This document shows positions 1-64,000 of a stretch of DNA of 64,000 nucleotides, piece after piece. The position numbers and the translations under genes are program-made. The notes under the pieces were generated by a model, which saw nothing but the letters and a program-made list of their open reading frames with translations, ran no database searches and was not told where the DNA came from. This DNA comes from Trachythela sp. YZ-2020 (taxonomy: Eukaryota > Cnidaria > Anthozoa > Malacalcyonacea > Clavulariidae), in the NCBI GenBank assembly GCA_016169945.1, contig JADLSH010000133.1, positions 496,001-560,000 on the forward strand, read 5' to 3'. Position 1 is the first letter of the stretch, and each line of letters starts with the position of its first letter.

Positions 1-757
1 AAGAATGATTGAACAGTTGAATACTTTGATAAGCATATCTTAATTCTTCCAGTCTGAGCTGCATGTTATGATTCAACTGCAATTTTATCCCGAAACTCCG
101 AACTTGCTAATTGCTTCCCCAAATTCTTGAGACTGCTCAGTCAGCGTTCTTGTCTACTTTGTATTCTCTAAATGTCTACTTTGTATCTCAAAAGTAATCG
201 ACGCAACAAAGTTTTATCTATTAGTATTACGTAGGTCTATGTGATGGTGTTTTAATATTTAAAAATTTCCATAACTTTTGTTTTTCCTATTACGTCATCG
301 CCAGGAAAACCTCGAATTCCACGATAATTCTCGCATTATTAAAATGGCAACCTCCCCACGCACAATCATGACGAGACAAAGTTCATAATTTTCGCTAGTA
401 CGTTCAAGATTAAACAGGATATTTCATGAGAATACCTATACATCACGATCAGCACCTTGACTAATCGCAACCTCGACTTCAAACTAAAAGCTAAGCATAT
501 TCACATATTCAGTGACTAATTACTACTCTTATGTCATATTGATATATTTACTGCTGAATTTTTTCAGTATTGTTGAATCTATATTAATATTTGTCTACTA
601 TTTTCGTGTCTACTTATTGTAAATGTTTATATAATTGATGCAGGACCACACATCCAGATCTGTGGACTTCACTGAAAAACATGTATACGATGTGGGTATT
701 CTGGATAAATATAACTATTTTTAAATAATTATGACTTAATAAAGGCTCTGCAATTGA
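1..757. other. AT-rich intergenic DNA, nothing recognised
   Basis: No open frame with recognisable protein features and no clear repeat structure is seen here. The sequence is AT-rich with scattered short A/T runs. Confidence 0.5.
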
Positions 758-1073
758 CATTATTATTTTATTTTATTGTTTTTACCACTCTGAGGTGGAC
801 GGAAAGCGTTAACAGGTGCTGCAACCCAATTGACAAATATAGCGAGGGTTTGTTCCTAGGGCTTAAGGGTTATTTTTAGTGAGGGGGAAAACCGGAGTAC
901 CCGGAGAAAAACCCTCGAAGCACAGGAGAGAACCAACCAATCTCAACTTACATAAGTTTATCAAACACACTGACGTTACCCAACCTGAGTAAATCCATGC
1001 CCTCGACTTGTTGTATAGCCGCCTTAACTCAGAGGTAAGGGGCAGCGCGCTAACCAACCGCATCTGCCACCCG
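758..1073 (-). repeat. tRNA-derived SINE, copy 1
   Basis: Read on the minus strand, the element starts near 1073 with a tRNA-like head. A GGTGGCAGATGCGGTTGG stretch resembles a Pol III A box followed by GCGC, and a degenerate B-box region lies about 50 bases on. Next comes a central block with TTCTCCGGGTACTCCGGTTT, and the element ends in an AATAAA-rich tail near 758. The same head plus CTCCGG-type block recurs at 38320-38588, so this is a dispersed family. The central block resembles from memory the Nin-DC type domain of deuterostome and cnidarian SINEs. This copy is diverged and probably inactive. Confidence 0.7.
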
Positions 1074-2179
1074 TGGTTTTGCCGAATGACACTAACTAAC
1101 GGAAAACAGGAATGGAGAAAAACATGAACGTGTAAGCCAGGTGGAACCCTCTAGGTGGGACCGGAAAGGGGAAGTATATCAGTCAAACCGGTAGTGTATT
1201 GAAGTGGTGTGACTAATGAGAAATATCTATCTATGGAAAACTAAAAAATTTCAGAGAGATATCTAGGAAAACAGGATATATTTAGCCTGAGTATCAGGCC
1301 CTCGGGAATCGGGTGGGGGAGAAATGATGGAAATAGTGTATGCAGGAAACTTTTTGCTTAAGCGAGTGGAAGCACTGACACGTTTTGCAGAATTTACAGA
1401 AGGGCCACTCGAGATGCAACAATGTCTGCGTCTTTTGTGCGCATGCGCGAGGTCCGCCATCTTCCTAGCCCCTAGCCAGTCAATCGAATACTGCGGGAAA
1501 ACGTCTGTAATCTTTCCAAAAACTCCCCCTGTAGGACATATTTGAGAGATTACGGCAATTATATTTTATGAGAGCCACCGGGTATTTTTCGGCGGTTGAA
1601 ATTAGATGGGATGGGAGAGAGAGGCAATTGGGTGGAAGGAAACTCCCCCACCTTTACAGAAAGTGAAAATTTTATCTCGAAAAACCTAAAAGCAACCAAA
1701 TGTGAGTGGAAATGGGGGATTTTTTGGAGATTCAGAAAATGTTGTTGCAAATTTAGGAGACTAATTGCCAAACACTAAAAAAATGAATTTTCACCACCGT
1801 AACCTTTTTACCTAAAGGTTACAAAATCATTTGGCACCTGTGAGGATGCATTAGTAACTACAAATCTTGGTGACAACCTGTAGTCCCACCATTTATTTTT
1901 TGTATACTCTTTTGTCTAGCCCATTAGCTGGCAATGCGCCCTACTTTAGTATTTAATCTGTCTAATGCCAGATTTTACTCGTCAGTGGTAGGGTAGTTCC
2001 AGTTAATGGATTAATGTAGTACACATTAGTATACTAAAAATCATTGTTCTAAGGTGAAGTTGTTATAAACAAGATGTTTAGTGTTCAATTTTTTGTCAAA
2101 ATATCCATTATTGGATTGCAACCGGCCTGCATGATAAAATTAAAATACATAATTCTTGTCTGCCTTTGTCCACTTTCCT
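1074..2179. other. Intergenic, no gene recognised
   Basis: Several short frames occur, for example around 1324-1545 and 1596-1778, but none shows a domain, signal peptide or splice context. A GC-rich stretch with GCGCATGCGCGAG at about 1440 resembles one at 57246 and may be a repeat remnant. Confidence 0.4.
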
Positions 2180-2210
2180 GCCCCCCCCCCCCCCACCACA
2201 CACACACACT
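2180..2210. repeat. Poly-C and CA simple repeat
   Basis: A run of about 14 C is followed by alternating CA dinucleotides. This is low-complexity DNA; frames read through it are artefacts. Confidence 0.9.
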
Positions 2211-2246
2211 TCGAAACAGGCTCCACAGTCCCCAAATTGAAGCCAG

Positions 2247-2484
2247 CAGCGGTGTAGCCAGGTTGTTGACTTCTGTGTGGCAAAACAAACACAGTTTGCG
2301 AACATCAATGGCAATGGTGGGACAATCTTGAATTTCTAGGGTCTTGAGTTGTAAGGAAAAATCGTAATCACTATCGTCATTCCAGACATTTATACGGTTA
2401 CATCCTTCTCCCCACTTACTACCCGGGTTTAGTTCTGGAGATCATAGACCCCTTTGCCCCCTCCCCCCATTGGTTACGCCACTG
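2247..2484. mobile_element. hAT-like MITE, 238 bp
   Basis: The left end reads CAGCGGTGTAGCCAGG and the right end, reversed, reads CAGTGGCGTAACCAA. These are imperfect inverted termini of the CAGNGGYGTARCCA kind. The flanking 8-mers GAAGCCAG and AAAACCAG agree at 6 of 8 positions, as expected for an old 8-bp hAT target duplication. There is no coding capacity, and the right half contains C-rich runs. Confidence 0.6.
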
Positions 2485-2559
2485 AAAACCAGCCAATAAA
2501 AAAGTATTGCAAGCCAATAAGAATATTGCAAACAAGAACCTTTAATCGTTGTATTCTGT

Positions 2560-3727
2560 ATAATGCTGCATCTATGGTTAAATTATCTTCAGGTAATCTC
2601 CACAGTTCTGGTTCAGGTAGAACAAGGTTCCTTTGGAGAAATGGAAAGAATTTGCTGTGGGAGCATATTTCTAGATGCCACTTTGCTGATCTAGATATGG
2701 GCCTTCACCAACTGCCAAAGTTAACCATTGAGCATATCAACCTAACATCTTATGCTAAAATGAAGGTTAACTTGGCAGTGCAGATTCTTTCCAAATCTAT
2801 GGCTGAGGCGCTCCGAAGAACTATGCCATTGGACAAAGTCTCATCAACTGCAAACCTCCGTCAGCTGATGAACGACTTATTTGATTGCTGCAACGTCCGA
2901 TCTACTCGTGAGCATCAAAGAAAGCAGAATGCACTCCTGGCACCCTATGAGAAGTGTGACGATTCACGCTTTGTGTGGCTGACAGACACATTTCTTAAGT
3001 ACTTTATTGACTAGAAAGAAGCAATTAGCAACAGGGAAGAAGAGTCCACCAAAGACCAGATGGCACGAATGTTTACTTCAACCCAAATTTTCGAAGGTTT
3101 ACAGCTATCAGTGAACAGTCTTATTGAATGCACTAAGTTTTTATTGGAGAATGGTGTTCCTTATGTCCTCACGGAGCGTTGCATGCAAGACTGCCTTGAA
3201 GAATACTTTGGCCATCAAAGACAACTAGGGAGAAGATCTGACAACCCTGATTCAGTTGAGTTCGGGTATAATGACAGGATTCTTCGGGTGCAAAGAAACG
3301 CTGGTCTTCTATCCAGAGGAAATGTTGGAGCACGACGTAAAGAAGGGGAATCACGCTGGACCAGTAGCGTCGCCAGGGAGGGGACTGGGGGGGACACGTC
3401 CCCCCCAGTTCTCCTCAAAATCACTTTTGAGATTCTCTCAAATCCGGTGAAAAAAAGGATGGGGGGGTACGTTTTCTGACCATCAGAATTCTGTCAAATC
3501 GTCCCCCAAAGTCCAGGAAATGGTATTTCAGAGACTCTAAATTAAAAAATTTCCCGGGGGACCATGACCGGACCCCCTAAAAAACCTCGCGCTAGACTCG
3601 CGCCTTCGGCCCTCCTTTTCAGCTCCCTCAATATCATTTTGTCCCCCCCACCTCTCCAGGTCTGGCGACGCTACTGCGCTGGACTATTATCAGAGAAAAG
3701 CCTTTGTTAAAAAAGAAAAAGAAATAA
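2560..3727 (+). pseudogene. P-element-type THAP transposase, C-terminal half (copy 1)
   Basis: The reading frame aligns by eye with the transposase at 32184-35495, starting just after the HLIKTTRN region of that copy (shared GSG...LPKLT and YxKMKV motifs). It continues through FDCCNVRS and the P-type MQDCLEEYFGHQRQLGRRSDN block, which carries the third acidic residue of the RNase-H-like fold. The N-terminal THAP domain and the first two catalytic aspartates are absent. Lesions are an in-frame TAG at 3012-3014 where the other copy has Trp, and a 315-bp MITE at 3362-3676. Skipping the MITE restores a basic C-terminus that stops at 3725-3727. In live elements this protein cuts and joins transposon DNA; this copy cannot. 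The start is not a true start codon: the left boundary is where similarity begins, with a possible splice acceptor (TTCAG) near 2591. Confidence 0.8.
3362..3676. mobile_element. hAT-like MITE with perfect 8-bp target duplication
   Basis: Inverted termini of at least 15 bp (CAGTAGCGTCGCCAG) bound a 315-bp non-coding element. Identical CGCTGGAC copies sit at 3354-3361 and 3677-3684. An 8-bp duplication with CAG-starting ends points to the hAT superfamily. It landed in the last codons of the copy-1 transposase, so it is younger than that copy. Confidence 0.88.
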
Positions 3728-4572
3728 ACTTTGGTATGATGCACAGCTTTGACATTCAAGTTATGTTACAAATTTATATGAGGGTAACAATGACACTTTT
3801 AAATGAAAATATAGTAACAATCTCTTAAGGTATACTGCTCAGAACTTGTGTTTCTAAATTAGATGAGAATTGTATTAATAATTTCCAATTATAAGCAACA
3901 GATCTGACCATCCACATACACAAGCTTTCAGTAACTACAAAGTATGTTAATAAAATACAATACAATGGAAACTCTGACAAATTTCATTATACCTTTGAAA
4001 TGAACATTTTCAGAGTTTCCAATATACCCTATTTCAGCATGTCCATGTTGAGCATGCTCATATGAGCAAATATAATGTATCCAAGTACAAACAGGAAAGG
4101 TTGAAACAATGTTGTTGAGCAGAAATATTTTGATAATCTCCAGGTGAAAAGGCAGTTGAACACTAGATTTTTACTAATTGTCAAGCTAATTATGGCTTTC
4201 AAGTTGTACTTCTTGACCTACTCACAATGTAATTATGTAATTAGTCAAAATGTGACCAAATGCCCCACTGTTGGGCAGAAAATTTGTAAACGTTTTTAAA
4301 CCTGGTGTGGAGCATTTGATTTTTTAAGTAACACATTACAGGTTCCCAGTTCAAATATCCCAACCCTCGAGAAGAAAATTAAGATCAAATTCTCATGAGT
4401 GGGGAGACAAAAATCGATCAAATGCCCCACATACGCACAACCTCCCCCAGGGGCTTAACATTAATGACTATATTAGTAACTTATCAATGTTACTTTATGC
4501 ATGTAAAATATTTGGCATATTTGAAAGATAATCTCAACAACACCGATAAAATATTCACAACTTTTGGCTAAT
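3728..4572. other. Spacer between the two convergent genes of transposon copy 1
   Basis: AT-rich, no open frame. It separates the 3' end of the transposase (+) from the 3' end of the companion gene (-). The equivalent spacer in copy 2 is 31299-32183, of similar length. Confidence 0.5.
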
Positions 4573-5305
4573 CTACAATGTAGTTAATGACTGAGCTGCA
4601 GCGTCTGCCTGTTTCTTAAGTGTTAAGTGCAACTTCACCTTTTCTTTAATCTTTATCTGCGTTACCAGATCCTTTGTGTAAGAGAAGGATCTAACACGAA
4701 TGTACAGCATGATAATGTTCTCCAAACATACATCAGTAACAGGCGTTTTGCTTTCACCCAAGCTTACATCAGAAAGAATGGCATCACATGCTGATTTTAC
4801 CTTTGGCTTTTGTAAAACATCTGCTCTGACCTGTTGTAAAGGAATTTGACGAACCAAACCAGCACTGTATTGTCGAAATACTTTTTCACATTCAGCAGTT
4901 ATTCCCCATAGATTTTCACATGGATTCCGTAATATTCCTCGAGAAAGAGAGTCGATATATTCATTGTCATGCAATGACTTCATACTCAGCAACAGAGACT
5001 GAAGTTCAAATTGTTCTGGAGTTTCTTTTCCAGTAACTTTACTCTTTCGGTACATCTTCGCAATAATATACCCAGCAACATGATAATGTCCCAAATTCCG
5101 ATTTCTTAATTGGCTTTATGTCAGGTAGCTTTCCTTTGACATTTCCACGTTTGTAGAACCCAACGAGTAAATCAGGAATATGAACCATAATGAGATTATA
5201 TGCTGCATCGTACATTTCTTTCGACTCTGTTTTGAACATCTTCCCACTTTCAGGCATTAGTTTGTAGAAGTTCTTCAAGAGTTTGACTTTCCATAGCAAT
5301 AACAT
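4573..5305 (-). pseudogene. Companion protein of the P-type transposon, C-terminal part (copy 1)
   Basis: Two minus-strand frames (5305-5039 and 5094-4573), joined by one frameshift near 5090, align by eye with the + strand gene at 30221-31298. Shared landmarks are an FYKLMPES/FYELIPTS block, the HYHVAGYIIAK/LSYIAGYLLSK motif, a glycine-led RGILRNPCEN/RGGLVTPCKD motif, a VFRQ/IFRQ motif, and a terminal CLENIIMLYIRVRSFSYTKD block followed by a basic tail. The zinc-finger N-terminus present in copy 2 is missing. Function is not known. The YIAGY and RSFSY motifs recall, from memory, C-terminal regions of P/THAP9-related proteins. The gene runs towards the transposase at 2560-3727. Confidence 0.72.
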
Positions 5306-6068
5306 TTTCTTGCCCCAGACCCCCGTTTCCTATCCTTCTCTTCTACGGTCTATGATGTAAGACTTCCTTTCAAATGTTTGTTTTGTTGTGATGTTTCCGA
5401 ACTTCCTTTCAAATGTTTGTTGGAGACTAAGCCCCCTCCCCCTAGCCCACAATTCCGCCGCCCCTGTTATAATACATTCGAAAGGAAGAAAATAGCTAAA
5501 TGCTGACGTTAAATGAAGATAATACCAATGTCCCTGCGCCTACAGGAAGAACATGCCATACTTATTTTAACCTAGCTATGGGAAATAAATCTGCATAGAT
5601 TGCGCTCAAAGGAAGAACATGTCAAAATCAATGCGCAGACATTGTTACAAATTTCCCCTTGACTGATAATTACTATATACTGATACCTATAATACGATAT
5701 GTTATTCTTGCTATAAATTTTAAGCATGCTTATAAACTAAAATTGCCGAACAAATTGCTTCCACCACCTTTGTTTCGAGTACAGCACAAATAAGTTTACT
5801 ATCCAGCCAAAATTTTGCTACCACTTAATCTTAACTGAGGTTCTACCTACTTGCGCTAGTATTCTAGCCTAATCTCTAATCTCTAGACATAAGCTCTAAT
5901 CTCGGGATGGTTAATACAACAGCTATATACGCCACTTTGCTGGCATCTCCGAAGCCATGAAGAAAACATTCTGTTACGTGCTCTTCACGTTTGTCATAAA
6001 CACACATAGGAATTTTGATTTCCGTTGCTCTCTTTAAGTCGTCGACCCAATTAACCCATTTTACTTGA
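5306..6068. other. Intergenic with MITE-like GC-rich end and short direct repeat
   Basis: A 21-base sequence beginning ACTTCCTTTCAAATG occurs twice, near 5363 and 5400. A C-rich block at 5430-5465 ends in CGCCGCCCCTG, reminiscent of a hAT terminus (CAGGGGCGGC reversed), but no partner end was found. No gene is seen. Confidence 0.4.
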
Positions 6069-6260
6069 CTATATCGAGGGGCAAATAACTCCTAAAAAGT
6101 GTACGAGATTAAAAAACCATGCGATTCGATGTCAATCGATTTTTTTTTACATTTTTCCATATTTTTGTGATTTGTCTATTTTTTGTAATTTTTTGGTGAT
6201 TTTTTGTGATTTTTCTGAAGGTGTACGAGATTTAAATCAATGATTGCCCTCGGACTATAT
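6069..6260. mobile_element. MITE, TATATCGAGGGGCAAAT family, copy 1
   Basis: The left end CTATATCGAGGGGCAAATAA and the right end TTGCCCTCGGACTATAT form imperfect inverted termini around a T-rich core with repeated GTGTACGAGATT. The same terminus recurs, reversed, at 63256-63294, so this is a family. Non-coding. Confidence 0.6.
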
Positions 6261-6599
6261 TACTCTAAGGGATCATAGAGACATGCTAATGAAATTAACA
6301 TTGCACGTTTCGTTGACGCTGCGCTCACGACTTTTTTATTACAATTGTATGATCGAAATTAAGCATATCTTTTTTCGCAATTCCAAGTTAATCCTAAAAC
6401 TTTTGCCCAGTCTGACACCCACGCACAGCTATAAGGAAGTTTTTGCACAGTTCCCTTAGCATTTTAATTGCGCGGTTCAGTTCATCAATCACTTGCGCAA
6501 ATTAATGGGTTCATCCGGTTTACTCCGTATTATGCGGCCGTTCTAGAACCTGTAAGCAAATCTACAACAGCACGCAAATTTAGTTCAATTTGGGAATAT

Positions 6600-7100
6600 T
6601 ATTTTAAAATATACAGAAAGAATTCTTATCTATTGTGCACGTCACAGTCAGAGGTCAGAGCTGATACGAAAAACTTCATGACAGTGTTTTCGATGTCAGC
6701 GTTTTCCATGTCAGCATTAAATATTCCATGTCAGTGTTTTCCATGTCAGTGTTTTCCATGTCAGTGTTTCCATGTCAGTGTCAGTGTGTTAGTGTCCGCG
6801 CGTTCGCATTTTCCAGTTAACCAAATCGGAGCGTCACATGAGTCCAATGTGCGATGCTGGGTTCGGTTGTAGTTTAGTAAGAAATTTGGCATTTCACACT
6901 TACTGTCGCCCCTACCGAGGTAATTAGGAAATGTTGTTTTAAAATATACAGAACTCGTATTATTCTGCACAGTCAGAGGTCAGAGCTGATACGAAAAACT
7001 TCCTATATTTTGTCAGTAAGAACAGTTATAGAGAAGATTTTGCACGTCTGTGCGTCAGTTGAGTGCAGTTTGTGATACTGAATGGTTGTAGTTTTGGAAG
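6600..7100. repeat. Diverged tandem duplication with short-unit array
   Basis: Blocks with TTTTAAAATATACAGAA, then CACAGTCAGAGGTCAGAGCT, occur near 6602/6645 and again near 6932/6968. A GTAGTTT...AGAAATTTGGC block follows each (6869 and 7087). Between them, 6681-6787 is an array of about six units of CCATGTCAGTGTTTT. The short frame read across this array is a shadow. Confidence 0.7.
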
Positions 7101-7763
7101 AAATTTGGCAAACCAAAGTTAATTTCTGTATTGCGTGCTGTTCAAGATCAAGGTATGGCTATTCTTTTCCAGCTCATTGAAATGTGTATGATATTATTTG
7201 CATATGATATTGCGCGATCGATTTAGCTTTTTCAAAGGGTTTTAGACAAATATCATTTGATACATATTCTTTCGGTGGCAAATTCGTCCTACATTTCTCC
7301 ACCTAACATCAACCACTCACCCAGATATATCAACCTCCTTGCCACGCTTATATAACTTTCCTTCATTCTCAAGGTATATATATTTTACTCTGTTTAACGT
7401 CAACATATTTTACCCGTCATATAGGAGTCAGCAATTGGAACTTTACAAGAAGTTTACCTGTGAATAGTGCCTTTGAATCCCCCTAAGTAAACCAGAAACA
7501 CACAGCCTCAGCATATATATATATGTATAGCTCTACATTTGAACCGCTTTTGTCTGCTATAGCCTATCATATACTTCTTGGCAGAGCCAATATGAATTTT
7601 CTCAAGATAGGAGTTTCGATATTTTGGCTTGGTTAAATCGCATAAATCGCTTGGTTTACGCAGGTATCGTAAACATTAGACAGTATATATGATTTTGAAC
7701 AGACGCTGAAGTATTATTAATTTTGTAGTTGAATTAAACAAGGAATTCGTCACGGTTAATGAG
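7101..7763. other. Intergenic, possible upstream region of the signal-peptide exon
   Basis: No coding or repeat feature is recognised. The DNA lies immediately 5' of the putative first exon at 7764 and could hold its promoter, but no defined motif was identified. Confidence 0.3.
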
Positions 7764-7844
7764 ATGAAGTGGAAGTTCGTGATTTTCTTGTTCTGTGTCT
7801 TTATGGTTGAGATGAAAGTGATTAGGGCTCAAAGTAATTCCACG
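7764..7844 (+). CDS. Putative signal-peptide first exon of a secreted protein
   Basis: An ATG at 7764 opens 27 codons: a short basic start (MKWK), a hydrophobic core (FVIFLFCVF), and an RAQ-type end that would suit signal-peptidase cleavage. It ends at a GTAGGA donor at 7845 in phase 0. A 54-base exon at 15060-15113, also phase 0, could follow, and the glycine-rich exons at 21570 and 25628 lie downstream on the same strand. Linking them is inference: at least one more exon is needed, because the 21570 exon starts in a different phase. Alternatively this is a chance frame. Confidence 0.45.
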
Positions 7845-7969
7845 GTAGGAATTAGTCGTTTTATGATTATTGTTTACTAAAGTAGGTCGAGGTTATTTGT
7901 GTCGCAGCACATGGGCCCCATTTTCGAAAATCAAAATGCGCCATGCATAGGCATGTCAAACGAGTCCAG

Positions 7970-8046
7970 GTAATTGTCGAGTGTTGAAACAGTAGTCGAG
8001 GGTAAAAAGTCGAGGGTCCTGAAAAATCCGTTTTTTCACATATTTT
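7970..8046 (+). repeat. Fragment of the GTCGAGGGT foldback family
   Basis: The order GTAATTGTCGAG, GTCGAGGGTAAAAAGTCGAGG, a TTTTTTCACAT stretch and ACGACAATCT matches the arm at 9310-9440. It appears to resume at 8507-8700, where sequence like 9440-9600 is found, so the LINE tail at 8047-8506 probably inserted into this older fragment. Confidence 0.6.
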
Positions 8047-8506
8047 CTATTTAAAACGTTCTTACGACAATCTATTCGACGTGTATACCACAATGCCAAG
8101 CTACTTTGAAAAATACTTCTACAAACTATCAGACAATCATATGTACAACGTAAGGCATAAACATACAATTCTGCTACCAAAAGTTAAGAGAGAGCTTGGA
8201 AAACATTCTTTCAAATTCTCAGCAGCAAAAGATTTCAACAGCCTATCAGAAAACGTAAAAAACGCCACATCGCTTGCTACTTTTAAACAAAGAATTAAAC
8301 AATATTATAGAGACAAACTTTCCTAATACACTATGACATATAGTACATTATAACCTGGACATCGTGAACTGGAATTATATATAGCATAACAATTCTATTA
8401 ATTAGATAGGTAACACTAACACCAATGCAGGGCCCCTCTGGATACCAACCTTTGTAGCTGAATTGGCTACTCTGCTGAAATAAAGTCAACTCAACTCAAC
8501 TCAGTA
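8047..8506 (+). mobile_element. LINE 3' end (5'-truncated)
   Basis: The frame from 8081 to 8326 has the typical LINE carboxy-terminal pattern: H.YN.RH...LLP...RELGKHSFKFSAAKDFNSL followed by SLATFKQRIKQ. A short 3' UTR follows and ends in AATAAAGTCAACTCAACTCA, a pentamer-repeat tail typical of CR1/L2-like LINEs. The C-terminus differs in sequence from the LINEs at 9936-10570 and 44485-49775. Dead fragment. Confidence 0.75.
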
Positions 8507-9296
8507 TACATAATTACACTTTGACCGCAAATTTAAACATTTAACGGCCAAAGTGTCTTGTTTCACTTTATCTCGGCATTGAAAGCTCGCGCAAGCTTAT
8601 TGTTTTGCGCAATTAAGCTCGCATATTATCTTTAATATTGTTGTGTATATTTTAAAACTCTACTATATTTGGAGCCAGTCGTCGCGTCGTGAATATTTAA
8701 ATGTAGTAATAAAAATTTATGATATCGTCTCGTTAACCTTATAGCTACCGTACGCAATCGCGCTTCAGACGACGATTTATTTAGACTTACTAATCACTGT
8801 TGACTGAGCCGTACTATTACCCGTCGTACGTGCCTCGAAATGATTTACTCATGGTGGAGCAATTGCAGAATACCCGTCCATTTTTGAAAACATGCATGGT
8901 AGACTTGCTGCAATAAAGCTACACGTAAACATATTGTTCTATTTCACATTATAAATTGTAGGTTACAATGAGGTAATTGCGTCGCTAGGCATAATTTCCG
9001 ACGGGTTATGATTCATTGCTGGCATTTCCTGCTGATTGATCAAAGTACGCCTGTTCTTAATGAATGCAGGCACAGGATAGCGGTTTTCTGCTTTTGGTCG
9101 ATATTCACCGACATAGCGAAACGCGCAAATGTAGCCATATCTTGCTGGGTATTTTGAACGAGGCTTGAATATTTGTCGATTTTACGCACACTCCGGCAAA
9201 ACACTCTCCGTACATGCTTATATTTTCCTGCCAATACGACCAGATATTTTCTCATTCGCTTTATGACAATTGCAATATCTTAAATTACTTCACATT

Positions 9297-9767
9297 TTTT
9301 TGGAGTGTAGGTAATGGTCGAGGGTCGAGGGGTCGAGGGTAGAAAGTCGAGGGTCGAGGGTAAAAAGTCGAGATTCAGTTTTTTCGCATTTTTATATATA
9401 TTTTATGTGTAAGAAGGTTTCAAGACAATTTACAATACCAAATAGTGACATTTTAAATGGAAATCGTGACTTTTAAGGTCAAGTTGTCTTGTACGGCTTT
9501 ATCTGACTGTGGCCGGATATATAAAGCGCACGCACGCAAATCGTGGTCTTAGAAACAGTTTGCTTTGCGATTGAAATTCACAGTTTTTAGTAACACGGTC
9601 TATAGCTTTAAAACCCAGGCAGGTATACTTGTATCTTAGTAACTGTTTATATCATGCGTACTTCATTATGCGCTCAAAGCCTCGATTATACTACAGTGCT
9701 AATGAAGCATATCCCGACGGAAATTCACAGTTCTGCATATGGTGTTAATAACGAGTTTGACTAATAG
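9297..9767 (+). repeat. Left outer arm with GTCGAGGGT array
   Basis: GTCGAGGGT-type units separated by AGAAA or AAAAA spacers occupy 9317-9372. A roughly 390-bp unique-looking stretch follows, with GTTTCAAGACAATTTACAA and CCCAGGCAGGTATACTTGTA among its landmarks. The reverse complement is at 13980-14352. Confidence 0.85.
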
Positions 9768-9935
9768 TCGCGTGTCGCGTGTCGCGGGTTTTAAGTCGCG
9801 GGTCGCGGGTAAAAGGTCGCGGGTCGTAAAAACTTCAAAATGTATTTTCTTGAGTCGCGGGTGGAAAAAAGTGTGAAAAAATCATTTTATTAGTTATTTA
9901 TTAGTATTATTTCGAAGCGAGTATTATTACAACGC
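9768..9935 (+). repeat. Left inner arm with GTCGCGGGT array
   Basis: Units of GTCGCGTGT and GTCGCGGGT with TTTTAA or AAAAG spacers fill 9768-9828. A stretch to CGAAGCGAGTATTATT follows. The reverse complement is at 12400-12580. The unit differs from the outer array by one base (GTCGAG versus GTCGCG), suggesting a common origin. Confidence 0.85.
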
Positions 9936-10570
9936 GTCGTTAATACTAACATCTAGTTTTGTAATACAAATTATACACTAAATACTAACACACAAACACA
10001 CATATAATATATGATAACTAGGAAGCATGTCATTATCCAACTATTGACTTAAACGAATGAAGCGACTCGGCCAATTTTGCTTCATTTGGGAGTTGATTCC
10101 AGAGCATAGCGCCGCTATATTTCAAGCTTTTTTTAAGAAATTCTCGTTTCGGCTTCGGAAGTGTAAGATCTGTTGCAGTACTTCGGAGATGATAATTAGT
10201 TTGATCTATTTCTCTTCTCACGAAGGACCCCTGAAGACCCGGCGCAGTGTGGTCGTTAAGTATTTTATACATTAATACTGACTTGGCACCAGACCGTCTA
10301 TTTTCAAGTGTGTCCCAAGAAAGCGTGTTAAGAAGATCAGCTGAATGAGTATCATAATTAGCACCCGTTAAGACTCTTGCTGCACGAAACTGAAATCTTT
10401 GCAACTTGTCTCTTAGCAACTTACCACAAGTGTCCCACAGGGGGGAACAATAATCAAAGTAGGGCTGCACAAGACTTTTATAAATAGATTCTAAGGTATG
10501 CATTGGAACAAAGGGCTTTATACGTTTCATAGCGCCAATAGCTGCACTCGCCTTCTTGCATATAATTTCG
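9936..10570 (-). mobile_element. LINE reverse transcriptase C-terminus and 3' UTR (5'-truncated)
   Basis: From about 10566 down to 10033 the minus strand encodes CKKASAAIGAMKRIKPFVP, then LVQPYFDYCSPLWDTCGK, LRDKLQRFQFRAARVLTGA and LPKPKREFLKKSLKYSGA. It matches the end of the LINE at 49012-49560 closely enough to be the same family. The frame upstream of 10570 does not continue the homology, so this is a 5'-truncated insertion. It sits in the loop of the large foldback. Confidence 0.85.
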
Positions 10571-11210
10571 TAGGTGACGATGTATCGAAATTTACAGGCA
10601 GTTCGAACACTCTGTGTGAGCTTGCGACGTATTTTCTTGATGCCAAAACGACTCATTGCGCAAATCGCGTTTTGAACTTAAACGAAAGACCAGTTGTGCA
10701 GTTGTGCTTCAATTCAGTTTCGTTTCACAAATTGTTATTTACATCCGCGATTTGGTATTTAATTGAGTATGGAGAGAATTTGAATAATATGAGAGTGTAG
10801 ACGCATAAATTGTTTTTGCAGAAATTCATGAAACCTAGCACCAGAAAATGATGCTAAATTGCATATTTTTGCCACAAGGTCAATACATAGGGTGTCCAGG
10901 ATAACGAGTGTCGACTGTGATCATCAGAGCTAAAACAATACGTGCCCCAAGCGGCAAAACACCTTTTCTAACAGTAGAAATGTCATATCACTACTGATGA
11001 AATAATGCGCATCCGTTCATAAGACACCATGATTATTTTCTCATCCCATTCTCGATACCGAGTCACCGAGTCAACATTACTCAACTCTTTTAAACCGACC
11101 TTTAGCTTGCAAGATTTCTCAATGAACATTTATTCTCTACATTTCTATATTTTATTTTATCCAACAATAGCAGCCTTCTCCCTTTCTTCTTTATACGTAT
11201 ACACATGTGC
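10571..11210. other. Foldback loop DNA upstream of the ribozyme
   Basis: No coding feature is recognised. The last 80 bases before the ribozyme are pyrimidine-rich (CCTTCTCCCTTTCTTCTTTA). Confidence 0.4.
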
Positions 11211-11270
11211 CAACCCTGATCCCCGCTGATGAGTCCATGAGGGATGAAACGCGTACGGGGATTCTGAAAT
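11211..11270 (+). ncRNA. Type-I hammerhead self-cleaving ribozyme
   Basis: All invariant parts are present in order. Stem I 5' strand AUCCCCG (11219-11225) is followed by CUGAUGA (11226-11232), stem II GUCC (11233-11236) with loop AUGAG and partner GGAU (11242-11245), then GAAA (11246-11249). A two-base-pair stem III (A-U and C-G) closes on GC, the cleavage triplet GUA ends at 11255, and the stem I 3' strand CGGGGAU (11256-11262) is perfectly complementary. The minimal stem III matches, from memory, ribozymes of Penelope-like elements and retrozymes. Cleavage is predicted after 11255. No second hammerhead was found on either strand, and no Penelope reverse transcriptase is nearby, so the host element is unidentified. 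Confidence 0.88.
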
Positions 11271-11348
11271 ACATACATTTATTTTTTATCTATGAAAATA
11301 AAGCAATCTGATTGGCTAGCAAGCGTTTCAGAGCGGTCCGGATTTTTG

Positions 11349-11450
11349 CATCCGGCCCGCTCTGAAACTCATCCGGCCCGCTCTGAAACTCATCTGGCCC
11401 GCTCTGAAACTCATCCGGCCCGCTCTGAAACTCATCCGGCCCACTCTGGA
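11349..11450 (+). repeat. 21-bp tandem repeat, about 4.9 units
   Basis: Nearly identical CATCCGGCCCGCTCTGAAACT units follow each other without gaps. Because 21 is a multiple of three, one frame reads a 7-residue repeat (PARSETH), but there is no gene context. The array starts 79 bases after the ribozyme. Confidence 0.92.
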
Positions 11451-12390
11451 TTACGCGACAAAGCACAGGAGTGAAACAATTTTTAGATTAAAAAATCTAC
11501 CCAAAAAGTTCAAAAAGCTAGCCTAACGATAGTTAGAGTACAAAAATGAATTGCATCAACTCTAAACTAAAGGCTTCATATATACTAAGCACGATGCGCC
11601 GAGAAAACTAATACATTTGTTTTAAATGCTCATGTATTTCAGTATTTGTCCACATTAAAGTTAAAAAAATACAGTTTAAACAGATATCATAGAAGAAAAA
11701 ACTTTTCTCCATACACAAAACTTAAAAATATGGACCAACTGTAGTGAAAACATGATTTTTCTGCCCATTTGTTAACTACTTTTCGTATACATATTGTAAA
11801 CAAAAAAAATTAAAGCCTTGGCCCTTGGCAAACAAAGTTGAGGCTATAGGTTTTTTATCGTGAAACGACCAGAAAAAAATTACAGCATACCTTGTTCATT
11901 GTCCAGTTTTAGTAGAAAGCGTTGATTGAAGTCAAAACACATGCATTCACTGCATGATTCACTTTATGAGTTTTTTATGGGCAAAGCAAGTAAACACGAA
12001 GATATCCTTGTCGAAGCAACACTGAACACCAGAAAACCAGGCCAAAACCTTCATTCCTATGCTTTTCTGCTGCTATAAAAAAATATCGTGTACATTTTTA
12101 CAGAAACTATGTTTTTTGTGAGTTTCTTGCCAGTTTTCTTGAGTTTTCGTCTTCGTGTTTTCTTTCAACGTTCAAGTTTTGTCAGCCTCGCTTTGATTTC
12201 ACAATTGCACTGATCTCAAATTATTTCGCTACACTGGAATTTTCAATTTTAATAAATTCTTAAATTTTACATATGATAAAAAATAAACACGTTATTTGGC
12301 CGGCAGCGTCGGTCCGGATGAGAAAAACTCTGGATCTGTCAGTGCCGCATGTAGGCCATTGCGTACCAATTTTAGCGTTGCAACTAAAGA
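11451..12390. other. Foldback loop DNA, no gene recognised
   Basis: AT-rich with several A runs; no open frame of note. Near 12302-12327, CGGCAGCGTCGGTCCGGATG resembles the GGTCCGG/CCGG vocabulary of the 21-bp array but is not a copy. Confidence 0.4.
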
Positions 12391-12399
12391 ATGAATGCT

Positions 12400-12580
12400 C
12401 GCTTCGAAATAATACTGATAAATAACTAATAAAAAGATTTTTTCACACTTTTTTCCACCCACGACTCAAGAAAATACATTTTGAAGTTTTTTACGACCCG
12501 CGACCTTTTACCCGCGACCCACGACCTTTTACCCGCGACCCGCGACTTAAAACCCGCGACACGCGACACGCGACTAGTAG
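12400..12580 (-). repeat. Right inner arm with GTCGCGGGT array
   Basis: Reverse complement of 9766-9933. CGCGACC/CCCGCGAC units at 12490-12575 alternate with TTTTA spacers. An ATTAATAACGCG sequence just beyond (12590) has its exact reverse complement at 13978-13989, bracketing the intervening DNA. Confidence 0.85.
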
Positions 12581-12956
12581 TCAAACTCATTAATAACGCG
12601 CACCTTTCGTTTCCACTTCTTGAGGTTATCATTGCGCGCACGTGATGTGAACTAATTTTTAATGGCCTAATAAATATACCGCTCATGCTTCGATTTTGTT
12701 TTGAAAAATTGATTGGTGAAGATAGCAAGATACACGCGGCGTTTGTGCAAATGGTTTACCGAGATAAGCGTACTCTCTACTCTACTCTAACTCATAAAAT
12801 AGACTGTAATTCATACATCTCTCCACTTTCCTCTGCAAACACGATACAGTATAACACAAAAACATATATTTTTACTGTAACAAATAACTATTATATTAAA
12901 AATTATACAAATTTCCTTTCTAGTCGCGAGTTCCACTCAAATAGACAAATAATAAA

Positions 12957-13340
12957 CTAGCATATTGATGTACCAATCAGACAAATGTACCAATCAGACA
13001 GACTGAGCAACCTAACAACGTTTGAAAACCGTACTTTTAACCTTTTTGAATGTTTTCTCAATGAAACTTTCATTCCGCAACCGTTTACGATTTCGCGCTG
13101 TCTATCATTTAAAGAATTATACACGTCGTGCGAAATATACAATTGCCCAGAAAAAACAGAATTTTTTCGCCTGATATGTAGGGCGTCTAGGTGGCAATAT
13201 GTATTGTTAAAGTCATTGGTAAAAGGAAATCGTCCTGTTTGGTCGCATCTTTTTACCACTCTTCTATCCATATGTCTAACAACCATGTTCAATGGCGGTG
13301 ACCTGTATTTGTTTTCAAAATCAGGATTACAACCATAACA
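12957..13340 (-). pseudogene. Coding remnant of a repeat-borne protein (KCYGC...PP...VVRHM)
   Basis: The frame is open from about 13340, reading KCYGCNPDF, then SPPLNMVVRHMDRR, FNNTYCHLDALHIRRK and DVYNSLNDRQREIVNGCG. The order CxxC, a PP.xxVVRH strand, a histidine/cysteine segment and a final helix ending in G recalls a domain I remember from repeat-encoded proteins in cnidarian genomes, but I cannot name the family. Upstream exons are not seen. A zinc-binding role is only a guess from the Cys/His spacing. Confidence 0.4.
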
Positions 13341-13517
13341 TTTTCTTACATTGTTTGGAAGTAAAATGATTTCATATTGCTAAGGTGACATGCCAGAGTC
13401 ACTAGGAGTCTTAAGCAAAAGCCTTTAGCGGTTTCTAGTAGACTTCTAGCCCTAGTAACTGTAATCTATGTTTTATTTTTATTTTAAACTATGTATGTAT
13501 GTATGTATGGGCGAAAC

Positions 13518-13566
13518 TTTAATAATAATAATAATAATAAATAATAATAGTAATAATAATAATAAT
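13518..13566. repeat. AAT microsatellite
   Basis: TAATAATAATAA-type array with one phase slip. The poly-Tyr and poly-Ile frames read on the minus strand are artefacts. Confidence 0.95.
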
Positions 13567-13979
13567 GCCATTGGACATCGACTGATGGACTTGAAGCTCC
13601 AATATGATTAAAAGATTGGGGGGATTGGAAAGAGGCATACATGAATGATTGAGGGGAATACAAAGGAGGATTCTGTGAGGTGTAGCGGTGCATCGGCATA
13701 GGGCATCCTGGTTGTGGTGCATAGGTCGATGGCGTGAGTGAGGGTTAGACTGAAGCAAACTGAAGACTGAAGCGCAAAGCAAGTGACTTCGAGATGTTGT
13801 GTTGGTGTAGAATATCAGTAATGCATTAGCTGGCAAAATATCATGTATTACATATCTATGTGTTATGCAAAGAGAATATTTATGGTATAAGAAGTTCAGA
13901 TGCGTGCACGCAATGACAACCTTACGAAGTTGAAACTATTGCAGAGTACTGGAAGATTTTCCAAAGTTTGCCCGGTTGC

Positions 13980-14352
13980 GCGTTATTAATACCATATGCA
14001 GAATTGTGAATTTCCGTCGGGATATGCTTCATTAGCGCTGTAGTATAATCGAGGCTTTGAGCGCATAATGAAGTACGCATGATATAAACATGCAGTTACT
14101 AACATACAAGTATACCTGCCTGGGTTTTAAAGCTATAGCGTTGGGTATAGTACCGAATTATATGTACACGATTTCCATTTAAAATGTCACTATTTGGTGT
14201 TGTAAATTGTCTTGAAACCTTCTTACACATAAAATATATTTAAAAATGCGAAAAAACGGAATTTTCGGGACTCTCGACTTTTTACCCTCGACCCTCGACT
14301 TTCTACCCTCGACCCCTCGACCCTCGACCATTACCTATACACTCATTTTTTT
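13980..14352 (-). repeat. Right outer arm with GTCGAGGGT array
   Basis: Reverse complement of 9297-9770, with the CTCGACCCTCGAC array at 14275-14329 and GTGTA/TACAC-bounded ends (CCATTACCTATACACTCA). Landmarks CCTGCCTGGGTTTTAAAGC and CGTCGGGATATGCTTCATTA match the left arm in reverse. Confidence 0.85.
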
Positions 14353-14639
14353 GCGGCTACGCACCTGGCGTACGGCGTCGACGAAACATAACCCGACGGA
14401 AGTTATGCAGGGAACAGAGCACTTTGTAATGTAAAAATAGAACCGGATAAATTTTACGTCTTGCTTTCTAGACGCGTAGCTAGCTTTCAAAAATGTATAG
14501 ATATTCCGCAATTGCTCCTCTAGATGAGAATATCTTGTAAACTAACTTAAAATTTGTGGAGTATCTGTGTTTGGGGAGTGATAAAAGCTATCTCAACGTT
14601 TGGCCTTTACGCTGTGATATTGATATGTTTTTATGATAA

Positions 14640-14945
14640 TTGCATGTGTCAGCGAAAACTGTATCAAAGATTTGGCCAGGCGCCAAGATAGGCCCTTTGG
14701 CCAAGGGTCATGATACTAGTATATTTGGTTGCTGCACGATTGCATGTTCAGCGAAAACTGTATGAAAGATTTAGCCATAGGTCATGATAGTAATATGTTT
14801 GAATGTTGATATGCTGAATGAATGTGTCAGGAATGGAAGACGGGATTCTGCATGCATGTATTTCAAGTGTGTTTGTATGCTGATTGAATGTGTCAGCGAA
14901 AACTGTATGAAAGATTTGGCCAGGGGCCATGATAGTAATATGTAA
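14640..14945 (+). repeat. Three diverged tandem copies of a roughly 100-130 bp unit
   Basis: TCAGCGAAAACTGTAT followed by A(A)AGATTTGGCCAGGGGCCATGATAG-type sequence recurs near 14650, 14750 and 14895. Spacing is unequal. No coding capacity. Confidence 0.7.
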
Positions 14946-15059
14946 TTGGATGCCGATTTGAAACATCATCGGATTTGAAACATCCGATCTGGACACTTAA
15001 ATAGACCTTAGAATTTGACCCACAGCTAACAACTATTTCTCCATGGACATAACCTTTAG

Positions 15060-15113
15060 GTGCTGGAAGAAGCCATCAAACAAATGAACCCAAAACTAGA
15101 TCGAATTGAAAAG
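15060..15113 (+). CDS. Putative 54-base coiled-coil exon
   Basis: A TTTAG acceptor at 15055-15059 and a GTTAGT donor at 15114 bound exactly 18 codons reading VLEEAIKQMNPKLDRIEK, an amphipathic heptad pattern. Both ends are phase 0, like the donor of the signal-peptide exon at 7764-7844. It could be the second exon of the glycine-rich secreted gene. It is short enough to be a chance match; only a transcript would settle it. Confidence 0.4.
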
Positions 15114-17066
15114 GTTAGTGTAAACTTGATACAATTTTTATTCACAGTCCTCCATTGGTCGAAGACACATTCATAATATCTAAGTGAACATTTTGAGACA
15201 CCAGGCTCTGCAAGTTGGCCCACCATTAATGAAAATTAATCCACACTTCCTAGCTAGAGCTTCCCATCCTTTACATATTGCAAGTGTCCATAACATCAAA
15301 AACATCTGGTCCCACTAAAAGAGCGCAAAGCTCTAGCTGGGAAGTGTAAGAGCTGGGGTGTAGTGAAGGGGAGCTCACGGGGCGGAGCCTCCCTTGTTAA
15401 AATCCCATGTTGATTTCGGGGGCTGAGCCCCCCTGTATGTTTGCAGATTTCATGACCCGGTGTTCTACAGATTTTGCACAAAATTAAGAAAGACGGTATT
15501 TTCCTAATCATAGTTTTTGTCCCTACCAAAAAATCGGGTTAGGGTCCGTATATTACCTCGGCTAGCCTTGCCTCATTCAGTTCATATGGTTTAGCCCAAT
15601 ATAATTTGTTATGATTTTCTAGTAATATACCTTTCTTATAGTTAACCATGTTCCTTAATACAAGTCTAGCTGATCTGAAATCGCAACTGCTGAGTAAGCC
15701 TGTACGTGGTAACACATGCCTTAAAAGGGGAAAGGTTTTGTCAACAGCGGATGGTATGTTACGTTAGAATGCATGTGTAATGGAAAATTCGTTCCCTGGC
15801 TGGAAATTTTTCACTTTCAGGCAGTCTTTATTACAATACACTATAAATAGCCGTCACCGTGATTACATTTTAAGAATAAAACAATGATTCAAAAATGCCT
15901 GGAATGGGTTGCAGAGCCTCGTTCATTTCTTTACATGTAAATTTGTATTAGTCACGATTGATAATAGGGAAATTTTCGTCCAATGATGTAATCAAGATTC
16001 TTGGCTTTTATCCTTTAAAAACAGAAATAATTTTTGCATGTGAAATAATTTGTCTCTATCCGAGATAGCTGCGTTCCATGAATGAAAATCCTTATTTAAA
16101 ATTCAGGGAAGCCCTTTCAGATGCAAAATGCTTATGATATCAATAGGGGCCCTGAAATACTATTCATGACGAACCTATCGTAGCCTTTGCCAATTATACT
16201 ATACCGCATGAGAGTATTTTCTCGTGCGAAAACACAGTTAAGATACTTTTAAACCGAATTACTAAAGTCATGCATGATTGAATTCATAAAAACAATTGAA
16301 TTGAATTAAATTGAATGTGCTGTTGCTAGGTGTTATTGGTAGCTGTGCTTTTGACTTGTGATTGCAATTACTATGGAGGGTGGAATTTTAGAGTAGGAAC
16401 GAATTCCTATCATCCTATATATGCCTTACGAGATGTATCAATGAGAGAGTTTCAATAGCAGCGTTTTACTTTTCAATTCCATTCCTAATGATCTGATACT
16501 TTTTAACCATTCTCCTCAGTTCCGCCTGAAATTAAAACTTAAGGATTTAAATATTGAGGTTGATCATCTACTGCAGAACAATTTTCCTGTCCATCTTGCA
16601 AAAATATGATCAAATACATTTGCTAGACTGTATAGTTATTAAGAGGCTGTCCGCGTAAGATCGCATAAGGAAAATGTTTGCCCATCACAGATTTTCCTGA
16701 CTTTCTCAGTAAAAGTCAACAATTATATGCAATTCACAAACATAAATCTATTTGGATCAAGTCGGATTTGTTGGTACTTTACGAGTCGGTTTTCGCTGAC
16801 ATGTCAAAACTTGCAAATTGACCGCCGGGAAAGCTCCAATTAAGCTAGACACATCGGGCGCTGCAAAAAGTTTATTAATAATCTAAATCAACTTTAAATT
16901 TCACACATCAGTTTCACAACATTTATTAGTAATTAAAGTTTAAATGATGAATTTGATAAAATTTTACTAAGATATGATAATTTGAAAATATATACCAAAA
17001 CTCTGAGACGCGTTAGGCGCTAAAGTACCTGCAGTTGAAGGCGATATTCGTAAAAGTGGGACCTAA
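15114..17066. other. Probable intronic or intergenic DNA
   Basis: One short inverted repeat is seen: CACACTTCCTAGCTAGAGCTT at 15241-15261 against AAGCTCTAGCTGGGAAGTGT near 15328-15347. A C/G-rich patch with GGGGCTGAGCCCCCC lies near 15420. Nothing else is recognised. Confidence 0.4.
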
Positions 17067-17480
17067 CTTAGAGTTAAGTATATTATAGCTCAAATGTACT
17101 AAGACCAGTCTACATACTTATGAAATAAAATTTGTGGGCACTCTTGTTTACGAGCCTTACAAACTTGCCACACCCTATTCTTTTGTTTTTCGTCGATTTT
17201 TAACTTCTCCGTAATAACCTCCAATTTAAAAGCACGCGGTGGTATTTGATTTCTCCCGGGGAAATGCGGCGTTGAAGGTTATTCGAAAAATAATAACCTG
17301 GGATAACTTTAGCATAATTAACAAAACGCATTTAAATTAAGTATCTCAAACAAAATCACCCGCCCAAGCATACACAAAACTTCAATCAAATACATACAAC
17401 TATTCTACGCACAAAGTAAAAATCAAGTTTGTCACGACAGGTTAAAGTTAACAGTAATATTATGAGGAGTTGTTTTCTTA

Positions 17481-18133
17481 TCAGGTTTTTTTGGTACCCA
17501 TATCTTCATGCAACTTCGTTTCCTCCTCTTTAACAGCTTCTTCAGGTTTGGTCTCCTTTACTTGAACTGCCATCTTTTTTGACGGTGTTGAATGTGCGTA
17601 CAATACGGACGAAACGCTCTCCTCAAGTTCTTTCCTTGTTCTTTTGTATGCTCCTACAGCCAAACTTCGATGTCCTTCGCTGACATGTCCTTTCTTTCTG
17701 TATTTAACAGGTATGGCTCTGCAATTAGGTCTTTCTTTATGTATTTAACGGATAAAACAGGTATGGCAAAATGACGGCAGATTTGTTTCAGCATTGCTAC
17801 GTTGAACTTACACAACTTGTGTTCTCGTGCGCACTCGCAAAGGCTTTGTATGATATTGGATGCTGTGGTTTGATTTCTTCCTCAATCTCTGCTATCAGTG
17901 CTTGCCATTCATATTTTTCATCTTCCTGCAAGAGTCCTTTATATTCAAGGTCAATTTCTGTTGTAGTAGATCTTTGTTTTTTTCTCCTGCTAGCTGCAAG
18001 GCGACTAAAGAAACCTTGTATTTGCGTTTTTGTTAGTCACTTTTCTCTTGTAAACAAACGATTATTTGTTCATCTCTCCCATTCCGCCTATCAGTAGTAG
18101 CGTCTGAAACACAATCTAATAGATCAGACGCCA
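17481..18133 (-). pseudogene. Third piece of the decayed transposon-borne gene (QIQGFFSRLAA)
   Basis: On the minus strand from about 18060 the frame reads NNRLFTREK, an in-frame TGA where Trp is expected, then LTKTQIQGFFSRLAASRRKK, an acidic helix (DLEYKGLLQEDEKYEWQ), and after a further frameshift FNVAMLKQICRHFAIP and a lysine-rich end. I recall the EWLT..QI..FFSRLA pattern from repeat-borne cnidarian proteins of unknown function. The last part (LKQIC..F.IP....KKDLIAE) looks SAP-like, a fold that often binds DNA; this is tentative. At least two frameshifts and one stop make it non-functional here. Confidence 0.5.
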
Positions 18134-18956
18134 TTCTTGCGTTCCACGCGTGGAATCTTCGTGACCCGGCAAAAATTTTGAAACAAGCCGCAGGAAGTTA
18201 TTTTCGAATTCCTCTCTGCGAAGAAACCGCAAGTTTTACATTATAATTGTCAATCTTTGAAATTCAAACAGTACGTATGTTATTTACCAGTTTTCTAAGC
18301 TTTCATTTAGTGTGTTTTTTTACCTATATACGTTCAGTATTACCTTTTATAATGTTCAAAATCTTCGACTTGTTGCATTGACTAAAAATTCTGAAATTAT
18401 ATTTTATACTCTCTTCAAGGCAGTCTAGAACTGTCGAAGTAATATAATTCTTTAAAGCAATTGAAAGTTCAAAACTTATGTTACTCCTGTCTTTCAACTC
18501 AACTCACAATCAGTGTTTGACCTGCTAAACTAGTTACTAGCACATAAAACTAATTGTTTAAATGTTTTGAAAAGTTTACACACTGATTTTAACAACAAAG
18601 CATTGGATTATAATTATTTTCATTTCTTTGGTTATAAATCTTCTATTTTATTTCAAACTAGTAAAGAATATTTGGCACAAGCCAAAAGTCGGAATGAAAT
18701 ATTTTGATATGTTATTCCTTTGTGGACCATAAATCTGTGGACCGAAGGGAAAAATAGATATTGTCGATTCAATCTGAAATTAGACAATATAAGCGCAAAC
18801 GATGGTTGCCATAACAACACTAACACTATTCCTGTTTGTCCATAAAGGACAGCCCAAGACCTCTATACATTCTTGGAAATGCTCATTTTGCCCTGTTGTA
18901 AGTGCATCGGTATAAATTCGGTTGAAAGCGAAAATTACTGAAAAGTACCCATAGTT

Positions 18957-19356
18957 TTACAGAACTATAGGGAGCCACCTTAAGTAGCTTCTGACTTTAT
19001 TCGAAAACCTCGAGGATCTACTTCGTGGCATGGATAGGGCCCTGCCCATCTTAACAGCATAGCTTGGTAACAATGACTCACTCTCATTTGTAACGTTGGT
19101 AGGCGCGCATGCTTCATCTTGAGTTACGTTGACTGCTGTGGTAAACATTTCAACCCAGTTCCCTTCTTAGTTTATCATACAGTGTTTCCTTGTGTTCATC
19201 CCTTGAAGAATGGTCCCCGATATCCAAATGTGATTTCAGCTCTGAAAACATTTGAAAACTCTTCACCCACTCAGGCTCCGAACATTCAAATATGTCCACG
19301 TCTAAATCGCTGTCGTCATCGGAGTTTTCCGGCAAAGGCTCCTTGCATTTGTACAC
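18957..19356 (-). pseudogene. Second piece of the decayed transposon-borne gene (SLYDKLRR / FSNKVRSYL)
   Basis: The minus strand reads an acidic stretch (ENSDDDSDLDVDIFECSEP), then ELKSHLDIGDH and ETLYDKLRR. A one-base insertion near 19155 follows, then NWVEMFTTAV and GRALSMPRSRSSRFSNKVRSYL. The CxEPEC-like start followed by HLDIGDH suggests a degenerate zinc-finger region. The order fits the same remembered repeat protein family as the neighbouring pieces. Function unknown. Confidence 0.5.
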
Positions 19357-19367
19357 TCGTGTATCTG

Positions 19368-19708
19368 TTCATAGTTAATAGAAAGTGCTGGTTTGGAAGC
19401 TTCACGAAAGTACAATGAAACTCATTATCTATGTTGGTTTAGGTTTATGCAAAAATGTAGTTCTTCGTCGTCACGTGTGTATTGTATTTTACCTAAACAA
19501 CCAATAACCATGTCAAAACTGGGCAATTGTTTAAGTTACAGATGGGTAAATAAACCAAAACATTGCTATTGGTTGTTTGTATGAAAATAAAATACACACG
19601 TGATAATGAAGGACTACATTTTCGCATAAACCTGGACAATAACATAGAGAATGAGTTACATTGCACTTTAATGAAGCTTCCAAACTAACGCTCTCTATTA
19701 ACTATGAT
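19368..19708. mobile_element. Foldback MITE nested in the 4.3-kb element
   Basis: Arms of roughly 120-150 bp (TCATAGTTAATAGAAAGTGC inward, with GGTTTATGCAAAAATGTAGT) are repeated in reverse at about 19565-19708, with differences. The centre holds AACCAATAACC/GGTTATTGGTT-like sequence. Non-coding; probably sits in an intron of the decayed gene. Confidence 0.75.
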
Positions 19709-20122
19709 CTGTTGGATCAAATAAGTCATTGATAACTTTAAGACCGGTATTTTCCTGGCATTGTGAAACTAGCTGCTCAAAAGGGATTACTTTACCGTGA
19801 CCTATCCCATAAGATTTCTAAACGCGGATGTTATGCAATTTGCGGAAACCATCTATTTTCTGAACTTATAAGGTTTCTTTCTCCTCATCTGCTACGCAGA
19901 CACACGCGGACATACCTTTTACTTGCATTTCTGAAAGTGCTGTTCTCATATTTTCGTCCCATACAGGCGTCCCTGACTATAATTGTATTTATCTTAAAGT
20001 AATGCAACGGGCACACCCTGACCTCTTTTACTATTGCATTGTGAATTCTCGTGTGACGTATCCCACTCGCCAGGTGAAACAGGACAAAGAAGCAACCGGT
20101 TGTAAGCTAAACAAGCACGTTC

Positions 20123-20377
20123 CAGGGTTCTCACCCTTCAGTGAAGACGAAATTCAAGGACTTTTCCAAGACTTTCAAAACGTTTTCGAGTAAATTTAAG
20201 AACCTTTGATTGGACGAATATTAAAAATCAAAATTTGCAGAAAATGTGTTATTTAAACAGTATCATCAACACAGTGGAAGGAAATTCCACGATTTTCAAG
20301 GACATCTATTAACTTTCAAGGACTTTCCAGGCCTGGAATAGTATATTTCCAAGATTTTAAGGACCGTGGGAACCCTG
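20123..20377. mobile_element. MITE with CAGGGTTCTCAC / GTGGGAACCCTG ends
   Basis: Imperfect inverted termini bound a 255-bp stretch rich in CAAGGACTTTCC-type words. No convincing target duplication is seen. Non-coding. Confidence 0.6.
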
Positions 20378-20612
20378 ACGTTATATAAACGTTGAAAGTT
20401 TGTTAAACTCAACTTTGTTACTAAACGATATGGGCTGTTTTTGTGTTTTTGGTAGCTGGAATACACTCCCCATGTTTCTTTCGGCAAGAAGTAGACACAG
20501 CTGTGTATAAAAAAATTGGAATCGGATTACTTAACAAGTACAATGTACATTTGGCTTTCTGCAAAACAAAATATGCACAGATAAATCCTTGTACTTCGAA
20601 AATAGTACTTAC

Positions 20613-21000
20613 GTGATCCGACAGCTGTACATAGATATACCAAATAGAAGGTGTATTTCCTCAGCCATTTGCCAATCTATGACGTGTCTTACCGCCACGC
20701 TTGTTGTTTTACCAGAATGACTCGGGTATTGGCAAGACTTCGGTGATCGCCAGAATCTTCCTGAATTGTTCCTGTGTCTTGGACATATATGGTCATGGGA
20801 GCCTATGATTCCAGCTCTCGTCAGAATCAATTCGCTTTCTGTAACATCCAAGCAGTGGGACAAGTGACAGCTCACTAAGTGAGCAGAAATATTTGCTTTG
20901 CAACAGGATAGCAACACCTGTGTGCCAGTGCCCCTACTTGATCCACATTCCATCTTTAAGATTTCGTGAAAAAAACAATGAGATGAAAAAGAAGACATTT
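20613..21000 (-). pseudogene. First recognised piece of the decayed transposon-borne gene (ICPRHR Cys/His domain)
   Basis: The minus strand reads CLDVTESELILTRAGIIG, then HDHICPRHRNNSGRFWR and CQYPSHSGK, ending at a CAC-GTAAGT donor at about 20612. The CPRHR...WR...C.YP.H arrangement is a likely zinc-binding unit. I recall it at the start of repeat-borne cnidarian proteins, but have no family name. Upstream cysteines (LLSCCKANISAH) may belong to the same domain. The inverted terminus of the transposon lies about 250 bases upstream. Confidence 0.5.
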
Positions 21001-21472
21001 CCAACAATAATACATAAGAGGTTCGAACAAAATGCACAAGGCTTAGCTTTCTACGCAATTATTCATTAATAATTAAATTAAATGTACAAGTTTCAGTCGG
21101 GAAAAGCACTGCTGACACCGTGTTATTTAATTACTTGTTTGATATATTCAGTAATTGTTTGGTTCCAAACTTGATCTTGTTTTATCACAACCGGCAATTA
21201 TCGGTTTTGCTCAATTAATCTTGCGAAATTTAATGAATTGCAGACTTCTTGTGCGGCGCGTAAACAAATTTGCCCACAAATTTTATTTCATGAGTATGTA
21301 GACTGGTCTTAGTACATTTGAGCTATAATAGACTTAACTATAAGAGGGCAATTTGGTAGAATGGTAAATATTCTAAATTTTGGGCATTCCGCCCGATAGA
21401 AGTCAATGTTGACTGTGTTTGAGGTAAAAGTGTACCTTTAGAATAGCTCTCTGCAAATATAGTTCATACTTA

Positions 21473-21499
21473 ATAATAATAATAACAATAATAATAATC
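21473..21499. repeat. AAT microsatellite
   Basis: TAATAATAATAACAATAATAATAATC. Confidence 0.9.
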
Positions 21500-21569
21500 T
21501 AGGCCTCTTTTTCTCTCGCACGCGCTTTGATTTTTAAGGCTCTCTTATACTGAAATTTTCTCATTTTAG

Positions 21570-22106
21570 TATCAAAATCGTTTGATGCAAAATTCTCAAA
21601 TCTTGGAGCTACGGGCCGCTTTGGACCTACTTCGCTTGGTTCCTACTATGTGGGTGAGGACCACGAGAACATGGTGACTGTTCTGAGAGGTATGCAGTAC
21701 TGGAGAGTTCCATATACTGGTATATACGAAATCACAGTAGTCGGTGCGCCTGGAGGATACGATACGCGCGGACCATCTGCTCGAGGTCGGGGTGCATACA
21801 TGAGAGGCGATTTTGATTTTAACAAAAGAGATGTGTTGAAAATATTGGTTGGACAAGAAGGCGTTAAAAATACTGTCTACTATGCAGCAGGAGGAGGCGG
21901 AGGAACATTTGTAGCTACATCATCGAACACTCCACTCATTGTTGCTGGTGGTGGGGGTGGGATCAATGGACTGACGTCTAGGTTGACAAACTCTGATGCA
22001 AGTCTCGCGAAATCAGGGAGAACAAATGGATGTAAAAGAAGCTGTTCTATTTGGTCTGGCGGTGTTGACGGAAAGGGTTCTTTGCAAGCAGACAGTAGCA
22101 GCTCAG
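21570..22106 (+). CDS. Secreted glycine-rich-domain protein, penultimate exon
   Basis: A TTTTAG acceptor precedes 21570 and a CTCAG-GTGAGT donor follows 22106. The exon reads FSNLGATGRFGPTSLGSYYV, GEDHENMVTVLRGMQYWRVP, YTGIYEITVVGAPGG, LKILVGQEG, then AAGGGGGTFVA and PLIVAGGGGG. This order (GA.GR.GP, G.Q.W.VP.TG.Y.I...GA.GG, ILVGQ.G, GGGG, P.I.AGGGGG) is the glycine-rich domain known from ALK/LTK receptors and many invertebrate secreted proteins. The exon ends in phase 1 and joins the exon at 25628 exactly. No kinase or membrane segment follows, so a secreted or matrix protein is inferred. Confidence 0.85.
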
Positions 22107-23724
22107 GTGAGTTTCCTGCTCGACTGAAAATTATTGTATTATATATTCCAATGTTAACATTGTGTTGAAAGCAGGGCACTTATATAGTGGGTGGGTAAGA
22201 CGGAAAAAGGAGAACAAATGTTACAGATCGACGTGTAATGCGGGGCCTGATAACGAAAAATTTATTTTTACCGGCCAGCGGTTGATGTAAAGTGAATAAC
22301 GTTGGTCTATTCCTTGACAACCGTTGCTAGGTATAAACAAACATTAAGGCAGCCTTTAAAGATGAATTTTTGCAGAAGGTTTCACATTCGGTTGAAGTTT
22401 GTTTGTGGTGGCAAAAGTTGAGAAATATCCACAGAAGGAAGCAATTGGTTTCGAAAGGGAATTGCTTCTAGTTTTCACCACTAGATAATTAAACAGTTGT
22501 GGGAGAAACTGATTTTTCATGATGCCAGTAAAAGTCAGAAATATATCAAAGCTTAACACCAATTATTGCAGCAGTTTTTTCAACACTTTTGGTCTTCAAA
22601 GATATTCTCTTTTTTTGCAAGAAATTTCCAATTTCTGCCCTCAACAAATGTTAACTAGTTTCCCAGAATTTTACATACTATTTTAAAAGCTCATCTTTGG
22701 AGGCCTAACAAAATTTTCATATTTGGCGGTGATTTATAAACAAGTGTTGGCAAAAAAGGTACTAGGGAAGTCAACATAGAAGTATTCTGGGCATTAATTT
22801 TGCACTGATTTGAAACTTTTCCAAATAGATACAAACCCATACCAACTCCATGAAGTTTCTATATACCTATTCTAGTCTGGAATAATTGGTACAGCACACG
22901 CCCTGATAAGGACCTACAACTACAGCACACAATAATGAACATATTTCGCTTTCCCAAACTAGTTAGGGACTGACTATTAGAAAAGTGATGTGGGGAGGGG
23001 ATTTTCGGAGACGCAATAATTTTTTATGTACACCTATAAAAGTAAATTTAAATTTAAAGTGAAATTTACAGGCCTTAAAGAGGCTTACAACTTAAAGAGG
23101 TTTCCCAAAGGAACTGCTACTCGTCCAGGATATTATTTTACAAGAAACTACCACAAAAAAAGCACCACAACTAGAACTTCATCAAAATTCTGAGGTAGAG
23201 GATGAAGGAAATCAAAGTGAAGTTGATACTACTCTATGTGAAACAAATATTGAGATAAATAATGAGAGACGATCAGAGACAGAAGACCTATCAATAGATA
23301 TGGTCATAACATATCAAAGTTTCAGGACTAATTATCAATTAATATTCTGAATATAACGACAGGAAGCGTATAACATGCAAATTTATTCCATTTTCGTGAA
23401 TATCCATACCATATCACTTAAACTATATTGTCCATTGAATTTCTCACAAAATATATTTTTCAAATTATGTATGAAAATGCTTGAAATGTTTAAACATAAT
23501 GTAGATAATATATTACTGCAATCTATATATGCAGCATTGCATATTCTAGCTATGACAAATAGGCGCTGCATTCATTGCATGTTAGGTTTCGAATATAACT
23601 CATTTTTACTAAATTGATACTAAATGACTAAAGTTAAACGTTAAGAACGCACACAGGAAAATAACCGAGACTAACTTGTAGTATTGAAGCAAATCCATGC
23701 GTTTTCACGCAGGGTATTTATAGA

Positions 23725-24335
23725 TTACTTAATGGTTGGTGAGAGCGTGCGATTTTTATTTACGAGTTGTGAAGGATCGCTAAACAAACGAGTGAGCGCA
23801 GCGAACGAGTGCGTTTAGCGATCCTTCGCAACGAGTAAATAATAAAAATCGTACAAACGAACCAACCATTAAGTTATTTGTTTATTATATAAGTATAGTC
23901 TATAGAGATATTTATGTAACACTGACAGACTCACAGCGAACAACACGCAAGCGAAGTATATCTAGCCTCAAAAACCGATTTCTTAACGCTTATTTCTTCA
24001 TTTTCTTGCTCAAATTCTAATCAAACAGGTTTATCTTAAGTATTTTTAGCCTTGAGTGCCTTTCTTGATGGTAATATAGTTTCTTCATTAGCGAAGAACG
24101 TAGTAAAACTCTCGCTAAAACCTGGCGCCATGTTTACAATTTTGAGCGCGAAAACACTAGCCAATCAAAACGCTCGGACGATAAATTTCACATGTGAGAA
24201 AAATCGTCCGACTATAATCAGAACGCTCGGACGATAAATTTCACATGTAAAAAATATCGTCCGCCGTGAGAATACGATTTTTATTTCACCTTTCTACTGC
24301 ACGGAAATCTCTATACTTATATAATAAAAATAAAT
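23725..24335. mobile_element. Foldback cluster
   Basis: A palindrome at 23735-23870 has arms with GCGATTTTTATTTACGAGTTG and AGGATCGCTAAAC and a short centre. TTTATTATATAAGTATAG at 23880-23897 is repeated in reverse at about 24313-24330, bounding a second element. Inside, a 53-bp unit with CGCTCGGACGATAAATTTCA is tandemly duplicated at 24171 and 24224. Non-coding. Confidence 0.7.
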
Positions 24336-24365
24336 ATATCAACTATAGAGGGCACTCAGAGATTG

Positions 24366-24840
24366 CATACCTCCGCCAAGCTTTTAGGTGAGGTTTAACC
24401 CCTTGCCTTGTTTACGTTTCTCTGGCAGGCAAAAGCTTTCTAAAGCTCCCAAGAGAGCTTCGCTATTATTATATGCATTGATTGAATCACAATAGAGGTC
24501 TGAACATTATCTTTTGTATAATCAGAATTTTCCCGGTAGTAAAATGTAAACAAGGCAAGGAGTATATTCATGCATAAAATATACATGCATTAATTACGCG
24601 CTCGGTTCTGTTCAGCCGGGGAAAGCAAGACAAACTTTCGTAAATTTCTCGTCCAATTTTTATCCAAACTCAACCAAAATTTAATCAATTTGTCCTCCTA
24701 GCCGATGGCTATTAGCTCTACAAAATTTCGTATCACAATGCTTGATATATATTGAGTTATCGTGCTCACAGACAAACACACACACATACGCGCGCGCACA
24801 CACACAGACCCAGGTGAAAACATAACCTCCTTTGGCCGGT
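24366..24840. repeat. Retroposon-like repeat (RTE/SINE-type end)
   Basis: The block runs from CATACCTCCGCCAAGC to AACATAACCTCCTTTGGCC and includes GTTATCGTGCTCACAGACAA and a CA-rich stretch. I recall similar text at the 3' ends of RTE-type retroposons, but no coding part is left to confirm this. Confidence 0.4.
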
Positions 24841-25627
24841 TGTACGTTTAAAACTCTTAACTACTTTTTAACTACCCGTTTTGTAGAAGTGTGTTTAAAT
24901 CTTGTCGCGAAACACTCGGCATTGTGTGGCCGCTGAATAGTATTCCTAGAGCACAAAGTAAGAAGGGGTCCGACTGTCTACCTTTCGAAATTTGCTATGT
25001 CGACCAGCTTTCTCCACGGTTTTTCCAACTGTTGTGACAAGAACATCGCTTGCCCAAAGGCTCTCAAAGTTATCGAATTTATCCAAACACATGTTTTCGA
25101 TATCTTTTGGATATCTAAACAATACTTTTGCTGCTGTGTTATAAAATTACTCTACTCATGTACTCAAATGCCGAATTCGATTCTAAAACACGCCATGTAC
25201 ACGGAAAGAAAAGCAACAATTATACAGTATCATATTAAGTAATATGATGAGAATTGTAGGCAATTTCCAACATAATTAGGTCACAGCGAAATTCCAATAC
25301 TTCTGTTTTTAGTTAATATAGTTCTTAATGTTAAACTGTTTCATTTTGGATCAATTTCTCGAACCATCGAATCAATTACTGGGATGTCTTCCGATATGGT
25401 CTTGTTGGGAAATATTTTCTCCATATTTTAACACCAAAAAGAATCATACATTTGAAAGCTTAGGACTTTATTGCTTTACGGAGTGTATGTGTTGCAGGAT
25501 AATTTATCTCATAAAATCGAGAAAATGTAATTATGCTGCAAAAAGTATTCAGATAATACAAAACAAATTATGTATGAAATTATTGTCATCACTAACAGAA
25601 AAATATTATATTTATGTTTTCTTGAAG

Positions 25628-25971
25628 GTGGTGGTGGGGGCGGATTCTACAGCAATGGACGTAGCAGTAAAGACTTTGGTGGAGCCTCTGGATGGGGCGG
25701 GGAAGGGGGAAGAGGATTTATTCAAGGAGGAGCAGGGGGTCGCGCTCTGTACAATAAAGCCGTCGGAGGATTTGGCGGAGGTGCAGGTGCGTATGGATCC
25801 AGTGGAGGTGCAGGAGGAGGAGGGGGGTATTCTGGAGGAGCATCAGGTGATGGTGCAAGTTCTTCATGTGGAGGAGGTGGTGGGTCTTTCAATAGTGGAA
25901 AGAATCAAGTGAAAATGGAGGGATATCTTTCTAACGGTCATGGTTATGTCGAAATAAAACTCCTGATTTAA
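25628..25971 (+). CDS. Secreted glycine-rich-domain protein, last exon
   Basis: A TTGAAG acceptor precedes 25628, with phase matching the 22106 donor (G|GT). The exon is dominated by glycine blocks: GGGGGFYSNGRSS, GGASGWGGEGGRGF, GGFGGGAG, GGAGGGGGYSGG and SCGGGGGSFN. It ends in a short hydrophobic strand, GHGYVEIKLLI, before TAA at 25969-25971. The closing GHGYV.I strand is the usual end of this domain type. With no transmembrane segment after it, the protein stops at the domain end. A different + strand frame through this exon is open by chance because of codon bias. Confidence 0.85.
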
Positions 25972-28095
25972 GACATGAATCGTGTTTGTTCGCCCATGTT
26001 AATCCTGAATTATTGAAATAGCTATTTTTGATCAAACGTGTAATATTACCTTTATTTTTTTGCTTCGAAAATCATGTTATTGTACATCGTTTGTAATGTA
26101 ACTACGTGACAATCTGTTTTAAAATTTGTAAACAATTATTAAGTGATTTAATCTTTCAATAGGGAATACCTTATACTCGATGTTTTGCACTAATGTTTAT
26201 GTAATCATATGGGTGCGATATTTACTGTAAAGGGTGTGACATAATTAGCACTCACTCTCGGTTAGTAAGTAGTATATATTATATTATATTATAACATATT
26301 ATATTATATCATATCATATCATATCATATCATATTATATTATATTATATTATATTATATTAGTCAACATATTACATATTATAGGCAAAATTTAAAAATTC
26401 TACAAATTTCGGCTTTAAAGAAAAAATCAGAGGTGTCAACAGATATAGTCTTATTCACCAATGTTTAAACTATAAGAAAATGCTATTTGGCAGCTTGTAA
26501 CAAAAGATGCCATCACACAAATTTTTTAGATCATTTTTAAGTATTGGCCAGCCGTCTATACCGGAGTTTTGCGAGGGAGCTAGGAAACGGCAAGTTATTC
26601 CTTAGTAGGAATAGAAACACAACGAATTTTTGCATGTTAGGAGATAGATTTAGAACTAGGATTTGGGAATAAAACTGCTTGGGCACCCATTTGGTTATTT
26701 TCTGTCGTTTAAAGTATCATTTCCCTATCAGCTTCACTCTCTCTACTTCTTTTTTTAATTTATGATATTTTCCACCATTTTCAAGTCCAGTTTTACTCGC
26801 AGCATCCGTCTCCTGCCTTTTCAAGATCTACTGATTGATTTGGTTTTGAGTGTTCTTTAGCACTTGTACCATGGCCTGAAAAAATCACAGAAGTAGTGCC
26901 AGTGCGCTTTTGGATTTCACAATTTGCTAACTCAACAGTTACCCCCTTCATTTGAAGCGGTGTCGCATCCCTCTAGGAACAGTAATTCGTAAATATATTG
27001 TAAGGTTATATATACCATCCAGGCCTTCCCAGGAAGAATATGGTAGGGGTGCAACCAATCACACTTCTTGAGCTATCTAGGCGTGCAGTGGAGTGTGATC
27101 AATGTTTCATTCCCTGCATGGTCAGCAGGCCACACAGCTTTTTTAAAACTGTTTAATAATAGTTAGCGACTAGACTAAAATCTGGTTATAGAATGTTAAA
27201 ATATGAAGCACAGCTACCAGAGAATATGACAAAGTAAACACTAAATAAAAGAGCTTAGAAGACGTCTAATTTCTGGCAATTTGCGCCGAAAAGATAAAAT
27301 ATTATAGTTTTGTTGTTTTGCGTTGTAGCCTAATCGAGCTTATCGATGCGTGCGATCAATCGCACTTCTTGCGAAACCTGGCCTGGCGTGTGTCAAGGTG
27401 TGCGTGTGTGATCGCACGCCATTCCAAGGAAGGCCTTCCATCCATTGAAACAAACACAAATTTTCCAAATGGGTGGCATGCCATAAAAAGTCATCACCCC
27501 CCCAGAAATTCTATTTGGAGTTTCAGTCGGCAGAAGTGCTATTTTAGTCGACAGACAAAAATATTTTTGATGACTAACAACAATGTAGTCGGTACAAGTT
27601 CGTTAGTCAGTCGGTTGAAAGGACCTTACACCCCCCCTGATAAATTTTCTGAGGACGGCCCTGACTTCAGTGACTTTTAAAATTACAATAGTGTTAACAT
27701 AGAATGTTGATAATTCAACTAAGAATCATGAAGGGCCGTAAGTAAATCTCTGGCTAATGAGTCACTATATTGTAAGTGATAAATTTTTGTCAAAAACTGA
27801 AATAATTTCTGGAACATAAAGTAAAAGGCGGGGGGGGGTGAGCTGGGGAAAATAGGGGGTGGGTCACTATTTTTGAGCACGGCGCCCCAAAGGGTGGGTC
27901 AGCAAAAGGTAGGTGCAAAGTAAAGGGTGGGTCATGTAAAAATATGCAGAAATTGTTGAAAGTGCATGTATAATATTATAATAAAAATAAAACATATCAC
28001 GATTAATGACACAAATTCACACATGATCGTTAATATTTATATATTGAAAATAACTAACAACAACATTTTTGTACAAGAAGTAGATTACTCCAGCT
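25972..28095. other. 3' flank of the glycine-rich gene and intergenic repeats
   Basis: An ATATT/ATATC microsatellite occupies 26274-26361. An inverted pair (CCAGGCCTTCCCAGGAAG near 27017 and CAAGGAAGGCCTTCC near 27423) may bound a roughly 420-bp non-coding element. G-rich low-complexity DNA with repeated GGGTGGGTCA lies at 27825-27935. No gene is recognised. Confidence 0.5.
26274..26361. repeat. ATATT pentamer microsatellite
   Basis: TATAT and ATATC pentamers in tandem over about 88 bases. Confidence 0.95.
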
Positions 28096-28459
28096 TTACT
28101 GACACAACTTATTAAATGTCATTTGGATCATACTGATCATCGGTTTCATTGCTACTGCTATCACTAGCATTTAAATCCTTAGGAATTAATGTCTCAACTA
28201 CAGAAATAACCGCCTGTGTGAACATATTCATATCTATCATTGATCTTAGATAGCGTAAATCATTCTTTTTAATTGATGAAATAATACTTTTATTGAGGTG
28301 TGTGGTGTCCACTGTCTCTCCATAAGTACAACTGTTACCAGGAAGGATTATCATACCAAAAATCCTTTTCATGTTCTTTTCTTGACGCTCTTCTCGCCGT
28401 TTTTCAGATTTTGCTTTGTTCTCCTTTTGCCTTCTCTTTCTTGATGTTGCATAGGTCAA
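28096..28459 (-). CDS. Unrecognised basic/acidic protein fragment
   Basis: The minus-strand frame reads a very basic helix (SRKRRQKENKAKSEKRREER), a middle part with TTHLNKSIISSIKKND, and an acidic serine-rich end before the stop. It could be the last exon of an unseen gene or part of a repeat. No family is recognised. The basic stretch could act as a nuclear signal; this is inference only. Confidence 0.25.
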
Positions 28460-28654
28460 CCCTATGAGAAACTCCCTAAAGTAACTAAATACAAAATAAG
28501 TTTAAAAAATATATATGTAAATTACGTATATACATAAAAAAAGCAAAATAAATAAATAAATACATAAATATATAAATAAATAATATATAAACTAATTGAT
28601 CAAATTGATGCGAAGTTATCAAGGCTTGGCGAACTACTGCCTGAAAATAGGAAA

Positions 28655-29773
28655 AAAGACCTATTGACACCGAAAGGCATGCTCACAGAACGATCTTCCA
28701 CAAGGAGAGCAAGAAATGTTTTAATCAGTGCAAAAGAAGGCTAGCAAACAGTCTCGTTGACGAAAACCGAGTTCAACGGCGGAGAGTGAGCAGTGTTGCA
28801 CCGAGGGCCCTGTATAGTGAGGATGAAGAGTTTATTAGAAAGGCAATTGAGGACAAGGGCACTGCTCATGGAAGGCGTCATGATGCTGTGTTATATGTAA
28901 ATCATAGAGTCAAGAAAAAGGATTTCCTAACAGTTGCAAATTACTCCTTATTTAAGCGAGGCAGGAAGCTTATGAGAAGTGCAACCACTGTACAGAATAT
29001 AGCAAGGCCAAAGAACAAGAAATCCAGAGCATCGAAATTACATTGAGGAAAAGGACGTTTCTGTGCCAAAAACCCACCAAAAACAGAACAGGAAGATAAC
29101 GAATGCACACACCATCAGAGAAAGCACATTAAAAATGCGAAATCCGATCTGTTTCCAAAGATGGCCTTGTTATCTCTATGGATGGTAAAGCGTATCTACG
29201 TCCGGGGACTGACGTTGGATTCCGCAACACTAAATTGGGTAAAATATATGATGTTTCAGACAGAGAGAAATCCAGAAAACTTCCACAGCATGACTTAAGT
29301 ACTCCAGAGGTACATGTCACACCTTCATCATTCCGTTTTATGGCTGTGCATCAAGAAGTTATCGATGGAAAACCTCATTTGGTAAATGATACTGATCAGA
29401 CAATTGTGACTGTTAGGCCTAAAAAACTTCATACGTAGTTCGGAGAGTGTTTGGGCCTCAGAGACAAGGATGCTTAGGAGAGAGCTCCCTCAGCTATTTG
29501 AAGTCACGAAAGGTCCATATCGGTATAGTAGTATTCTTTTACAGCCATTTTCACGATTGTGTTTTCTATTTTCATGATACAACGACGTATGATGATATTA
29601 TGGCTGTGACAGAAAGCTCTGACTGCGAGTTTCGCAAATATGAAATGACTCGTTTGATATGGCTCAAGAATGAGCTAAACGAAGCACTACAAAGATGGTA
29701 CGAGGATAAACTTGATATTCAACCCGAGGAAGTTGCTCATGTAAATGAGTTAAAGGATACAGTAACTATTTAG
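28655..29773 (+). pseudogene. Decayed repeat-family protein gene (HGRRHD ... AYLRPGTDVGF ... LPQ.D)
   Basis: From about 28680 one frame reads KCFNQCKRRLANSLVDENR, then EDKGTAHGRRHDAVLY and RSATTVQNIARPKN. After frameshifts it continues CAKNPPKTE, HHQRKHIKNAKSDLF, MDGKAYLRPGTDVGF, SRKLPQHD, VHVTPSSFRF and, in a third frame, RRELPQLFEVTK. The order of blocks recalls a multi-copy protein family in cnidarian genomes for which I have no name. At least three frameshifts show that it is dead. It lies upstream of, and on the same strand as, the zinc-finger companion gene; whether it belongs to the same transposon is unknown. Confidence 0.5.
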
Positions 29774-30220
29774 ATGCAGGAACGTTTCCGATCCTAGTCT
29801 AAACAATTTTATGAAATGTTTGTAAATCAATTGAGCATTTTATGAATATTATAGACATAGAAAATCACCAAAAAATTCAATAATCATCCATCAAGTTCAC
29901 TTATTGCTATTTAAAACGTCAGAAAACAGAAGCTATCAAAATGTCACATAACACAGCATTTGCATTTGGCACTTAATTAAGAAAGGCAAAACATATTGTG
30001 CACAGTCATTAAGCTTTGTAATCATTATATGGATCTATTGTTGTGAAATATATGCTTGCCGCCACTGTCGTCAAAACTTCGCTTTTTCTGTAATGGAGTA
30101 AATAAATTTCATTCCTACCGAAGCAGTTTTTTTCAAATGAACTCGTGACTTATCTTGTGCAGCAAGTTGAAGAGGATCTTAAAGTAAACAACATTTTCTT
30201 GGCTATAGTCAACAGTATTC
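29774..30220. other. Spacer upstream of the zinc-finger gene
   Basis: AT-rich, no frame recognised. It may contain the promoter, a first intron of the companion gene, or the left end of the transposon; no terminus was identified. Confidence 0.3.
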
Positions 30221-31298
30221 TTGCATTATGTGTATTCATACATTGAAGAGGACCAGGAAGATATAGAAACTGATTTCGTGGAAGCGTTAGCGGAGATGGT
30301 GGGCGAAAAGCAGTTTCCTTGTGATAGTTGCGACAAGGTTTGCAAATCCAAAGCTGGCTTGACCAGACATGTGAATGCAAAACATCGCGATAAAACTAGT
30401 ACTACGGCAAACAAAGACGTCCCCGCACTGACAAAGGACGGATTAATCTCCATCGTGGATAAAGTGAAGTTCAAAATAACTGAGGAAGGTTATTGGGACC
30501 TTGAAATAACGTCGGATTTGGGGAAAATCACCTCGAACGATTCTCTGTTCAACGCTGTACTGCCGATATACGAGCGATTTTGTGGGAAACGAAACCAAGA
30601 TAAGTTTCTCACAGAATTCTATGAGCTTATCCCCACATCATGTGCCCTCTTGAAGTGCACAAATCAGTCATTATGTAGCCTTGTGATGATCTCCATGACA
30701 GACCACTTAGTGGCTTTGTTTAAGTCTGGGCATACTAGTCAGCTAAAGCCTTCAAGTGACAACCCACCAGAACTAAGTGAACATGAACGTGGACCCTTGT
30801 CTTACATTGCTGGGTACCTATTATCAAAACTACAAAAGAAATGTTCAAGTAAACCCAATGACGAGCTCCAGACATTATTGCAAAATATGAAATGTCCTGG
30901 TGTTGAGAACACCTATATCGATGCTCGCAGTAGAGGTGGACTTGTGACACCATGCAAGGACTTGGTGGAGATTGTAGAGATTGTCGAGGTAATATTTCGA
31001 CAAATTAATTGCCAACCAAAACGATTTACTGAAGAAAATTCCATGCGACACCTTATGCAATGATGCACTTGAGTCACCATTGCTCAAATCACTGTGGGAA
31101 AACATTTTGCACGGATGCAACCAAGAGTTGTCAAAACAAACTACCAAGCTTTGCCTGGAAAACATTATAAAACTATATTTAAAGGTCCGCAGCTTTTCAT
31201 ATGCAAAAGACTACATAAGCAAATTTAAAATTCAACAAAAAGCAGCAAGGAGCAAAGGACTGCGGAAAGAACTAAAAAGGCAGAGTCAGAAGTCATGA
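30221..31298 (+). CDS. C2H2 zinc-finger companion protein of the P-type transposon (copy 2)
   Basis: Domains in order: an acidic start; one classical C2H2 finger, FPCDSCDKVCKSKAGLTRHV then NAKH (CX2CX12HX4H); a middle alpha-rich part (LPIYERFCGKRNQDKFLTEF); the motif LSYIAGYLLSKLQKKC; RGGLVTPCKDLVEIVE; and, after a frameshift or short gap near 31065, CLENIIKLYLKVRSFSYAKD with a basic tail ending at 31298. Copy 1 (4573-5305, -) shares everything after the finger. The 30221 start (MHYVYSY) may be intron-derived, because the conserved part begins at EEDQED. The function is unknown. A DNA-binding partner or regulator of the facing transposase is my inference from its position. Confidence 0.65.
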
Positions 31299-32183
31299 TT
31301 GAAAATTGCATATACTGTACTTTCATTGTAACTGGAATATATTGCATAATGCATACCATACTAAGTAATCAGTGCATTTTGAACTATTTTCAAACATATT
31401 TGAATTAGGAATATATGAAAACACTGTTGATATGAGATTATATATATAGATTAATGTTAAGGCTTTTTTTGGCCAAAACATAGTGGCTGAAGGATTGATT
31501 GCAATTCTGAGATTGCAAGTCTGATTTGTCAGAGGGTGAGGTGTTGCTCAAAAAACCATTGAATTATATAGCTGATTTTCAATATACAAGGCAGACTTAC
31601 AACCATAAGCCAGAATTTGATGTAGCAGCACACTGACTGGATCTTACCATCAATCATTGGGTCACTAATTAATAAGTCATTAATTTACCCTCAGAACAAC
31701 ATCAAGTTTCTGGCCTGACATGAGATTTCAGTAGAACTTCTATTAATTAAACCAAAATCCAGCATACTTTGTACATATTTGCAGTTATATAGTTTATCAT
31801 TAAAATACATATAAATCTACACTGTCACTGCATTCAATACTTATCTATAGACTATAGCAATCAAATTTATAGGACCAAAACCATTGATCGCAAAACAAAG
31901 ACATTTGAAAACTCAATATTTGAGTGATAAATAAACCGTATCAAAATCTTGGTTTGTGTATAACTCAAATATTGAGTCTTAAATGTCTCTTGTTCAGAGT
32001 TTGCTTTGTATTATAGATTTGTACAAGACCTTTAAAATAATTTCCATGCACTTATAACTGTCTATTGTCTCTTGTCCATAGTTTGCTTTGTATTATAATA
32101 GCTTTATATGAGACCTTTAACATAGTTCAAAATTATTTTCATGCACTTAATTATAATTGTCTGTTGACATGCATGCACAAAAG
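31299..32183. other. Spacer between the convergent genes of copy 2, with direct repeat
   Basis: A roughly 85-95 bp unit (TTTGCTTTGTATTATA, then ACCTTTAA, then CATGCACTTA) is tandemly duplicated at 31990-32165. CAATATTTGAGT near 31914 and its inverse near 31966 form a small hairpin. Non-coding. Confidence 0.6.
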
Positions 32184-32822
32184 TCATTTCTTTTTTCTAG
32201 TTCTCTTCTTTAAAGGCTCGTCACTAACAGCATACCACTTTTTCTTACCATATCTTCCCCCTGAATTGCCACTTACTGATGGGGCAATGTCTCTCTGAGC
32301 AGCAAGGGTTAGGTCATTGTATCCAAACTGTTCTGCAGAAGGATTATCTGACCGCCCTCGCAGAAGTAGTCCTCAATCACATCTTGCATGAAGCGTTCTG
32401 AAAGAACATACGAGAATCCTTCAGAAAGGAGAAACTTTATGGCTTCGATGTGCGAGTGGACGGTTATCTTGAAACCTTCATAGGTCTGGCGGGACAGAAA
32501 CATCTTTTCCCTTTGAATAGGTTTGTATGGGCCATCTCTTTCGGCAACACTTGCTCTCCAGTCTTCCAAGTACTTCAGGAAAGTACCCTTCATCCAAACA
32601 AGACGGTCATCATCAGGGCTTTCGTAGGGCTTGATCCGATCATTTCGCTTTCTTTCATGCTCCGTCAATGACCTGACATTCGAACAATCAAAAAAATCAT
32701 TGATCATCTGGCAGAACATTGCAGTGCCAACAACACTTGGATCTTCACACTCCAGCAAACAAGTTGAAACAGTTCTACTCAGGACTTGAACAGCCAGTTT
32801 TACCTTAATCATAATAATATAC

Positions 32823-33010
32823 ATTAGTAAAATTATATAGGTGATTATTGAAAATTCTCAACACTGATTGGTTGCGCTACCTCGGATTAATACGCGATAA
32901 TCACCTAAAGCGTTTTTAAGCTGCTTTTATTGTAAATATTCAATTAAAATATTTTTGAAATGTGCATTCTTTATTTTTTTCCAAATAATCACCTATGTAA
33001 TTTTACTAAA
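32823..33010. mobile_element. MITE with 23-bp inverted termini
   Basis: TAGTAAAATTATATAGGTGA on the left and the inverse of TCACCTATGTAATTTTACTA on the right bound 188 bp. Non-coding. Confidence 0.8.
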
Positions 33011-33157
33011 ACAATTATTCGCCTCGACTTCGTCTCGGTTTTTATTCACCTTGCCTTCGGCGAATAATTGTTAAATATTTAATATAAAGGTTAACTTGAT
33101 CAGCCAAGCAAAAGTAGCTGCTATGATAGAGAGAAAAATTAAAAGCAAAAATCCTAC

Positions 33158-33383
33158 TGTCAATGCAATAGAAGTGTTGATAAAATATTGCACGAATTCA
33201 GTTCATCAATTTGAAAAATACATTTGATAGAAAATTGCTCAACTTCCTGTTTACTGGCATGCTTGTTCTCAATTGGTCAATCAGTCACTGAAACAAATAG
33301 CCATTGGTCCATTCACACAAACAGGAAGTTGAGCAATTTTCTATCAAATATATTTTTCAACACTTCTATTGCATCGACAGTAA
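33158..33383. mobile_element. Foldback element with two nested arm pairs
   Basis: CTGTCAATGCAATAGAAGTG has its inverse at 33363-33382. Further in, TTTGATAGAAAATTGCTCAA plus CTTCCTGTTT is mirrored at 33319-33350. The centre carries CAATTGGTCAAT. Non-coding. Confidence 0.85.
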
Positions 33384-35245
33384 CTAATCAATTATACAAT
33401 TCTAATCTAAAATAGAGTTTGTACCTTCATCTTGGAGTATCCAGTCAACAGAACATGATCCAGCGTCAGTTTGGGCAATCTGTGCAAAGCATACTGCTGA
33501 TCATGGTGGAACAGGTCAGCAATATGCTTAAACAACAGATACTGACCGTCATTCCACATGTACCGACTACACGAGCCTGAGCCAGAGTTATAGAGACAGT
33601 TTCTGGTGGTCTTGATCAAATGTGGCACATCCGCAAAGAAATAGATCATCCGAGCCAGAAAGAAGAGGTTGGGTGTCTTGTAAACAAGACCATCGGGTAG
33701 TGTGCCACCGAGCTTGACGTGGAGTGCAAAGAATTTCCGGTTAGGGGAAGCACCATCATTGACAGCTGCTATTACCCATAATTTTACTGTTGTTGCAAGC
33801 ACTCCAACCACTTTCCAAAACAATGGAAGCAACTGAAATGATGTCACATTGCCAGTAAAATAATAGGCAACAACATGCTTCAAATTGGTGCAAAGCCCCC
33901 TAACCAAGAAAGCCAGTGTACGGGATGCAATAGGGATATCTTCATCCACATTGGCAAAAGTGGTTAACGGATCCCCAAGATCAATGAAGCCAATCAGCTC
34001 ACCGGACGTTTTGTCGAAAACAAGATTTTCCTGAATCTTCATCTCGTCCATGATGACCGCAACATACTTTTGGATTCCAGTAAACTTTGAAGATTTCTCT
34101 TTCAGTTCTTCAATGTTCTCTTTAATAATGCCCGCTCCAGGTTTAAAATAGTTCTTGTAATCACGAAGAACACGTTCACTGGGTAATATAAGAGCTCCAC
34201 TGTCTCTAAGCTCTCGATATGCAGAAGGAGATTTACAGTATTTATAGTGCGAATCGGATCATTTGGGGATGATACCTGCGTCCCATTTTCTTTGTTTTCA
34301 GCAGGTGGATTTGTTGTTACCAAAAGAACTTCATGTGTGGGGTGGAATCTAGATTCTGTCCACTCATGATGGTCAATAGATCCTTCTCGAAGGGCTCACT
34401 CACACTCACCGAATTCTTCTCTATTTGTGTTTGTAGGTTTTTAACTTTCGCCTCCAGTTGCTTACACTGCAAACGATTAGCTACCACTGTTGCTCTAAGC
34501 TTTTCAGAGCTACAGGCAGCCAGGGGAGCTTAGCTTTAGCAGGGGCACTAGAAGAACGTTTCTTTCGATTTTGTTGCACTAGAATCTTCTTTTGTACCTG
34601 CTTACATGGATCACAAATCACTTGCTCTCCATCAACTTCTCTACCAAGTAGGAGCTGGAATCCACACAACGAAAAACTACCAGAACTCCAAAATTTGACT
34701 CCATCGATGCTCTTTGGAATGGAATGCCGTACAACATCAGAATCGCTAAAGGACGAATGGCTTGTGTCACCAGGATCTTTAGCAACAGACTGAATATACT
34801 CATCGTGGCGTAATCCTTCGTATATCAGATATTTCTCACCTTTGATGGCTTGCAAAAGTTCAGCAACTCCAGCAGAGTCAATTCGTCGTCGGTGCGTAGT
34901 GTACAAAGGATGAATATCAGGTAGCAGCCAATTGTAAATATGTAGCGAAAATTGCAAGCACGAATCAACATGTAACACGTATCTTGGAATTGAGTAAGTT
35001 GTATCCGAAAGTTCAATTCTAATCTCCGTGTTGTTGCACGTTGTTATGATCCATGGATCAGGTATAATTTCCCTTATTTTATCGGCAAACTTTTCGAAGC
35101 TTTCATCAGGGAGTAAATCACTTCCCATCTCAACAGGTGGCGAAGATTCTGAAGTCGAAGTACCCTCGCTAGCTTCAGCGGTATATAAGTATACGAAGTG
35201 TCTAATTACCATAAATTTGCGCAAAAATAAGCGGTCAATACTTAC

Positions 35246-35495
35246 GTTGAAAAATCACTTCAGGTTTAAAATGTCGTTCACATAAAAAGATAGTGTTTGC
35301 GTCAATCTTTTTCTTCAGCTCTGGTGTCATTTCCCTTGTCCTAAGAATGACTCGAAGCCATTCTTTGCGAGCATCCGTCTTCAATTTCACTGTAACCTCG
35401 GAGTCGCCTCGCCCGGGAAAAGGTATTTTAAATAGTGAAAGATCACTCTTTCGACCAGTTGAACAGCCAAACAGAGCACAGTTGGCACCTGGCAT
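35246..35495 (-). CDS. THAP zinc-finger exon of the copy-2 transposase
   Basis: ATG at 35495-35493 starts MPGANCALFGC, the CX4C start of a THAP domain. KIPFPGRG follows, then a tryptophan (KEWLRVILR) and LCERHF, the CX2H end. A GTAAGT donor follows at 35245. THAP domains bind transposon ends in P elements. The next exon probably starts after a TTAG acceptor near 35205, giving a very short intron. Confidence 0.85.
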
Positions 35496-35695
35496 TGTGT
35501 GCCAACTGTAAAACACTTAAAATTTGCGACCCAATGAGGATAACTTTGCAGTTTCCGAACAGAAGTACTTCCCTGCAATACAAAACTCTATTGTGTTTTC
35601 ACACCCTATGCACCAAAAAAATCACGTGACGCGAATAACAGAGAACAATAACATATATTGGGGGTGTGGCCAGCTAGCCAAACCAGCTTAGTCTA

Positions 35696-35995
35696 TTAAC
35701 TGTGGTCGTGTCTAATCACAAAATCTATTGTATTTCTCAAATAGATTGCCACACAACCACCATTTCTATTACGGTGTTTTGTCACAACGGAATAACCATC
35801 TACATGATATTCCGCGATGTCTATAGTATCGTCAAGCCGCGTTTCATTCAATATAAGGATATCAACATATTTAGTGGCCATATGAATCCGTAGCTCATCA
35901 ATATGCTTTATTACGCTTGCAATATTCAGGGCTGCAATTTTAAATCCCTTTAGTTTTGGTAACCCTAGCTGAAAATTTGGCTTATTACTAGTATT
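35696..35995 (-). pseudogene. LINE endonuclease, N-terminal fragment
   Basis: The frame reads LKGFKIAALNIASVIKHIDE, ILILNETRLDDTI and NGGCVAIYLR, the first third of an AP-endonuclease domain (N of the LN motif and E of NET are metal-binding positions in this family). It closely resembles the start of the endonuclease at 46718-47482. It stops at about 35698, where the P-type transposon flank begins, so the rest of this LINE is lost. Confidence 0.8.
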
Positions 35996-36392
35996 AAGCC
36001 TCTTACAGACGAGCAAGTTTTCTATGACAAGTTTTTATATGACAAGTTTTATTTGCAAATTGTACGTGTGTACTTACAACAAATTTTCTATGACAAGTTT
36101 GTGGTTTTCTGATCGCCATGATAGCTAATACAACAATAGATTGCTGACCAACCGCTCCTAAGTGCTCAAATTACTTTGACAAGTTTTCCTTGTTGACCCA
36201 TACAGACTAGCAAAATTTGTACTTTGCCAATTTTTTCTATGACAAGTACACTTGTTCAAAAGCTAGCATGTTAGCTTTTGAACAAGTGTACTTGTCATAG
36301 AAAAAATTGCCAAAGTTGCGTATACAGATGAGCAAATAAAACTTGTCATATAAAAACTTGTCATAGAAAACTTGCTCGTCTGTAAGAGGCTT
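35996..36392. mobile_element. Near-perfect palindromic MITE, 397 bp
   Basis: Ends AAGCCTCTTACAGACGAGCA are mirrored at 36373-36392, flanked by TAGTATT on both sides (35989-35995 and 36393-36399). Arms are nearly identical over 50-60 bases. The centre (about 36227-36308) is a second, almost perfect palindrome sharing the word TTTTCTATGACAAGT with the arms. The close match between arms suggests recent insertion. It sits inside the LINE, between its endonuclease and first ORF. Confidence 0.9.
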
Positions 36393-36516
36393 TAGTATTT
36401 GGCGTGTTTACGTGTGTCTCGGCTATAGGCTCAGTCACAGGAAAATTGGGTTCATCAGGATCATCACTCAATATGGGAATTTGGTCGCTAGCTACAGAGG
36501 GTTCTACACAACATAA

Positions 36517-37792
36517 TCAATTTTTATAATAGTTAATAAAATTACTAGTAAGTATTGAGTTACCATTTTGTGTTAGGTGGATACCTCCGCGATTTAGTTC
36601 CTTCACACCAACTTTGCTATGGGCTATATATCCATATCCATGTTGATGGCATAACTTCCTCAAGGCTTTGTTGGTGGCTTTAGCTTTGGCGTTTAGGTCG
36701 GCGTCGGCTCTTGCTATGAGTTCTGAGATGGAAACCTTAGTCGACTCCGTTTGGACGACTTTAGCCAAATTTATCAAACTCTCAGCGATGGCTTTGGGCT
36801 CTTTGATTCTGAGGTCATTGGTTCCACAGTGAATTGCTATTTCAGCAGGGGCACTTTGCGTCGTTGGCTTCACATAATGGTACATGTCATCAACCTTCGC
36901 GCCCGAAAATGATTTAACCACGAAACGCTGTTTAACCTCTTTGCCAACGTTCCATCCCTGCACATTTTTCACCATTCAGTCTCCTATGAGAACTATGGTA
37001 TTGGAAGAATTCTTTTCACTGGCTGTGTTCGTTGGAGGCGGATAAGTTTGTTCAGATTCACTTGATTGATCATTCATCGACTTTGGACTGTTTTTCGTAC
37101 TGTTCTTCTTGCTCTTATCGCTTTTCGGCTTTACTTGATCAGTTTTGGCTTCGACTTTCGAAGTGTTATCGCCACAGCAGAGCCTGAGTTATGTTAAGAG
37201 ACTCGCTTTTTCCTCTTTTAGAATCTCCTTTTCTTGTTCAGCCAGGCATAGCTTATGTTTCAAATCAGCATTTTCGGTTTTTAGTCGTTCAGCTTCAACA
37301 ACGGTCATTGTTTGCCACGGATTGCTGTTAGGAGAAAGTCCAAATTCTGTTCTCAAGCTTGCCAATTTAATTTTTACTTCGTCCTCAAATTCGCTTATCT
37401 TTGCTTCGAAGACTGATTGTTGAGAAAGTTCATTTAGCTCGGCATTTAGGTCTTGAACTGTAGACTCATGCGGATTTTGTGTCATTTCGATGTCGGCTTC
37501 TGCTTCTGGAAATGATTGGTTGGTAATACTGGCTCTATCGTTTTCCAAAGTAGATTGATCAAGGGTTATTGTAGCCTGGGCAGCTGAAGCATTGCAATCT
37601 TGCCCACAGTCTTCTCCGCGGCATCATCGTCTTTCACCCCAGCATCATCATTTACAAGCATGGCGGTTAACAACCGGGTCAATAAGACTTGTTTTGTCCC
37701 TTTACTATCAATACCTCTGGTGTTTAGTTATTCTCGAAGCTTAGGTAGGCCTACGTGAAATTTTACAATCGCTTTAACGTTTGGGAAGCTCA
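36517..37792 (-). pseudogene. LINE first ORF: SAP motif, coiled coil, SGNH-esterase-like domain
   Basis: From ATG near 37792: MSFPNVKAIVKFHVGLPKL, then RGIDSKGTKQVLLTRLL, which is a SAP DNA-binding motif with one in-frame stop in its first helix. A coiled coil follows (37548-37189: LNAELNELSQQ, AERLKTENADLKHKL). The SGNH-hydrolase-like domain (to 36517) reads VLIGD, a stop, then MVKNVQGW, FSGAKVDDMYHYV, IAIHCGTNDLR and a closing NRGGIHLTQNGN. GTND and the IH.T.NG pair match the SGNH family's Asn and His blocks. In active LINEs such proteins bind RNA. Three or more stops or frameshifts disable it. Confidence 0.8.
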
Positions 37793-37864
37793 TAGTTGAA
37801 AATTTAAAGTGAAAATACAGAGCTCGTAAATACACGTCTTAACTCGTTCATTACCTATGCATCT

Positions 37865-38005
37865 AACTTTCCCGTCTAACTTTCCCGTCTGTTTAGACGG
37901 GAAAGTTGGACGGGAAAGTTAGACGGGAAACTCGTCTGCCCCCGGATTCATATCAGATGAGTTTCCCGTCTATATATATAAGACGAGTTTCCCGTCCCAA
38001 ATATG
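37865..38005. repeat. Compact inverted-repeat cluster with GACGGGAAA words
   Basis: AACTTTCCCGTCTAACTTTC is mirrored at once by GACGGGAAAGTTGGACGGGA. AGACGGGAAACTCGTCTG and its inverse GATGAGTTTCCCGTCT follow, then AGACGAGTTTCCCGTC. Several alternative hairpins are possible in 140 bases. Non-coding. Confidence 0.8.
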
Positions 38006-38319
38006 AATTCGGCCATTGACTAAACAACATGCTTAATGAATTCTGCATCATTTATAATATAAATTGCACTTCAGTATACTCTTCAGCTTTTTTATTATGA
38101 ATATAAGTTAATGTAAAATCAAAAATATTTTTCTTCAGTTCTCTGACACTATAATATATTTTAATTAACAAGAAAAAACTGGAAGCTATAACTAGAAAAC
38201 CTAACGGTTCACTTAGCTTCCAAGCTCTAAAAATGTTGTGTAAAAATTGTAAATTCTATCTATATACTAATTATTTAATTTAAGAATATATTTTTCTATT
38301 TCAGAGTGAAATAAAGTTG

Positions 38320-38588
38320 TATTGTATTGTATTGTATTGTCTTGTAGCCTACATTATTATTTTTACAATTGTGATATTACTTTACTAATCTGTCTATCCT
38401 AACACACCCAGTCAACTTTCCCTGTGGGAGGAAACCGGAGTGCGCGGAGAAAACCCACGACTTTCGACAGAGCGTTGACTCACTCTTTTCACATGAGTGT
38501 GATGAGTAAAGTTCTCAACGAGAATCGAACTCAAGACTCAGAACTCAGAAGTGAAAGGCGCTTGCTCTGACGACTGCGCCACCGAAGT
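38320..38588 (-). repeat. tRNA-derived SINE, copy 2
   Basis: On the minus strand, GGTGGCGCAGTCGTCAGAGC (A-box-like, near 38586) and GAGTTCGATTCTCG (B box, near 38524-38537) form a clear Pol III promoter. TTCTCCGCGCACTCCGGTTT-type central sequence follows, then a tail of ACAAT pentamers at 38322-38345. The central block is shared with 758-1073. The head is too degenerate beyond the boxes to be a real tRNA gene. Confidence 0.82.
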
Positions 38589-38594
38589 CCCCCC

Positions 38595-39005
38595 TTAAAT
38601 ATCAGGAATGGTTGTTGCTTTGATAACTGCCGAAAGATATATCGCAATTACAAGACCGTATTCGTATCCAGTATTGATAACCCGTACTCGTCTTAAAGTC
38701 ATCATTTTCGTGATATGGATAATTTATCTTTTCATAATTTGCTCCAGGATTTGGTTTTTACCGCTTTTTCGGTAGGCCTATTAACCATTGTCATTAGTAT
38801 AATTGCTATCATACACATGATTTCTATATCGTCAATGTGGATTCATATTTCTATTTTGACAAAAAGACATAAAAAGCCGGCAATAAAAAGACAACTTGCT
38901 ACAGTGCAAATTATGAAGCAATATAAAGAAACCTACTCAATCGCTTATATTATCATGTTATGTATAACACTTTGTTACACACCCATACTGATCATGACAA
39001 CATAA
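38595..39005 (+). pseudogene. Rhodopsin-family GPCR fragment (TM3-TM6 region)
   Basis: From 38608 the frame reads MVVALITAERYIAITRPYSY, the end of helix 3 with an ERY (DRY-type) motif and the RP..Y second loop, then helix 4 (VIIFVIWIIYLFI). After a frameshift near 38740 the next frame gives a helix-5-like stretch (LLTIVISIIAIIHMISI), a basic third loop (KRHKKPAIKRQ) and a helix-6-like ITLCYTPILIM before the stop. Helices 1, 2 and 7 are not seen, and a SINE abuts the 5' side. The ligand is unknown. Confidence 0.65.
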
Positions 39006-40302
39006 TTATGGATCCTTTTACGGCTATGGATTTTCGAAAGTAAAAATGAGCTACAGTTATATCAGACGGTGGTGGAAAGATAAGTGCACTCGTGCAAAGG
39101 AAATACCGAAAATATCTCTTGGGGGCTGGATGATTAAGCAAATTATTGCAAAAGGGGTTATAAACCATACAAGTCTGTGGTTCAAATCAGTCGCATTCAG
39201 TTATCTACTGTCAAGTTAATACCACCGGTTGAATACATCAATAATTATTAATAACCTCCCCATGCATGCATGCATGTCTGCATCATATATAATATTGGTG
39301 TTAATTGCCTAGTTTTCGCAGGCAATGGCGTCATTTTGCCCTCGCTTTTACTGGGAAAAACTGTTTTAGAACATTTTAATATATATCATATGAATTCTAT
39401 TTTTGAAATTTAAAAATTAATAAAGTGGCTGGGGGGAATCGAAGCCAGAGTGGCTGGGGGAAACCCAAGAACGTGCATGTTGAATGTTGTAATGTGTGTT
39501 TATATTATCGTATTTTCCCAGTAAACAGAGCGCAGAAAATGCAACACCCAAGTCCTAATGCGGGAAAATACTAGTACTGTCTTTCGTAATCGCATGTTCA
39601 GAGGGAAGGCATAAATATTTATGTTCGATAACGACTTTTTCAACTACCACAACTATCATACAACTAGATATGACTGATATTATACCTATTTTCGAGGACT
39701 CTTGTATAGGTTTTTTATCTGACTTTAGATTACCGTGTATCATTTGTTGTATTACTTTACCTACCTTTTTACAATATAGTGTGAAAATATCAGAGAAACA
39801 ATAGATATAGTATAATTATAGTAGATATCGAATATTATTATGGCAAAAAACGAAGCAGTTCCTTACAAATTTTCCATTTTGCCTTTTTGTTTTTGGAGAT
39901 GCTTTGTAATTTTTCTAATTCCGTTACAAATCCACAAAAAATACTACATGCCAATACCAAGCACACAAAAATATACTTACTCTTCTGGCTATTCTGAAAA
40001 TTATCCGTAATTCCTCGTGGCGTTTAAAATTCCAAAGAAATTGTATTTTTTGCAGTTCTTTTACTGTCCTTGCAGGTCCTAAATTTAACAATTGAAATTC
40101 CTCTTAAAAGTTCTGAGATCCACCTATGCAACGATGCACCTATAGCGACGCGCCCACGGTACTTGATGAACTTTAAATATCCCATAGCTTTCCCTTTTCC
40201 CGGGTGTAGTAAATAGCCGAGCGGAATTAGTACCCTCGCCCCGGCCTATCGCCCGGAACGGCGCTAACGCGCCGTTAATGGCTCGAGGACTAGTTGTGTT
40301 AA
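39006..40302. other. Intergenic, with a GC-rich dispersed repeat
   Basis: Mostly AT-rich with no gene. A GC-rich stretch at 40199-40262 includes GCCGAGCGGAATTAGTACCC, whose reverse complement is at 57131-57156, with CCCGGGTGTA next to both. ATGCATGCATGCATG lies near 39265. Confidence 0.5.
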
Positions 40303-41487
40303 GGGGGTACACTACAAAATTTTTAAAGGAAAATCCTATTTTGAAATTAGCCATATTATGCATCGTTAATGATCCATTTTTCGTTTTCTCGTGTTAATTT
40401 TCTGTTGTTTGGCGGAAAATGGGTTAATAAGGAAATAGCGGCTTGTTTGAAATGTTGTCGTAGTAACCACCATAGCAACGACATCCTACCCCACTAGCTA
40501 TATAGTGAATTTAAACGATTTTATTTCAAATTACACAAGTACAAGTAGGTTATATTTAGGCGGGAGGCGTTATAATGGCGTGAAAGTAAATTGTGTTCAC
40601 ACTATATATTTTTTGTATAATTACGGTTCCACTTCAAGGCCTTAGCTGATTGAGACATCCTGTAAGTCCCGACGAAAGTCGATCGGCCATAACCTTTCGA
40701 AACCGAAGGGTTAAACATTCGTGTCTTTTTAAAGACAGCAGCAGCGGAGTCCCACAGCTAGGAACCAAACTTAGATGTTGAAATAGTACGTATTAAACAT
40801 TTTTGAAAAAAATCGCATGGCATTTCATGATATACATGCCTACCTCTCCCGTTTACCCAGGATATGTTTGGCTATGTGACTTCTGGCCCCAGATAATTAA
40901 CGTATATTTGTAGCATTTGAAAATATGAGGGAGCTCCATGTCCAATTTTCATTTTGGTAGCATAATATAAGTAAATAAAAGCTTTTATTCAGTTTTCAAT
41001 TTTGACCTAATTAGTACGCTAAAACGATATCTCCTAAAGCAATGAACCGATAGATTGATTTTCAGTGAAGCTTTGTATATACCTTATCTATATGGCTTGG
41101 ATTTTGGAAATTAGCTAAATCTATGATGTACAATCATTATTTTCTGACCGAAAAAGACATAAAAACATATGCGACATCAACTCCTTCAGAAAAAATAGCT
41201 AAAACTCAATATTTTTAAAGATCCTAGTTCTAACATACACGTCATATATTGGTTTCTATTTTTACCATTTTGAAGATTTGTCATGTTTGGTTGTCTTGTA
41301 ATCGTTTTTATCGGACACCATTCTTTGTTTGCTGAGGAATAATAATTATAATATTGAAGTAACCATGGCAATCATAATTTTGAAAACTGTGTCATTTAGT
41401 CATCATTTGATCAGAAGATAGTTCTGGGCAAAAAATTAGCACAGAAGTATTCATTTTAAAGAAAATAATTTGTTGTGGTGTACCACC
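40303..41487. mobile_element. TTAA-flanked non-autonomous DNA transposon, 1185 bp
   Basis: TTAA at 40299-40302 and 41488-41491 flank the ends GGGGGTACACTACAAAAT and, inverted, GGTGGTACACCACAACAAAT. TTAA duplication is used by piggyBac and Kolobok elements; GG-starting ends fit Kolobok better. The interior has no transposase. Confidence 0.72.
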
Positions 41488-41966
41488 TTAAGTTAAATTG
41501 TAGAGCAGTGATGTTAATTGCTAAGCGGAATTGCGTTGCATGCAACCCAATAATTATTTATTCCCTGCATGCTAAATGAAATTAATATATTTTTAGCGCT
41601 GTTCAAGGGCTTTACATCATTTCAATGTATCGACCAAAAATCTATACAATATTTATCTTTTCTTACAGCCTTACAGTTCAATTTGTTCTAAATATTTAGA
41701 AACTATATCTTCTTGTACTCTTACAAGAATTAGGAATGTAACCAAAATACTGTGAACAGAAACTGCTGTGTGAGTAGATATGTTAGAAGTTATATTCAAT
41801 TTTATTCAATCAACTGGTTTAATACTGGTCGTAATTTATCTTTAATGTTTTAAGGTGTAAACCTAAATTACACCTAGCTGCTCTTTCGTATTCCATTCCA
41901 ATTACCTTTTCCCTAAATTGTGAAAAAGGATGACGTTAAAACATTTTCCTCTACAGAATTCATGGG

Positions 41967-42488
41967 CAGAAATTTAAGACATGGAAAATGATCATGGCTG
42001 ACAGGCTACTTATAAAATATAAGGGCGACGATGTTTATTTAATATTTCAGCAATTTTAATCGCGGTCATAATGTTTGCCGCCCTTTGAGTCGCACAAACA
42101 AAACATCAGAAATGGAACAAGATTGAAATCATACCGTATTCTTACGTTTAAGGGCGTACATTTCTTAACTGCTTCGGCATTGATTTTTCCGCTATTAATT
42201 GTATATTGCCAGCCCCATTTTGCTTGAAGACAAACAGTTTAGTTCGGACGTAGACGGCTTGTTTCATTTCTTGTCAAATTTGCCGAACTCCTATCGCAGA
42301 AAAACGTTATGAAGTATTCCTCCTGCTATTTTCAACGTGAAACGTTTTGCTCAGCAGCGTACATTTTAGCGTTGAAAAACATGAAAATCCACCGCGGTTT
42401 GAGCAAATATAATACATCTATATGACTCTGCATCTAATTTTCATACGGGTAACCGCTGCAAATGGCGGGCGCATGTCTTAAATTTCTG
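41967..42488. mobile_element. MITE with CAGAAATTTAAGACATG ends, 522 bp
   Basis: A 17-bp perfect inverted terminus bounds non-coding DNA. CAG ends suggest the hAT type, but the flanks share only CATG, so the duplication is unclear. Confidence 0.65.
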
Positions 42489-43297
42489 GCCATGCACATT
42501 TCCTTCCAGGCTTGAGCATTGACACTGTGGACATTTTGCTCATGAACAACTACTTCGTCCTGAACAAGAGCGACATATTCATTCTGCACTTAATCGCTTG
42601 GTTAAGAGGCCAGCTTTAGGCATTTGTATACACATTACGTTGAGCCATGTCTCACCGTTTTGGTCGGTGCTGCATTCAATGTATTGGACTTTATGCTTAG
42701 CTTGTTGAGTGTTGGAATAGTATCATCTACTGTATCTCAGGGGTGGTTTATTACTCATCTAACAGAGAAGCCGCATGTTTTTAAAGGAGTTGCACCATAT
42801 CACCACTGCAGCTATTGTAAAAGTGCCACTCATAAATCATGAAAATTTAGGTTGATGCCGACTTTTTCTATATAGGATATCTAACTCTCCAGTAGATAAT
42901 TGCTGCTAGAAAAAACCCGTAATATTCGTAACCCGGCAAGATTAACACTTACGTTGGCCAATGAGAACTTGCGTGATTATATAATTTCGACGCCATGCAT
43001 AATTTGTTCGTATATCATGCATTATATAGAACTGTTAAACGACACCAAAACCACAAAAAAAACATAAAATTAGATTTCTTATTCACTCGTGCAAGTTTTA
43101 TTAAAATTGTTCTAAAACCGTGCTATTACATTAAATATCGAAAGAATAGTGTTTTGAAACACACAACTTAAAATTCCAAATAACTGCAATGTGCAAATTA
43201 AAGATGAGGTTCAGCTTTGTTGACATTTTTGTATCCAAAATAATGAACTTCATTAACGGAGTCGTGACAACTATATATATATATATGGATGTAATAT

Positions 43298-43335
<38 letters not shown>

Positions 43336-43385
43336 CGAAAAATTTTAAAATTGCAACCTGGATTAGACATAATATGAAAGTATAT
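42489..43385. other. Intergenic, AT microsatellite
   Basis: A TA dinucleotide array interrupted by GGATGTAATATCC occupies 43271-43332. Nothing else is recognised. Confidence 0.6.
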
Positions 43386-43683
43386 TTAAAACTTGAAACT
43401 GGTTTATAAAACGTTAAAAACAACGTTATCTAAAAGGATTAAGACGTTTAGAGCATTAACTTAGGTCTTCGTCGGTTAAAAAGACTGAAATTCAAAACTG
43501 AACTAAATATACAGAATACCGGATGTTTACAAGTCACTCTTTAGCTAATTTGCATCACTTTTGAACTCTGTATATATAGTTCAGTTTTGAATTTTAGTCT
43601 TTTTAACCGACGGAGACCTAAGTTACTGGTCGAAACGTCTTAATGCTTTTAGATAACATGTTTTTAACGTGTGTCAAGTTTTA
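43386..43683. mobile_element. Foldback MITE
   Basis: About 120-bp arms, including GACGTTTAGAGCATTAACTT and GGTTAAAAAGACTGAAATTC, are mirrored at 43570-43683 around a short centre. Non-coding. Confidence 0.8.
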
Positions 43684-43743
43684 ATATATTTTTAATATAT
43701 ACATATATATACAGCTAATTCAAAAAAGGTTGTCCTTTGCAAA

Positions 43744-43980
43744 CCTTAAACTCTAAAACCTTAAACTTTAAACTCTAAGCGCGAAAAGCACTATGGGAGC
43801 GCAAGTTTCAAGTTTAGGAATTGAATTTGGCGGTCATTTGTGAGTGAAATTATTAATATCTCCCTACAAGGATATATCAATCACAAATGGCCGCCATATT
43901 CAATCCATAAACTTGAAACTTCCGCTCCCATAGTGCTTTTTGCGCTTAGAGGTTAAAGTTTAAGGTTTTAGAGTTTAAGG
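43744..43980. mobile_element. Foldback MITE, 237 bp
   Basis: Starts CCTTAAACTCTAAAACCTTA and ends with its inverse. Arms of about 105 bp include GCACTATGGGAGCGCAAGTT. No duplication is seen in the flanks. Confidence 0.85.
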
Positions 43981-44307
43981 TGGCCCGATATAGTAATCAC
44001 AAGAACTTTATTCAAGAATCGCGAAAACAAAACTTCATACTCTATGAACAAATCCGTGTGACCATTTGTGCGCCCGGGAATATTAACGAAAGAACTTACA
44101 AAATGATCTGATGTACGCAGTTGCTCGCGCCAACTCGCGTCATGCATTGCGCGTGTTATATACCGTTTCATGTCAATTGTTGATGTCATTAAAAAATTCC
44201 TTTTTTGAAAAACAACGCGCTACATCTCATTATTTTGTCCGGTGACCTATATGTTCAAATTTTGCATGCTGTATTGCACCGCAAAAATCTTTCATTGTAC
44301 CAAAAAT

Positions 44308-44395
44308 AAAAAAAATTCTGTAATGCCAAAAAAATGTAATCGAAGAAAACGACATTTTTGCCTTTTTCAAAAAAATGGCATTACAGAATTTTTTT
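44308..44395. repeat. Short hairpin
   Basis: AAAAAAATTCTGTAATGCCA is mirrored by TGGCATTACAGAATTTTTTT with about 40 bases between. Confidence 0.8.
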
Positions 44396-44421
44396 ATGTT
44401 TTGCTTATTGTTAGTCTGTCT

Positions 44422-44484
44422 TCCCGACTTAATGAGATATCATTGTTTTATAGCCAATGTTACGCATGACTGCATTTGGAATAG
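44422..44484 (+). repeat. 63-bp direct repeat, left copy
   Basis: Starts TCCCGACTTAATGAGATATC and ends GACTGCATTTGGAATAG. An identical copy is at 50279-50341, so the two bracket 5.8 kb that includes a whole LINE. Confidence 0.92.
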
Positions 44485-44539
44485 GCCTTTTATTTTGTAC
44501 GTGGGGAGGTGTATATTCACATGGCGGTTTCAAAACCTG

Positions 44540-45420
44540 GTGGGGGCCAGAGAGATAGAATCGTCTATTACCGTATTCACTGAATTTGGTCGGGGCCAGA
44601 ACAACGCCGATTTTCAATTGTTTTATTCCAACGCTAATTGATGGCTTGGTTGAGGCCAATGTTTATTAGGAATACAGAAGGAAATTTCCCACCGTTTTGA
44701 ACTGTTTTCCATCGAGGTTAAGACTTGTTTATATACTCAAAGAGAATGCTTTGATAAACGGCGTTGAATTTAACTGTGGCATCGTTTTTCTGTCACACTG
44801 AATTACTTTTGAGTTTGGCCTATTACTATAAGGTGCTGAGAAGTCAATTTAGAACATGGAATATTCTATTTATGCAGTGGTATTGGTCGAGCTGTCGCTG
44901 CCATTCTCATTGTGTTGGCATGTTTCTCTCACAACTAATTAATCTACGGGTCGGGACCACTACCAACCGTGCTAAGCATGTCGATGCAATTGCACAGACT
45001 TTCGACGTATTGGTTTAGACCAACTTTCATTTACACGTTGTTTGAATAGTCGATTCACGGCTATTAATTATGTATTGGCTGGAGCCAATTTACAATTGTG
45101 TTTAAATATTAATTAACTCACACCGTTTAATTTTATTGATGTTATGGTTGGAATAGTTTATAGAATATAGTGTATTGGTTCGGGCCACTTCTCAATTGTA
45201 TTCAATAGTTAATTAACACCGATTTAATCAGTGATTGATTGGGGCCGGGGCCAGTTATAAGTGTGTTTGGCTATTCGAGTCATCGTTGTAATGCATTCGT
45301 TATGACCAATTTACTAGTCGTTCAGTTTGAACTGTTTACTCACAAGGGTTTGATTATTGCTTCGCATCAGTTTCGGTTAAGTATGGTTGGTTTTTTATTT
45401 GGATCGAGACCGTTTAATTG
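44540..45420 (+). repeat. Degenerate repeat array in the LINE 5' region
   Basis: The word TTGG-YYSGGGCCA followed by a TTNNCAATTGT-type sequence recurs about every 50-110 bases (near 44587, 44645, 45071, 45177, 45405 and others). Two adjacent units near 45071 and 45177 are alike over about 60 bases. It may be a promoter array. Confidence 0.6.
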
Positions 45421-46317
45421 TATTTGCTCGAACAGTTGAGCATAAATTCTAGCTTCGGGAGTATATAGCTATGCTTTACACTTGGAAATTTGGCCGACAA
45501 GTCTCTCAGGTTAATTACGTTTCGTCTATTGTTATGGCTTTTATACGTTCCGCCGGTTAGATACATTATAGCTAAGTTACTGAGTTTCTTCTCCAGTTAT
45601 TCTTTACAAATCGGGCGATAGGATCCTAAACGTTAATACTCAAACATCCAAAGTTCAGGCCGTTGTCACATAGTGTATAGAGGCTACACACAGCCTATAC
45701 AGTCACAGAAATTTGTGCCGTCAGACTCATACCGTTTGTTTTCTACCCAAACCGGTTTGTAAATAAGAATGCTCTGCCCAACCATTGTTGGAACTAGGTG
45801 CGGGCGTCTAATGCCTTTTATGCCCTTTGGGGCTGCCTAGAACCGACAATGGAGTGGGCGATCGATTATTTCACTTGGATGATTATTTCACTACTGTATA
45901 ATTTTCATTCCCATCTTATCCCTTTTGATATTAAAGCACCCAAACAGAGTGATCAATGGTGTGATTAACAGGACTAGCTCTCCCACTACTTTTGTCGGCT
46001 CTAGGCCGTCTCAGTGTATGGTGTCAAGCGGCCAGGGTAACGGGATGCAATCGCCTGCGTCCATTAATTATTTTTCTCCGCGGAAGTCGATAACCATTGT
46101 CAGGAAACGAAACGTGGTTCCTTTAGGCCTTTAAAAGCTCAGTTGCGTGACAGGACTATTATTCAACCTTCCCCCCCCTGCATGACAATACCCGAATAGC
46201 CCGTACTGTGGAAAATTCCAGCATTGGATTGATTTTCCCCTTTCTGGATCACCTAGTTGAGATGTATAGTTTTGGGAAGGGGAGTAAGTTTCGGGATAAG
46301 AGAAGAGTTTGCGATTG

Positions 46318-46398
46318 GGTTTGAGTTGCGGGTAATGTTGGGATAGGGATTGAGTTACGGGTAATGTTGGGTTAGGGTAATATTGGGTTAGGGTATAG
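46318..46398 (+). repeat. Short tandem array with TTAGGG words
   Basis: GAGTTRCGGGTAATGTTGGG occurs about twice and is followed by TTAGGGTAATATTGGGTTAG. It includes telomere-like hexamers but not a run of them. Confidence 0.6.
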
Positions 46399-46717
46399 GC
46401 GGTGCCCTATTACACGGAGATTACCTAGTTAGATATGAAGGATGTGTTGCCGGCGATAGGGCTTGCATTTCCCAAAACTCTCTGCCTGTAAGCCAATGGG
46501 AGCAGGAGTGCAGTTGGAATAGATTACTAATTCATGAAAGCTGAACCGATGCAAAGCCTAAATTTAAGCGTCTGGAGGACATTCTGAGTATGATGCTGAG
46601 TCCCCAAAGGCCCAGCAGCCGTTCAAGGAGGTCCTGACTGAACCTTGGTGTGACCCATTCGAGATAAGTAGTGATGTTAATAATAATAATCAATTCTCCC
46701 TTAATGACTTAAGTAAT

Positions 46718-47482
46718 TTGAAAGGGTTAAAAATCGCATGCTTGAATATTAATAGCCTATCTAAGCACATTGATGAACTTCGAGTAATTATGCTAAATAA
46801 TTCCTTAGATATCCTTTCTATCAATGAAACTAAAATTGACGAGTCGGTTTCGGACGACGAAATAAACATTAGCGGTTTTCAACTAATTCGAAAAGATCGC
46901 AACGGTTACGGAGGCGGTGTATTGATGTATATTCGGGAGACTATTCCCTTTAGCGAACGGAATGACTTACTAACGGCATGCTCGCTGGAAATATTATGTG
47001 TTGAAATTAGTAGACCATGCAGTAAGCCATTCTTAGTATCTACATGGTATAGACCCCCTGGCTCAGTTACTCGCTTGTTTGATGATTTCGAAAATTTTCT
47101 GAGAAGATGTGACTTGGAAAACAAAGAATTATTACTTATGGGTGATCTAAATTGTGATGTTAGTAAGTCTCCCCCTGATGCTCACACGCGTAGGCTGCTA
47201 TTTCTTTCATGCATCTACCAATTTGAGCAGTTAATTAACGAACCCACAAGGGTTACGAGAACGTCAGCAACCTTGATCGATTTGATTTTTACTAATAAGA
47301 AAGAAAATATTACAAAATCCGGAGTTATTCATCTTGGTATATCCGATCACAGTTTGATTTTTACCGTTAGAAAATTTTTTACTCCAAAATCTCGACAAAG
47401 TGTAAGATATGTCCGTAACTTTAAAATTTCAACGCTACGGACTTCCTTAATGACCTATCACAGATACCATGGGAAAATGTGA
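46718..47482 (+). pseudogene. LINE AP endonuclease domain
   Basis: All blocks of the domain are visible: LKIACLNINSLSKHIDELR, SINETKIDE, KDRNGYGGGVLMYI, STWYRPPG, LLMGDLNCD, TSATLIDLIFT and the closing HLGISDHSLI with the catalytic SDH. The domain itself is intact; the frame is lost just after, near 47450, where the linker to the reverse transcriptase shifts frame. It nicks target DNA for target-primed reverse transcription. Confidence 0.88.
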
Positions 47483-49563
47483 CACAATATGCTAACCCAA
47501 ACTCTTGTTGGCATTTATGGAAATCATTTTACTTGCAAATACTTGACCGACATGCACCATTTAGATGCATGAGAACCCGAGGTAACTCACTTCCGTGGAT
47601 TACTCCAAATATAAAAAATCTGATGAGAGCAAGAGATTTTCACAAAAAGAAAGCAGTGAAATTTAATTCCCAATTACACTGGTCGAAATACAAAGACACT
47701 CACCAATAAAGTTAACTCTGAATTGTATAAATCCAAAAAGAGTTATTTTTGCGACAAATTTGAGGTTTGTGCTCAGACCAAAGATCTCAAACAAAGTTGG
47801 CACCATATTAATCACCTTTGGGTAAGAATTACAAATCAAACAACATTCCCCAATTAATAATAGGCGATACTATTGTTTCTGATAATTTACTGATAGCTGA
47901 GGCCTTTAACGACTTCTTTGTGAGCATTGGGCCAAAATTATCTGCTGAAATTGACCCCGACGCCACGGACTTGTCAGAATCAGAAAGTCCCGTCACTAGT
48001 CCAGAGACTCTATTTACCCTGTCTGAAATTAGTGAATACGAAGTATTTCTTTTGTTAAGTAATCTTAAATCATCAAAATCGACTGGCCTTGATTCTATCC
48101 CCGCAAGGGTACTTAAAATCTCAGCTGAAATAATTAGCCCTTCTCTAACGTGGATTTTAATCTCTGTATGAATTCCGGTGTATACATTGATGATTGGAAG
48201 AAGGCTTGTGTTATTCCCATTTATAAGTCAGTAGATAGAAAAAAATGTGAGAATTATCGCCCAATATCAATCTTACCAATTATTAGTAAAATTTTTGAGA
48301 GATCCGTTTTTAATCAATTATATGAATTTCTGAACGCCAATTCTCTACTCTCTAAACATCAATTTGGGTTCCGCCCTAAAAATTCTACTCTGGCAGCTCT
48401 CATTCAGATGTGTGATGCATGGTATGAGAGCATGGACAATGGTGAATTGAATGGTGTTGTTTTTGTTGATATCCGAAAAGCTTTTGACTCTATTAATCAT
48501 AACATTCTACTGCGCAAAATGAAAGAACAATTTGGGATTTCAAATATTGAATTAAATCTGTTCGAGTCCTATCTTTCTGACAGGGAACAGATGTCATTTG
48601 TTAATGGCGAAATGTCAGCTCCAAAAGGATTGTATGTGGGGTTCCTCAAGGATCCATATTGGGCCCCTATTGTTCTTACTTTATATAAATGATTTGCCTG
48701 ATTGTCTTGAGAAGACAACCCCTTGTTTATATGCTGATGATTCACAGATATTTTCTTCTGCAAAAGACTGTACAGAACTGAATGCTAATTTAAATCATGA
48801 CTTAAACAATGTTAGTCAATGGCTCGTCAAAAACAAACTGCAACATCATTCAACAAAAACTAAATTAATGTATGTCGGATCCTATCACAACCTTGCTAAA
48901 ATTGACAATGATCTTCCCGTAATGATTAATGACCAACTGATTCCTAGAGTGCATTCAATCCCGTGTTTGGGAGTTAAACTTGATGAAACATTGAGTTGGG
49001 ACGACCATATTGAAATGGTTTGCAAAAAAGCCGGGGCTGGCATTGGGGTTTTGAGGCGAATTAAGCCCTATGTTCCTGCAAACACCTTGATATCAATTTA
49101 TAATGCTCTCGTACAGCCTTATTTCGATTACTGCTCTCCTCTTTGGGGCACCTGTAACAAAACCCTGAGAGATAAATTACAAAAGTTCCAAAATCGGGCC
49201 GCCAGAATAATAACTGGCGCCAGTTATGAGATTAGATCTGCTGACGTTCTCCGATCTCTTGACTGGGAAAATTTGGAAACACGATGGTACTTATCTAAGG
49301 CTACATTCGTATATAAAGTCTTGAGCAATAGTGCTGCACCGACCCTGAAAGATTCATTCTTAAGTAGGAATACTTTACAAAATAATTATAATCTTAGAAA
49401 TTCCCAAACCGATCTGGCCCTTCCAAAGCCAAAAAGAGAATTTCTTAAAAGAAGCTTTAAATACAGCGGGGCTTTTATGTGGAATGACCTCCCGCTTGAA
49501 GCTAAGCTAGCTCAATCAGTTTTCTCGTTTAAAAATTGTATCAAACAAAATATTCGATGTTAA
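47480..49563 (+). pseudogene. LINE reverse transcriptase and C-terminal domain
   Basis: Order: a linker (PWITPNIKNLMRARDF), SSKSTGLDSIPARVLK, ENYRPISILPIISKIFER, FGFRPKNSTLAAL, VVFVDIRKAFDSINHNIL, the GVPQGSILGP block, PLLFLLYINDLP, the catalytic LYADDSQIF near 48730, and the C-terminal LVQPYFDYCSPLWGTCNK. It ends LPLEAKLAQSVFSFKNCIKQ before TAA at 49561-49563. Lesions: a stop near 47707, a frame change near 47815 and another near 48150, and two one-base losses around 48635-48670. Recently dead. Confidence 0.88.
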
Positions 49564-49775
49564 TAACCAAGTCATATCTCTACCTGGGACACACCGTAAT
49601 CTTCAGTAGCCTTCATTTCTCAGATTTGATAATGTATATAATTTATGTATATAGTTGCATGTCCTCTTTATATCCTTCCTTTTTTTTACTATGTAATATT
49701 TTTATATTGACGCCTCCCGTGGAAATCAACTTTTACATAGTTGTCGGGGCTAGCGTCTTTAAATAAAGTGTGTAA

Positions 49776-50278
49776 TAAAATAGTTGCACCAGGCTAGACG
49801 TTACGCTTGGCTACCGCAAGTATGTGTATATGTGGCCTGTGCCGTGGGAAATGATGCAACACGTCCGATGAGTCTTATTTATCACAGCTTGCTACACTCG
49901 CCTAGTCCTACAGAATGCTTTACATGCCTTAGGCTTGGCTAACCATTTCCTGAAAGGGCCGCGACCCACTTCATCTTTACACTCAGCACGATAATTCATA
50001 AAATCTCACAAAGCTGGTGCGAAAACAACCCACTCGTTCGGCCCCAACCGAGGAGCAAAGAGATTACGATTTTTGCATAAAACAAAATACAGACCTCAAT
50101 ACGCAGTGTCAATGCCAATGGTCTTCAGCTGGCGCTTGGACTTGGTTTGTGCCACTTGTTCGGTGATTTGACTTCCAATTTCGGTTGGGCCGGCTGGAAA
50201 GACTTGGACATCATTTGGTACTTGAGCTTCTTCTGTCTTGACTGAACTACCTTCCGGGCAGAGCGTTTAACAAACTGA
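49776..50278. other. Non-LINE DNA inside the 63-bp repeat bracket
   Basis: Lies between the LINE 3' end and the right 63-bp repeat. A minus-strand frame of about 57 codons (50276-50106) reads TEEAQVPNDVQVFPAGPTEI and ends KRQLKTIGIDTAY-stop, which looks like the C-terminal end of a protein, but no family is recognised. Confidence 0.4.
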
Positions 50279-50341
50279 TCCCGACTTAATGAGATATCAT
50301 TGTTTTATAGCCAATGTTACGCATGACTGCATTTGGAATAG
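50279..50341 (+). repeat. 63-bp direct repeat, right copy
   Basis: Identical to 44422-44484. Confidence 0.92.
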
Positions 50342-50448
50342 TTAAACTGTTTGTATATCACTGGTTGGAGACTCGAATGTACGCATGCCCAGAACGGACT
50401 GTAACAAATCTTTAAATATAGAGTGCGGGATTCTAGGATTCGATAAAA

Positions 50449-50678
50449 ACTGCCTGAAAAATAAAGCAAGAACTTCGACGTTTCAAGCGAAGGCCCTTAG
50501 TATCTAGTTTTGGAGCGTTGGTGGGGGGAAAAATCCTATTATTGTGTCAATACAATAGCGATCACATGATAAAAATAGACCAATCACATGGATTTAGTTA
50601 AAAACAAAAAAAATACAGTTTCGACGAAAGGACTTCGTTCAACAGGTCGAAGTTCTTGCTATATTTTTCTGACAGTTT
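50449..50678. mobile_element. Foldback MITE
   Basis: ACTGCCTGAAAAATAAAGCA plus AGAACTTCGACG is mirrored at 50646-50678. The centre carries the related AAGGACTTCGTTCAACAGG. Non-coding. Confidence 0.75.
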
Positions 50679-50803
50679 GATCCTAGCTGCGAACCTTCAA
50701 GAATGTTGGAAACTGTATATAACATTTTTAAGTACATGCATGAGTTTCGATCAAAAAGAGCTTCGATTTGTAATGTTCTACATAGAATCATAGTTATAGT
50801 TTA

Positions 50804-51030
50804 TTAGAAAAGTGCTTCAAGAAAAACCAGACCAAACGTGAGCAATACAGCCAGGACATGGAGAATCAGCGAGTAGTTGTTGAGTACTTCGGCGGCAATT
50901 TTCCACTCTGCATCTCTCGCCGCCATCTTTATCTTTGTTTCAAACACACTCGCGATTACTTTGTCATCAGCCAAAGATTTTGCAGGGAACTTTCGTTTCT
51001 TCTTTTGGTCTACAATATCGCCAAGCCCTT
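50804..51030 (-). CDS. Cys-loop subunit, last exon (MA helix and M4)
   Basis: A TTATAG acceptor at 51031 opens an exon reading GLGDIVDQKKKRKFPAKS, ETKIKMAARDAEWKIAAEVL and the M4 helix LILHVLAVLLTFGLVFLEAL, ending in TAA at 50804-50806. The EWK.AA.VL start of the last part matches the family's conserved DWK..A.V. Its phase does not fit the M3 exon, so an exon between is inferred. Confidence 0.82.
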
Positions 51031-53205
51031 CTATAAAGTAATAGGTTATCAGGTTAACAAAATCACAATTTTCGTTTTTACTAATTTTACATAATATCAT
51101 TATTGTAAAAGTATAACCTGAAATTACATCCAAATTGAGTCAGGGCATACGAAAGTTAACCCATCAGAATCGCGTATTTTGGAGTTAACTACCATTTAGC
51201 TACGACCAGCCCCAGAGACTACCATTGATATCGCTACAAACGCTTATTCGTCAACAGCGTTTCGAATATTGGTTGTTTGGTTGGAAATAACCAGGAGTTG
51301 CCACATCTCCGTAATACTAGTTAGAAATATATTAAGACGTGGACAGCAGTTTTCATGGTCGTTTTAAAATAGTTTCAAAACATACATGCAAATACTGCAT
51401 GCAGGTCTAGATTATTTTAAGGGAATTTTATCACTGAACAAAAATTGAAATTTTCTAGCGTTGGAGACTGGGTAGCTCTAAAGTTTATCAGTTGTTCAAT
51501 GCAGTACTGAACTACTAAAACTTGGACCTTGAACTACTTAAATTAATCTAATACAGAGCTGGAACACATGGAATCTAGGTCAAGGGACCTAAGCAGGAGA
51601 TCGTGAACTAAAAAAGGCCGAGCTGAAAATTTTCATATGTTGAGCCTCTGGAGCTTGATTTCCTGCATTTTCAGCATATATTCCATCTAGCTAGACAGAC
51701 TGAATGTTAAGCATATGAACGGTTATTGTGCTTTGGGATATAATTTGTGATAAGTGATGCCATGCATGCATCATCTCGCAAATAACACCTGTTCTTAAGT
51801 AGTAAAGAAAAATCACTGCACAAATCTTATTTATCGCTGCACAAATTGGTTATCACTGCACCTTAAATTAATCCCTGTTATTATCGGAAATAGATAAATA
51901 CTTTCGTTTTTGAACGCAAGCAGCCGATTTGATCGAAGTTTGAGACTAAATTTTATAATGGTTAAATAGACTTATGGACTTACTTTTCCATAGTAAAAGG
52001 GATTTTCGTCTTTTCATATCTTGAAGTTTTTGATTGTTGGCTCGAAACGTCATTCGTAAGAATCTGGCTCCGTAGTTCAAGATGTATTTCTGTAAAACAA
52101 AAAGTTGTTGTTCTTATACCAATTCAGGGTTTTTTTTAACGTGCAGTTCTATACACAAAATGTGCAGTTCTAAATCAATTTGTGCAACTCTAAAAAAATA
52201 CGAACTTTCAGGATATGGATATTTATTGTAGAAAACTAAAGTAATCGAAGGAATGAATGGAATACATATAGCTTCAATAACAAAAACAGTACCAGAATAT
52301 TTATTTTCTCATAACAAACTTAATTAACAATATAGTTTTTGTTGACAATTTTCAGCCGATCGTTTCTATTTGTAGGGATGAGAATCAGTTAATGAAAGTT
52401 TATTAATAAGAAAAAAATTATGCCATTTTCGCGAGTTGAAGGTCCCTTTTGTCCAAAATATAAGCCAAAGAGGGAAAAATGACTTAGTTCAGAAGAGAGT
52501 TATGATATTCTCATAGCAAAACATTGCTTTTATACCAAAAGCTCAGCTAGACGGGATATTTCAAAAATTGTCTCTGCGAATGCAGGAAATCAAGCCACAG
52601 AAACTCAAAAATACAAAATATTCTGGGAGAGGACCCCCAGACCCCCACCAGATCCACACACCTTCAATATACCACATTCTTGTTAGGTCCCTTTTCGTTA
52701 ATGCCCCCTCCCACACTAACCATTTCTTAAATGTTGACATTTAGTGTAATATCATTTGTTTCAGTATATTAAAAAGCCATATATTTTTATTTAAACCGGG
52801 GATGTAAAAACATAAATAGCACGAAGTCAATGAATATTTTTGTTCACTATTTTCATGTTAAGTGCATGGGATACATCAGATACTGTATGGAAAATTTTTT
52901 TGAACAGTTTAAGACGTGTAGATATTTAAAGCATTGTACGTCAACGGTGTCCTTAAATTTGTAATTGTGTTATTTAGATATTAGTCTAAATCGATATGGA
53001 TAATAATAATGGAAACTGCACAGATCATAAAGAGCGCCCAACAGAATTCTTCAAATGTACATTTTAATCTCTTATTAACTGTTATATTTTATTCATTAAT
53101 TTCATTCTAAATTCGCCAATAGGTAGGTTAATATTTATATATCACCTCCTAAAGTAATAGCGCAATAGCAACAACATTGGAAATCAAATAGGTTTATCAA
53201 GCAAA

Positions 53206-53245
<40 letters not shown>

Positions 53246-56200
53246 AAATCTGCAGACATGCATGTTTCGCCGTTCAGTGCAGCTTGTAACGCAGTCTAGA
53301 TGTGAGTGACTTCGTATTTATACACCATACTCTTGCTCTCACCAAGCGCATGTGGTACAATACTCAGACACATGCGCATCCAGACATGCGTGAAGTGTTT
53401 TGGTGCCAGAGTGCTCAAACGACCACAAGGGAAGTGAGCTTTTGCATTATTGCTTATAGCCACCAATTAACCTCACAGAGTGCTCAACAACACAAGCGAA
53501 GGAGCATATATATCTATATATAGTTAGAGCAAATTATAGATTTTCGCTTACCTCAAAACTTGTCTGTTCAGACAAGTTGAGGTAAGCGAAAAGTTGAGGT
53601 AAGACTGCGTTACAAGCTGCACTGACGAGCCGTTGAACGGCGAAACATGCATGTCTGCAGATTTGACTATATATATATATTTTCGCTTACCTCAACTTGT
53701 CTGAACAGACAAGTTTTGAGGTAAGCGAAAATCTATAATTTGCTCTAACTATATGTTGTAGAGCACTCTTTGCGTTTCGTAGACCTAAACCTACACGTAT
53801 ATATATATATATATATATATAGTACAATCTGCAGACATGCATGTTTCGGCGTCCAACGCCTCGTCAGTGCAGCTTGGTATACGTCTATACACGAGATGTC
53901 AACCGTATTTATACACATGAGCTTACTCTCACCAAGCGCATGTGGTACAACACGGTGGCATCAACGCATCTAGACATGCGCAAAGTGTCATGGAGCCAGA
54001 GTGCTCAAACGACCACAAGGGAAGTGAGCTTTGCATTATCGCTAGTAGACACCCATTAGCTTTGCCAGAGTGCTCAACAACACTAGAGTGAAGGAGCGTA
54101 AATAGTACAATCTGCAGACATGCATGTTTCGGCGTCCACAATAGACAATTGTGCAAGGAGCAATGGCTGTAGTTCTAAAGAAATCCCCTCAAGAACGACG
54201 TCCACAATATGACTTCTATTCTCACCTTTACCCAATCAGGGACCTTCTCTTCAGTCATGTGGTGAAATCGTAGCACAAGAACATTAAGCAACAATGATGT
54301 AGTCATCTGAATCATTGTTATAGCATAATATCTCCCAACGATTGAAACGCTTCCTGTTGCTGGCATGTTTTCGGATACCAACAAGAAAAAGAATGACAGA
54401 GCGACCAGAATTGCCATACCTAAATAGAGAACCACCCAAACTATAAAAAATATGGAATAGGTAAAATGCCCTTAAGTATTAGAAGGTTCAAACACTTTCT
54501 GACTTTGTAACATTGTTCTATTTTCCCATTGTACTTGATTCACGTCTTTTCATTCTTCTATTCTTCTTCCCTCCCTTTCGTCTTTCCTTCCTTCCCACCG
54601 TTGTCTTTAACTTCCCACAAATATTCTTTGACTCCTTCCCCCTTATCTGCATTGCTATCTTCCTTACTTAAAAACGTATTTTATTCCTTTCTTACTTCCT
54701 TCGATCTTTCTTTTTCCTTCCTTCATTTCTTCCTTCCTATAACCTTCCTTCTCTTACGGCCATTGAACGCGGCGAATTGCTAGACTTGCTTACATTTATA
54801 TCATCAAATGTTGTACTTACCAACAGTTATCCGTTCACTACAGTCTTGAGGAAGAACAAATATGATTGAAGCCAAGAGAGCTATTAATGTTCCAGGGATT
54901 ATCAAGTACATCATGTAATACAGGATTCGGCGGCGTAGATGAAGAGTGAATGTAACGTCACAAAATAAAATAAGAGGGCTGTCACTGTAAGATTTCAAGT
55001 TATTCTTCAATGTAGTTCCAGTAATTTCCCATTGACCATTAACGATATAACGACTGAGATAAAATTTCTCGCTCTAGAAAATATGCATCAAAATCATCCA
55101 CCATTATATCTTAAAAAATTTTCGAAATATATTTGCATTCTATTTTCCGACTATGTTCGAAGTTTCTAACATGTGATTAGAAATATTCCTAACTAACGGA
55201 AATGATTGTAGCAATGTATATAATTCAATACGACGAAATGGCTTCTAGATTTAATGGAGATTTTGACAAGTGAACAGCATTCTCTACATTAAATAAAATA
55301 TTTAATTTAATGAATTTTACAACACGTCCTTAGCAACCCGGTTATCTCCATGCATGTTTGTCGAAATGTCATTCTGAGTGATTTGTGATTGCACAGCATG
55401 CAAATAATGGCAAAAGCAATGAGGCCCTTCGCGGAATACTTAAAATAAGTCCAAACAATCAGTAAATTGATGTCATGGAGGACATTGTAATTTCAAAACA
55501 ATGAAACGAAAATGAAACATTCCGATAACTGAATCATGATTACTTTTTACTAACTGTTATGTAATGTTTCCTGTGAATGAAAACAATCGTTACCATGCTT
55601 TTCACGGTGATCTGTTCTGAGTGATATCCCCATGAACCAAACACCATGTTACATTTCTGCTCGTCCATTGGATAAATCTCTACGTCAACCTTACATATAG
55701 TGTGCAGTACAACTGGAGAGTTCAAGGTAACATTTCCGTCGTAATGAACTGTTGGCCGAACTAGACCCAGTTTTCTAGACTGCGACTTCTGGGAGGCACT
55801 AAATAGAACGACGAAAATTTTCAACAGGGCAGTCCTTCACCAATTAACTCAAAGTATATCTCAGGCTATGGGCGAATCAGGACTATAGTACATTATACGC
55901 GCGATTGTCAATTTGGCGTATGAACTAAAATTATGATTGCTGACGCCAAACTTCTTATCCATCAGCTGAATTGTTGAATTAAAAACGAAACAGGCAATGT
56001 GAAATAGGAATTTGATGTCACAGAGTCCAAATAATGTCAGTCAAACCTCCCTAATACGAGGACACCGAAGAAACAGAAAAATGTCAAATGCAATGTATAG
56101 ATTTTAAGACTCAACTACATGAAAGGTAATTTAAGTGCGAACTATATAAAAACAAGTCCACATTTAAGTGCCTGTTAATATACATCTTAGTTATGTACTT

Positions 56201-58648
56201 GATAAAAATCCGTGGTTTGAAACCAAGCGAACTACAACGGAATGATCTGTACTAGGGAAATGAATATACGAAGTAATTAATAGAGGTTACGTTTGTATGT
56301 ATTTGTTTTTTGAGAGAAGGGATTTGGTGTCTGTTTCCCGTCTTAAAGATGGTCCGTAATATAGAGGTTAGTTAATCGGGAAATAGGGAGATTAATATCC
56401 ACAAAGATAGGTTCGACTGTAATTCATTCTACAGAATTACGCCAAACAACGGAACAAGGTTTTAGTACACTTTATTCCACGGGAGCCTGGCCTTTGAAAA
56501 CCTCCGTCAGGCAAACGAAACATGAAAAGTAGTTCAATGTAGAACACGGTGTACCTAAATGTACCATGAAATACCTGTTGTAAAGCACCACGTCGGGTAG
56601 CCATATATGATGGGGATTCACAACAATATCTTCAATTCCACCAAACTCTGACGGTGTCCATACCAAGTGCCGATCGTTCCAGGTCTAAAATTAAAGCAGA
56701 CACAAAATATTTTAAATTTTACTCTACAGTATAACTTTTCCAATTTTTAAGGCAGAATTAAATTTTTCACGCTATGCAACCAGGCCTACTCTGCCATTTT
56801 TGGGGTGCTGAGGCGCGCGGGACCGAAGGACGACAACAAACAAAGAGTAGATTTCGCAATCTGGGAAGCTGTATTTTTGACCTACCAGCAAGCACCATTC
56901 TTGGTTCTGTTCCTATACAATCCTATGCGAACAGCAAATGTATTTATATGTATAATCATGTTAAATATTACCAGGTGAAGTACTGCATCTGTAACAAGTT
57001 GTTGGATCCTTTCCACCTAAAACAGGAAAAATAGTAAGACTGATATAAAAACGATCACTGTATAGAATATTGATGAATTGCCAATAAGCAGTCGCGAGAG
57101 TTCACAATCCCCGAGCCGGCGCGAAGCGCCGTGCGAGGGTACTAATTCCGCTCGGATATTTACACCCGGGTATGTGAAAACATTGTGGAATGCAAAGTCG
57201 TCCGCCATTTTTTTTTGTCATGGACGGGACGGTTTTGTAAATTATGCGCATGCGCGAGTTCAAGCCGAGAGAAGACTTCCTTTTGCTTCCTTTTTAGAGT
57301 ATTTTAGTATTGATTCAAATATGTTATAGAAAAATAAAAAAACCCTTAAATCTAAAAACTTCATTGCAAAAGCAAGTGCTCAAGTCCTCGAAAAGCAGTT
57401 GAAGTTTTTTGAAAATTTGTGAACGTCTAAGGTTGAATGTTACAATAAATCAAAGCTAAAAGAATACATAATAGCATACCCACTTTATATAGTTGGGCAA
57501 TTGATAATTTTATAGTTAAAAACAAAATAATATTTTGTACAAATTAAAATATAAAAAATATACAATGTTGCGTGTTACCATGGTTACATTCGTCGACTCA
57601 GTACTTCATGTTACAATAACTTTTGGGAGTAAATTGTTTGGTTCAAATGGGCGAGGGGATTCTGCATGCATGTATTTCTAGTTTATACTGAAGCGTCATG
57701 TGAAGCGTCATCCCAAGAAAAGAACCGTATGTTGCGGGAAGTAATTGATTCCGGCTATTTTCACCAAAGTGATTGAAATTTCTCCCGGCTCTCTATAAGC
57801 GTGTCAATAGTTGTTCCATTTGAAAGTTAGAAGGTCTAACTAGCCACCTGTATATATACTTACTGAAGAATTGCGACTGAGAATAATGCATTATTGATGG
57901 TCTAACTAGCCACCTGTATATATACTTACTGAAGAATTGCGACTGAGAATAATGCATTATTGATGGTCTAACTAGCCACCTGTATATATATATACTTACT
58001 GAAGAATTGCGACTGAGAATAATGCATTATTGATGGTCTAACTAGCCACCTGTATATATACTTACTGAAGAATTGCGACTGAGAATAATGCATTATTGAT
58101 GGTCTAACTAGCCACCTGTATATATACTTACTGAAGAATTGCGACTGAGAATAATGCATTATTGATTGTGATCAATGCAAAAACTTTACTTATGTGTTTG
58201 GGTCACCTTGCAAAATGTTTACTCGAGTTTAAACGCAGTTATCAAACGTAGCCTATTTAACGTATAAAACGTATTGAACGTATTGATAATTTTAAATGCA
58301 AACAGCGTATATCAAAATTTAAGTTAGACATTAGTGAATGCAAATACTTGATTGAGTGTAATAGCTCTTTTAGTTTCTACGTTATACTAAATCAAACAGG
58401 CGAACTTTTTTGCGCCACCCGGTATATTCCTTCAATTTTGGCTATTTGGATGTTTCAAAAAATGAATGGTATCTTAGAGACAAGGGATCGGCAAAAAAAC
58501 GGTCCTCTTACCAAATCCTCAATGCGATATATTGTTAATCCAACGATAACATTCAATGGTCCATTTCGTCCCACGGATGGCAAGATTCTTTTATCATATC
58601 GACTTTTGTTGAACAAATAATTTACCAGGTCTAGTTCTCCCCCGTTGA
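50804..58648 (-). CDS. Nicotinic acetylcholine receptor-type cys-loop subunit gene (partial, 7 exons)
   Basis: Exons in coding order: 58512-58648, 56972-57016, 56575-56684, 55594-55774, 54821-55073, 54226-54419 and 50804-51030. Phases agree through the first six (the 45-base and 110-base exons equal the usual sizes in this family). The product is a pentameric ligand-gated channel subunit of the plasma membrane. The Cys-loop (C, 13 residues, C) and the W.PDVVLYN loop are present. No vicinal Cys pair is seen in loop C, so it looks like a non-alpha subunit. Glu at M2 position -1' predicts cation selectivity. The signal-peptide exon and at least one loop exon (the 51030 exon is out of phase with 54226) are missing or unrecognised. 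Confidence 0.88.
51031..54225 (-). other. Large intron region of the receptor gene
   Basis: Holds the tandem/inverted repeat cluster at 53208-54130, a CAGGAAATCAAGC inverted pair (51648 and 52583) that may bound an old element, and AT-rich DNA. A further short coding exon for the intracellular loop is expected here but was not recognised. Confidence 0.6.
53208..54130. repeat. Complex repeat: two direct copies plus nested palindromes
   Basis: A roughly 260-base unit starting CTGCAGACATGCATGTTTCG and holding CACCAAGCGCATGTGGTACA and GAGTGCTCAAACGACCACAA occurs at 53244-53500 and 53822-54100. Its start is also inverted at 53603-53672. A second inverted pair (TTTTCGCTTACCTCAA... with AACTTGTCTG) lies at 53540-53593 and 53680-53745. 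TA arrays sit at 53208-53242 and 53798-53820. No coding value. Confidence 0.85.
54226..54419 (-). CDS. Cys-loop subunit, M2-M3 exon
   Basis: With the acceptor TATTTAG at 54420 and the preceding donor, the junction reads ERITV-G-MAILVALSFFFL then LVSENMPAT, an M2 pore helix with Glu at -1'. By counting from Arg 0', position 9' is Val where Leu is usual. M3 follows (GRYYAITMIQMTTSLLLNVL) and the exon ends at PDWVK with a GTGAGA donor. An upstream AG at 54441 was rejected because it adds six extra residues to M2. Confidence 0.88.
54529..54783. repeat. Pyrimidine-rich low-complexity DNA in intron
   Basis: CTTCC/TTCCTT-rich text; the + strand frame through it is compositional, not a gene. Confidence 0.7.
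54821..55073 (-). CDS. Cys-loop subunit, end of ligand-binding domain and M1
   Basis: Starts SEKFYLSRYIVNGQWEITGT (beta-strands 9-10 region), continues DVTFTLHLRRRILYYMMYLI and IPGTLIALLASIIFVLPQDC, the M1 helix with its Pro, and ends ERITV before the GTAAGT donor. There is no CC pair in the loop-C region. Confidence 0.88.
55594..55774 (-). CDS. Cys-loop subunit, Cys-loop exon
   Basis: Starts KLGLVRPTVHYDGNVTLN; the Cys-loop reads CKVDVEIYPMDEQKC with exactly 13 residues between the cysteines, then FGSWGY with the loop-B Trp. The exon is 181 bases, phase 2 to phase 0. Confidence 0.9.
56575..56684 (-). CDS. Cys-loop subunit, loop-A exon
   Basis: TWNDRHLVWTPSEFGGIEDI then NPHHIWLPDVVLYN: the conserved W.P..(Y/F)GG and IW.PD..LYN blocks. 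It is 110 bases, the usual size of this exon, with TTTTAG acceptor and GTATTT donor. Confidence 0.9.
56972..57016 (-). CDS. Cys-loop subunit, 45-base exon
   Basis: VERIQQLVTDAVLHL, matching the V.E..Q.LTT...L strand encoded by a 45-base exon in this family. TTTTAG acceptor, GTAATA donor, both phase 0. Confidence 0.82.
57111..57176. repeat. GC-rich dispersed repeat fragment
   Basis: GAGGGTACTAATTCCGCTCG and ACACCCGGGT are shared, reversed, with 40199-40262. It lies in the intron next to the 45-base exon; the minus-strand frame over it (57017-57208) is not an exon. Confidence 0.7.
57833..58166 (+). repeat. 66-bp tandem repeat, five units
   Basis: Four units of 66 bp and one of 70 bp (extra TATA) beginning GGTCTAACTAGCCACCTGTA are otherwise nearly identical. 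The array lies in the receptor gene's first visible intron. Frames through it are repeats of the array, not protein. Confidence 0.96.
58512..58648 (-). CDS. Cys-loop subunit, first recognised exon
   Basis: NGGELDLVNYLFNKSRYDKR then LPSVGRNGPLNVIVGLTIYR and IEDL: the family's L...LF..YDK..RP and V.VGL.I..I.D blocks of the ligand-binding N-terminus. TTTGCAG acceptor at 58649, GTAAGA donor at 58511. A signal-peptide exon ending in phase 1 is expected upstream but was not found up to 64000. Confidence 0.87.
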
Positions 58649-59073
58649 CTGCAAACAACAAAAAATTGCATTTTAGATATTTCATAATTATTATGTTCAT
58701 TGAATTTTTACGGTGCAGTGCGAAGGTTGTGCCTAAAGATCCTGGCTTGCGATGTTGGGTTGTAGCAAAACGACAAAACGGAAGATAATTTCCATTTTGT
58801 CGCTCCTTTACTTAAAAATACTTTATAGTGATTATATCTTGAGGATTTTAGCGAAGTCGTTATAACATATATAGGACCTCTACCGTATGTATGTATCGAT
58901 ACACACCAAACTAAACAAACACGTTTAAGGTAAACTCTCGAGTTAAGCCTGTTTTCCACTTCAAATTATGTATCGTACCGAAACATAGCGTATTTCTCTG
59001 TTTCATGTGACCCGAGTGGAACTAATGACTTCGACAAAACAGAAAATACTATGATTCGGTTCAACGATTAAAG
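58649..59073. other. Intron or flank of the receptor gene, nothing recognised
   Basis: AT-rich; no exon or repeat was identified. Confidence 0.4.
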
Positions 59074-59300
59074 AAAAAGGGTTGTGTGAACAGTGCCTTG
59101 CCATGCCTCTAGCATAGCACACTATTCTTGAGCACATGTTGACAATTAAAAAAACAGGGTTTAGTAGTGGACAGTGCCTTTGCATGCCTCTAACCTTAGC
59201 ACACTATTCTTGACACATGTTGCTTAAAAAAAAGGGTTTTAGTAGTGGACAGTGCCTTTGCATGCCTCTAACCTTAGCACACTATTCTTGACACATGTTG
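59074..59300 (+). repeat. Tandem repeat of about 76 bp, three units
   Basis: Units contain GTGGACAGTGCCTTTGCATG and TTAGCACACTATTCTTGACA. The second and third are almost identical, the first more diverged. Confidence 0.93.
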
Positions 59301-59789
59301 TAACACGTTTGAATTTCCCGCCACAACTTATATATACTGAACCGCAAGTCGATTCTGTGTCTGCAACATTTGTGACGTCAATTTATGACGTGGCAGTAAG
59401 GAATTTACATCATACGATACCCCAGGAGTTTACGATGGCAGTCCGATTACTAGCGCTAGCGATAACTTTGTTCAGACATTTGCGTAGAAAGACGATTAAG
59501 CGCTGTGTTCATATAGCATGATTGAATATTCGTTGATATTAATTTACAAGACGCATACTGTAGCTACATCTAAAAGAGCGTAAAAATCTGTACAAAGTAT
59601 TCTAATTTCTAGCTTAGCAATCGTATAATAGATTTTGCGCATATTGTGTCTTGAATACAGAACTCTAAAGCGGCTGTGTAATTCTATAGTCTGACAAGAT
59701 AATGAATATAGACTTGAATATGTCATAAAATATCACGTTTTCTAGGCTTGTGCTGCTACCTACAATGCTTTATACAATTAAGTAGTTAA

Positions 59790-60600
59790 TTGGTTCCACT
59801 ACTATTATTAGACAGTAGAAAATCCCGTATTCCTACTCAAATTACTCAACGGTTTGCAAATCCCCTGTGTCGTGGCCATAGTGTTAATTGGGATAACTTA
59901 ACAAGGATCCAGGTTGGAACTTCGAGTAGCAGTCATGCCACTAATTTAGGCAGCGACAAACCTGCACCTAATCCACCGGGCTTTGACCTTATAAACGCTC
60001 GTTCACTCTTACCCAAAATGGATGAATTGTCTCTTTTATTAAATACATATCCTCTTGAGATCGTTACTATCACCGAATCATGGCTTAACGACGAAATAAT
60101 TGATCAATTGGTTTTGATCAATGGGTGCAACATTTTCCGTAAAGATAGAGCGTATGGCCGTGGTGGTGGTGTGTGCGCCTTTGTTTCGGCTGATATACCA
60201 TGTAAACGTAGACAGGATCTTGAAGACTCGTCCTTTGAATGCATGTGGTTTTGGCTTCGACCAATTGGCCTCCCAAGACAAGTTTCTGGCCTGATTTGTG
60301 CCAGTTTATACAACCCACCTGATACTCCTCTACCGGAACAGAAGAATTTAGTAGAGTACATCATAGATAAACTTGACGTAATTAGAACAATGCAGCCAGA
60401 TTGTGGTGTTGTACTTCTCGGAGACTTCAATAAGTTAGATATCTGTGATCTATTAATCCATCATAATCTCAAACAGGTTGTACGTGTCCCAACACGTGGT
60501 GATAATGTATTAGATCTCATCGTGACCAATTTAAGTGACCTATATAATGAGCCTGTACGTTGTGATTGCACCATTAGGCACATCTGATCATAACGTTGTT
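59790..60600 (+). pseudogene. AP endonuclease of the second LINE
   Basis: Open from 59790 to 60587 with all endonuclease blocks except the last (SDH), which lies one frame away at about 60593-60605. A one-base shift near 60575 explains this. Confidence 0.82.
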
Positions 60601-61169
60601 AAATGGACGGCTGCCGGTGGCCCCGTTCGTTCTCATGGTAATAGTACAAGTAAAAAACACGTACGACGTTTTTCGCAGTCTGCACGAGATGCCTTCGGCA
60701 GATGGTGTAGCACTCACACCTGGTTTACTGACGTCAAAGATCCTAAATCGTGCTCGGAATTAGCATCTTCCTTTTCCCAAGATCTATCCTCAGCTATCGA
60801 CCGAATCTTCCCAACCAAGGTAGTCAAGATTCACAGCATTGATAAGCCTTGGATGAAACAACTAATAGTCGATAGACAGAGAGCGTTTCATTCGGGTGAT
60901 CGTGATCTTTGGCGTCACTATAGACGGAAAGTTAGAAATGCGATGGTGGGATTCTGTTAAACTAATATCGGGCAAAAAAAGTCCCTCTAGCAATGTGATT
61001 AAGATCGTTAAGAATGATGTTCCTATTACTTGTAAAAATCTTGTCCAGTTGCTGAATGATTATTTTTCAAGTATTAGTGCAGATCTTCCTTGCTTAGACC
61101 TTCGCTCATTACCAGCTTATCTTCCAGCACCCCACCCTGTACCAACAATCACAGTTGAAGAGACCAGTC

Positions 61170-62125
61170 CTGTTCTAAAATGTTGACAATCAGTGCTTTC
61201 AAGTCTCATGGACCAGATGGTATTCCTAATCGTATTATAAAGGATTATGCCTGTGAATTAGCCGAGCACGTTTGCAGTATTTTCAACATCTCCTTATCTT
61301 CCGACGTGGTCCCTACAATTTGGAAAGACGCTATTATTACACCAGTTCCCAAATCCCAACATGTATCTAGCGAGGATGAAGTTCGTCCCATCTCTCTTAC
61401 GGCATGTTTGTCGAAAATATTGGAGGACTTTGTTGTGAAGTGGATGATGGATGATATTAAACATAAAATTGATATGGTCAGTAATTCCATATCGATATGG
61501 TCAGTAATTGGCTAAGAACATTGGATACCCAATCACAGTACCTCAGGGTGTATTTTGGTGACTTCAGCAAAGCGTTTGATCGCATTAATCACAATATTCT
61601 AATAAAAAAGCTGTTGTCTCTTGGTATCAGGGAATCACTCATCCCTGATTTGGTAGTTTCCAATCGCCATATTATCCCTTGGATTTGTTTTTTTTCCAAT
61701 CAATCGCCACCCAATTTGTAAAAATTGACGGCTTCCAGTCTGACTGGGCATCTGTTAATAGCGGTGTAACTCAAGGGACTAAATTAGGACCTGTCCTGTT
61801 CCTAGTAATGATCAATGACTTGGAACTAAGATCTGCTAATATAAATCACTGCAAATATGTGGATGACATTACAATTTCTGAATCACTTTCTATAAATGAG
61901 CTCTCAACATTTCAATCCGAACTGGATGTAATCCATTCCTGGGCAGCGCAAAATGATATGAAACTTAATGGAACGAAGTGCAAAGAAAAAATAATCAACT
62001 TCATTGTCTATTACCGCCGACAAGAGAAGACATGCATTGACGTTGCCTACGGAATAACATGGACTATTGTGTACCCAAATGTCGGACTGACCGCTACAAA
62101 ACAATTTTACGTTTCAAAACAATAG
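61170..62125 (+). pseudogene. Reverse transcriptase of the second LINE
   Basis: RT blocks 1-5 are present but split over three frames. A GATATGGTCAGTAATT duplication at 61471-61511 replaces the usual F.GF..G.ST block. The active site reads YVDD rather than the common YADD. Confidence 0.8.
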
Positions 62126-62341
62126 CTTAGATGTGGTATCTAATTTAATAGTAATAGTAATATTTGCTTGTTAATAATGAATTTTATCTGTTTATAAATT
62201 TTTATATGTATTTTTATATAAGATTTTAATATCCTAAATATGTACACACGTTGTAATTCAGCATGTTGGTGCGAAAATGTGTTAATAAACCATTTTATTA
62301 TTATTATTATTATTATCATTATTATTATTATTATTATTATT

Positions 62342-62824
62342 AACACGAGCATAAATATATGTACTGCATAGTTGAGTTTCTTAGGCAATCCAAGTAATTT
62401 CTGAGTTGATATTGCGCAAATGTTTTCTAAATATTAATCTTTAAAACGGCACATGTAATTCAACAGTTTGGTATATTGTAAACACGCATATTCGTATCTT
62501 CAGTATATTTCTAAATTGTATAATTGTTGGGTTTTCCAGGCTTTTGCTATTATATTTATGATACTTTATACCGCTAAAACAGCGTAAACGTCTGTACAAC
62601 ATAGTCGAATATGGCTGCTCTTTGCGCAAATTGTTTCTGAAGTGATATGTTTTTATGCGTGAGCCAAATTGCCAAGACGCGGTGTCATGAATACAGAGGC
62701 GCCTTTTAGACGTGGCATGGTGTTGATGCCAGACTTCGGCATGACTTTCCTCGCGATAGTAACTCCTAGTATAATGAGCATATATTATGTTTCAATGGCT
62801 TGTATACAATAATCCCGAGCGCAA
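62342..62824. other. Intergenic, nothing recognised
   Basis: AT-rich; several words (AATTCTATA..., CGCATATT) resemble 59600-59740 in meaningless short stretches only. Confidence 0.3.
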
Positions 62825-63294
62825 TATAGAACTAGGGGAAAATCACTCCAAAAGTCTTGTACACTTCGACGAAAATTCCGTAAAAGTCAAAAGTCGACGT
62901 CTGTAAAAGTCCCAAAAATCCATGTAAATATACTTGAAAAGTCATAAATACATTAAATACTCTTAAAATCTAAATATACGACTGTTTTGAACGAAAATAC
63001 CCCCAAAATGTAAAAGTGTATGACGGGATCGACATTCTGTCTCATCCTGAAGTAAAGTATGGATTCTGGCAATTGCTCTAGTACGAGTATTTCTTGTATC
63101 TTTTTATCAAGTATTCAAAAAAAGCGGATATAATTTCGTTTTGCTCCATAACCAAGAAAATATTGTCTTATTTCGTACAAAAAGTCCAAAAAGTCTGACA
63201 AATTCACAAATTTCTAACTCTAAAATTCCGGGACTTTCGAAAGTCCAAAAGTCCCGTACATGACTTTTTAGGAATGATTTGCCCCTCGATATAG
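62825..63294. mobile_element. MITE, TATATCGAGGGGCAAAT family, copy 2
   Basis: Left AACTAGGGGAAAATCACTCC and right, inverted, ATCGAGGGGCAAATCATTCC bound about 470 bp rich in AAAAGTC words. The right end matches the left end of 6069-6260. Non-coding. Confidence 0.6.
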
Positions 63295-64000
63295 AATATG
63301 TTAAGTTATATCAACTCAAAAAATATTTACACCGCCCGCTGGTACTCATTTATACCTTCTTTTTAAGACGATATTTAGGATTAGGGTAAGAGTAAGGGAC
63401 CGGTCATTACTTATGGCAGGGGGGGCCCGAAGAGAAACGTTTTCTTGGCTGAATTTCCTATCGACCCAACCTTTAGCAAGAAAATATTCTGTCTAGGACC
63501 TGTATATGAGTTTGTGTGCACTTCATTTAGGACAGATAATCTCAACTGTTTTAGGGTAAAATGACCATGTCGGACAACATGGCTTATGTGCCAGAACCCG
63601 AATCCGGGGCGAAACATCTGAAAATGACCACACCCATCTATCTCCTAAACCATTGAAGCTATTGACATTCTGGGGTGCTTATAGTGTTTAGAATAGTTAC
63701 TTTTAGGGGTGGTAATGGGAGAGTGGAAAATGTCTAGGTATGATATTTTATGAGAAAATGGCTATACACCATCCAGGTCAACTGATTATTTATACATTAT
63801 ACAACTTCCAACACCACAGAATGGCTATTTTTCCTGATTTCCTAAATCTTTTTTCTAGGGACAAAAATGATACTTATTCAAATATAATACCAACATATTT
63901 CGTAAAGATTGTTACTATTTTGTAGAGAAATAATACGTGTAAGTACACTTACCCCCTACCAATGGACGATTTTCGCCATGTTTTGTTCCTTTTCCTTGCT
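63295..64000. other. End of window, possible transposon end
   Basis: GGGACCGGTCATTACTTATG at about 63398 resembles, from memory, a terminus of a dispersed repeat. No matching end is in the window. No gene is recognised. Confidence 0.3.

What the first reader, a model, noticed from the sequence alone, without database searches (positions are those of the whole stretch)
30221..35495. P-type transposon with a conserved, tail-to-tail zinc-finger companion gene
Seen: a THAP/RNase-H transposase (-) faces a gene (+) encoding one C2H2 finger plus YIAGY, RGGL and RSFSY motifs. The other copy (2560-3727 + and 4573-5305 -) has the same two genes, again converging across about 1 kb, but with the whole unit inverted. 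Known: classical P elements are single-gene. Inference: the pair moves as one unit, and the companion may regulate or assist transposition, or compete for DNA.
Basis: partly seen in the sequence, partly recalled or inferred. Interest (0 to 1): 0.88.

Follow-up and report, generated by a model that had tools for sequence, protein, structure and literature searches.

The report
P transposase split into two genes
In this animal genome a P-element-like jumping gene carries the last domain of its transposase as a separate gene on the opposite strand, joined to a zinc finger, so two proteins probably have to come together to do what one protein does in the fruit-fly P element.

The parts
30243..31298 (+). 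companion gene remnant (C2H2 finger + helical domain + P-type CTD); about 51 N-terminal residues missing, frame broken near 31000
   Evidence: ORFs; alignment to longer copies L039-L041 begins at 30243; 143 scored matches in the genome
30314..30385 (+). C2H2 zinc finger
   Evidence: Pfam zf-C2H2 at residues 36-59 of the 30209 ORF (20.3 bits, cut-off 25.2); the two Cys and two His invariant in 16 aligned relatives
30770..31298 (+). part equivalent to the P transposase C-terminal domain (YIAGY, RGGL, RSFSY, basic tail)
31299..32183 (.). spacer between the two convergent stop codons
   Evidence: stop codons read
32184..35495 (-). transposase gene remnant, ending ...KWYAVSDEPLKKRTRKKK* with no CTD
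35253..35495 (-). THAP exon
   Evidence: Pfam THAP; separate stretch in tblastn
33419..35140 (-). main exon: region after THAP, HTH and RNase H N; DEMK at 34037-34048, DVPHL at 33617-33631
32184..32806 (-). last exon: rest of GTP-binding insertion domain, RNase H C (IEDYF 32363-32377), basic tail
35673..35704 (-). right terminal inverted repeat; the left one is lost in this copy
2520..3380 (+). second copy: transposase fragment (GBD to RNase H C)
   Evidence: (TNP-like_GBD E 3.6e-16)
4573..5329 (-). second copy: companion fragment (CTD part)

Best explanation
This is a split P-type transposon. One gene encodes the catalytic core (THAP, an extra beta-rich region, coiled coil, HTH, RNase H with GTP-binding insertion) and stops where the disordered linker of the fly P transposase begins. 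The second gene, facing it tail to tail inside the same termini, encodes a C2H2 finger, a helical domain and the P C-terminal domain. I infer that the two proteins assemble on the transposon ends into a two-subunit transposase. [quoted passage not shown] The C2H2 finger probably adds DNA binding or tethering. Shown here: identity of the domains, loss from the transposase, pairing, termini, selection. Inferred: physical assembly, and requirement for transposition.
Against: No interaction or transposition assay. 87 of 184 companion places and 43 of 140 transposase places have no partner within 6 kb in the scored lists; the searches are capped and exon-wise, yet some copies do lack one gene. At least one derivative keeps an open companion with a deleted transposase (L076). 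Within-subfamily dN/dS is near 1 for several pairs, and between-subfamily dS is high (0.8-1.9), so those ratios are rough. CTD sequence similarity alone is weak; the case rests on profile, fold and position together.
Confidence: 0.8

Rival explanations
1. The companion is a repressor or titrating regulator made from the CTD: it binds the transposase core or the ends and limits transposition, as truncated P proteins do in flies, and the core works without a CTD.
For: In flies a truncated 66-kDa protein acts as repressor (PMC7776569, passages). A derivative with open companion and deleted transposase exists (L076), and 21 of 54 companions with an open frame of 380 or more residues have no listed transposase within 10 kb.
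Against: No CTD was found in any core tested, although in the fly complex this domain contacts transposon and target DNA (PMC7776569). Its presence inside elements across companions down to 25-28% identity fits a required subunit better than a repressor, which an element gains little by keeping.
Confidence: 0.12
2. The companion is a target-site or nuclear-assembly factor, comparable to the second protein of PIF/Harbinger elements; the CTD fold is used only for contact with the core.
For: Added C2H2 finger with invariant ligands and a helical domain beyond the fly CTD. PIF and Pong elements carry two open reading frames (abstract start of PMC5543537 in the listing; the helper role of the second protein is recalled).
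Against: Almost the whole fly CTD is kept (115 of 118 residues), more than a mere docking piece would need. This rival overlaps with the best explanation and is not excluded.
Confidence: 0.15
3. Two unrelated mobile genes happen to lie together, or the companion is a host gene captured once by one element.
For: Some copies lack a listed partner.
Against: 97 of 97 close pairs convergent, gaps around 2.5 kb between the searched parts; termini outside both genes in 3 of 3 copies with both ends; CTD identity; co-divergence.
Confidence: 0.02

Closest known systems
Drosophila P element and its transposase (6P5A/6PE2)
   Same: THAP, RNase H with GTP-binding insertion domain and the CTD fold; inverted termini beginning CA (fly terminus recalled); cut-and-paste inferred
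   Different: Fly protein is one chain with core and CTD joined by a disordered linker; here the CTD is a separate, opposite-strand gene with a C2H2 finger and helical domain; duplication 7 bp, not 8; an extra beta-rich region follows THAP
THAP9 genes and zebrafish P-like elements
   Same: Homology to P transposase
   Different: THAP9 is described as homologous along its entire length to fly P transposase, as one gene (PMC7776569, passages); no companion described in what I read
Galileo (P superfamily, Drosophila)
   Same: 7-bp target duplications (PMC2775673, passages)
   Different: Long termini, no second gene described in the passages seen; target consensus GTAGTAC, unlike the three sites here
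RAG-like transposons (ProtoRAG)
   Same: Two convergent genes in one element (start of the abstract of PMC7204232)
PIF/Harbinger and Pong elements
   Same: Two open reading frames, transposase plus DNA-binding helper (helper role recalled)
   Different: Helper is unrelated to the transposase C-terminus (recalled)

Membership tests
P superfamily of DNA transposons | N-terminal THAP domain | tested here: met
   Pfam THAP in ORF 35235-35516 - (32 bits, cut-off 23.9)
P superfamily of DNA transposons | RNase H core with GTP-binding insertion domain | tested here: met
P superfamily of DNA transposons | three catalytic acidic residues | tested here: met
   D464, D603 and E814 of P0210 invariant in 33 aligned relatives; corresponding motifs present in the window copy. 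That these are the catalytic three rests on alignment to fly P and recall
P superfamily of DNA transposons | CTD in the same polypeptide as the core | tested here: not met
   none on the transposase strand of 34 loci, none in 120 public transposases, 75 of them with complete tail; control found
P superfamily of DNA transposons | CTD encoded by the element | tested here: met
   in the companion gene
P superfamily of DNA transposons | inverted termini flanked by 8-bp target duplications (7 bp in Galileo) | tested here: met
   32-bp termini; 7-bp duplications CCATGAG, GGTGGAC, CCTTAAT in 3 of 3 copies with both ends: the Galileo length, not the fly P length
P superfamily of DNA transposons | transposition activity | not testable with these tools
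   needs an excision or integration assay
classical single-gene P element | one gene between the termini | tested here: not met
   both genes between the termini in L039 and L041; 97 of 97 close pairs convergent
RAG-like transposon | RAG1L/RAG2L protein pair | tested here: not met

The most novel reading that the evidence does not exclude
An old, widespread lineage of P transposons has an obligate two-subunit transposase, the CTD having become a separate zinc-finger subunit that acts in trans and also controls where or when the element integrates. Derivatives that keep the CTD gene but delete the core would then be parasites or partners of full elements.
Probability: 0.5. Interest if true: 0.82.

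Novelty: new variant of a known kind. Interest (0 to 1): 0.7.

Why it matters
The function of the P transposase CTD, seen in the fly cryo-EM complex, becomes testable by simple omission and add-back, because this lineage has done the separation. A split transposase is also easy to control experimentally (activity only when both halves are present). In evolution it shows a recombinase becoming a two-gene, convergent system by separation of a domain, a different route to the layout known from RAG1/RAG2-like transposons.

Tried and rejected
Chance pairing was rejected. The idea that many transposases here are single-gene members was rejected for those tested: open frames of 815-838 residues without a listed companion first looked like that, but all 4 unpaired ones that I could inspect had a diverged companion, and no CTD was found in the transposases. 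The idea that companion-only copies are host genes was tested on one, C253, which is an internally deleted element: the fragment matches L071 at 99% and 96% on the two sides of a roughly 2.8-kb deletion; the 20 other long-frame companions without a listed transposase were not inspected. 8-bp duplications were not found. A left terminus for the window copy and a terminus for the second window copy were sought without success; the loose pattern gave 4 matches where chance gives 4.1, of which only the one at 35688-35704 is exact. phmmer of the short RNase H N piece against PDB found nothing; a longer relative did. Seven literature searches for a two-gene or split P element listed none that I recognised as such; one search was for the fly structure and for RAG-like elements. 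Repbase entries, where two-ORF P elements may be recorded, cannot be searched here. Transposase dS between subfamilies was saturated, so there is no dN/dS for it. A PF12596 whole-genome search did not complete. VIA-align listed no clear match for the companion's helical domain 118-230, which proves nothing.

Full report
What is there. The window lies in an unnamed 578-Mb genome. Named relatives of its proteins come from anthozoans: Stylophora pistillata, Paramuricea clavata, Dendronephthya gigantea, so the host is probably an anthozoan (inference). At 32184-35495 (-) lies a P-type transposase with THAP, RNase H and GTP-binding insertion domains. At 30243-31298 (+) a second gene faces it, with one C2H2 finger and the motifs YIAGY, RGGL, RSFSY. 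The stop codons are 885 bp apart. The copy is dead: its left end with about the first 51 residues of the companion is missing and both genes have broken frames. A right terminus is present at 35673-35704.

One mobile unit. Two copies from contig C82 (L039, L041) are 98.5% alike over about 6.0 kb and do not align outside it. The shared stretch begins and ends with CACAGTTA(A/G)TAGACTAAGCTGGTTTGGCTAG in inverted orientation, with both genes inside. The flanks carry 7-bp duplications, CCATGAG and GGTGGAC; a third copy on C297 (L029/L053) has CCTTAAT. These are the only 3 copies for which I hold both ends. The companion-side terminus was found in 27 of the 30 companion loci L009-L038.

Pairing in the genome. 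Searches with the two window proteins gave 143 and 142 scored matches, 137 and 135 places after merging; 68 pairs lay within 6 kb, all convergent, median gap 2.5 kb between the searched parts. A diverged companion query and a further transposase query raised this to 184 companion places, 140 transposase places and 97 pairs, 97 of 97 convergent. Uniform placement predicts about 0.5 pairs, and the density of transposases 12-56 kb from companions about 2 (on the 95 pairs then known). Identities of the two partners to the window proteins rise and fall together (Spearman 0.78 on 68 pairs). Unpaired places remain: 87 companions and 43 transposases have no listed partner within 6 kb. The searches score only the best candidates and go exon by exon. 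I could inspect four transposases that looked unpaired: in each, a diverged companion lies downstream on the other strand (L072, L073, L074, L075). I inspected one open companion without a transposase: its transposase has an internal deletion of about 2.8 kb (L076). In public data, 10 of 171 listed companions share an exact contig length with one of 120 listed transposases (null by shifted lengths: mean 0.21, largest 3), among them a 5,652-bp contig; equal length suggests, but does not prove, the same contig.

How it probably works. [quoted passage not shown] A CTD that already works across subunits can do so without the linker. The companion keeps a basic C-terminal region. I infer that the core and the companion assemble on the ends and that the companion is needed for transposition. 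Between subfamilies the companion is under purifying selection: dN/dS 0.14-0.20 between L010-L012 and L024, L026-L029, and 0.23-0.25 between L024 and L026-L029 (8 distinct places; L039-L041 repeat L010-L012; dS there is 0.8-1.9, so the ratios are rough). Between close copies it is 0.55-1.28 in seven pairs, 0.20 in one and undefined in one. This is the pattern of a gene kept by selection for transposition and free to decay after insertion. The C2H2 ligands are invariant in 16 diverse relatives, so the finger has a task; DNA binding or tethering is a guess.

Rivals. A repressor made from the CTD is the main rival; the deletion derivative L076 fits it, the absence of a CTD from the cores fits it badly. 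A targeting or assembly helper overlaps with the best explanation. A chance neighbour is excluded by pairing and termini, and an unrelated captured gene by the CTD homology.

Comparison and novelty. By domains this is a member of the P superfamily that fails the single-polypeptide feature. The 7-bp duplication is shared with Galileo (PMC2775673, passages). The convergent two-gene layout resembles RAG-like transposons (start of the abstract of PMC7204232), by a different history. Seven paper searches listed no two-gene or split P element that I recognised; I read passages of PMC7776569, PMC2775673 and PMC10027918 only. Repbase could not be searched, and two-ORF P elements may be recorded there without the CTD being recognised.

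Noticed in passing
P0210 residues 132-262 (relative of the window transposase): A beta-rich region (ten-residue mean pLDDT mostly 77-93) between THAP and coiled coil, with invariant cysteines nearby, lies outside the part that aligns to fly P transposase.
   Followed up: no
L076 (G000:C253:1069800-1071700): Internally deleted element: open companion kept, about 2.8 kb of the transposase gone, 96-99% like L071. Nine further companions of 427-449 residues and 46-48% identity without a listed transposase may be similar derivatives.
   Followed up: partly
window 35705-36975: Right flank of the window copy reads as a LINE-like endonuclease (35696-36034 -) and an esterase-like ORF (36517-36975 -), recognised from memory: the element sits beside or in a LINE remnant.
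   Followed up: no
window 35996-36392: 61-nt perfect inverted repeat, arms 275 nt apart, enclosing a second palindrome with 48-nt arms: a nested foldback structure.
   Followed up: no
window 33155-33382: Inverted repeats (42-nt and 30-nt arms) inside the last intron of the transposase remnant.
   Followed up: no
public companion proteins: Many carry a precomputed Pfam domain PF22824, but a scan of 7 of them against the local Pfam copy did not list it at E up to 1; I do not know what it is.
   Followed up: no
genome G000: 150 THAP matches scored of 1556 candidates: THAP genes or elements are very abundant here.
   Followed up: no
window 28651-29773: Stretch of overlapping open frames next to the broken left end of the element, probably another repeat.
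   Followed up: no
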